In this document: positions 1-33,704 of the stretch, one piece after another
Position numbering within the stretch: position 1 is the first letter of the stretch
How the letters are laid out: the number at the start of each line of letters is the position of its first letter
Assembly: GCA_008080815.1 (NCBI GenBank)
Contig: VMDM01000046.1
Coordinates: forward strand, 1 to 33,704
Source: Candidatus Nitrosopumilus sp.
GTDB lineage: Archaea > Thermoproteota > Nitrososphaeria > Nitrososphaerales > Nitrosopumilaceae
Length of the DNA: 33,704 nucleotides
Direction of reading: 5' to 3'
The notes under the pieces: model-generated
Database searches by the model: none
What the model was told of the DNA's origin: nothing
What the model saw: only the letters and a program-made list of their open reading frames with translations
Position numbers and translations under genes: made by a program

Positions 1-1
1 T

Positions 2-157
2 TACCCAGAAAGATGTATTTCTGATGGTGCATGCATCGGTGTATGCCCAACAAAAGCAATCTTTTGGATGAGACCAATGGACTTCACAGTCGGACAACCA
101 GTCCCACTCCACAAAGATTCAGTCTTCGTTAAAGGTTGGACCGAATTAATCGATTAG
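2..157 (+). CDS. Ferredoxin-type iron-sulfur protein, C-terminal fragment
   Basis: Only the last 51 codons are in the window; the gene begins upstream. The readable part holds a ferredoxin cluster motif, CISDGACIGVCP (fragment residues 5-16), then a tail ending GWTELID and a TAG stop. The Asp four positions before the second Cys sits where a regular [4Fe-4S] motif has its second Cys. In 7Fe and zinc-type archaeal ferredoxins that pattern goes with a [3Fe-4S] or Asp-liganded cluster. No second Cys motif follows, so this is the last cluster of the protein. A soluble electron carrier or an electron-transfer subunit is likely; the full domain layout cannot be seen. Confidence 0.75.
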   Translation, partial: YPERCISDGACIGVCPTKAIFWMRPMDFTVGQPVPLHKDSVFVKGWTELID

Positions 158-190
158 ATTAGTTCAATCTAATTTCTTTTTATTATTTTT
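153..190 (+). terminator. Hairpin and T-rich tail after the ferredoxin gene
   Basis: A perfect 8-bp stem, ATTAGATT (153-160) and AATCTAAT (166-173), with a 5-base loop overlaps the ferredoxin stop codon. It is followed directly by a T-rich stretch to 190. A T-rich tail alone can terminate archaeal RNA polymerase; the hairpin makes this one more convincing. Confidence 0.6.
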
Positions 191-192
191 AA

Positions 193-205
193 TACCATAA
201 TGGTA
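193..205. promoter_or_regulatory. Small palindrome upstream of the cyclase gene
   Basis: TACCAT-A-ATGGTA is a perfect 13-base interrupted palindrome, 34 bases before the TTG start of the cyclase gene and next to T/A-rich candidate promoter boxes (186-196 and 218-228). It could be a regulator site, but a palindrome this short can arise by chance in AT-rich DNA. Confidence 0.3.
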
Positions 206-238
206 ATACCTAAAAGCTTTAAAATTTACAAAAATTAA

Positions 239-1987
239 TTGAAAATCTCTTTCAATCTAGACCGCAAATTAATTTTATTAGTAATGATAGTTTCAGTTAT
301 CGCTTTATCAATAATTGGATATTTTAGCTTTAATTATTCCGATGAAATTCTAAAACAAAAAGTAGGAGACCAATTAATTGGTGAATCAGCAATAAGAGGA
401 GAGACATTACGATTAATTTTTGAGTCAAGAATGGATCAAAATGATATTCTTGCAAACGATCCTATGATCAATACATTAATTCAAAAAATGAATAGTGTAC
501 CAACAAAAGATCTTCAACAATTTAAAGAGATGTTTAGGAGAGATTATCTGATTCAAATTCAAGCATTTCAAGAATTGATTGGATTTTCAATTGGTTTTGA
601 AGATACAAAGATTATTGGCAAAAATGGCCAAGTATTTTTTTCACTAAGTGGAATATCTAATGAAGATTACAACAAGAATCCGTTATTTGAACGTGGATTG
701 AAAGAATCTTTTATTGAATTTGAATCCAGTGGAAATGGAAAAAAGATGGTTGTAGTAACACCTGTTTTTGCGGACGATGGCAAAATTGGAGATGAAGCAA
801 TTGGAGTAATCATTTCCAGAATGAGGACAAATGCAATTGATAACATAATGATTAACAGAAGTGGATTGGGAGAAACAGGAGAGGTTTATTTTGTTAATGA
901 TGATTTTCTGATGTTATCAGAATCTAGATTTATTGAAGATGCAGTATTTAATCAAAAAGTAAATACGAAACCTGTCAATGATTGCTTTTCAAATGAACAA
1001 AATACAGTTGGAATTTACGAAGATTACCGAGAAAAATTGATTTTTGGTTCGTCATATTGTGCAAAAAATCTGGGCATAGTTTTACTAGTTGAGATGGATG
1101 TCGAAGAAATTGAAGAGCCAATAAAGATTTTACAAAATAGAATCATTCTAACGGGCATAATAATTACAGCTGTGATGGGAGTTGTAGCATTTGTAATGTC
1201 TAAAAATTTGTCTAGACCATTACTAAAATTGAAAAATGCTGCAAATAGAATTGCTAGTGGTGATTTTGATGTTAGAACAGAAATTAAGACTAGAGATGAA
1301 ATTGGAGAGTTATCTTTAGCATTTGATTCAATGGCTTCAAAACTTCAAGAATCAATTATTGAGATAAAGCAAAAAGAAGATGTAATTAAACAACAGGAAG
1401 ATATCTTGTTACAATTCTCTGAAAAGAGTGAAAAGTATTGTGTTTGTATGATTGACATAATGAATTCTACAAAAATAATTTCTATGATGCCTGATGAAAA
1501 AATTAATGAGTTTTACAAAATCTTCATTAATTCAATGGCATCAATTGTTAACAAATTTGATGGGAATGTCGTCAAAAATATTGGTGATGCTTTGCTATTT
1601 TATTTTTCAATGGAGAATTCAAACGAAAGAGAAATGTTCAAGAAATGTTTAGACTGTTGTATTGCATTAAGTGAATCTCATAGATTTATTGTTGAAAAAT
1701 TAGAAAAAGAGGAATTACCAATTATTAATTATAGAATTAGTGCTACATTTGGACTAGTTAGAATTGCAAAATCATCAACTTCATCAACTCAGGACATATT
1801 TGGTGACACAGTTAACCGATGTGCAAAAATTAATCGTAGTGCACCTCCAAATGGTGTTGTAGTAGGTGAAGATTTCTACTCAAATTCAAAGAAGTATGGT
1901 TGGTATCAATTCAAAAAAATAGAAAATGATGTAGGTTCAGAGCAATTTGGATACAATTGTTATCAAGTGAAAAGAAATATTGACTAG
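239..1987 (+). CDS. Membrane-bound class III nucleotidyl cyclase with extracytoplasmic sensor and HAMP domain
   Basis: The 582-residue protein has an N-terminal membrane helix (about 9-30), an extracytoplasmic region of about 265 residues that looks like a Cache-type sensor, a second helix (about 300-320), a HAMP domain (about 321-373), a short coiled coil, and a class III cyclase domain (about 400-575). Metal-binding Asp406 (IDIMNST) and Asp450 (NIGDALL) are present. Lys446 and Asp519 match the adenine-selecting pair, so ATP is the expected substrate. Asn526 is kept, but the Arg expected four residues later is Lys530 (VNRCAKI). The start is TTG; no better ATG lies before the first helix. The last 4 bases overlap the convergent J-domain gene. 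An external signal controlling cAMP-type output is inferred; the ligand is unknown. Confidence 0.85.
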   Translation: MKISFNLDRKLILLVMIVSVIALSIIGYFSFNYSDEILKQKVGDQLIGESAIRGETLRLIFESRMDQNDILANDPMINTLIQKMNSVPTKDLQQFKEMFRRDYLIQIQAFQELIGFSIGFEDTKIIGKNGQVFFSLSGISNEDYNKNPLFERGLKESFIEFESSGNGKKMVVVTPVFADDGKIGDEAIGVIISRMRTNAIDNIMINRSGLGETGEVYFVNDDFLMLSESRFIEDAVFNQKVNTKPVNDCFSNEQNTVGIYEDYREKLIFGSSYCAKNLGIVLLVEMDVEEIEEPIKILQNRIILTGIIITAVMGVVAFVMSKNLSRPLLKLKNAANRIASGDFDVRTEIKTRDEIGELSLAFDSMASKLQESIIEIKQKEDVIKQQEDILLQFSEKSEKYCVCMIDIMNSTKIISMMPDEKINEFYKIFINSMASIVNKFDGNVVKNIGDALLFYFSMENSNEREMFKKCLDCCIALSESHRFIVEKLEKEELPIINYRISATFGLVRIAKSSTSSTQDIFGDTVNRCAKINRSAPPNGVVVGEDFYSNSKKYGWYQFKKIENDVGSEQFGYNCYQVKRNID

Positions 1988-3135
1988 ACTTTTTTGAATC
2001 CAAATTTGGATTTCCACCCAGAAGAGGATTTCTGAGGTTTTTTTGATAAATTATTTATCATATCATAAGTAATTGTAAATCCCTTTCCAACAAGTGTTTC
2101 ATCCTTTTGATATTTTTCTTTGTTTGGAACAAATTCATCAGATAAATCCCTAATTTTTTTAGTTTTAAGATCAAATAGTCTGACAATTTTTCCATTTTCC
2201 AATTCAATTTTAGCATCACCACTTAAACCTTGAATTGAAAAAGTTTCAAAAAATCTGATACTTCCGCCCTCTTTTACTTTTATAATTGAATCATACGTTA
2301 GTTTACTTCCATAAAATAAAATTTCCCTAGCAGAAATGGTTACATCATCTTCTACATTTAGAACAATTACAGTTTCTCCATTCAGAGTAACCGTATTTAC
2401 AACATTTTCTGCAACAATTTTACCATTAGGGGATATAATCTCTGTTCTATTTTCAGATATTTTATAGACACCAACCCTACCATCAGGATCATCAACTCTA
2501 AATTTTCTACCGAAAATATTTCCAACTTCAATATTCCCATCATCAACAATTATTTTTGCACCATTTTCAATTTTGTATTTATTTTCGTGTGGATTAACTA
2601 ATTTGAAATCACCTTTTGTGATATGAATTATTGATCTGAACTCACTTGTCCAAGATGGACTAGTAATATTTCCCTGCATGATAATTGATCCATCATACTC
2701 CAATGTTCCGGCCATGAAATTTCCTTTAATTGATAATGCTCCATTAGCTTTACGTTCAAGCTCGATTTCACCTAGTGTTTTTGAACCAAATAATCTTGTT
2801 CCCGTAGTATTTGTTCTATTTAATGCAGCAGCCCACTCTTGAGCCGTTAACATTTCTTTTGAAAGTTGTTGTCCAATAATGAGATTTTTTCTCCTGACAT
2901 CGGAATCTGATTCATCTGAATAAACTCTAGAATTCTTTAATCGTTCAATGTCGGTATCTGGATATTTCTTACCAACTTTAAGATCCTCATATGCTTGTTT
3001 TATTTTGATAAATTGTTCATTTTCTCCTCCACGATCAGAGTGATATTGTAATGCTAATCTTCTAAATGCATCACGAATTTCTTTTTCAGTAGTTCCTTCA
3101 GATATTCCAAGAATATCATAATTACTCTCTACCAA
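1984..3135 (-). CDS. J-domain protein with HSD in place of HPD and a beta-rich C-terminal region
   Basis: Residues 4 to about 60 form a J domain (YDILGISEGTTEKEIRDAF, then LALQYHSDRGG). The signature HPD tripeptide that activates Hsp70 ATPase reads H32-S33-D34. There is no G/F region, zinc-finger domain or DnaJ C-terminal domain. Residues about 115-340 are instead a long run of short beta-type units rich in Gly, Ile, Val and Asn, resembling a solenoid or polymer-forming fold, with a basic C-terminus. No signal peptide or membrane helix is visible. The start is TTG, preceded by a G-rich GGGGGATGAG stretch. I do not recognise the C-terminal part. The role may be an Hsp70 cochaperone, or a J-like adaptor that has lost that activity. 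Confidence 0.75.
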   Translation of the reverse strand: MVESNYDILGISEGTTEKEIRDAFRRLALQYHSDRGGENEQFIKIKQAYEDLKVGKKYPDTDIERLKNSRVYSDESDSDVRRKNLIIGQQLSKEMLTAQEWAAALNRTNTTGTRLFGSKTLGEIELERKANGALSIKGNFMAGTLEYDGSIIMQGNITSPSWTSEFRSIIHITKGDFKLVNPHENKYKIENGAKIIVDDGNIEVGNIFGRKFRVDDPDGRVGVYKISENRTEIISPNGKIVAENVVNTVTLNGETVIVLNVEDDVTISAREILFYGSKLTYDSIIKVKEGGSIRFFETFSIQGLSGDAKIELENGKIVRLFDLKTKKIRDLSDEFVPNKEKYQKDETLVGKGFTITYDMINNLSKKPQKSSSGWKSKFGFKKV

Positions 3136-3223
3136 TTCTCATCCCCCACAAATATCCGAAGTAACCCATACTTGTATTTTATTAGAATTATAAAATATCA
3201 AGGAAGCGTTAGTGAATCAAAAT

Positions 3224-4669
3224 TCAGGCATCAGCATACATTGATACTTCCCAGGCAGTTGGAGTTTGTGCAAAGGCAGTATATTCTTTGTATTTTAATT
3301 CAGTATACTTGTCAATGAAATCTTTTGTGAAAACTTTCTCTAAAAATCCAGAATCACTTTTCAACGAATCTAGCGCTCCTTTTAGAGAGACAGGTAATGA
3401 ACCAATATTATACTCTCGTTTCTTTTCAGGACTCAATTTGTAAACATTTTCTTCGATTGGATCTCCAGGATCTAATTTTCTTGAAATTCCATCCAATCCT
3501 GCAAGTAAAAGCGCAGCTTCTAAAAGATAGATGTTAGCAGTTGGATCAGGTACACGATATTCTATTCTTTTACTTTTTTCTTGATTCCTGTAATACATTG
3601 GTACACGAATTGCTGCTGAACGATTTCCCATTCCCCAACAGACATTAACTGGTGCTTCAAATCCTGGAACTAATCTTTTGTATGAATTTGTGGTAGGGTT
3701 TGTTATTGCACATAATGCTGAAGCATGTTCCAATATTCCACCAATATAATAACGACCTACTTGGCTCATCTGAGCAACGTGGTCATCAGGATCAAACATT
3801 ACATTGACTTTTTCATTCCATAAACTTTGATGAGTATGCATTGCTGATGCATTATCACCAAAAATTGGTTTTGGCATAAATGTAGCAACTTTGTTTTTTC
3901 TTTTTGCCTTAACTTTTACAATATTTTTTACAGCAATTACATTATCAGCCATCGCAATCATTTCATCATATACCAGATTAATTTCACATTGACCAGAGGT
4001 TGCAACTTCATGATGTTCAGCCTCAACTTTGATATGAAAATTATTGTAAAGATCATCACAGACATCTTTTCTAAAACTCTCAAGTGTATCTTTTGGTTGT
4101 GATGGGTAATATCCCTCTTTGATATCGATTGCAGTGCTAACATTTCCCTTAGCCCATGGAGATTCTTTTGATTCTATAGAATATCCAGAACCACCATAGG
4201 AATGAGTAGCGGCATACGGTGATGGATAAACATTGATTGTATCAAATACAAAGAATTCAATTTCTGGTCCCCAATATGTATGAGTTAAACCAAAATTGTC
4301 TAATTCTTTTGCAGCTTTGTGTGCAATTCCTCTTGAATCACGATTGTATCTTATTTCATCAACAGAATTACCTTCATAAAGATCACAAAATAAAATTGCA
4401 TTTTTTCTATTTCCCTGATCATAATCTGAAGGTAAAATTCTAAATGATTTAGGATCTGGTTTCAAAATCATATCAGAATTATTAACAGATTTGAAGCCAA
4501 GAATAGAACTTGCGTCGAGTTTTTCTAATCCATTTTTGAAACTATTTTCATCAATTGCATATCTAGGCATTCCTAATCGGTGTAATTCACCGAAAATATC
4601 TACAAACCAAAGATTTACGAATGTTATATTTTCTTCTTCTAGTTTCTTTAAAACTTCAGAACTATTCAC
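3224..4669 (-). CDS. glnA: Glutamine synthetase, type I (first copy)
   Basis: This 481-residue enzyme makes glutamine from glutamate, ammonia and ATP, the entry point of ammonia assimilation. Family motifs are in order: the Asp-latch region LDASSI (51-56), GPEIEFFVFD with metal ligands Glu136 and Glu138, HHEVATSGQCE with Glu221 and Glu229, His278 in AMHTHQSLW, the flexible-loop PGFEAP, NRSAAIRVP (349-357) and EYRVPDP (370-376). Tyr410 (EENVYKLSP) aligns with the tyrosine that enteric enzymes adenylylate, though no adenylyltransferase gene is in the window. The start is GTG. A second copy lies at 18948-20420 and differs at several active-site-adjacent positions. Both copies keep the main metal and substrate residues. 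Confidence 0.93.
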   Translation of the reverse strand: MNSSEVLKKLEEENITFVNLWFVDIFGELHRLGMPRYAIDENSFKNGLEKLDASSILGFKSVNNSDMILKPDPKSFRILPSDYDQGNRKNAILFCDLYEGNSVDEIRYNRDSRGIAHKAAKELDNFGLTHTYWGPEIEFFVFDTINVYPSPYAATHSYGGSGYSIESKESPWAKGNVSTAIDIKEGYYPSQPKDTLESFRKDVCDDLYNNFHIKVEAEHHEVATSGQCEINLVYDEMIAMADNVIAVKNIVKVKAKRKNKVATFMPKPIFGDNASAMHTHQSLWNEKVNVMFDPDDHVAQMSQVGRYYIGGILEHASALCAITNPTTNSYKRLVPGFEAPVNVCWGMGNRSAAIRVPMYYRNQEKSKRIEYRVPDPTANIYLLEAALLLAGLDGISRKLDPGDPIEENVYKLSPEKKREYNIGSLPVSLKGALDSLKSDSGFLEKVFTKDFIDKYTELKYKEYTAFAQTPTAWEVSMYADA

Positions 4670-4740
4670 AACATCTCTAAGTATTGATTTTACTAATGTG
4701 ATTTTGTAAGTTAGAATTGTCTAATAGGTCAGGTAAAATC

Positions 4741-6105
4741 TTAAGATTCAGGGGAATCCTCTTCAGGATGAATTTTTTTAAAGTTATTCATTTCATCTTC
4801 AAAAAAGAATTTGTTTGTTAATGCAGGTTTCAGATCATCTAACCATAAAGCATTTTCATCATATTTTGCAAAAAATGGTTTTTGAACCCAATTTGGATTT
4901 CTGCCCTGCAAAAATCTCAAAACAATTACTTTTTGATCATTTAATTCAGCAGTTCCAATTACATGCACTTTTCCAGGAGTAGCAGACATGCTTGGTCCAC
5001 GTACAGTTCTTGCTAGTCCGCTTACTGAGGAATATGCTTTCTTAAAAATGGAATATGCTTTGACTAAAGGAACTCCAAAGTAGTGCTGTGCTCCAGTGTC
5101 ACGGACAACGAACATGTAATATGGAATACATCCATGTAAAACTTGTTTAGTCCACATTTTTGCCCACATTTCAGCATCATCATTGATATGAGCTAAAAGT
5201 GGAGATTGAGTTCTTATTTCAGCACCTGTTTTTTTGACTGCTTTTATAGCATCAATCACAGATTGAGTAGAAAGTTCGTTGAGATGATTGAAATGTGCCA
5301 TAAATGCAAGATGTAATCCATTATCGGTTACTTTTTGAAACACATCTAACATTGATTGAGAATCAGAATCTGTCAAAAATTTGTATGGCCAATATGATAA
5401 AGACTTGGTTCCAATTCTGATATTTTTAAGATTTGGAATATTCGATTCAAGTAAAGTATCAATATATTTTGAAAAAATTTGAGATCGCATTATCATGGGA
5501 TCACCACCAGTAAAAAGTACATCAGTGATCTCTTGATGTTCTTGAAGATATTTGACTAACAATTCTGCTTCTTGCATTGCAAATTTCATTTCGTCCATTC
5601 CAACAAATTGTGGCCATCTAAAACAAAAACTACAATATGCATGACATGTTTGACTTTGACTTGGGAAAAATAGACATGTTTCCTTGTACTTGTGTTGCAT
5701 TCCATATAATTTAGTTCCATCTTTAAGAGTTGGAACATTTAGTTCCATTTGTCCAGCAGGATGAGGATTTAGTTGTAAACGTATTTCATTTGCAATTTTA
5801 GTGATTTCATCTTTTTCTAAATTATTTTTTAATGCATTTTCCATTTTTGAATAGTGTTCTGGTCTTAACATTCCCTTTTGTGGAAAAGTGAGTACATACA
5901 TTGGATCATGTGGAATATTGTTCCAATCAATTAATTGCTCAACAACGTAGTTATTTGCTTTAAATGGTAATACATTTCCTACAACTTCCATTTCAAATTT
6001 AGTTTCTTCAGATAAATTCTCTATCTCTGGAATATTACGAAAATTTGCTAATGTGTAAGATTTGAGTGAAGGTGAATTACTCCATTCAGTTACTTGATAA
6101 GTCAC
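4741..6105 (-). CDS. KamA-family radical SAM protein (lysine 2,3-aminomutase-like)
   Basis: The 454-residue protein has the radical SAM cluster motif C154-x3-C158-x2-C161 (CHAYCSFC), the SAM-binding TGGDP (199-203), and a C-terminal PGK motif whose Lys379 aligns with the PLP-binding lysine of lysine 2,3-aminomutase. That makes an amino-group migration on an amino acid the expected chemistry. The Asp that holds the lysine side chain in KamA (seven residues before the PLP lysine) is Ser372 here, and the other substrate Asp is not clearly aligned, so the substrate may not be lysine. No beta-lysine acetyltransferase (AblB) gene is adjacent. The start is GTG. It lies upstream of glnA on the same strand, 71 bases away, and diverges from the mechanosensitive channel gene. 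Confidence 0.8.
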   Translation of the reverse strand: MTYQVTEWSNSPSLKSYTLANFRNIPEIENLSEETKFEMEVVGNVLPFKANNYVVEQLIDWNNIPHDPMYVLTFPQKGMLRPEHYSKMENALKNNLEKDEITKIANEIRLQLNPHPAGQMELNVPTLKDGTKLYGMQHKYKETCLFFPSQSQTCHAYCSFCFRWPQFVGMDEMKFAMQEAELLVKYLQEHQEITDVLFTGGDPMIMRSQIFSKYIDTLLESNIPNLKNIRIGTKSLSYWPYKFLTDSDSQSMLDVFQKVTDNGLHLAFMAHFNHLNELSTQSVIDAIKAVKKTGAEIRTQSPLLAHINDDAEMWAKMWTKQVLHGCIPYYMFVVRDTGAQHYFGVPLVKAYSIFKKAYSSVSGLARTVRGPSMSATPGKVHVIGTAELNDQKVIVLRFLQGRNPNWVQKPFFAKYDENALWLDDLKPALTNKFFFEDEMNNFKKIHPEEDSPES

Positions 6106-6223
6106 TCTAGTAATAGAATCTTTACCATTGTTAAAGGTTGCACATTTTTTATAAAATAAATTAAGATTTAATAAAAAATCATTTCAATAAATATAATGAA
6201 TCAAAGAGTCACAGGAGAAAATA
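6106..6223. promoter_or_regulatory. Divergent promoter region between the KamA-like and MscS genes
   Basis: This 118-base AT-rich spacer separates two divergent starts. AATAAATATAATG (about 6186-6198) is a candidate TATA element for the channel gene, which also has a clear Shine-Dalgarno sequence AGGAG (6213-6217) six bases before its ATG, unlike the leaderless genes elsewhere in the window. I saw no clear operator. Confidence 0.4.
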
Positions 6224-7960
6224 ATGCCTGAAGATGAATTAGGTCAGATATCTATTGGTGAATTTGAGACAGTTTCGGAGCTTTTAGCCTCCTCAGAGTC
6301 ACTTCAGATTGCTTTTTTCATAATGATTCTAGGTATAATTGGCATAGTCATTGGGTATAGAAAATTTTCAGCCTGGATTTCATCCAAAAAGATCTATTAT
6401 CATAGACCTCATCTTTCAAGATTCATCAGACGCGCAGTTCTTCCATTCTTTGCAATAGCATTGATTACATCAATCAATATTTACATCCAAACAGGTGTTT
6501 TAGATGAAAAAATTGTCAGTATTGATAATTCAGTTTCATCTGCAGAAATTTTTGCAAAATTACTAAATACATTTAACATCTTGGTTATAGGATATACTTT
6601 TTCTCATTTAATTCCCATCATGTTAATTAAAAGAGAGAAATCAATTCTTGAAAAAGTTGATTTTGACGCATGGTTTGAAATGAGAGGTTACTTGGATGAT
6701 AAAGATGATCTTTTTCATAAACTGTTCAGATGGGTTGCACCAAAAACAACACCTGAAGATATGACAAATGAAGAATTTGAAGGCTATTTAAAAAATGAGA
6801 AAGGATTACAGTATCTTGAAAATTTCAGAACTAGTAAAGGAAATCCTATTGGAAGTTATGAAAAACTAGTTGGTAATCCATTTGAACAATGGAAAAAGTC
6901 TGAAAGAGCTAAATATCAAAAATATTTTGATGATTGTATCTCTGGAAATAATCAATCGGGTAGAAAGCTCAGAACCGGTCTAAAACCTGATGAAATATTT
7001 CCAATTGATGTTTGGAGGGAAGAAAAAAGAGATTCAGGTTATGAAGAAGTAATTCCAAGCTCTAGACCTCCAGGTTATGCAAAAAAGAAAAGGGATGGAA
7101 TCCCTAGATCAACAAAACAAGTAATACCATTAGCAATATTCATTGCTACAGTTTTAGGAGTTCTAGCATGGTGGGGTGTGGATCTCATTGTTATTGCAAC
7201 TGCAACTGGTGGTTTTTCAATTGGATTGGGATTAGCACTACAAGAAACTATGCAAAACTATTTTGCATATATTATGATTAGAAAAGACAAAATTTTTGTC
7301 GAAGGTGACAGAGTTCAATTGGAGACAGGTTATAATGGATATGTACATAGAATCACGCCTAGAGTTACCTACATTCGAGATGGTCTCCATGAATCAATTG
7401 CTGTTATTCCTACTAGACAGTTGGTTTCTGCACAAATTATCAACTATACTAAAGAAAACAAACTTGTTCCAGCCATTATTAAAGTTGGAGTTTCATATCT
7501 AAACAATCCAAGACAAGTAGCATCAATTTTGGTAAAAATTGGGAAACGTGCAATGAAAGAAGTTGTGGATACCAAAGGAAGACATCTTTGTAGACAAAAC
7601 AGATGTCCATATCTTGATGAGAATAAACCAAGTTGTGGATGTGATAAGGATCTTCATGTGGAGGTTGTTCAACCCGTAATTAGATTCAATGAATTTAATG
7701 AATCATCATTAGATTTTTCAATGTGGATATATGTGAAAGATTTCGGTTCACAATTCAAAACAAAAACAGATTTGAGAATGATCATGTATGAAGAATTTAA
7801 AAAATACGATATACGAATACCATGGCCAATTAGAACTATCTATCAAGGAGATGAAAAACGTGAAGCTGATGAAATTAGTAGACTGGATGATAAAAGGAAT
7901 GATGTAATTGACAAATATGGATTGGGAGATATTGGTAGAGGCGGAGATGGAGATGAATGA
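6224..7960 (+). CDS. MscS-family mechanosensitive channel with a Cys-rich insertion
   Basis: The 578-residue protein has membrane helices at about 27-45, 69-91 and 111-134, a soluble loop of about 165 residues, a fourth helix (about 299-320) and the pore-lining helix rich in Gly and Ala (GFSIGLGLALQETMQNYFAY). The MscS beta domain follows (FVEGDRVQL, then ESIAVIPTRQL and INYTKE). The fold should open under membrane tension and release small solutes. Within the C-terminal alpha/beta domain is an unusual insertion, C456-x4-C461-x9-C471-x-C473, that could bind zinc or an iron-sulfur cluster. The large loop between helices 3 and 4 is also not part of the minimal family. The ATG is supported by AGGAG at 6213-6217. 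Confidence 0.88.
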   Translation: MPEDELGQISIGEFETVSELLASSESLQIAFFIMILGIIGIVIGYRKFSAWISSKKIYYHRPHLSRFIRRAVLPFFAIALITSINIYIQTGVLDEKIVSIDNSVSSAEIFAKLLNTFNILVIGYTFSHLIPIMLIKREKSILEKVDFDAWFEMRGYLDDKDDLFHKLFRWVAPKTTPEDMTNEEFEGYLKNEKGLQYLENFRTSKGNPIGSYEKLVGNPFEQWKKSERAKYQKYFDDCISGNNQSGRKLRTGLKPDEIFPIDVWREEKRDSGYEEVIPSSRPPGYAKKKRDGIPRSTKQVIPLAIFIATVLGVLAWWGVDLIVIATATGGFSIGLGLALQETMQNYFAYIMIRKDKIFVEGDRVQLETGYNGYVHRITPRVTYIRDGLHESIAVIPTRQLVSAQIINYTKENKLVPAIIKVGVSYLNNPRQVASILVKIGKRAMKEVVDTKGRHLCRQNRCPYLDENKPSCGCDKDLHVEVVQPVIRFNEFNESSLDFSMWIYVKDFGSQFKTKTDLRMIMYEEFKKYDIRIPWPIRTIYQGDEKREADEISRLDDKRNDVIDKYGLGDIGRGGDGDE

Positions 7961-8008
7961 CTAAACAAAATTCTCAAAACTTAAGAATCCCATCATAATT
8001 TGTAAATT

Positions 8009-8890
8009 GTGAACAATCTTTCAGTTATTGTTGGAAATTCATCAGTTCAATTAGGAACAAAATTTGCAAAAAAATGCAAAGCAAATTTGGTAAAATCTGA
8101 AGTTAGAGTTTTTCCAGATGGTGAAAGTAAAATTACTTTAAAAGGTAAGATTTCCTCTAAAAAAACAATCGTTATTCAATCAGTATATCCTCCAGTAGAT
8201 ACCAATTTGATTCAGGCTCTATCTTTAGTTTCCAAAGCAAAAGAATTCTCAAAAGAAGTTATTTTGGTAATTCCATACATGGGATATGCCAGACAAGATA
8301 GAGAATTTTTACCTGGTGAAATTATAACAATGAAGGTTTTAGCTCAAATGACAAAAGGAGTTGGGGCTTCAAAAATAATTGTCGTTGATATACACAGTAA
8401 ATTAGGATTAAAACACTTTAAAACAAAAACACAGAATATATCTGCTATACCCGAATTGGTGAAATATTTGAAGAAATTGAGGCTAAAAGACCCATTAATT
8501 ATTTCGCCAGACCAAGGAGGTAAAGAGAGGGCAAAATTATTTGCAAAAGAATTTGGTTCAGAGTTTTTAGCATTAGAAAAAAAGAGAGATAGAAAAACAG
8601 GAAAAGTAAAGATTATTTCAAAAGAAGTTGATGTCAAAAATAAAGATCTGATTTTAGTTGATGATATGATTAGTACTGGAGGAAGTATTATCCATGCAGC
8701 TGAATTTCTGAAAAAACAAAAAGCAAGACAAATTTTTGTTGCATGTACTCACGGTCTCCTATTGAACGATGCAGAAAAGAAAATTAAAAGTTCAGGAGTA
8801 AAACAAATTATAAGTACAAACTCAATCCCTGGAAAAACATCAAAAGTAGATATATCAAACATTATTTTAGAAGCAATTACTGATGCCTGA
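8009..8890 (+). CDS. prs: Ribose-phosphate pyrophosphokinase (PRPP synthetase)
   Basis: This enzyme makes 5-phosphoribosyl 1-diphosphate from ribose 5-phosphate and ATP, the precursor for nucleotides, histidine and tryptophan. The 293-residue length fits the shorter archaeal class. Motifs are RVFPDGE (33-39), the ATP-loop PYMGYARQDREF (89-100), VVDIHS (125-130) and the PRPP-binding VDDMISTGGS (217-226). The start is GTG. The stop overlaps the start of the methyltransferase gene by 8 bases, so the two are probably co-transcribed, together with the RNase Z and sirtuin genes that follow with 4-base overlaps. Confidence 0.95.
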   Translation: MNNLSVIVGNSSVQLGTKFAKKCKANLVKSEVRVFPDGESKITLKGKISSKKTIVIQSVYPPVDTNLIQALSLVSKAKEFSKEVILVIPYMGYARQDREFLPGEIITMKVLAQMTKGVGASKIIVVDIHSKLGLKHFKTKTQNISAIPELVKYLKKLRLKDPLIISPDQGGKERAKLFAKEFGSEFLALEKKRDRKTGKVKIISKEVDVKNKDLILVDDMISTGGSIIHAAEFLKKQKARQIFVACTHGLLLNDAEKKIKSSGVKQIISTNSIPGKTSKVDISNIILEAITDA

Positions 8891-9830
8891 AAGTTTTTTT
8901 ATTTTATCTCAAGAATATTTAGAGATTGCAATTGATGAAATAACTGCACTTGCAAAAATGTATGATAGATTTGCAAAAACAGTTGTTATTGATAATTTAG
9001 TAATAGTTCAATCGAAAACTAATTGGCAAGAAATAACAAAAAGGGCTTCATTCGTAAAAATTTCAGGTCAAGTATTGAGAAAAATGTCAGGTTTATTTTT
9101 GGATGAAGAAAATTTTGGAGAATTAAAAACTGCAAAAACTTTTGCGTGTAGAATTATTAATTTATCTTCAAACGAATTTAGTATTCCAGAACTTGAAAAT
9201 TCAATGGGCGATATGATTTCAAAATTTACAAATGCAAAAGTTGATCTAGATGAACCAGAAATTACAATTTATTTAATTTTTACAAATAAAGAGAATTTTT
9301 TTGGATTCTCCAAAATAATGAAAAAAACTGTCAGACCAGAAAAAATTGGTTCTCATCCACATGAATTGGATTGGAAATTAACTCGTGCAATGATCAATTT
9401 GTTAGGTATTAGAGAAGGTGAAGCAATTTGTGATCCATTTTGTGGAACAGGAACAACATTACTTGAGGCTGAATCAATGGGAATTCATGGAATTGGATTA
9501 GATTTTGATGAAAAAATGGTCAAAATGAGCAAAGAAAATATTGAAAAAAACGCTTTTGGGGCAGAAATAATTCAGAGCGATTTTCAAGAGATCAAAAATA
9601 TTTCAAACAAGTATAATGCCATAGTAACAGATTTTCCATATGGTAAATCATCCAAAGTCTCGCAAAAACCAGAAAATATTATCAAAAAATTTTTTAAAAT
9701 TGTTCCCAGTCATAAAAAAATTGCCGTTATGTATAAAAAAGAACTGGCAGATGATTTGAAAATTAGAGGTTTGAAGACATATCAAATCTATAGGCATAAA
9801 AGCTTGACAAGAACAATATTGATTAAATGA
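8883..9830 (+). CDS. THUMP-domain tRNA guanine-N2 methyltransferase (TrmG10/Trm11-like)
   Basis: The 315-residue protein has an N-terminal region of THUMP type (about 80-145) and a Rossmann methyltransferase domain (about 170-315). The SAM-binding motif is CDPFCGTGTTLLEAE and the acidic strand follows as GIGLDFDE. The catalytic motif IV, usually DPPY in this family, reads D250-F-P-Y253 (TDFPYGKSS). The closest known archaeal family methylates G10 of tRNA at N2; Trm11 is the eukaryotic relative. The gene overlaps prs by 8 bases and the RNase Z gene by 4 (ATGA). Sitting directly before RNase Z supports a tRNA role. The exact target base is inferred from family only. Confidence 0.82.
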   Translation: MPESFFILSQEYLEIAIDEITALAKMYDRFAKTVVIDNLVIVQSKTNWQEITKRASFVKISGQVLRKMSGLFLDEENFGELKTAKTFACRIINLSSNEFSIPELENSMGDMISKFTNAKVDLDEPEITIYLIFTNKENFFGFSKIMKKTVRPEKIGSHPHELDWKLTRAMINLLGIREGEAICDPFCGTGTTLLEAESMGIHGIGLDFDEKMVKMSKENIEKNAFGAEIIQSDFQEIKNISNKYNAIVTDFPYGKSSKVSQKPENIIKKFFKIVPSHKKIAVMYKKELADDLKIRGLKTYQIYRHKSLTRTILIK

Positions 9831-10726
9831 AATTAGTATTTTTAGGGACATCTGCGGCTCAACCCACAGACATTAGAGGACTAAGTTGTATTTGCCTTGA
9901 AAGGGATGGAGAAATAATGATGTTTGATGCCGGAGAAGCAGCACAGATTGCATATATGAAATCAAGTTTGGGGTGGAATAAAAAAATGAAAATTTTTGTC
10001 ACACATTTACACGGAGATCATGTAGTAGGAATTTTAGGATTATTACAAACAATGTCAATGCAAAATAGAAGTGAAACTTTAGAGATTTATGGACCACATG
10101 GAATTGATGAATTCATTAGTGCAAATATCAAAGTGTTGAATTTTGGACTAACATTTCCAATTTTGATAAATATTGTAACTGAATCTAAAATTTTTGAAAA
10201 TGAAAAATATATAATTTCTGCTTGCAAGGCAAATCATTCAATCAAAGCATTTTCTTATGTTTTTCAAGAAAAAGAAAAAGCTGGAAGATTTAATGTAGAT
10301 AAAGCAAAGGAATTAGGAATTCCAGAAGGAGAATTATGGAACAAATTGCAAAGAGGCAATGAGATTGAAGTTGATGGAAAAAAAATTTTACCAAATCAAG
10401 TTTTAGGAGAAAGTAGAGCCGGCAAAAAAATTGGGATATCAGGAGACACAATGCCAACTGAAGAGTTGGAAAAATTTTTTGAGAATTGTGATTATCTTGT
10501 TTTCGATTCTACATTTCTTGAATCAGAAAAACAAAAAGCTTTGGAAACATGTCATTCTACTGCAAAACAGGCTGCAATTTTAGGAAAAAATGCCAATGTA
10601 AAGAATCTAATTCTTACTCATTTTTCTGCTAGATATAGAGATGAATTATCTCATCTAAAAGAGGCTAGTGAGATACATGATTCTGTAATAACTGCAAAAG
10701 ATCTTCTTGAAATTGAGATAAAATGA
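9827..10726 (+). CDS. rnz: Ribonuclease Z
   Basis: This metallo-beta-lactamase-fold endonuclease cuts the 3' trailer from precursor tRNA. The zinc motif H60-L-H-G-D-H65 is present, together with an N-terminal LGTSAAQPT, the GDTMP segment and LILTHFSARY near the C-terminus, which supply the remaining metal ligands and the catalytic histidine. At 299 residues it matches the short form of tRNase Z. The cut ends need a CCA tail added, and the CCA-adding enzyme is about 3 kb downstream. It overlaps the methyltransferase and sirtuin genes by 4 bases each, so translation is probably coupled. Confidence 0.95.
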   Translation: MKLVFLGTSAAQPTDIRGLSCICLERDGEIMMFDAGEAAQIAYMKSSLGWNKKMKIFVTHLHGDHVVGILGLLQTMSMQNRSETLEIYGPHGIDEFISANIKVLNFGLTFPILINIVTESKIFENEKYIISACKANHSIKAFSYVFQEKEKAGRFNVDKAKELGIPEGELWNKLQRGNEIEVDGKKILPNQVLGESRAGKKIGISGDTMPTEELEKFFENCDYLVFDSTFLESEKQKALETCHSTAKQAAILGKNANVKNLILTHFSARYRDELSHLKEASEIHDSVITAKDLLEIEIK

Positions 10727-11463
10727 ATTGGATAGAGAAAATTGAAGATAATTTTTCCTTAATCAAAAAGATTGTTTTTGTAACAGGTGCTGGAATTTCA
10801 CATGAAAGTGGTATCCCCACATTTCGTGGTAAGGATGGATTATGGAGAAATCATGATGCAATGAAATTGGCAACTATTGATGCATTTAATGAAAATCCAC
10901 AATTTGTATGGGAATGGTATAATGAAAGAAGAAAAAATATTTTTGAATCTTTTCCAAACAAAGGTCATCAAGCAATTGCAGAATTACAAGAATTATTTGA
11001 TGTTGTTGTTCTAACACAAAATGTAGATGGATTACACAAAAAAGCTGGAAGTAGAAATGTCTATGAACTTCATGGAGATATCATTACTTTAAGATGTACT
11101 AATTGCGATTTTATTGAAGAGAATTTCTCCGAGTTTTCTGAATTTCCCCCAAAATGTAGATGTGGATCTATACTTAGACCCAATGTGGTTTGGTTTGGTG
11201 AGTCACTTCCACAACAAGTGTGGAGAAATTCAATAATTCATGCAAGTGAATCAGATTTGATGATAATTGTAGGTACATCCCTAGTTGTTTCTCCTGCAAA
11301 TACATTACCATTAATTGCAAAAGAGAATGGATCTATACTAATGGAAATTAATCCAGAAAAAACAGAAATGAGTGCTGAAATGGATTTCTCAATTCAAGAA
11401 AAAAGTGCAAAGTTTTTACCAGAATTTGTTAATGAATTAAAAAAAATCAAATCCAGAAAATAA
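10723..11463 (+). CDS. cobB: Sir2-family NAD-dependent protein deacylase
   Basis: The 246-residue sirtuin has the NAD-binding GAGISHESGIPTFRG (22-36), TQNVDGLHKKAG (98-109), the catalytic His117 in YELHGD, a small zinc site (Cys125, Cys128, Cys145, Cys147) and GTSLVVSPA. Tyr66 and Arg69 (WYNERR) match the Tyr/Arg pair that lets class III sirtuins bind acidic acyl groups such as succinyl, so desuccinylation as well as deacetylation is plausible. It removes acyl groups from lysines and makes nicotinamide and O-acyl-ADP-ribose. It is the last gene of the prs cluster. Its 3' end overlaps the convergent small membrane protein gene by 27 bases. Confidence 0.93.
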   Translation: MNWIEKIEDNFSLIKKIVFVTGAGISHESGIPTFRGKDGLWRNHDAMKLATIDAFNENPQFVWEWYNERRKNIFESFPNKGHQAIAELQELFDVVVLTQNVDGLHKKAGSRNVYELHGDIITLRCTNCDFIEENFSEFSEFPPKCRCGSILRPNVVWFGESLPQQVWRNSIIHASESDLMIIVGTSLVVSPANTLPLIAKENGSILMEINPEKTEMSAEMDFSIQEKSAKFLPEFVNELKKIKSRK

Positions 11464-11814
11464 TTTTGTAATTTTTTCAAACGGATTAAAATTAGATATA
11501 CTATCTGAAATTTTTTCTTGGGATGATTTTCCTAATTCTGTAACGTTGTCTGAAACAGAATCTCCAATTACATCAATTTCATCAGATATTTTTTCTGATA
11601 TTTTACTAGATGTTTTTTCAACTGCCTTATCTATTGATTCATCTAATTTTGATTCAATTATGTTTGTAGCTTTAGAACTAATATTACTTACATCAGTAGA
11701 AATAGATTCTATGACTGTAGCAGAGGTTGTAGGGAATAGATAGTCAATTTCATCAGAAAATATCATTGCACCAAATGCGATTATACCCAAAATTAAGGCT
11801 AATTTTATGAACAT
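11437..11814 (-). CDS. Small membrane-anchored helical protein, unknown function
   Basis: I do not recognise this 125-residue protein. An N-terminal hydrophobic segment (about 3-20) is followed by an acidic linker and a long Ser/Ile/Asp/Lys-rich region (about 35-115). That region looks like amphipathic helices with loose heptad spacing and no Cys. It could be an anchored extracytoplasmic coiled coil or a membrane-surface protein. The start is ATG. The reading frame overlaps the 3' end of the sirtuin gene by 27 bases. It lies downstream of UPF0201 on the same strand with a 72-base gap. Confidence 0.6.
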   Translation of the reverse strand: MFIKLALILGIIAFGAMIFSDEIDYLFPTTSATVIESISTDVSNISSKATNIIESKLDESIDKAVEKTSSKISEKISDEIDVIGDSVSDNVTELGKSSQEKISDSISNFNPFEKITKLFSGFDFF

Positions 11815-11886
11815 GATATTTTTTAAAAAAACAAGTTTTTAGATTCTAACTAAAAAAAATAGTCAAAAATACTTGAATTTATTTAA

Positions 11887-12288
11887 CTAATCTGATTCAG
11901 ATGCTACCCAGTCAATAATCGAGTCTATTTGTTTTGAAAATATTGTAATTTTGATTGGCCCCAGTGGGGATTCAATTGAATCCTCGCATATCACAACTTT
12001 ATTTACAAAAGCTGCCTGCTTGTTTAGGTAAAACCAAGTTGATTCTTTTTTTAAATTTTTATCAAGATTTCTCAAAAATGTTTTCTGAGAGTTTGTAGAG
12101 TGAATATACTCAAAAATGTTTTCTAGAGAATCCAATTTTTCAGAAATTAAATTTATTGAATTTTTATCTTCTAAAATTTCTAGAGATGGAAAAATATTAT
12201 TTAATGCTTTAGAAACTTTATCAAATTCTTCTGAAGGATTAATTTCACAATTAACAATAATTTTACATTTAAAATTTGGAATATTCAT
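11887..12288 (-). CDS. UPF0201 family RNA-binding-like protein
   Basis: The 133-residue protein fits the archaeal UPF0201/DUF54 family, described as a putative RNA-binding fold. The strongest match is the C-terminal half, with FYLNKQAAFVNKV followed by ESPLGPIKITIF. The N-terminal half carries the expected alternating strand and helix pattern (KCKIIVNCEINPSEEFDKV). The ATG overlaps the stop of the upstream UPF0200 gene by 4 bases (ATGA). That pairing recurs in archaea and suggests a joint role. The function is not established. Confidence 0.82.
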   Translation of the reverse strand: MNIPNFKCKIIVNCEINPSEEFDKVSKALNNIFPSLEILEDKNSINLISEKLDSLENIFEYIHSTNSQKTFLRNLDKNLKKESTWFYLNKQAAFVNKVVICEDSIESPLGPIKITIFSKQIDSIIDWVASESD

Positions 12289-12839
12289 ATCCAGGATTCA
12301 ATTATAGAATATGCTTTTTGAATTAATTCATCTTTTGTTAAACCGATATTAGAAATTGCAAAATCAGATAAAGCAATTGAATTGCTAATCCCTACTCCTA
12401 ATTCTCTATTATCTCTTTCATCAAAATGTTCTTTAGTTTGAGGATCATCAGAACGTCCTCTTTGTTTTAAGAATTCAAATCTAGTATCTGTTGAAGCATG
12501 AATAGCTAATAGTTTTACATTTCCAAATTTTCTTAGAATATTTATTTCGTCATTTGAACGAACACCATCAATGAGAATAACATTAGATGGCGATGAATTA
12601 ATATCGGATTCAATTAACTCAGCAATTGCTCCAGGTCCATTTTGTTTACGTAATTCTAACATCAAGTTTCCAAGATTTTCTCTTGTACATTCAAGATTTC
12701 TTTTATTAGCTTCGTTTCTAACTGCATTACCCATGTTTATTACATCATAGCCCTTTTCTTTTAATGCCTCAGCAATTGTTGATTTTCCAGCTCCAGGCAT
12801 ACCCGTTAAACATACAATTAATTTCATAAAATTTTTCAT
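12285..12839 (-). CDS. UPF0200 family P-loop kinase-like protein
   Basis: The 184-residue protein has a Walker A loop GMPGAGKST at residues 13-21 and the layout of a small nucleotide or dephospho-CoA kinase-like ATPase, with a lid-type segment RGRSDDPQT. It matches UPF0200, whose substrate is unknown; it is not the archaeal GTP-dependent dephospho-CoA kinase family. Two in-frame ATGs are possible: this one, or one at 12827 (MKLIVCLTG), which gives the usual family N-terminus. An A/T box at 12866-12876 fits the longer form with a very short leader. It is the first gene of the pair with UPF0201 and diverges from thpR. Confidence 0.82.
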   Translation of the reverse strand: MKNFMKLIVCLTGMPGAGKSTIAEALKEKGYDVINMGNAVRNEANKRNLECTRENLGNLMLELRKQNGPGAIAELIESDINSSPSNVILIDGVRSNDEINILRKFGNVKLLAIHASTDTRFEFLKQRGRSDDPQTKEHFDERDNRELGVGISNSIALSDFAISNIGLTKDELIQKAYSIIESWI

Positions 12840-12896
12840 TTTTTCTTGTCTATGAATTTACCGGAAATTATTATACTAGAAATAAAGTAAAATTTC

Positions 12897-13439
12897 ATGA
12901 GAGTTTTTGTTGCAATTGATATCAATAATCATGAGATTCTAAGAAAAATTAAAGAATTTCAGTCAAGCCTAAAACTAAATGCTAAACCAATTGCTATAGA
13001 AAATCTACATTTTACATTACAGTTTTTAGGTGAAATATCTGAGATTGAATTAGAAAAAATTAAAAATTCTCTCAAAAAGATTAGATTTTCAGAGTTTTTT
13101 CTTGGGTTAGAAGGTGTTGGAGTGTTTCCAAATCAAAAAAACCCTAGAATTGTATGGATTGGTACAGACTCAGAAGGTGGGAACAACCTCAAGGAGATTG
13201 CCAAAAAAGTAAATGATTCATTAAAACAAGAGGGTCATTTTCCAGATAAATCATTTAAACCACATCTAACAGTTTTTAGAGTGAAAAATAAGATATCAGA
13301 TATGAATCAAATTTTGGGAAATTATGAAAAAACAAAATTTGGAAATCAAGAAATTTCATCAATTAAATTGAAAAAAAGTGTCCTTACATCAAATGGACCA
13401 ATCTATTCAGATATTATGGAGATAAAGAATTCAATATGA
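12897..13439 (+). CDS. thpR: RNA 2',3'-cyclic phosphodiesterase
   Basis: This 180-residue 2H-family protein has both His-x-Thr catalytic motifs, H38-F-T40 (LHFTLQFLG) and H123-L-T125 (KPHLTVFRV). The family opens 2',3'-cyclic phosphates at RNA ends to 2'-phosphates and has been linked to tRNA ligation in vitro. Its stop overlaps the ATG of the CCA-adding enzyme by 4 bases (ATGA), so a role in tRNA end metabolism is a reasonable inference. TTATTATAC (12868-12876), about 26 bases before the ATG, suits a leaderless transcript. Confidence 0.93.
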   Translation: MRVFVAIDINNHEILRKIKEFQSSLKLNAKPIAIENLHFTLQFLGEISEIELEKIKNSLKKIRFSEFFLGLEGVGVFPNQKNPRIVWIGTDSEGGNNLKEIAKKVNDSLKQEGHFPDKSFKPHLTVFRVKNKISDMNQILGNYEKTKFGNQEISSIKLKKSVLTSNGPIYSDIMEIKNSI

Positions 13440-14764
13440 AAAAAATTATCTCTCAAGTAAAAAAGGATGTTACAATATCAACTTCTGCACAAAATGTCAA
13501 ATTAAAAATAGCAAATGAAGCATTTGATCTTGTAAAAAATCAAATAAAAAATTATTCAGAAATAGTAGACATTGAATTTGGAGGATCATTTGCAAAAGAT
13601 ACATGGTTACCAAATGATGCAGATATTGATATTTTTATTAAATTTAAAACTGAAACGTCTGAAGAGAATTTCGAAAAAATTTCAAAAAAAATTGGATTTG
13701 CAGCACTAAAAAAATACTCCCCATATGTAAGATATTCTGAACACCCATATGTTGAAGCAAGTATTAAAAAAACAAAAATCAACATAGTTCCATGTTATGA
13801 TGTCAATAATGGAGAGTGGAAAAGTGCCGCTGATAGAACACCATTTCATACTAAATTCATGATGAAGAATTTGAATGAAAATATGAAAAATGAAGTAAAG
13901 GTATTAAAAAAATTCTTAAAATCAAATAAAATCTATGGTGCTGAAATTGCTAGACAAGGATTTAGTGGTTATATTTCAGAGGTATTAATTTACAATTTCA
14001 AAACATTTGAAAATTTAATTGAAAAAATGTGCAACATAAAAGAGAATCAAGTAATTGGAATAACTAATAAAAAATTTGATACATCAATTGTCATAGTTGA
14101 CCCAATTGATAAAAATAGAAATTTAGCCGCTGCGATTTCAAATCAAAATATAGGTAAATTTGTAATGTTGTGTAGAGCATTTCAAAATAATCCTAAAATA
14201 TCATATTTTAAAATTCAAAAAAGTAAAATTTCAAAGAAATTTTGGAAGAATCTTTTATCAGTAAGATTTGATTTTTCAGATAGAAGTCCAGATATTATTT
14301 GGGGTCAAGTAAAGCGTGCATCAAGTACTCTAGCTACTCAATTAGATTTGGGGGGATTCAATGTTTTAAGAAATGGGGCATTTGTTGAAAAAAAACAAGC
14401 GTACCTATTTTTTATGTTAAAAGAAATTGAAATTTCAAAAATTCATTCTAAAATTGGACCAGAATTCTTTAGAAAAGATGCTACTGATAATTTTGTTAAG
14501 AAAAATATTTCATCAACTGAAATGATATGGATTAATCATGAAAATAAGATAATTTCTCTAGAAAATAGAAAATACATAGAAGCTGATAAATTTCTTCAAT
14601 TTATAATAAAAACTAATCTAGATAAAGGAATTCCAAAGGGATTAAAAAAAGATTTTCAGAAAGGATTCAAGATATTTGTTGGAAAGCAAAATTTTAGTAA
14701 ATCAATTAAAGAAGCAGCAAATGAGATAATTTCAAGCGATGAAATCTTACTTTATTCCAATTAA
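13436..14764 (+). CDS. cca: CCA-adding enzyme (archaeal class I tRNA nucleotidyltransferase)
   Basis: This enzyme adds or repairs CCA at tRNA 3' ends without a nucleic acid template. The polymerase-beta-type head has GGSFAKDTWL followed by DADIDIF (about residues 49-70), the strand with the metal-binding Asp pair. The 442-residue length and long C-terminal part match the archaeal class I enzymes rather than the class II bacterial and eukaryotic ones. It is needed here because the tRNA-Pro gene 0.7 kb downstream does not encode CCA. The gene overlaps thpR by 4 bases and the kinase-like gene by 26, so the three form one unit. Confidence 0.95.
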   Translation: MKKIISQVKKDVTISTSAQNVKLKIANEAFDLVKNQIKNYSEIVDIEFGGSFAKDTWLPNDADIDIFIKFKTETSEENFEKISKKIGFAALKKYSPYVRYSEHPYVEASIKKTKINIVPCYDVNNGEWKSAADRTPFHTKFMMKNLNENMKNEVKVLKKFLKSNKIYGAEIARQGFSGYISEVLIYNFKTFENLIEKMCNIKENQVIGITNKKFDTSIVIVDPIDKNRNLAAAISNQNIGKFVMLCRAFQNNPKISYFKIQKSKISKKFWKNLLSVRFDFSDRSPDIIWGQVKRASSTLATQLDLGGFNVLRNGAFVEKKQAYLFFMLKEIEISKIHSKIGPEFFRKDATDNFVKKNISSTEMIWINHENKIISLENRKYIEADKFLQFIIKTNLDKGIPKGLKKDFQKGFKIFVGKQNFSKSIKEAANEIISSDEILLYSN

Positions 14765-15500
14765 AAAATTTCATGATGAACCCTATTCAAAAATTATAGG
14801 TTTTCCCAATGGAACAAAAAATCAGATAAAAAAAAGAATAATAGAATTAGAAAAATTAAAAGTCAAATCAATTTCATTTTCTGGGAAAACAACAATTGGT
14901 AAATTATCAATTTTAGGTAAAGGATATGTCGGAGTAGTTGTATTAGCCAGAAAAGATTCCAAAAAGATTGCATTAAAAATTAGAAGAATCGATTCTCAAC
15001 GAAAAAATATGAAAAATGAAGAATTATTTTTAAAGTCTGTTAACAAAATTAATGTTGGACCAAAAGTATTTGGCTCTAGTAAAAATTTTCTTTTGATGGA
15101 GTATATTGATGGAATTAAAATTTTAGATTGGATTACTCAATTAAATGGAAGAGGTAGTTCAAAAAAATTAAAGATAGTTATTAAAAAAATATTAGAAGAT
15201 TGTTTTGCTTTAGATAAGATGGGTTTTGATCATGGTGAACTAAGTGATATTTCAAAACACGTTCTCATTGAAGATAATATTCCATACATAATTGATTTTG
15301 AAAGTGGTAGTTTGAAGAGAAGAACATCAAATGTTACATCTGTGACACAAGCAATTTTCATTGGATCAGGAATTTCAAAACAAGTTCAAAAAATCTACAA
15401 AAACCCAACCAAAAATGAAATTATTAATGCATTAAAAATTTACAAAAATTGCAAAAATAGAGAAAATTTTGAAAAAGTCTTGAAAGTTTTGAAATTGTGA
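14739..15500 (+). CDS. Atypical Ser/Thr protein kinase-like protein (COG2112-type)
   Basis: The 253-residue protein keeps the kinase core in a reduced form: a glycine loop ILGKGYVGVVVLA (about 58-70), a VAIK-type lysine (IALKIRR), a hinge LLMEYIDGIKIL, a catalytic loop FDHGELSDISKHVLI in place of the usual HRD loop, and DFESG in place of DFG. Such archaeal proteins are predicted Ser/Thr kinases, with some likeness to RIO and Bud32 enzymes. The substrate is unknown. Its start lies 26 bases inside the cca gene, so translation is probably coupled. Its stop codon directly abuts the 3' end of the convergent tRNA-Pro gene. Confidence 0.75.
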   Translation: MKSYFIPIKKFHDEPYSKIIGFPNGTKNQIKKRIIELEKLKVKSISFSGKTTIGKLSILGKGYVGVVVLARKDSKKIALKIRRIDSQRKNMKNEELFLKSVNKINVGPKVFGSSKNFLLMEYIDGIKILDWITQLNGRGSSKKLKIVIKKILEDCFALDKMGFDHGELSDISKHVLIEDNIPYIIDFESGSLKRRTSNVTSVTQAIFIGSGISKQVQKIYKNPTKNEIINALKIYKNCKNRENFEKVLKVLKL

Positions 15501-15574
15501 TGGGACCGGCAGGATTTGAACCTGCGACCACTTGCCCCCCAGGCAAGTATCATACCAAGCTAGACCACGATCCC
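15501..15574 (-). tRNA. tRNA-Pro (anticodon GGG)
   Basis: The minus strand folds as a 74-base tRNA without an intron. The acceptor arm pairs GGGATCG with CGGTCCC and leaves A as the discriminator base. The anticodon arm is CTTGC/GCAAG around the loop CTGGGGG, giving anticodon GGG for proline. The T arm is GCAGG-TTCAAAT-CCTGC. CCA is not encoded. The 3' end touches the stop codon of the convergent kinase-like gene with no spacer. A TTTAATAA box lies about 27 bases upstream of the 5' end. Confidence 0.95.
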
Positions 15575-15594
15575 TTGATTTGAGGCAAAAAATG

Positions 15595-15607
15595 AAATTA
15601 TTAAATC
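15595..15607. promoter_or_regulatory. Shared TATA-like box for tRNA-Pro and the 68-residue gene
   Basis: The A/T element centred near 15601.5 lies 27 bases from the tRNA-Pro 5' end (15574, minus strand) and 27 bases from the ATG at 15629 (plus strand). No other good box exists in this 54-base spacer. One element may therefore drive both divergent transcripts, with the protein gene leaderless. Confidence 0.5.
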
Positions 15608-15628
15608 GTCCCATTAGTAACTAAGATT

Positions 15629-15835
15629 ATGAAGATTTGCAACATTTGTCACAGAATATCTGCAACTGGTGAAGATCATATTGATTGTGTACAAAAAAGA
15701 AATATCGAATTAAATGATGAAAATATGAAAAATAGTATTCAAGAAAAACTCAATCTATCAAAAATGGATAAAGAGTTAGGTGTTGAAGTCAGAGCATTGC
15801 TTGAACATTTGTCAAGAGAAAAAGAATCTAATTAA
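15629..15835 (+). CDS. Small Cys/His protein, unknown function
   Basis: This 68-residue protein begins MKICNICHRISATGEDHIDC. Cys4-x2-Cys7 and a later His and Cys could form a small zinc site. The rest is charged and helical and ends in a Lys/Glu-rich tail. I do not recognise a named family. The ATG has an A/T box at the right distance for a leaderless transcript, shared with tRNA-Pro. It converges with the flavoprotein gene one base beyond its stop. Confidence 0.65.
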   Translation: MKICNICHRISATGEDHIDCVQKRNIELNDENMKNSIQEKLNLSKMDKELGVEVRALLEHLSREKESN

Positions 15836-15836
15836 A

Positions 15837-16985
15837 CTAAAACCATTTTGTTAATCGTTCCCTTTCAAATTCAAATTTTTTTGAAAGATTTTCTTCTGTA
15901 GAAGAAGTTAATCTTGTCATAGGTTTTTCTTGAGAAAACATGTCAACTTCAATTAATGATGCAGTTTCTCTTCCAGATTCTATAAAGCAACCACCAATTC
16001 CATCATATAGTGTTAATTCATTAGTTTGTTTAATTTTTGAAGTGATATTTTTTGCAACTGTCATTCCTTCACCTTCAGCAAATACTCCAGCTTTTGGAAC
16101 AGTCATTGAGTCTGTAACTGGTAAAACTGTAACATCACCAATTGCATAAACATTTTCAAATTTTGTTTTGCAATCACGATCTATTTTAATAAAACCAGGA
16201 TCATTCGCTAGTTCTGATTCATAAATTAATTTTGGAGCAATGTGAGGAGGTACAGCCAAAAGTAAATCAAAGTTTGATTCAAAGTTTTCAAAAATCAATT
16301 TTCCATTTTCAACAGTCTTTAATTTTGATGAATTATGAAATATTACTGATTCAGATTCTACCATTTCCAAAATCTGTTTACTAACCTCACTACCTGCTGC
16401 AGGCATTGTTATGGGAGCAGGACAATAAATTGAAATTTCAATTTTATCTCTAATTCCTCTTTTGCGTAACATGGAATCAATTAAAAGACATGCCTCATAA
16501 GGTGCAGGAGGACATTTGTATGGCATTGAGGTTATACAAATAGCAATTTTTCCAGATTGAATTTCTTCTAATCTTTTTCTTATTTCAAGAAGTTGATCAT
16601 GATCATAGAGATTGTACCCATGGTCAATTAATCCGGGAATTCTTTCAGGAGCCAATCTACTTCCCATTGAAATTACCAAATAATCATAAGAAATTTTATC
16701 ATTTGATGTAATGACAGATTTTTGTTGAAAATCAATATTTAGGATCTCAGCTTGTAAAAAATCAATATTTTTTTTGGATAAATCTTTTAGTGAGGCAGTA
16801 GAATTTTCAAAAGTTCTTGTCCCATTGATTATCCATAATTTTGAAAATCCTACCATGAACCAATCTTTTTTATCAATTATTGTAATTTTGAGACTAGCAG
16901 GATCAAAATTTTTTCTCAATTCATTTGAAACTGACAGTCCACCGAATCCACCACCTAAAACAAGAACATGTGGAATTGTTGACAT
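15837..16985 (-). CDS. FAD-dependent oxidoreductase, sulfide dehydrogenase/SQR-like
   Basis: The 382-residue flavoprotein has the N-terminal dinucleotide motif VLVLGGGFGGLS (8-19), an ISMGSRLAP segment, and the C-terminal FAD motif VYAIGDVTVLP. Cys158 in MPYKCPPAPYE and Cys333 in GGCFIESG match the redox-active pair of flavocytochrome c sulfide dehydrogenase and related sulfide:quinone reductases. Reduction of a disulfide, persulfide or sulfide is therefore a better guess than a plain NADH dehydrogenase. No cytochrome partner gene is adjacent. Its ATG directly follows the TAG of the upstream short-chain dehydrogenase gene, so the two are probably co-transcribed. Confidence 0.8.
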   Translation of the reverse strand: MSTIPHVLVLGGGFGGLSVSNELRKNFDPASLKITIIDKKDWFMVGFSKLWIINGTRTFENSTASLKDLSKKNIDFLQAEILNIDFQQKSVITSNDKISYDYLVISMGSRLAPERIPGLIDHGYNLYDHDQLLEIRKRLEEIQSGKIAICITSMPYKCPPAPYEACLLIDSMLRKRGIRDKIEISIYCPAPITMPAAGSEVSKQILEMVESESVIFHNSSKLKTVENGKLIFENFESNFDLLLAVPPHIAPKLIYESELANDPGFIKIDRDCKTKFENVYAIGDVTVLPVTDSMTVPKAGVFAEGEGMTVAKNITSKIKQTNELTLYDGIGGCFIESGRETASLIEVDMFSQEKPMTRLTSSTEENLSKKFEFERERLTKWF

Positions 16986-17726
16986 CTATCGTTCTTGAGT
17001 CGTAGGACGTATCAAAATTTCATTCACATTGACATAATGAGGTGAATCTACAGCAAACAAAATTGCTTTAGCAATATCATCTGCTTGAAGGGCTTCCATT
17101 TTTTTTGCATTTTCTATAAAACCTTGAAGAGATTCATCAGTGATTGTGTCATTTAATTCGGTTGCAACAACTCCAGGCTCTATACTCGTCACACGAATAT
17201 TTGACCTTACACTAAATTCTTGTCTCAATCCTTCACTAAAAGCAGCAATTGCATGTTTTGTTGCACAATAAACGGTTCCAGCAGGAAAGACAATTCTTCC
17301 TGCAACAGATGAGAGATTAACAATGTGACCAGATTTTTTCTCTTTCATGTGAGAAATTACAGATGCGGTGGCATAAAGAACTCCTTTTATGTTAACATCA
17401 ATCATTCTATCCCATTCATCAATTTTGAGATTTTTGAAAAAACTTAACGGCATCAAACCTGCATTATTGACTAAAATATCAATTGAACCCCATTTTGCTA
17501 AAACTGCTTTACTAAATTCATCACAATCATTTTTGTCTGTAACATCTAATTTTTGGAAAAATACTTCTCCGCCATTATCTGAAATTTTTTTTGCTAATTC
17601 TTCTAATCTATCAACTCTTCTTGCTCCAATAGCAACCTTTGCTCCAGCTTTTGAGAGAGTTAATGCAGTGGCATAACCTATTCCACTACTTGCACCTGTG
17701 ATTATTGCAACTTTATCTTGAATCAT
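16986..17726 (-). CDS. Short-chain dehydrogenase/reductase (SDR)
   Basis: This classical SDR has the NAD(P)-binding TGASSGIG (10-17), NNAG in the middle, an active-site Ser in LSSVAG and a YxxxK pair (YCATK). GARRVDR after the second strand suggests a preference for NADP(H). It reduces or oxidises an unknown alcohol or carbonyl substrate. The frame is open to 17774, but the ATG at 17726 (MIQDKVAIITG) gives the standard N-terminus, so I use it. A TTTTTAAAAA box at about 17755-17768 supports a short leader. Its stop abuts the start of the flavoprotein gene. Confidence 0.88.
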   Translation of the reverse strand: MIQDKVAIITGASSGIGYATALTLSKAGAKVAIGARRVDRLEELAKKISDNGGEVFFQKLDVTDKNDCDEFSKAVLAKWGSIDILVNNAGLMPLSFFKNLKIDEWDRMIDVNIKGVLYATASVISHMKEKKSGHIVNLSSVAGRIVFPAGTVYCATKHAIAAFSEGLRQEFSVRSNIRVTSIEPGVVATELNDTITDESLQGFIENAKKMEALQADDIAKAILFAVDSPHYVNVNEILIRPTTQER

Positions 17727-17785
17727 AATTTCAATTGAAATGTACATTCTAAAAATGTTTTTAAAAAAAATCAAATGAGTGCAAC

Positions 17786-17792
17786 TTTATAA
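17786..17792 (+). promoter_or_regulatory. TATA box of the AN1 zinc finger gene
   Basis: CTTTATAAC is centred 25 bases before the ATG at 17814, the spacing for transcription starting at the start codon. No Shine-Dalgarno sequence is visible, which agrees with a leaderless mRNA. Confidence 0.55.
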
Positions 17793-17813
17793 CAATCAAA
17801 TCTAACATAGGTT

Positions 17814-18035
17814 ATGAAATCAGAGAATTGTGCTTATTGTGGTGATCTTACAGATTTACCATTTCAATGTAATTATTGTAAAGATCCTTTTTGTTCAGAG
17901 CATAGACTTCCTGAAGAACATCGATGTGTAAAACTTAGTCAGATTAGAGCTAAAAGATTTGGTGAAAAAAAAGTAATCAGAGATGGAGGTAGAAACAAAC
18001 CAAGTCTTTTTAGAAGAATTTTTGGAAGATTCTAA
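17814..18035 (+). CDS. AN1-type zinc finger protein
   Basis: This 73-residue protein is mostly one AN1-type zinc finger: Cys6-x2-Cys9, Cys19-x2-Cys22, Cys27-x2-His30, and a closing His and Cys in EEHRC. The layout binds two zinc ions. The C-terminal 35 residues are basic (RAKRFGEKK, then FRRIFGRF) and could bind nucleic acid or membrane. Eukaryotic AN1 proteins take part in stress responses and ubiquitin or proteasome pathways; the archaeal role is unknown. It converges with the small membrane protein gene one base beyond its stop. Confidence 0.85.
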   Translation: MKSENCAYCGDLTDLPFQCNYCKDPFCSEHRLPEEHRCVKLSQIRAKRFGEKKVIRDGGRNKPSLFRRIFGRF

Positions 18036-18036
18036 A

Positions 18037-18321
18037 CTAATACGGAGTTTTGTCAGGGGAAATTTTTGCTCTTCTTCCCTGATAGATTAAGGCTATTGCA
18101 AGAGCAAACATCACTAAAGCAGTAAGTGGAAAATTTTTTGGTGGAGGTAGAATGAACCAATAGTAAATTCCAAATCCAATTGATAGAACAGCTTGGGACC
18201 AAAGTTTAACCCACTTTGGAATTTTTGCCACTCTACTAATTCCTTCAATAATAAAAATTCCAATCACGGGATAGATTGTATAAAATAAAAAATCAATTAC
18301 ATCTACGCCTGTATGTGACAT
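18037..18321 (-). CDS. Small membrane protein, three predicted helices
   Basis: I do not recognise a family for this 94-residue protein. Three hydrophobic segments are visible (about 10-27, 38-58 and 65-82), with a PPPKNFP turn before the last and a basic, Pro-containing tail. The start is ATG. It lies 30 bases downstream of the GINS gene on the same strand and is probably read from the same promoter, but nothing in it suggests a replication role. Confidence 0.65.
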   Translation of the reverse strand: MSHTGVDVIDFLFYTIYPVIGIFIIEGISRVAKIPKWVKLWSQAVLSIGFGIYYWFILPPPKNFPLTALVMFALAIALIYQGRRAKISPDKTPY

Positions 18322-18351
18322 ATCTAATTACACGTACTTTGCAATTTCATT

Positions 18352-18906
18352 TTAATCTTCTATTCTAATTTTAGTTGCAACGTTTTTTGAAATTAATGCC
18401 TGTGCATTTTCATAGGGAATTGTAGCAATGTCTTCAGATTTGAATGGACCATATCTTTCAAGATCTGACCCCACCAATTCATCAACATCACTCAAGAAAC
18501 GAATAACGATTTTTTTGGTTTTATGATTTTCTGTTAAATTTTCAAGAAATTTGGATTTTCCATTAATAGTTGATGAAATAATCATTTCGATTCTTTCTAA
18601 TTTTTCTTCCTGGGAATCAAAGATGAATTTTTCCTCATCTAACATATTTGAATGATCTTGACTATTTGTTGATGAAATTTTTGCTAATCTTATATTTATC
18701 AAAATTGTGGTTAATTCATTGGAGAGTTCAATTAATTTATCTTTGATTTTATTTTCAACTCCATCAAATTCTTGTTTTTTGAGATTCCCAAAATAATCAG
18801 ACAAATTTTGATAGAAATTTGGATTCAATTCCATTAGTGTATCACTTTCGGATTCACGCTGGACTAGGTGATGTAATGAGTTGATATCGATTTGATTTTC
18901 TGACAT
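18352..18906 (-). CDS. GINS complex subunit, Gins51-like
   Basis: GINS joins MCM and the Cdc45/RecJ protein at the replication fork. The 184-residue protein has a helical N-terminal A domain (ELNPNFYQNLSDYFGNL onward) and a small C-terminal B domain (IRFLSDVDELVGSDLERYG, then GPFKSEDIATIPYENAQALI). That A-B order and the VRFL..V.E.VG...YGPF pattern fit archaeal Gins51 rather than Gins23. The linker (about 90-120) is acidic and poorly conserved, as usual. It is about 11 kb from the origin-like region and may share a transcript with the small membrane protein downstream. Confidence 0.82.
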   Translation of the reverse strand: MSENQIDINSLHHLVQRESESDTLMELNPNFYQNLSDYFGNLKKQEFDGVENKIKDKLIELSNELTTILINIRLAKISSTNSQDHSNMLDEEKFIFDSQEEKLERIEMIISSTINGKSKFLENLTENHKTKKIVIRFLSDVDELVGSDLERYGPFKSEDIATIPYENAQALISKNVATKIRIED

Positions 18907-18947
18907 TTCTTACCTAATCCTTAAATTTCGGATGTATTTGTGTTTGA

Positions 18948-20420
18948 TTGAATACAAAATTGCCGTATAAAGTTAGTCATGGAAAAGCAATTCAGGTGAC
19001 ATATTCACCTGATGAGGTCTTTTCAAGAATTCAACATGAAAACATTACTTTCATAGATCTTCAATTTACTGGTTTGACAGGTCATTTTCATCACACTACA
19101 ATCTCAGCTAATACATTCACTCCAGAGCAAATGAGAGATGGTTTACCAAAATTAGATGGTTCATCAATTATTGGATTTACCAGTATTGATGATTCAGATT
19201 TACTTTTGAAACCAGATCCTAATACGTTTGCAATAATACCATGGATGACTGAAAATAAAACTGCAAGATTACTTTGTGATGTTTATTGGGGAGAAAACAG
19301 AGGAAGACTTTCAAGAGATCCAAGGGGAATTGCACAAAAGGCTGAAGAATATGTCAAAACTCAAGGATTTGATTTTAGTACATGGGGTCCAGAAGTTGAA
19401 TTTTTTGTTTTTGATAAAGTACATTGGGATGTTTTAACACCCTACAAAGGACAATCGTATTCTATAGAATCAAAAGAAGCCCCATGGAGTCAAGAGGGTT
19501 CTGGTTATCCAATGGGATTACAAGAAGGATACTATCCTAGTACACCTTCTGATACCTTGACACCATATAGAAATGAATGTGTGAATATCTTAAATCAAAA
19601 TTTTGGAATTTTGTGTGATAATCATCACCACGAAGTTGCAACTGCAGGACAATGTGAAATCGATATCAAATATGATTATCTTACAAATGCTGCTGATGCT
19701 GCTCAATCCTACAAATATGTAATTAAAAATGTTGCACAAAAATACGGTAAAGTTGCAACATGTATGCCAAAACCAATTGCAATGGATGCAGGTTCAGGTA
19801 TGCATGTTAATGTAAGTTTGTGGAAAGGAAAAGAAAATGCATTCTTTGATCCTGAAGATGAAATTGAATTGAGTCAAATTGGAAGATACTTTTGTGGAGG
19901 AATAATTAATCATGCAAAGGCATTATCAGCTATTTGTAATCCAACAACAAACTCTTACCACAGATTAGTTCCTGGATATGAAGCACCAGCATACATTGCA
20001 TGGAGTTCAGGAAACAGATCTGCAATTGTTAGAGTACCTAAACATCTCAAAGGAAAAGAATACTCAAATTTGAAAAGATTAGAATTTAGAGCTCCTGATC
20101 CTTCATCAAATCCATATCTTGTATTTGCAGCAGTTACTGCTGCCGGAATGGACGGAATTAAGAAGAAAATTGATCCAGGAGATATGATTATGGATGATAT
20201 TTTCAAGATGACAAAATCAGATAGAGTCAAGCGAGGTATTGGTGTTTTACCAAAGAGTTTGGGTGAAGCATTAGATGAATTAGAAAGTGATAGAAAATTC
20301 CTTAATCCAATTTACACTAATGATGTAATTGATAAAATTATAGAATTAGAGAGAAGAGATCAAAGAGAGATTGCTATCAGACCACACCCACATGAATTCT
20401 ATCTCTATTTTGATATCTAA
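18948..20420 (+). CDS. glnA: Glutamine synthetase, type I (second copy)
   Basis: This 490-residue paralogue of the gene at 3224-4669 keeps KLDGSSIIGF (68-77), GPEVEFFVFD with Glu149 and Glu151, HHEVATAGQCE with Glu229 and Glu237, His286 in GSGMHVNVSLW, VPGYEAP, NRSAIVRVP (357-364) and EFRAPDPSSNPY. It differs from the first copy in having Asn where the usual second His of MHxH lies, Phe419 where the adenylylatable Tyr sits, and an N-terminal extension of about 17 residues. The TTG start has an A/T box TTAAATTT 24 bases upstream. The reaction is presumably the same; different regulation or a different preferred condition is inferred. Its end overlaps the convergent membrane protein gene by 4 bases. 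Confidence 0.92.
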   Translation: MNTKLPYKVSHGKAIQVTYSPDEVFSRIQHENITFIDLQFTGLTGHFHHTTISANTFTPEQMRDGLPKLDGSSIIGFTSIDDSDLLLKPDPNTFAIIPWMTENKTARLLCDVYWGENRGRLSRDPRGIAQKAEEYVKTQGFDFSTWGPEVEFFVFDKVHWDVLTPYKGQSYSIESKEAPWSQEGSGYPMGLQEGYYPSTPSDTLTPYRNECVNILNQNFGILCDNHHHEVATAGQCEIDIKYDYLTNAADAAQSYKYVIKNVAQKYGKVATCMPKPIAMDAGSGMHVNVSLWKGKENAFFDPEDEIELSQIGRYFCGGIINHAKALSAICNPTTNSYHRLVPGYEAPAYIAWSSGNRSAIVRVPKHLKGKEYSNLKRLEFRAPDPSSNPYLVFAAVTAAGMDGIKKKIDPGDMIMDDIFKMTKSDRVKRGIGVLPKSLGEALDELESDRKFLNPIYTNDVIDKIIELERRDQREIAIRPHPHEFYLYFDI

Positions 20421-20692
20421 AATCTACCAGTTAATTGCAAAATAAAATACAAGGAAATTCCCATTAAAGCAAATCCTGCTCCTAAAAATATTCCAGTTCG
20501 TTTTTCAGAAGTAGTTGATTTGTACAATAAAATTCCACCAGCTAGTCCTACAAACAAAACAAGCACTCCAGTAATGACTAAATCAAAACTTGTTTTGTTG
20601 ATAATTGGATAGAAAAATCCAGATAAAAGCGCAAAAAATACTACAAGATAGACATATTTGAAACCACTTTTAGTAATTGAGATTTTATCCAA
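20417..20692 (-). CDS. Small membrane protein, three predicted helices
   Basis: This 91-residue protein has hydrophobic segments at about 13-30, 38-57 and 68-87, joined by short polar loops, including the basic loop YKSTTSEKRTG. I do not recognise a family. The start appears to be TTG, since no ATG lies in frame nearby, so the N-terminus is uncertain. It is 39 bases downstream of the thermosome gene on the same strand and converges with the second glutamine synthetase gene, overlapping it by 4 bases. Confidence 0.6.
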   Translation of the reverse strand: MDKISITKSGFKYVYLVVFFALLSGFFYPIINKTSFDLVITGVLVLFVGLAGGILLYKSTTSEKRTGIFLGAGFALMGISLYFILQLTGRF

Positions 20693-20731
20693 TAATAATT
20701 AATTTTGTAAAAAGAAAATAAACCTTTGAAA

Positions 20732-22444
20732 TTACATCATGCCGCCCATATCTGGCATTCCACCCATTCCAGGCATTCCACCCATTCCAGGCATTCCACC
20801 CATGCCGCCCATATCTGGCATTCCACCAGCTCCACCCGGTGGTCCGCCGGCAGATTTTTGTGTTGCAATAACATCATCAATTCTTAGAATCATAGATGCT
20901 GCTTCTGTTGCTGCTGAAACAATTTGTAGTTTAACTGCTAGAGGTTCAATAATATCACTTGATTTCATATTACCAATTTTTCCTTTCATTACATCAATAC
21001 CAGTCCATTTCTCACCCTTGAGTTGTTTTGAACGAAGTAATGTTAGAGTATCAATAGGATCCATTCCAGCATTTTCGGCTAAAGTTAATGGAATTGCTTC
21101 TAATGCATCTGCAAATTTCTCTGCAGCCAATTGTTCTCTACCTTCTAATGATTTAGCCCAATTTCTTAATTTTGAAGCAGCAAAAGTTTCAGGAGCTCCA
21201 CCACCTGCAACAATCTCAGGTTTTTCAATTACATCTTTTACAACCATCAATGCATCATGAACAGAGCGGTCAACTTCATCAACTACTCTTTGTGAACCAC
21301 CTCTTAAAAGAAGAGTGACTGATTTTGGATGTTTGCAACCTTCAACAAATACCCATTTATCTTCTTCAATTTTTCTCTCTTCAACTAATTGTGCACTACC
21401 AAGATCTTTTTCAAATAAATCATCTAGATTTGTAACGATTCTTCCACCAGTTGCCTTGGCAAGTTTAGTTAAATCACTTTCTTTGATTCTTCTAACAGCA
21501 ATAATTCCTGATTTTGCAAGATAGTGTTGAGCCATGTCATCAATTCCTTTTTGACACAAAACTACATTTGCGCCAGAACCAATTACTTTGTCAACCATTG
21601 TTTTGAGCATTCTATTTTCTTCATCTAAAAATGATTTTAGTTGTTGAGGATTGGAGATGTTAATTTTTGCATCTGTTTCAGTTTTACTAATTTCTAATGC
21701 AGTGTTAATTAATGCAATTTTTGCTTCATTAATTTTTCTTGGCATACCACCATGAACTATTTCTTTGTCAAGTACAATTCCTTGAATAATCATTGAATCT
21801 TTAATTGAACCACCTGCTTTCTTTTCAACTTTAATATCATCAATATCGACTGTAGATTTCTCTCCGTCTTTTTCAGCAACTGCAGTAACTGATTTTACTA
21901 TAATATCAGCCAAAAGATCTGAATCTTTTCTGACTAATTTTGTTTGCATTGATGTTTTTGCAATTTTAGTTAGAATGTTTTTGTCATTTGGAGCAATTTT
22001 ATCAGAAATACTCTCCAAGAATTCCTTTGCTTTCTTTCCAGCCTTTCTGTAACCATCCACAATAATTGTTGGATGAACATCTTGATCAATTAATGATTCT
22101 GCATTTTCAAGTAATGCTCCTGCTAAAACAACTGCTGAAGTTGTACCATCTCCTACTTCATTATCAGTGGTCTTTGAAATTTCTACCAACATTTTTGCTG
22201 CTGGGTGTTGCACATCAATCTCTTTGAGAATTGTTGCACCATCATTTGTAATTGTAACATCGCCAAGTGAATCAACAAGCATTTTGTCCATTCCTCTTGG
22301 ACCTAAACTAGTATGGACAATTTCTGCAATGATTTTTGCTGCAGAAATATTATTTTTCTGAGCATCACGACCTTTAGTTTCAGAGCCGCCTTCTTTTAAA
22401 AGGACAACAGGCATATTGCCTTTGGAAGTTGCAGTCATTCCCAT
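20732..22444 (-). CDS. thsA: Thermosome subunit (group II chaperonin)
   Basis: This 570-residue chaperonin forms two-ring cages that fold proteins using ATP. Group II marks are [12 protein letters not shown] (45-56), NDGATIL, the nucleotide-binding GDGTTS (98-103), an apical domain with its built-in lid segment, and the GGGAPE motif near 411. The C-terminal tail is Gly/Met-rich and built from GGMPDM and GGMPGM units that point into the cavity. Two ATGs are six bases apart. The TATA box 26 bases upstream would place the transcript start at or next to the first, while GGTGAT just before it could act as a Shine-Dalgarno sequence for the second (22438). No other thermosome gene is in the window. 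Confidence 0.96.
20739..20832. repeat. Short tandem repeats encoding the thermosome Gly-Met tail
   Basis: The last codons of the thermosome gene are near-exact repeats of about 18 bases built on ATTCCACCCATTCCAGGC. A longer unit containing CCGCCCATATCTGGCATTCC occurs at both ends of the block. Such a block can change in length by slippage or recombination without breaking the frame. Confidence 0.7.
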
Positions 22445-22466
22445 ATCACCAAAAACTTCAGATTCC

Positions 22467-22475
22467 CCTTTTATA
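22467..22475 (-). promoter_or_regulatory. TATA box of the thermosome gene
   Basis: On the minus strand GGTATAAAAGG is the closest match to a consensus archaeal TATA box that I found in the window, preceded by a purine-rich stretch that suits a TFB recognition element. It is centred about 27 bases from the first ATG, which fits a strong promoter and a very short or absent leader. Confidence 0.65.
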
Positions 22476-22515
22476 CCTTCCAGATCAAATTGGAAAAAAT
22501 TCTATAGCATCGGTG

Positions 22516-22523
22516 TTTTTAAA
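22516..22523 (+). promoter_or_regulatory. TATA box of the SHMT gene
   Basis: TTTTTAAA is centred 27 bases before the ATG at 22547, the distance expected for a leaderless transcript. It is separate from the thermosome box that faces the other way. Confidence 0.5.
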
Positions 22524-22546
22524 TTGGGAAAATTAATTTTATTTGT

Positions 22547-23869
22547 ATGGCAAAATCCCAAAATCGTGAATCTTACAATAAAATTTTTACAAAATTAAAA
22601 GAACACCATAAATGGTTTGAAAATTCCATTCCACTAATTGCTAGTGAGAATGTTCCTAGTCCGGCAGTGCGTGAGGCAATAATTTCTGATTTTGGAAATA
22701 GATACGCTGAAGGTTGGCCAGGTGAGAGAGTCTATGCAGGTTGTATTTTCATTGATGAAGTTGAAGTTGAATGTATGAAATTAGCAAAGAAGCTTTACAA
22801 AGCAAAATTTGCTGATGTTAGACCAATTTCCGGAGTAGTTGCAAATTTGGCAGTATATTCTGCATTCTCCAATCCTGGAGATGTAATGGTTGCACCTTCA
22901 ATTCCTGCAGGTGGACACATTTCTCATGGTAAAAAAGAACATTCAGGTACAGCAGGTCTTGTACATGGATTAGAAATTGAATTCTATCCATTTGATGCTG
23001 AAGAGATGACAATTGATGTTGACAAGACTAAACAAAAGATCAAAGAACTAGAGAAAGAAAAGAGATTACCAAAAATTGCAATGTTTGGTGGTTCATTATT
23101 TTTATTCCCACATCCTGTCAAAGAGTTATCTGATTTTCTAAAGAGTTACAATATTCACATTAATTATGATGCAGCACATGTTGCAGGATTAATTGCTGGG
23201 GGTAAATTCCAGGATCCACTTAGAGAAGGAGCAGATACAATGACTATGAGTACTCACAAGACTCTATTTGGTCCTCAAGGTGGTCTAGTTTTGGGTTCTG
23301 AAGAACATGAAGAGCCAATCAAGAAAGCAACGTTTCCAGGACTGACTAGCAGTCATCACATTAACAACATGGCAGGAAAAGCTGTTGCATTTGCAGAAGC
23401 ATTAGAATTTGGAAAAGATTATGCATCACAAGTTATCAAAAATGCCAAGTCATTTGCTGATGCATTAAGTGATGCAGGATTCAAAGTATTAGGTGAGGCA
23501 AGAGGATTTACAATGTCACATCAAATTGCAGTTAATGTCTTAGATTATTCTGATGGGGGTAAAGTTGAAGCTGATCTTGAAAAAGCAAACATTATTGTCA
23601 ACAGGCAATTAATTCCAGGAGATATCAAAGCTGGTAGAAACTATTTCCATCCTGGTGGAATTAGATTAGGTGTTTCTGAAATTACTAGATTAGGAATGAA
23701 AAAGGATGAGATGTATGAAATTGCTTCATTGATCAAAGATGTTGTAGTTGATAAGAAAGATCCTAAGAAAGTTCTTGCTAAAGTAAAACAAATGCGTAAG
23801 AATTTCCAAAAAGTCAAGTATTGTTTTGATAGTAAATTAGGCGGATACGACTACGTAAAATTAAGATAA
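22547..23869 (+). CDS. glyA: Serine hydroxymethyltransferase
   Basis: This PLP enzyme interconverts serine and glycine and moves a one-carbon unit to a tetrahydropterin. Key marks in the 440-residue protein are IPLIASENVPSP near the N-terminus, YAEGWPGERVYAGC, NYDAAHVAGLIAGG, and TMSTHKTLFGPQGG with Lys238 as the expected PLP-binding lysine, followed by PGGIRLGVSEITRLGM near the C-terminus. Whether the carrier is folate or an archaeal methanopterin-type cofactor cannot be told from the sequence. It diverges from the thermosome gene and converges with the PolD gene with one base between stops. Confidence 0.95.
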   Translation: MAKSQNRESYNKIFTKLKEHHKWFENSIPLIASENVPSPAVREAIISDFGNRYAEGWPGERVYAGCIFIDEVEVECMKLAKKLYKAKFADVRPISGVVANLAVYSAFSNPGDVMVAPSIPAGGHISHGKKEHSGTAGLVHGLEIEFYPFDAEEMTIDVDKTKQKIKELEKEKRLPKIAMFGGSLFLFPHPVKELSDFLKSYNIHINYDAAHVAGLIAGGKFQDPLREGADTMTMSTHKTLFGPQGGLVLGSEEHEEPIKKATFPGLTSSHHINNMAGKAVAFAEALEFGKDYASQVIKNAKSFADALSDAGFKVLGEARGFTMSHQIAVNVLDYSDGGKVEADLEKANIIVNRQLIPGDIKAGRNYFHPGGIRLGVSEITRLGMKKDEMYEIASLIKDVVVDKKDPKKVLAKVKQMRKNFQKVKYCFDSKLGGYDYVKLR

Positions 23870-23870
23870 T

Positions 23871-26800
23871 TTAGGCATAATCTGTTAAGAGAGATTGATC
23901 TCCTTGACTTTTTCCAAAAACTAATTCAATTTCATCTGCAAGTGCATAAATTCTACCTCTTTGATATTCACTAACATCATATTTGTCCACCAAACGTTTT
24001 GCCAGTTTTAGATATTTTTCTACTGAACCCCTTGTTATTGTTGGAATTAATTTATGACCACATTGACAAGTTTGAATTAAAGGCATTCTACGATATGAGC
24101 GACCACAAGCAGTGCATCTAAAATTTTGTCTTGCATATGCCCTAAGATTTCCCATTATATCAGGAACCAAGTGAGTCGAAATTACATTTGAAACAATTTC
24201 AGAGGCATTAACTGCATCAATTAATTCAGCGTTTCTTATTTGCATATCAAATTTGTCTAACATTGAACCTAATGTGGAATATGCACTACGTGATTTGGAA
24301 GTTGTCAGGGAACTTGTTGAATGAGTAAAATTATAATCGATGAATTGTCTCATCGTTTCAAGACGTGATTTGATTATCTCTACTGATTGAATATCTGATG
24401 CCTTTATTTGTTGAAGAGTTGACTCAAAAAATTCAATAGGAAAATGTTTTACAACTTCCAAATTATGCGCTTGAGGTTGAGATTCATGAGGAAGTACTAG
24501 CGGTTGTATGAGAAGTGGGGCATCCATTAATCCTCCAATTTTATCAGATAGAAATTGTCGTGAAAAATTTAGTAGTGCATCCATTAGTAACATAATGGAA
24601 TCTGCATCTCCATCTGCATCACGTCGCTTTGCAGAATGCCAATTTGGTGTACCAAAACATACATGAGTATCAGAAAATCCAATGATTCTTGCCACAATCC
24701 CAACAGAAGTATGTGGAGCTAATCCAATTACAAGATGACCAATTAATTCTTGAATTGTTTTTACATTGTAAAATGATGTTTTTTTGTAAAAGTTCTCCAG
24801 TAAGGAATCAACATATTTACAAATTGAAATTAGATATCTTGCACTTTCTGATGGAATTATGACATCTTGCATTCTTAATTCGATTGTTTGTTGTGAGTTT
24901 TCAAGTGGCTTCCCATAAATGTCGGTTGAATATCCTAGTTTTTTTAAGGTCTCAATTGGTGTTCCAATCCACTCAGGTTTGAAATGTGTTAGTGGAGAAT
25001 TTGTTGCATCAAATCTTACTGTGCCGTCCTTAAACACTGTTAAATCATAATTTTGTCTAATCAGTCCCTTTTCGAGAGGTTCAGCAATCTTGTCTTGATT
25101 AATTAGTTCTTTGACACCTTTGAATGGTTCTTGAGCCCTAAATCGTATATTTTCTTGAGCCTGTGCTAGTTTTAATTTGAGTGGAAATTCTTTATGAGAA
25201 TAAGAAACTGCCTTTCTTTTACATCTCTGACAAAATGGTTCATCAAGCGTCTCTCTGCATTTTGAACATCGATAATTAACTATCGTTTTAATTTCACATC
25301 TTTGACATTTAATCCCAATTGAGGGCTGATTACATTGAGGACAAAATCTGTTGTAAATACTAGTAAAGAAATGCTCATTTTTTGAGGCTTTCAACAAGTC
25401 CCTTGTCGGTCCTCCCTTGTCATTAATTGGAAATAGTACGTGTGTTGGAGGTTTCATTTGTCTTGGAGCAGCTTTTTCAGGTCTTCCAATTCTTACTCCA
25501 ATTGATGTTGAAAATTTGTTTTTGATGATTATTCCAGAATTTTTTGTAATTATTTGAGGTACAGACAAGTCATCAAAAATAATTTTTTTCTCAAAAATTA
25601 ATTTCTTGAAAATCTTTGCCTCAATATCAGAAAGAATTATTTGATTTTCAAGAATCTGGTGTGGAACTCCTAATTTCTCAAGAATTCGCTTTTGGTCTAT
25701 TGTGTAAAAAATACAGTCATCACTAATTTTGTTTGGTTTAGTTATTTGTTTGAATTCATCTAAAGTGATTTGATCCCAAAAATATAGAAAATTTGGGTGT
25801 AGTGGCAATTGGAATTTTTCAGATAATATTAACATCTCATCCAAGTTGGGAATTTTTTCTAAAAATGTTTCAAGAAATTCTGAGTCATTTGGAATAGAAT
25901 TAATTTTTAGTTTTAACTCCTCAATCCAAAATTCTTCAACATATCCAGAAGGAACCATTTGTGCATTATTTTCCAAAAAATCCCCAAATGAAATCAGAAT
26001 ATCTCCCAAATGCAATATTTTTTCAATTCTATCTTTGAGTTCTATTCCATGTGAGATATTTTTGATTTTTACAACATCTCCGTTATCTAATCTGACAATG
26101 GGGGTGTCAATAGAATCTACAAATGCAACAGTTGCGCCCTTTCCAGGAATGTCTATCTTGATTTGAGTTCCCACAGCTATGGTATGGTCTAAAATTTCTG
26201 CGATTACTGGGTGAATTCCAACTGAGGCAAATCCTGTGTTGCATGCACGGCCATATCTGAGCCTAAAACCGCCCAATCTATTAGGCATAGATAGGACAGA
26301 TCTTCCCGTGATTACCTCCCTCATTCTTTTTGCTGCAGCATCTTCTTGGTTGTCACCAGTTTGGACCGCTCCTTTAAGATCACCAAGCCATTCCCAACCG
26401 TCTAAATTGTATAGTTCAATTCTTTTGAGTAGTTTTTTTGATCTACCAATCAAACCATCATTTAGAACTCGTAAGGCACCACCTCTAACTCTGTCAGTTT
26501 TGATTCGTTTCATTGATTTGTGATTGACTACTTCGAAGGGGTCTGTATCTACACCATCTAATTCAACAGGAATGTTGGAAATTACATGTTCAATATCTTC
26601 ATCTAAAATATGAAATTGAAAACTGCCTGCTTCTCGTTCATAGATTCTTAATTCCTCAATAAATCTGCCTGTTTCATCATCAAATGAATTTGCTTGATAT
26701 TTTGCAAGACCTACTGCTTTTCTAACATGATCGGCAATTAACATGGTCACAGCTGACTCTGTTCCGCCTGCCGAACGCATTGGACCAGCAATTGAAACAG

Positions 26801-27248
26801 AAAGATAGTCAGTGCCGTCTTTATTTTTTTTAATTTTTACTTCACTAATTCCCTGAAGAGGTGCAATAGTTACTCCTTCTGTAACTATTGCCAAACCAAC
26901 ACGTACTGCCATGTCAAGCTTTTCTTCTAATGTGGAATCTGGTAATGAATAATTTCCTAAGGCAATTTCCTTGGCTAAAATTAGTGCTGATAGTTCTTTT
27001 CCATTTGTTTTTAGTAGTTCTCTGAGAGGTTCAGCAATATCAATTTCGTGCATTTTTGCAACCCTATCAGGAAGATCAAATGCGATTTTCGGCTCAATAA
27101 TTCCTGATGAGTCGTATAAACTAGCCTTTGCAGATGCAGCATGCTCAAATATCGTATAAGTGTCCGTTGATAGTTTTGAGTAGTATCCTAAGTAGAAATC
27201 AGGCATAGGAACACCTTGAATACGGATTAATGCGTCATTTTCAGACAT
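23871..27248 (-). CDS. polC: Family D DNA polymerase, large subunit DP2
   Basis: This 1125-residue catalytic subunit of the archaeal replicative polymerase PolD has the double-psi-barrel fold shared with RNA polymerase. The active-site segment is KRRDADGDADSIMLLMDALL; Asp879 and Asp881 align with the metal-binding Asp pair, and the residue two before them, usually Asn, is Asp877. Cys-rich zinc sites are visible before the core (CPQCNQ through FCQRC) and at the C-terminus (CTACGRSYRRM, then TCQCGHKL). The frame is continuous across the sites where some archaea carry inteins. The start is ATG, 7 bases after the GGGP synthase stop, so the two genes share a transcript. The small subunit is at 31304-32749, across the origin. 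Confidence 0.95.
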   Translation of the reverse strand: MSENDALIRIQGVPMPDFYLGYYSKLSTDTYTIFEHAASAKASLYDSSGIIEPKIAFDLPDRVAKMHEIDIAEPLRELLKTNGKELSALILAKEIALGNYSLPDSTLEEKLDMAVRVGLAIVTEGVTIAPLQGISEVKIKKNKDGTDYLSVSIAGPMRSAGGTESAVTMLIADHVRKAVGLAKYQANSFDDETGRFIEELRIYEREAGSFQFHILDEDIEHVISNIPVELDGVDTDPFEVVNHKSMKRIKTDRVRGGALRVLNDGLIGRSKKLLKRIELYNLDGWEWLGDLKGAVQTGDNQEDAAAKRMREVITGRSVLSMPNRLGGFRLRYGRACNTGFASVGIHPVIAEILDHTIAVGTQIKIDIPGKGATVAFVDSIDTPIVRLDNGDVVKIKNISHGIELKDRIEKILHLGDILISFGDFLENNAQMVPSGYVEEFWIEELKLKINSIPNDSEFLETFLEKIPNLDEMLILSEKFQLPLHPNFLYFWDQITLDEFKQITKPNKISDDCIFYTIDQKRILEKLGVPHQILENQIILSDIEAKIFKKLIFEKKIIFDDLSVPQIITKNSGIIIKNKFSTSIGVRIGRPEKAAPRQMKPPTHVLFPINDKGGPTRDLLKASKNEHFFTSIYNRFCPQCNQPSIGIKCQRCEIKTIVNYRCSKCRETLDEPFCQRCKRKAVSYSHKEFPLKLKLAQAQENIRFRAQEPFKGVKELINQDKIAEPLEKGLIRQNYDLTVFKDGTVRFDATNSPLTHFKPEWIGTPIETLKKLGYSTDIYGKPLENSQQTIELRMQDVIIPSESARYLISICKYVDSLLENFYKKTSFYNVKTIQELIGHLVIGLAPHTSVGIVARIIGFSDTHVCFGTPNWHSAKRRDADGDADSIMLLMDALLNFSRQFLSDKIGGLMDAPLLIQPLVLPHESQPQAHNLEVVKHFPIEFFESTLQQIKASDIQSVEIIKSRLETMRQFIDYNFTHSTSSLTTSKSRSAYSTLGSMLDKFDMQIRNAELIDAVNASEIVSNVISTHLVPDIMGNLRAYARQNFRCTACGRSYRRMPLIQTCQCGHKLIPTITRGSVEKYLKLAKRLVDKYDVSEYQRGRIYALADEIELVFGKSQGDQSLLTDYA

Positions 27249-27255
27249 TTTTGTA

Positions 27256-28005
27256 TTATTTTTTATTGATTATCTTAGTTATTTCTTCTAATTTCTTAAG
27301 ACTACCGCCTTTTTCAAGAAAAGTACCAATAACCAATGCGTTAGCACCTGCATCAACAAGACTTTTTGCAGTTTTTTCATCCTTTATACCACCACCAACA
27401 ATCAAAAATCCATCAAATACTTGTTTGACCGTTTTTACCATTTCAGGTGTCACTGAAGATTTGGCACCAGAGCCAGCCTCCAAGTAGACAAACCTCATTC
27501 CTAAGAACTTGGCAGCAAGTGCATATGCTGCTGCAATTTTTGGTTTTTCAAATGGAATTCCTCTTGCAGAACCAACAAACCAAGCTGATGTTCCATCACC
27601 AATTACCAAATATGCTGTAGGTAATGGTTCAAGACCAAATTTTAGTACTGATGGAGCACCTAATGCCTGTGCTTGGGTAATGAAGTAGGGATTTTCAGAG
27701 TTCATTAGTGAACTAAATAAAATCCCATCAGCGTCAGGTACAACACCTGTAACATTTCCAGGAAATAGAATAATGGGAATATTGATCTCTTTTTTTATGC
27801 TTTTAACAACTTGAGACATTTCTATCTGATCATTTGCTGATGAGCCTCCAACGAGAATGGCAGAGGCACCAATTTTTTCGACTTCTCTTGCAAGTTTCTT
27901 TGATGATTCCAAATTGGAGACTTCAGAATCTATTAGAACAAATAGTAAAGCCTTTTTTTTATTTAATTCTGATTGAAGAAATTTTTCAACTTTGATTTTA
28001 GCCAT
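27256..28005 (-). CDS. Geranylgeranylglyceryl phosphate synthase
   Basis: This enzyme joins geranylgeranyl diphosphate to sn-glycerol 1-phosphate, the first ether bond in archaeal membrane lipids. The 249-residue TIM barrel has the family segments ILVGGSSAND, ILFPGNVTGVVPDADG, YLEAGSGAKS, FLIVGGGIKDEKTA and NALVIGTFLE. The Gly-rich segments bind phosphate. CTTTAAAG (28027-28034) is centred 26 bases before the ATG, so it is probably leaderless. It is followed 7 bases later by the PolD large-subunit gene on the same strand, an odd lipid and replication pairing that may only reflect shared growth control. Confidence 0.95.
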   Translation of the reverse strand: MAKIKVEKFLQSELNKKKALLFVLIDSEVSNLESSKKLAREVEKIGASAILVGGSSANDQIEMSQVVKSIKKEINIPIILFPGNVTGVVPDADGILFSSLMNSENPYFITQAQALGAPSVLKFGLEPLPTAYLVIGDGTSAWFVGSARGIPFEKPKIAAAYALAAKFLGMRFVYLEAGSGAKSSVTPEMVKTVKQVFDGFLIVGGGIKDEKTAKSLVDAGANALVIGTFLEKGGSLKKLEEITKIINKK

Positions 28006-28026
28006 AAAACCACTTACACCATGGCT

Positions 28027-28067
28027 CTTTAAAGTTTAATTAAAATGCCGTTATACAATATTGTATA
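28027..28067. promoter_or_regulatory. Divergent promoter pair with a perfect 16-base palindrome
   Basis: CTTTAAAG (28027-28034) suits the minus-strand GGGP synthase gene and TTTAATTAAAA (28035-28045) suits the plus-strand gene at 28071. Immediately downstream, 28052-28067 is TATACAATATTGTATA, a perfect 16-base palindrome that ends 3 bases before the ATG at 28071. It covers the expected transcription start, a typical place for a repressor operator. Confidence 0.6.
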
Positions 28068-28070
28068 GCT

Positions 28071-28433
28071 ATGGAAGAGTTTGATAAATCCAATTTTAAC
28101 AATATTTTACGTAAAATTATAAAAAAATCTTTGTTTACAGAGAGACAAATTGAAATTATTTTAAATCAGAAAAGTTTGTTGGAATCAAAATTTTCTATTA
28201 GTAAAGGAGCCTATTATAGACAAGTTTCCCAATCAAGAGAGAAATTAGTTAGTTTTTACTATACAATTGTGCTTTTGCAGGGTTTAGGCGTAATTTTACC
28301 TGATGATATTGATGTGATTTCAAAGGTGTCTGAACAAATTCGTGTGATAAATGAGAGTGATATCTTCCCTGAGAGGGAAGAAGATGTGATTTCTGTGATT
28401 GATAGACTAGTTAGACAGGCATGCTCCATGTGA
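28071..28433 (+). CDS. Small helical protein, possible DNA-binding regulator
   Basis: I do not recognise a named family for this 120-residue protein. It is predicted to be almost entirely helical and has no Cys cluster or membrane segment apart from one Cys near the C-terminus. The stretch LFTERQIEIILNQ, a short turn, then ISKGAYYRQVSQSREKL resembles a helix-turn-helix with a Tyr/Arg-rich recognition helix. A hydrophobic helix (FYYTIVLLQGLGVILP) could serve for dimers. The perfect palindrome over its own promoter fits an autoregulated dimeric DNA-binding protein, but that is inference. The start ATG fits a leaderless transcript. Confidence 0.6.
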   Translation: MEEFDKSNFNNILRKIIKKSLFTERQIEIILNQKSLLESKFSISKGAYYRQVSQSREKLVSFYYTIVLLQGLGVILPDDIDVISKVSEQIRVINESDIFPEREEDVISVIDRLVRQACSM

Positions 28434-28557
28434 TATGCGATTATGTGGACTCGGATATTCTTTAATGATGGTATGTGATTGATGTGTGCAATTGTTAATC
28501 CAAAGTGTGAAAAATGTTTAGTCAATCACAATAAATCACGTTTTATTCGTAAATTCT

Positions 28558-29157
28558 GTGATGTTAGTAGAAATTCCTGATCCTAGTATCATTCTTAGTG
28601 TGATATTTGCTTTTGTGGTTGGAATTGTAGGATTGTTTGTTTATCAAAGAGTTAGACCATACATCAAACTAAATGAAAAAGCCGATGTTTCACAGTTAGA
28701 GCGTTTAGAATATTATGAAAGACAATTAATTGATATGAAAATTAGGCTAGATGCATTGGAGATACAAGGTATTGAAGAGAAACATGAAGATCCTAATACA
28801 GAATTGAAAGATTTCATAGCAAAATTGGTTGAAAAACAAGAAAAAATTGATGAAGATAATGTCCCATTAGTTCAGAAAGTAGAGCATAGTTTAGAAAATA
28901 ATGATTTACCAACAAACTTTTCAAAAATTGACTACAATAATCCCACTGATTACGTGTTGCATTTAATCACAGACAAAGCTATGACATCACGTGACATTCA
29001 AGTCACATTAAAGAAGAGTAGAGAGCACACTTCAAGATTATTGAAGAAATTATTTGATGATGGATTGGTCCAAAGAAATGAAAATTCAAAACCATATACA
29101 TATTCCATAACAGAAAAAGGAACTGCAAAAATCAATCATCAACCACTAGTTCAATAG
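28558..29157 (+). CDS. Membrane-tethered winged-helix protein
   Basis: The 199-residue protein has one N-terminal membrane helix (about 11-32, IILSVIFAFVVGIVGLFVY), a charged coiled-coil-like region (about 40-110), and a C-terminal winged helix of MarR/ArsR type (about 125-190: DYVLHLITDKAMTSRDIQ, then HTSRLLKKLFDDGLVQRN and a wing ending YSITEKG). The DNA-binding end should lie in the cytoplasm. GTG at 28558 and ATG at 28561 are adjacent possible starts. It follows the 28071 gene on the same strand after 124 bases. A regulator fixed to the membrane could respond to a membrane state or tether a DNA site; its targets are unknown. Confidence 0.75.
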   Translation: MMLVEIPDPSIILSVIFAFVVGIVGLFVYQRVRPYIKLNEKADVSQLERLEYYERQLIDMKIRLDALEIQGIEEKHEDPNTELKDFIAKLVEKQEKIDEDNVPLVQKVEHSLENNDLPTNFSKIDYNNPTDYVLHLITDKAMTSRDIQVTLKKSREHTSRLLKKLFDDGLVQRNENSKPYTYSITEKGTAKINHQPLVQ

Positions 29158-29277
29158 AACCATTCAAATTTTCAAATGTTAGGTTTTAGAAAAATTTGAT
29201 ATTTTTCATTCAAATTGATATATAATTATTAATTTAATAATATAATAAAATAATTAATTTATTAAATTATAATAACA
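29158..29277. other. AT-only tract between convergent genes
   Basis: Bases 29218-29275 are 58 consecutive A or T residues without a single G or C. They lie between the 3' ends of the membrane-tethered winged-helix gene and the convergent 128-residue gene. The tract probably ends transcription from both sides. It is also about 540 bases from the origin boxes and should melt easily. Confidence 0.6.
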
Positions 29278-29664
29278 TTAGTGGATTTTCTGACCTAGTT
29301 TAATGGATTGGTAAATCCATTCTCTGCCATTTTTTACTCTGTCGACTTTGCCTTTATTTGAAAATCTGGACAAGTATGTAGAGATTATACTTAGTTTTAT
29401 GGGTTCATTGAACTCATCTTCATATTTTTCAAGGATTTCTGTAGAGTTGAATTTGCCCATTGGGTAGTACTTGTCCACTATATGCCATATTTTTGCCCCT
29501 ACTGAATCAATAGAGGTTGTTTCACTTTCTTCTTCAATATTCATTAAATCCATCATTTCGAAAATTTTCAATACTTTTTCTCTGGTAACATTGCCTTCTA
29601 ATTTAATATCATATCTGGCTCCATCTGCATCTTCCATATCTATCCTTATTCGTTTTTTAGGCAT
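29278..29664 (-). CDS. Small winged-helix protein beside the origin
   Basis: The 128-residue protein has an N-terminal beta-type segment (KKRIRIDMEDADGARYDIKL), an acidic linker, and a C-terminal winged helix (about 58-120) with FNSTEILEKYEDEF, the candidate recognition helix KLSIISTYLSRFSNKG and a wing around VKNGREWIYQ. No membrane segment or Cys site is present. I do not recognise a named family. It is transcribed away from the origin-like region and shares that non-coding region with orc1/cdc6. Its position suggests binding to the palindromes there, either for its own control or for origin function. Confidence 0.7.
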   Translation of the reverse strand: MPKKRIRIDMEDADGARYDIKLEGNVTREKVLKIFEMMDLMNIEEESETTSIDSVGAKIWHIVDKYYPMGKFNSTEILEKYEDEFNEPIKLSIISTYLSRFSNKGKVDRVKNGREWIYQSIKLGQKIH

Positions 29665-29812
29665 GGGATCTATCAGATCTTACTTTAACAGTTCAAATGA
29701 TCCGAGAAATTTTGTTAACATAGAGAGTTGTTAATGTTGACTGCCTAGGCCACGCCTGGGGTTTAACATCAAGTTAACAACTCAAACATTATGTTATGAA
29801 AAAAATCAGTTT

Positions 29813-29842
29813 ATTTGACGCCTGGAGTGGAAATAAAGGGGT
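29813..29842 (+). repeat. Origin recognition box, copy 1
   Basis: This 30-base element is identical to the one at 29874-29903. Its core, GGAGTGGAAATAAAGGGGT, matches the archaeal ORB pattern in which a (C/G)AGTGGAAA segment is followed by a run of G. Orc1/Cdc6 winged-helix domains bind such sites in other archaea. Confidence 0.8.
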
Positions 29843-29852
29843 GATTTTCAGG

Positions 29853-29870
29853 TTATTAACATGTTAATAA
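29853..29870. repeat. Perfect 18-base palindrome between the boxes
   Basis: TTATTAACATGTTAATAA reads the same on both strands and sits midway between the two direct boxes, 10 bases from the first and 3 from the second. It contains two of the GTTAA/TTAAC words found throughout the region. Confidence 0.75.
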
Positions 29871-29873
29871 GAA

Positions 29874-29903
29874 ATTTGACGCCTGGAGTGGAAATAAAGG
29901 GGT
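29874..29903 (+). repeat. Origin recognition box, copy 2
   Basis: This is the second copy of the 30-base element, starting exactly 61 bases after the first and on the same strand. Perfect identity over 30 bases in intergenic DNA points to strong selection or recent copying. Confidence 0.8.
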
Positions 29904-29939
29904 CAAATTTGGGTTTATTTGGATAAATTTTAACACCAC

Positions 29940-29956
29940 ATTAACAACTTGTTAAT
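29940..29956. repeat. 17-base interrupted palindrome in the AT-rich segment
   Basis: ATTAACAACTTGTTAAT is a perfect palindrome with one central base. It lies between the second direct box and the inverted box and is built from the same TTAAC/GTTAA words as the 18-base palindrome. Confidence 0.65.
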
Positions 29957-29964
29957 TTTCCCAC

Positions 29965-29984
29965 ACACCAATATTTCCACTCTT
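29965..29984 (-). repeat. Degenerate origin recognition box in inverted orientation
   Basis: On the minus strand this reads AAGAGTGGAAATATTGGTGT. Fifteen of 20 positions match the direct boxes, including the full GAGTGGAAATA core and part of the G run. It faces the two direct copies across a 61-base AT-rich segment. Confidence 0.6.
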
Positions 29985-30124
29985 CTTTCTTTCTAATTTT
30001 TTTTTTTGAGAAAAACTAACTAAAAATAATTAATTACAAACTAAACTAGAATTACTTTAGTATTCTTTAGAATCAAAATACAATTGTAATTAATGATGTT
30101 GATAGGAAATGATGGTGTGTGAGT

Positions 30125-31327
30125 ATGTCCGATCCTATTGATAGATTATTAGATGCAGCAGAACAAGGAAAGTCAATTATTAAAAACCGAGATATTCTTC
30201 ATTTTTCATATATTCCAAATCAAATTCAACATAGAAAATCAGAACAAGAACAAGTTACACAATCACTTTTACCAATTCTAAAACAATCTAGACCTTCTAA
30301 TCTTCTTGTATATGGAAAGCCTGGTACTGGCAAAACTCTAGTTGTAAAAAAGGTAATTTCTAAAATTCAAGAGAGGGTTGAAAAATCTAATTTCCCCATT
30401 AAATTAGTATATTCAAACTCTAAAGAAGAGACCACTCTTTATGGCCTATTAGTAAGCCTAGGGCGTCAGATGGGATTATCAGATAAAGAACTTCCAACAA
30501 CAGGATTGGCAATTAGTGAGATATTCAAAAGACTACTTAACCGTATAATTGAAGATAAAACTAATGCAATTTTTGTAATAGATGAGATAGATTATCTAGC
30601 ACAACTAGTCTCAAAAACAGGCAAAGACATTCTTTACCAATTAACCCGAGCAAATGAGAGATTAGATAGCGGAAGTTTGACGTTGGTAGGAATCTCAAAT
30701 GACCTGACCTTTAAAGAGAAACTAGACCCTCGTGTAATTAGTAGCCTAGGAGAGGAAGAAATTGTATTTCCCAACTATGATGTAGAACAAATTAAAAAAA
30801 TCATTGAAGAACGAATCAAAGAGGCATTTATTGAGAATTCTGTAGATGAACCCGCTGTCAATCTGTGTGCAGCTATGGCTGGAGGAGAACATGGGGATGC
30901 AAGAAGAGCTATTGATTTAATCCGTGTGGCAGGTGAGATTGCAGAAAGAAATCAGGCTGATAAAGTTACATCTGACCATGTCAGAGAAGCATCTCAGAAA
31001 ATAGAGGAAAATAAAGAGGAAACATCTCTAAAATCATTCCCATTACATGAAAAATTGGTCTTAATTGCTATAATGAAGGCAAACGGCTCATCTACAGGTG
31101 AGATTTACGCATCATACAAAGCACTATGCAAATCAGTTGGTAGAGATGAACTAACTCAGAGAAGAATCACACAAATGCTCAGTGAAATAGAGTTATCAGG
31201 AATTATTTCAGGAAGATTAGTCCATCAGGGAACTCATGGAAGAACAAAAAAATACAAACTAACAATTTCTTCAGACTTGATTAAAAAAACATTCAAAGAT
31301 GATTTAACTTTGCAAGATATTATCTGA
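30125..31327 (+). CDS. cdc6: Orc1/Cdc6 replication initiator
   Basis: This AAA+ initiator binds origin boxes and helps load the MCM helicase. Walker A is GKPGTGKT (64-71) and Walker B is FVIDEIDYL (about 150-158). Sensor segments LVGISNDL and GEHGDARRAIDLIR follow. A C-terminal winged helix (about 300-395) has ITQMLSEIELSGIISGR and a basic wing HGRTKKYKL. The frame is open from a GTG at 30119, but GGTG at 30114-30117 lies 7 bases before the ATG used here. It starts about 140 bases from the inverted origin box, as is usual for an origin-linked initiator. It is the only orc1/cdc6 gene in the window. It overlaps the convergent PolD small-subunit gene by 24 bases. Confidence 0.95.
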   Translation: MSDPIDRLLDAAEQGKSIIKNRDILHFSYIPNQIQHRKSEQEQVTQSLLPILKQSRPSNLLVYGKPGTGKTLVVKKVISKIQERVEKSNFPIKLVYSNSKEETTLYGLLVSLGRQMGLSDKELPTTGLAISEIFKRLLNRIIEDKTNAIFVIDEIDYLAQLVSKTGKDILYQLTRANERLDSGSLTLVGISNDLTFKEKLDPRVISSLGEEEIVFPNYDVEQIKKIIEERIKEAFIENSVDEPAVNLCAAMAGGEHGDARRAIDLIRVAGEIAERNQADKVTSDHVREASQKIEENKEETSLKSFPLHEKLVLIAIMKANGSSTGEIYASYKALCKSVGRDELTQRRITQMLSEIELSGIISGRLVHQGTHGRTKKYKLTISSDLIKKTFKDDLTLQDII

Positions 31328-32749
31328 ATTTGAATTATAATTTTCATGAAAGACTTGAAAGGTCTTTAGATTAACCAACAAAGCAATTCCTGGATTTGGA
31401 GTCATTCCAACACTTGCTTGAAATGGAGTTTGTTTTTGCCAGGAACCTGAATTAACCAACAAGATTCCACGATACATATCTAGTTGCGCCTTGTGAACAT
31501 GACCTACATGAAAAATATCGGGAATCTCATCAATTACCATCAAGTCATGCATCTCAGGTGCAATTGGGGTCTGACTACCATAAACTGGACTAAGATGTCT
31601 GGCCTTTAGTAGATGTTTCATTACGTCAGTTGGTTTGTCATAACTAAGTCCTGGTGTAGTTTTTACAATATCATCTATACTCTGACCATGAAACATTAGC
31701 ACTTTTACTCCATTTAGAGAAACCAAAGATGGATTACCAACCATAATGACATTTTCTTTTTCCCAAATACTGGAATTGTATTTTTTTGGAATTGCAGGTT
31801 GAGGAAGAGCTCTTCTTCCAGGATCGTGATTTCCAGGCATTATGATAATTTTGACATTTTTAGGTATTTTTGCAATCAATTTCTCTACTTTACTTAATTG
31901 CTCTTCTATGGTCTGGCAGACTAACTCTTTGTCTTGATTTGGATAAATCCCTACACCATCAACCAAGTCACCTGCAATCAAGACAAATCTGATTTTTTTA
32001 GCTACAGGATCAGAACTTGAAATCCATTCAAAAAATTCCGATAACTCTTTTTCCATGAAATATTTACTTCCAATATGCAAATCTGAAAGAAAAACAGCAT
32101 ATACTTCAGATTCTGACTTGTTTGTAGCCTGATCAGGGACATCAGGCATGATCAAATCTTTAATCATAAAACCTGAATTCTTACCCATAACAACTTTGGC
32201 CATCACAAATTGGTCAATTAACAGGGTTTCTGCAACCTTTTTTAATTCCTCATCAAAAATAATGCCCTCTAGAACTCCCGAAGGGTCCTCCAATACAACT
32301 TTGGCAATATTTCTTTCAGAAGATTTGGATGTTACCAAACCACAAACATAGACATCATCATCAGATTTGGCAGTCTTTACCACAGATAATGACTTGAGGA
32401 ATCGTGATTCTGGTCTTTCTGATATGATGTGTTTTAATTTGTTGAAACGACTAGAAAATAATGCATTATACCCCTTTACTCCTTCACCGGTTGTAATTTT
32501 TCCAGTGGGATCTGAGAGAACTTTGACTTCATTTTGAAGCGAATCATCATCTTTGATTCCCAAATAACTCTCTACATCATCCTGATTAATTTGAAATAAT
32601 TTTTGTCTGGTTTTTTCTCTAACAATTTCTTTGATAATTTTTTCTAATTTTTTTACATCAATTCCTTCAAGAATTTTATAGGCATTTGGATGAATTTGAA
32701 ATCCTTTGTTTAGTGCATAATTTAAAACAAAATAGACTTCCTTATTCAT
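31304..32749 (-). CDS. polB: Family D DNA polymerase, small subunit DP1
   Basis: This 481-residue subunit has an N-terminal helical region, an OB fold (about 160-215), and a calcineurin-type phosphoesterase domain. The metal motifs are all intact: SDLHIG (Asp223, His225), AGDLVDG, PGNHDPGRR, FHGQS and GHVHKAQ. The intact site predicts the 3'-5' proofreading nuclease known for archaeal DP1. It works with DP2 (23871-27248). The ATG has a palindromic TTTAATTAAA box centred 25 bases upstream, also positioned for the divergent SpoIIM-like gene. Its 3' end overlaps cdc6 by 24 bases on the opposite strand. Confidence 0.95.
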   Translation of the reverse strand: MNKEVYFVLNYALNKGFQIHPNAYKILEGIDVKKLEKIIKEIVREKTRQKLFQINQDDVESYLGIKDDDSLQNEVKVLSDPTGKITTGEGVKGYNALFSSRFNKLKHIISERPESRFLKSLSVVKTAKSDDDVYVCGLVTSKSSERNIAKVVLEDPSGVLEGIIFDEELKKVAETLLIDQFVMAKVVMGKNSGFMIKDLIMPDVPDQATNKSESEVYAVFLSDLHIGSKYFMEKELSEFFEWISSSDPVAKKIRFVLIAGDLVDGVGIYPNQDKELVCQTIEEQLSKVEKLIAKIPKNVKIIIMPGNHDPGRRALPQPAIPKKYNSSIWEKENVIMVGNPSLVSLNGVKVLMFHGQSIDDIVKTTPGLSYDKPTDVMKHLLKARHLSPVYGSQTPIAPEMHDLMVIDEIPDIFHVGHVHKAQLDMYRGILLVNSGSWQKQTPFQASVGMTPNPGIALLVNLKTFQVFHENYNSNSDNILQS

Positions 32750-32768
32750 ATGAAATAATACAATTTGG

Positions 32769-32778
32769 TTTAATTAAA
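32769..32778. promoter_or_regulatory. Palindromic TATA-like box shared by polB and the SpoIIM-like gene
   Basis: TTTAATTAAA is a perfect palindrome centred at 32773.5, exactly midway between the ATG of polB (32749, minus strand) and the TTG of the SpoIIM-like gene (32798, plus strand). At about 25 bases from each start it fits leaderless transcription in both directions. Confidence 0.55.
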
Positions 32779-32797
32779 TCTGCCCAACCCTCAAATA

Positions 32798-33349
32798 TTG
32801 AAAATACTAGATAATTTCATGAAGAAAGAAAGAATAATCATGTTTTTTATTTTTATGGGAATTTTTGCAGGTGTTTATCAAGCAGGTTCAATGTCAAATG
32901 TATCTCAAGAAGAATCAGATCTTTTCATGAAAGAATTTGAAGAATTGGTTTTAGACATTGATGCATTTGGAATATTTACACATAACACTACAATTGCATT
33001 ACCAATGTTTATTCCAGGATTTGGAATGGTTTGGGGTTTATTCTCATCTTGGTCCACTGGATTTGCATTTGCTGCAATCACAGTCTCAAATCCGATTGTT
33101 GAGAACATTCCTCCACTTTCAATTTTATTTCTATCACCATTTGGACTAATGGAGATAACTGCATATTCAATTGGAATTTCAAGAAGTTTTCTAATTATGC
33201 GTACTATACTTAAAAAAACTAGTATTATTCCACAACTCAAACCCACTGCAATTGAAATAGGAATAGTAATTGTATTGTTGCTTGCTGGTGGTTACTTGGA
33301 ATATTATATGATTGAAATTGCACAAGAACAAGCAAAGTCACTTTTGTGA
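32798..33349 (+). CDS. SpoIIM-like (DUF95) integral membrane protein
   Basis: This 183-residue protein has about four or five hydrophobic segments: near 12-30 (IIMFFIFMGIFAGVYQAG), 66-85, 85-105, 108-130 and 153-175. It has the SpoIIM/DUF95 features of NTTIALPMFIPGFGMVWGL and a later SPFGLMEITAYSIG. In Bacillus the family helps engulfment; the archaeal role is unknown and may concern membrane or envelope shape. The TTG start is supported by a box 25 bases upstream. An ATG at 32819 is the alternative and would leave a 20-base leader. It diverges from polB and overlaps the next, convergent gene by 12 bases. Confidence 0.7.
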   Translation: MKILDNFMKKERIIMFFIFMGIFAGVYQAGSMSNVSQEESDLFMKEFEELVLDIDAFGIFTHNTTIALPMFIPGFGMVWGLFSSWSTGFAFAAITVSNPIVENIPPLSILFLSPFGLMEITAYSIGISRSFLIMRTILKKTSIIPQLKPTAIEIGIVIVLLLAGGYLEYYMIEIAQEQAKSLL

Positions 33350-33688
33350 CTGAGGTTGTTCCCATTGCCATCTATAATTCATGTAAGAGTCTAGGATAGT
33401 TTGATCAAAGACCATCACAGACAAGTCTGAAAATTCCTTTCCCTCCAAATCTTTAACAACACCTTGAAAATGAGTTTCATCTTCAGTTGTAATTGCTTCA
33501 AAAACATGAACTTTGAGTTTTGTTGTGTCAAAACCATTTTCAAATAGATACTTTGCAATTTCTGATGGCATAAAGTGCTTGTCAGGTTGCTTTGGCCAAG
33601 GTCTTGGTACTAGAACCACACTAAATCCATCAATCAATGCTTTTTGTAATTCTAATTTTTTATCTTCAATAGGAGTTGTTACATGCAT
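33338..33688 (-). CDS. Conserved-looking small soluble protein, unknown function
   Basis: I do not recognise this 116-residue protein. It appears to be a compact alpha/beta domain with no membrane segment or Cys. Visible features are VVLVPRPWPKQPDKHFMPS near residues 24-42, a VHVFEAITTEDETHF stretch, and a C-terminal VMVFDQTILDSYMNYRW rich in aromatic residues. The ATG lies 16 bases from the window edge, so upstream signals cannot be read. It converges with the SpoIIM-like gene with a 12-base overlap. Confidence 0.6.
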   Translation of the reverse strand: MHVTTPIEDKKLELQKALIDGFSVVLVPRPWPKQPDKHFMPSEIAKYLFENGFDTTKLKVHVFEAITTEDETHFQGVVKDLEGKEFSDLSVMVFDQTILDSYMNYRWQWEQPQSQK

Positions 33689-33704
33689 TGTAATTACTTT
33701 GGAT

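Follow-up and report, generated by a model that had tools for sequence, protein, structure and literature searches.

A second repeat class and a candidate binding factor at the probable replication origin of a Nitrosopumilus species

In Sulfolobus, the 130-bp origin oriC1 has the order ORB3-DUE-ORB2 and belongs with the initiator Orc1-1 (PMC12141716). A protein that is not an initiator, UBP, has a motif of its own, ucm, within the origin in Sulfolobales, and ubp is described as having been acquired relatively recently in Desulfurococcales and Sulfolobales (PMC12141716). Among regulators, the BlaI/MecI/CopY group binds ACA-type half-sites, and the CopY operator is RNYKACANNTGTMRNY (PMC7253601). 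Closer to the organism studied here, Nitrosopumilus maritimus has a chromosome of 1645 kb (PMC5333045) with one origin, located in vivo by marker-frequency analysis (Pelve et al. 2013, PMID 23991938, as cited in PMC4010727, PMC5333045 and PMC4588119), and Ori-Finder 2 also predicts a single origin (PMC4164010). The locus described below is therefore, as an origin, of an already known kind; what is added here is a second class of repeats and a candidate winged-helix (wHTH) factor. The excerpts of the literature on the N. maritimus origin describe neither the fourth ORB, nor the TT(A/C)ACA boxes, nor the wHTH neighbour, though the fourth ORB or the boxes may have been mentioned before; nor do the excerpts describe an accessory origin protein for this group.

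The window, that is, the whole stretch of DNA analysed, comprises 33,704 nucleotides from a Candidatus Nitrosopumilus sp., whose draft assembly consists of 52 contigs and is 87% complete. Its origin region and the flanking genes contain the following features:

23871-27248, gene for the large subunit of PolD (DP2)
29278-29664, minus strand, gene for a 128-amino acid wHTH protein (BlaI/MecI/CopY-like), divergent from orc1; candidate box binder
29685-29734, TT(A/C)ACA group 1, with boxes at 29685 (+), 29713 (-), 29715 (+) and 29729 (-); largely invariant in 77 aligned sequences
29735-29758, strongly conserved block TTGACTGCCTAG..CCACGCCT, which separates two box groups and hardly varies within the genus
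29763-29779, plus strand, TT(A/C)ACA group 2, with boxes at 29763 and 29774, 11 bp apart; the one at 29774 is conserved
29813-29842, plus strand, ORB1, a 30-bp repeat with a 20-bp core at 29823-29842
29856-29867, palindromic pair TTAACA-TGTTAA between ORB1 and ORB2; genus consensus TTCACATGTTAA
29874-29903, plus strand, ORB2, identical to ORB1 and 61 bp further on; core at 29884-29903
29930-29955, TT(A/C)ACA group 3, with boxes at 29930 (+), 29941 (+) and 29950 (-), or +46, +57 and +66 from ORB2
29965-29984, minus strand, ORB3, inverted; its core CCCACACACCAATATTTCCACTC is almost invariant in the 77 aligned sequences
29985-30098, AT-rich putative unwinding element of about 114 bp (approximately 83% AT) between ORB3 and ORB4
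30099-30121, plus strand, ORB4, GGAAATGATGGTGTGTG, which overlaps the orc1 leader and is identical to ORB3 at 17 of 21 positions
30119-31327, plus strand, orc1/cdc6 initiator gene (TIGR02928, 372.9 bits; cut-off 181.3)
31304-32749, gene for the small subunit of PolD (DP1)

The region 29665-30124 is very probably the chromosomal replication origin (oriC) of this Nitrosopumilus species, with its ORBs. Several ORB repeats lie in an intergenic region that adjoins orc1/cdc6, and an inverted pair, ORB3(-) and ORB4(+), stands on either side of the element of approximately 83% AT. A search of the whole draft (1,066,930 bases) with a 19-base ORB core, allowing up to 3 mismatches, gave the two exact copies and no other match; the reversed control pattern gave none in the same 1.07 Mb. 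The element is thus unique in the draft, which represents 87% of the genome, and is kept together with its neighbours in relatives. An earlier note, made from the DNA alone, had called the span a probable origin, and the retention of ORBs beside orc1 in almost all relatives open to this check supports this. Its two identical 30-base boxes (29813-29842 and 29874-29903, starts 61 bases apart) are exact, its third, inverted box at 29965-29984 does match at 15 of 20 positions, and the place it gave them, beside orc1/cdc6 and between the two PolD genes, is correct. All three boxes are real, but the anatomy they made up was incomplete, as the fourth ORB at 30099-30121 and 11 hexamer boxes had been overlooked. 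The translation of orc1 probably starts at a conserved ATG at 30125, and the AT-rich element presumably also contains the orc1 promoter.

We examined strand asymmetry in a Nitrosopumilus relative with a complete chromosome (G022), using 60 stretches of 8 kb (29% of the chromosome). In this sample, the skew contrast at the axis of the locus is in the top 1.2% of rotations for keto skew and in the top 0.6% for TA skew, and the best keto/TA axis lies at 460 kb, 38 kb from the locus at 498 kb. GC skew at the origin axis is not significant in the same 29% sample, which is consistent with the statement that N. limnia has no obvious origin from GC skew (PMC3043068). Of the skews expected to turn at the site, keto and TA do so close to it in this sample, and GC does not. 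The same arrangement is seen in genome G085, a single contig of 1,645,259 bp that begins about 140 bases before orc1 and has all four ORBs and 11 boxes. This is also the length of the N. maritimus SCM1 chromosome. The N. maritimus origin resembles the present one in genus and, going by this chromosome of matching length, in gene neighbours, the four ORBs and the box array; PMC5797428 is cited for a Ca. Nitrosopumilus species in comparison with N. maritimus.

How is this region conserved? We took 80 orc1 loci with 3-kb flanks from GTDB genomes, nearly all of Nitrosopumilus or Nitrosarchaeum. The 128-amino acid wHTH gene is divergent from orc1 in all 78 loci that hold both genes, with the origin between the two in a gap of mostly 455-490 bp. 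Among 77 aligned sequences, the window included, near-invariant islands stand out from variable DNA: the direct ORBs, the inverted ORB, the AT-rich stretch, GGAAACAAAGGTGTGTGAG directly upstream of orc1, and several TTAACA/TGTTAA hexamers. At the level of single bases, then, the boxes of the earlier note are conserved where the gene neighbours are the same. A slightly degenerate ORB pattern has matches in 43 of 61 relatives, usually two at 60-62 bp. The block at 29735-29758 has a CACGCCT like the 5' flank of ORB1 and ORB2; it could represent either the degenerate half of an additional ORB or a site in its own right. The genus, together with much of the family to which it belongs, has CCTGGAGTGG in place of the canonical CTCCAGTGG in the 5' half of the ORB; this change removes the TCCA/TGGA dyad and leaves the GGAAA...GGGGT half intact.

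Across 38 origins of the class, the order ORB1(+), ORB2(+), ORB3(-), AT-rich element, ORB4(+), orc1 recurs. The regular phasing that had been read from the window is conserved for ORB1 and ORB2, which in the 28 origins with a recognised pair are 59-64 bp apart and in most cases 61-62, but the 61 bases between the second box and the inverted one do not generalise, as the ORB2-to-ORB3 start distance is 64-99 bp in most other origins. Equivalents of ORB4 lie 20-95 bp upstream of orc1 in most other families, and ORB3 and ORB4 of one genome often have a common tail unlike that of ORB1/2 (e.g., G070, G072, G071). We considered that ORB4 might be a mere ribosome-binding site with start codon and rejected this, because other families place the equivalent approximately 60 bp from orc1. 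In one genome (G039; L176, 700-1890), an insertion of about 1.2 kb lies between ORB1/2 and ORB3/4, so that the two halves can be separated; in another (G070), and apparently in a third (G048), the wHTH gene, boxes and ORB1/2 are inverted as one block. These rearrangements indicate that the origin is made of two parts: a core, ORB3-DUE-ORB4, that adjoins orc1, and an arm that carries ORB1/2. In family f2 (G053, G103, G120), approximately 2.9 kb separate the wHTH gene from orc1.

The second class of repeats consists of short TT(A/C)ACA boxes. In the origin of the window, a stretch of 271 bp (29685-29955) contains 11 TTAACA/TGTTAA hexamers, interleaved with ORB1-3, where about one (1.0) is expected. 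Background in G022 averages 0.2 hexamers per 300 bp and never exceeds 4 in any 300-bp stretch (480 kb). Every origin of the genus that we examined has 7-13 of them. An initial impression that TTAACA is limited to a few families was rejected, for in several families without it the origin is enriched for TTCACA/TGTGAA. By first-order Markov resampling, one or the other motif is enriched in 35 of the 38 origins of the class, and boxes are enriched in 19 of 20 origins outside it. In two of the three exceptions within the class (G048, G070), the boxes lie beyond the wHTH gene, with the inverted arm. Genome G044 has the wHTH gene and no significant boxes. The control hexamers TTGACA and TTTACA are not enriched at origins in the same resampling. 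The single signal for TTTACA came from the region upstream of a wHTH gene that lies apart from orc1. This enrichment was noticed first and tested later, and the tests on families f28, f33, f46 and f37 given below were designed afterwards.

The positions of the boxes appear to recur as well: the same raw offsets to ORB2 are seen in different families (+46, +56, +67, -21, -29, -110 and -118), in steps of about ten bases. The group 3 boxes of the window are about one helical turn apart, and similar offsets are found in other families. Outside the class, origins with a divergent wHTH gene are mostly of the form ORB(+), ORB(-), ORB(+), with boxes at recurring offsets.

The divergent neighbour of orc1 belongs to a protein family that we defined by one alignment (A1). 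Of 99 high-quality genomes of the class, 98 encode one copy of it, and the family also occurs in other classes of the phylum. Its gene adjoins orc1 in all 95 genomes where this can be assessed. In the set of 99, the two genes are divergent within 4 kb in 83; in 10 more the chromosome begins at orc1 and they adjoin across its ends; in 2 they are in tandem (one across contig ends) and in 3 on different contigs; in 1 the wHTH gene was not found. Profile matches are below the cut-offs, with 19.0 bits against PF03965 (Penicillinase_R; cut-off 22.6) and 21.8 bits against TIGR02698 (CopY; cut-off 121.95). The AlphaFold model (mean pLDDT 73.5) has as its best PDB match MecI bound to DNA (1sax; E-value 7e-3, TM-score 0.43-0.45); Foldseek gave no PDB match below an E-value of 1e-3, and a sequence search of solved structures gave weak matches only. 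Taken with the fold, these weak profile matches suggest that the protein is a relative of BlaI/MecI/CopY. It resembles that group (PF03965) in its modelled wHTH and in the ACA/TGT half-site of the boxes that it is predicted to bind, but differs in an extra N-terminal strand pair and helix and in its sub-cut-off Pfam score. Furthermore, BlaI/MecI/CopY proteins have one operator, in contrast to the multi-site array at the origin here, and the operator type of the group is KACANNTGTM, compared with TTMACA/TGTKAA for the boxes.

Beyond the wHTH gene, away from the origin, lie two other genes. The convergent neighbour (28558-29157) encodes a protein with a hydrophobic stretch at the N-terminus, a charged central part and an HTH_27/Lrs14-like wHTH at the C-terminus; from these features, a membrane-anchored DNA-binding protein near the origin is possible. 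Between it and a gene for a GGGP-synthase-like protein (PcrB) lies a 120-amino acid ORF (28071-28433) with no significant family match.

Families in which the wHTH gene lies apart from orc1 are informative about what the boxes go with. In three of them (f28, f33, f46), the origin at orc1 keeps its boxes along with its ORBs, by the resampling test in four genomes (G162, G185, G215, G155) and by count in six more (G180, G195, G190, G148, G225, G230). Upstream of the separated wHTH gene, no boxes above background were found in the same four genomes. Origins that have ORBs in genomes with no wHTH match contain only 0-3 boxes per 900 bases (six genomes of f37, G157 of f34 and G171 of f38, the last a stretch of 288 bases only). 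Because the boxes stay at the origin even when the wHTH gene lies elsewhere, and do not exceed background in origins with ORBs but no wHTH, they behave as origin elements that depend on a trans-acting factor, one that occurs together with the wHTH. The association is phylogenetically structured. The valid controls with ORBs and no wHTH come from families f37 and f34 and the short f38 stretch, and since this set covers few families, common ancestry could account for part of the association. Families f25, f43, f44, f49 and f51 were set aside as counter-examples because they have no convincing ORBs upstream of orc1; they are uninformative, as are several further families that have neither the wHTH nor ORBs at orc1. 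Two of the five, f25 and f49, have the wHTH and neither ORBs nor boxes at orc1. In their genomes G145, G204, G166, G159, G219, G234 and G239, the wHTH and Orc1 genes are unlinked and there are no ORBs upstream of orc1; the origin may be elsewhere or may use another motif. In G204, TTTACA is enriched upstream of the wHTH gene (5 versus 1.1).

From this co-occurrence and the likeness to BlaI/MecI/CopY, we lean slightly towards the prediction that the wHTH protein binds the TT(A/C)ACA boxes. It is conceivable, though unlikely, that the boxes are ordinary operators through which a BlaI-like protein represses its own promoter and that of orc1, the intergenic space being a regulatory region common to both genes that contains the ORBs as well. 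The two genes are indeed divergent, the wHTH start has a box 21 bp upstream, and the related BlaI/MecI/CopY proteins act as repressors at TACA-type half-sites (PMC7253601). However, in f28, f33 and f46 it is the ORBs that the boxes accompany, and the separated wHTH gene has only background upstream of it. Seen from orc1, every box of the window is located past the AT-rich element and ORB3, at 160-435 bp upstream, and box positions recur at set offsets from ORB2. The same offsets, and the interleaving with ORBs, argue against an origin-proximal centromere bound by a ParB/AspA/TubR-like wHTH. Short, helically spaced repeats near an origin together with a small wHTH protein would suit such a role, and the weak Foldseek matches include AspA (5k5q) and TubR (3m8e, 6aht); yet BlaI/MecI is the better match, inspection of the window ORFs revealed no recognisable partition ATPase, and we hold this reading to be distinctly improbable.

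Archaeal origins can carry sites for several initiators, and the boxes might accordingly be secondary sites of Orc1 or of a second Orc1 paralogue. This too is hardly likely: single-contig genomes with one detectable Orc1 (G006, G007, G013, G022) belong to the genus in which each examined origin has 7-13 boxes, and genomes with Orc1 and ORBs but without the wHTH have no box arrays. Each of these three readings of the boxes, repression, centromere and further Orc1 sites, is less well supported than that of an accessory factor. A broader doubt concerns the locus itself, whose ORB cluster might serve only to autoregulate orc1 while replication starts elsewhere. ORB4 does overlap the orc1 leader, and origin function in this organism is deduced from sequence. 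Against this stand the complete origin anatomy, the single N. maritimus origin mapped by marker frequency (cited in PMC4010727) and the keto/TA skew axis close to the locus in G022, and we consider an autoregulatory element alone extremely improbable.

With the accessory-factor reading, the following scheme can be proposed. Orc1/Cdc6 from the adjoining gene would bind the four ORBs. ORB3 and ORB4 face outward from the AT-rich element of about 114 bp, and Orc1 bound there would, by analogy with Sulfolobus oriC1 (PMC12141716), recruit MCM to this element and give bidirectional replication. A second nucleoprotein arm would be formed by ORB1 and ORB2 and by the TT(A/C)ACA boxes among them, whose spacing is close to helical turns. 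The wHTH protein would bind the boxes in trans as an accessory origin factor, wrapping or spacing the DNA, and might thereby shape or regulate the Orc1 complex so that initiation is promoted or limited.

As in Sulfolobus oriC1, two ORBs of opposite orientation flank an AT-rich element next to orc1; unlike oriC1, the locus has an extra direct ORB pair beyond the core, interleaved with TT(A/C)ACA boxes, and ucm was not found. A ucm-like motif in the AT-rich element had been considered, with TACAAACT shared with the window by eye, and was rejected: across 26 such elements, motifs like ucm (TTATACAAACTC-like) are no better than shuffles. Family f37 of the phylum, with ucm in its AT-rich element, has the same minus-DUE-plus order as the core, and TATACAAAC occurs in 4 of its 5 genomes scanned. 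The likeness to UBP and ucm of the Sulfolobales (PMC12141716) is that of a predicted DNA-binding protein, other than the initiator, with its own motif within the origin. The motif, its position (outside the DUE), its copy number and the predicted protein (a BlaI-like wHTH) all differ. The wHTH and boxes would be an analogue of UBP and ucm at most, and no homologue.

Only one mapped origin is apparent in this abundant marine group. It seems to us evenly balanced whether the ammonia-oxidising class and neighbouring classes share an ancient second origin module, a box array at recurring positions relative to the ORBs that is bound in trans by a dedicated single-copy wHTH protein that has co-evolved with its motif. 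With one particular protein, one particular motif and a contrast across the phylogeny to work with, this can be tested using purified protein and short DNAs, which avoids genetics in an organism that grows slowly. If the module is real, the wHTH protein would be a previously unrecognised origin-binding factor, a functional counterpart of Sulfolobus UBP or of bacterial IHF/Fis, and its motif, TTAACA in some families and TTCACA in others, would have co-evolved with it.
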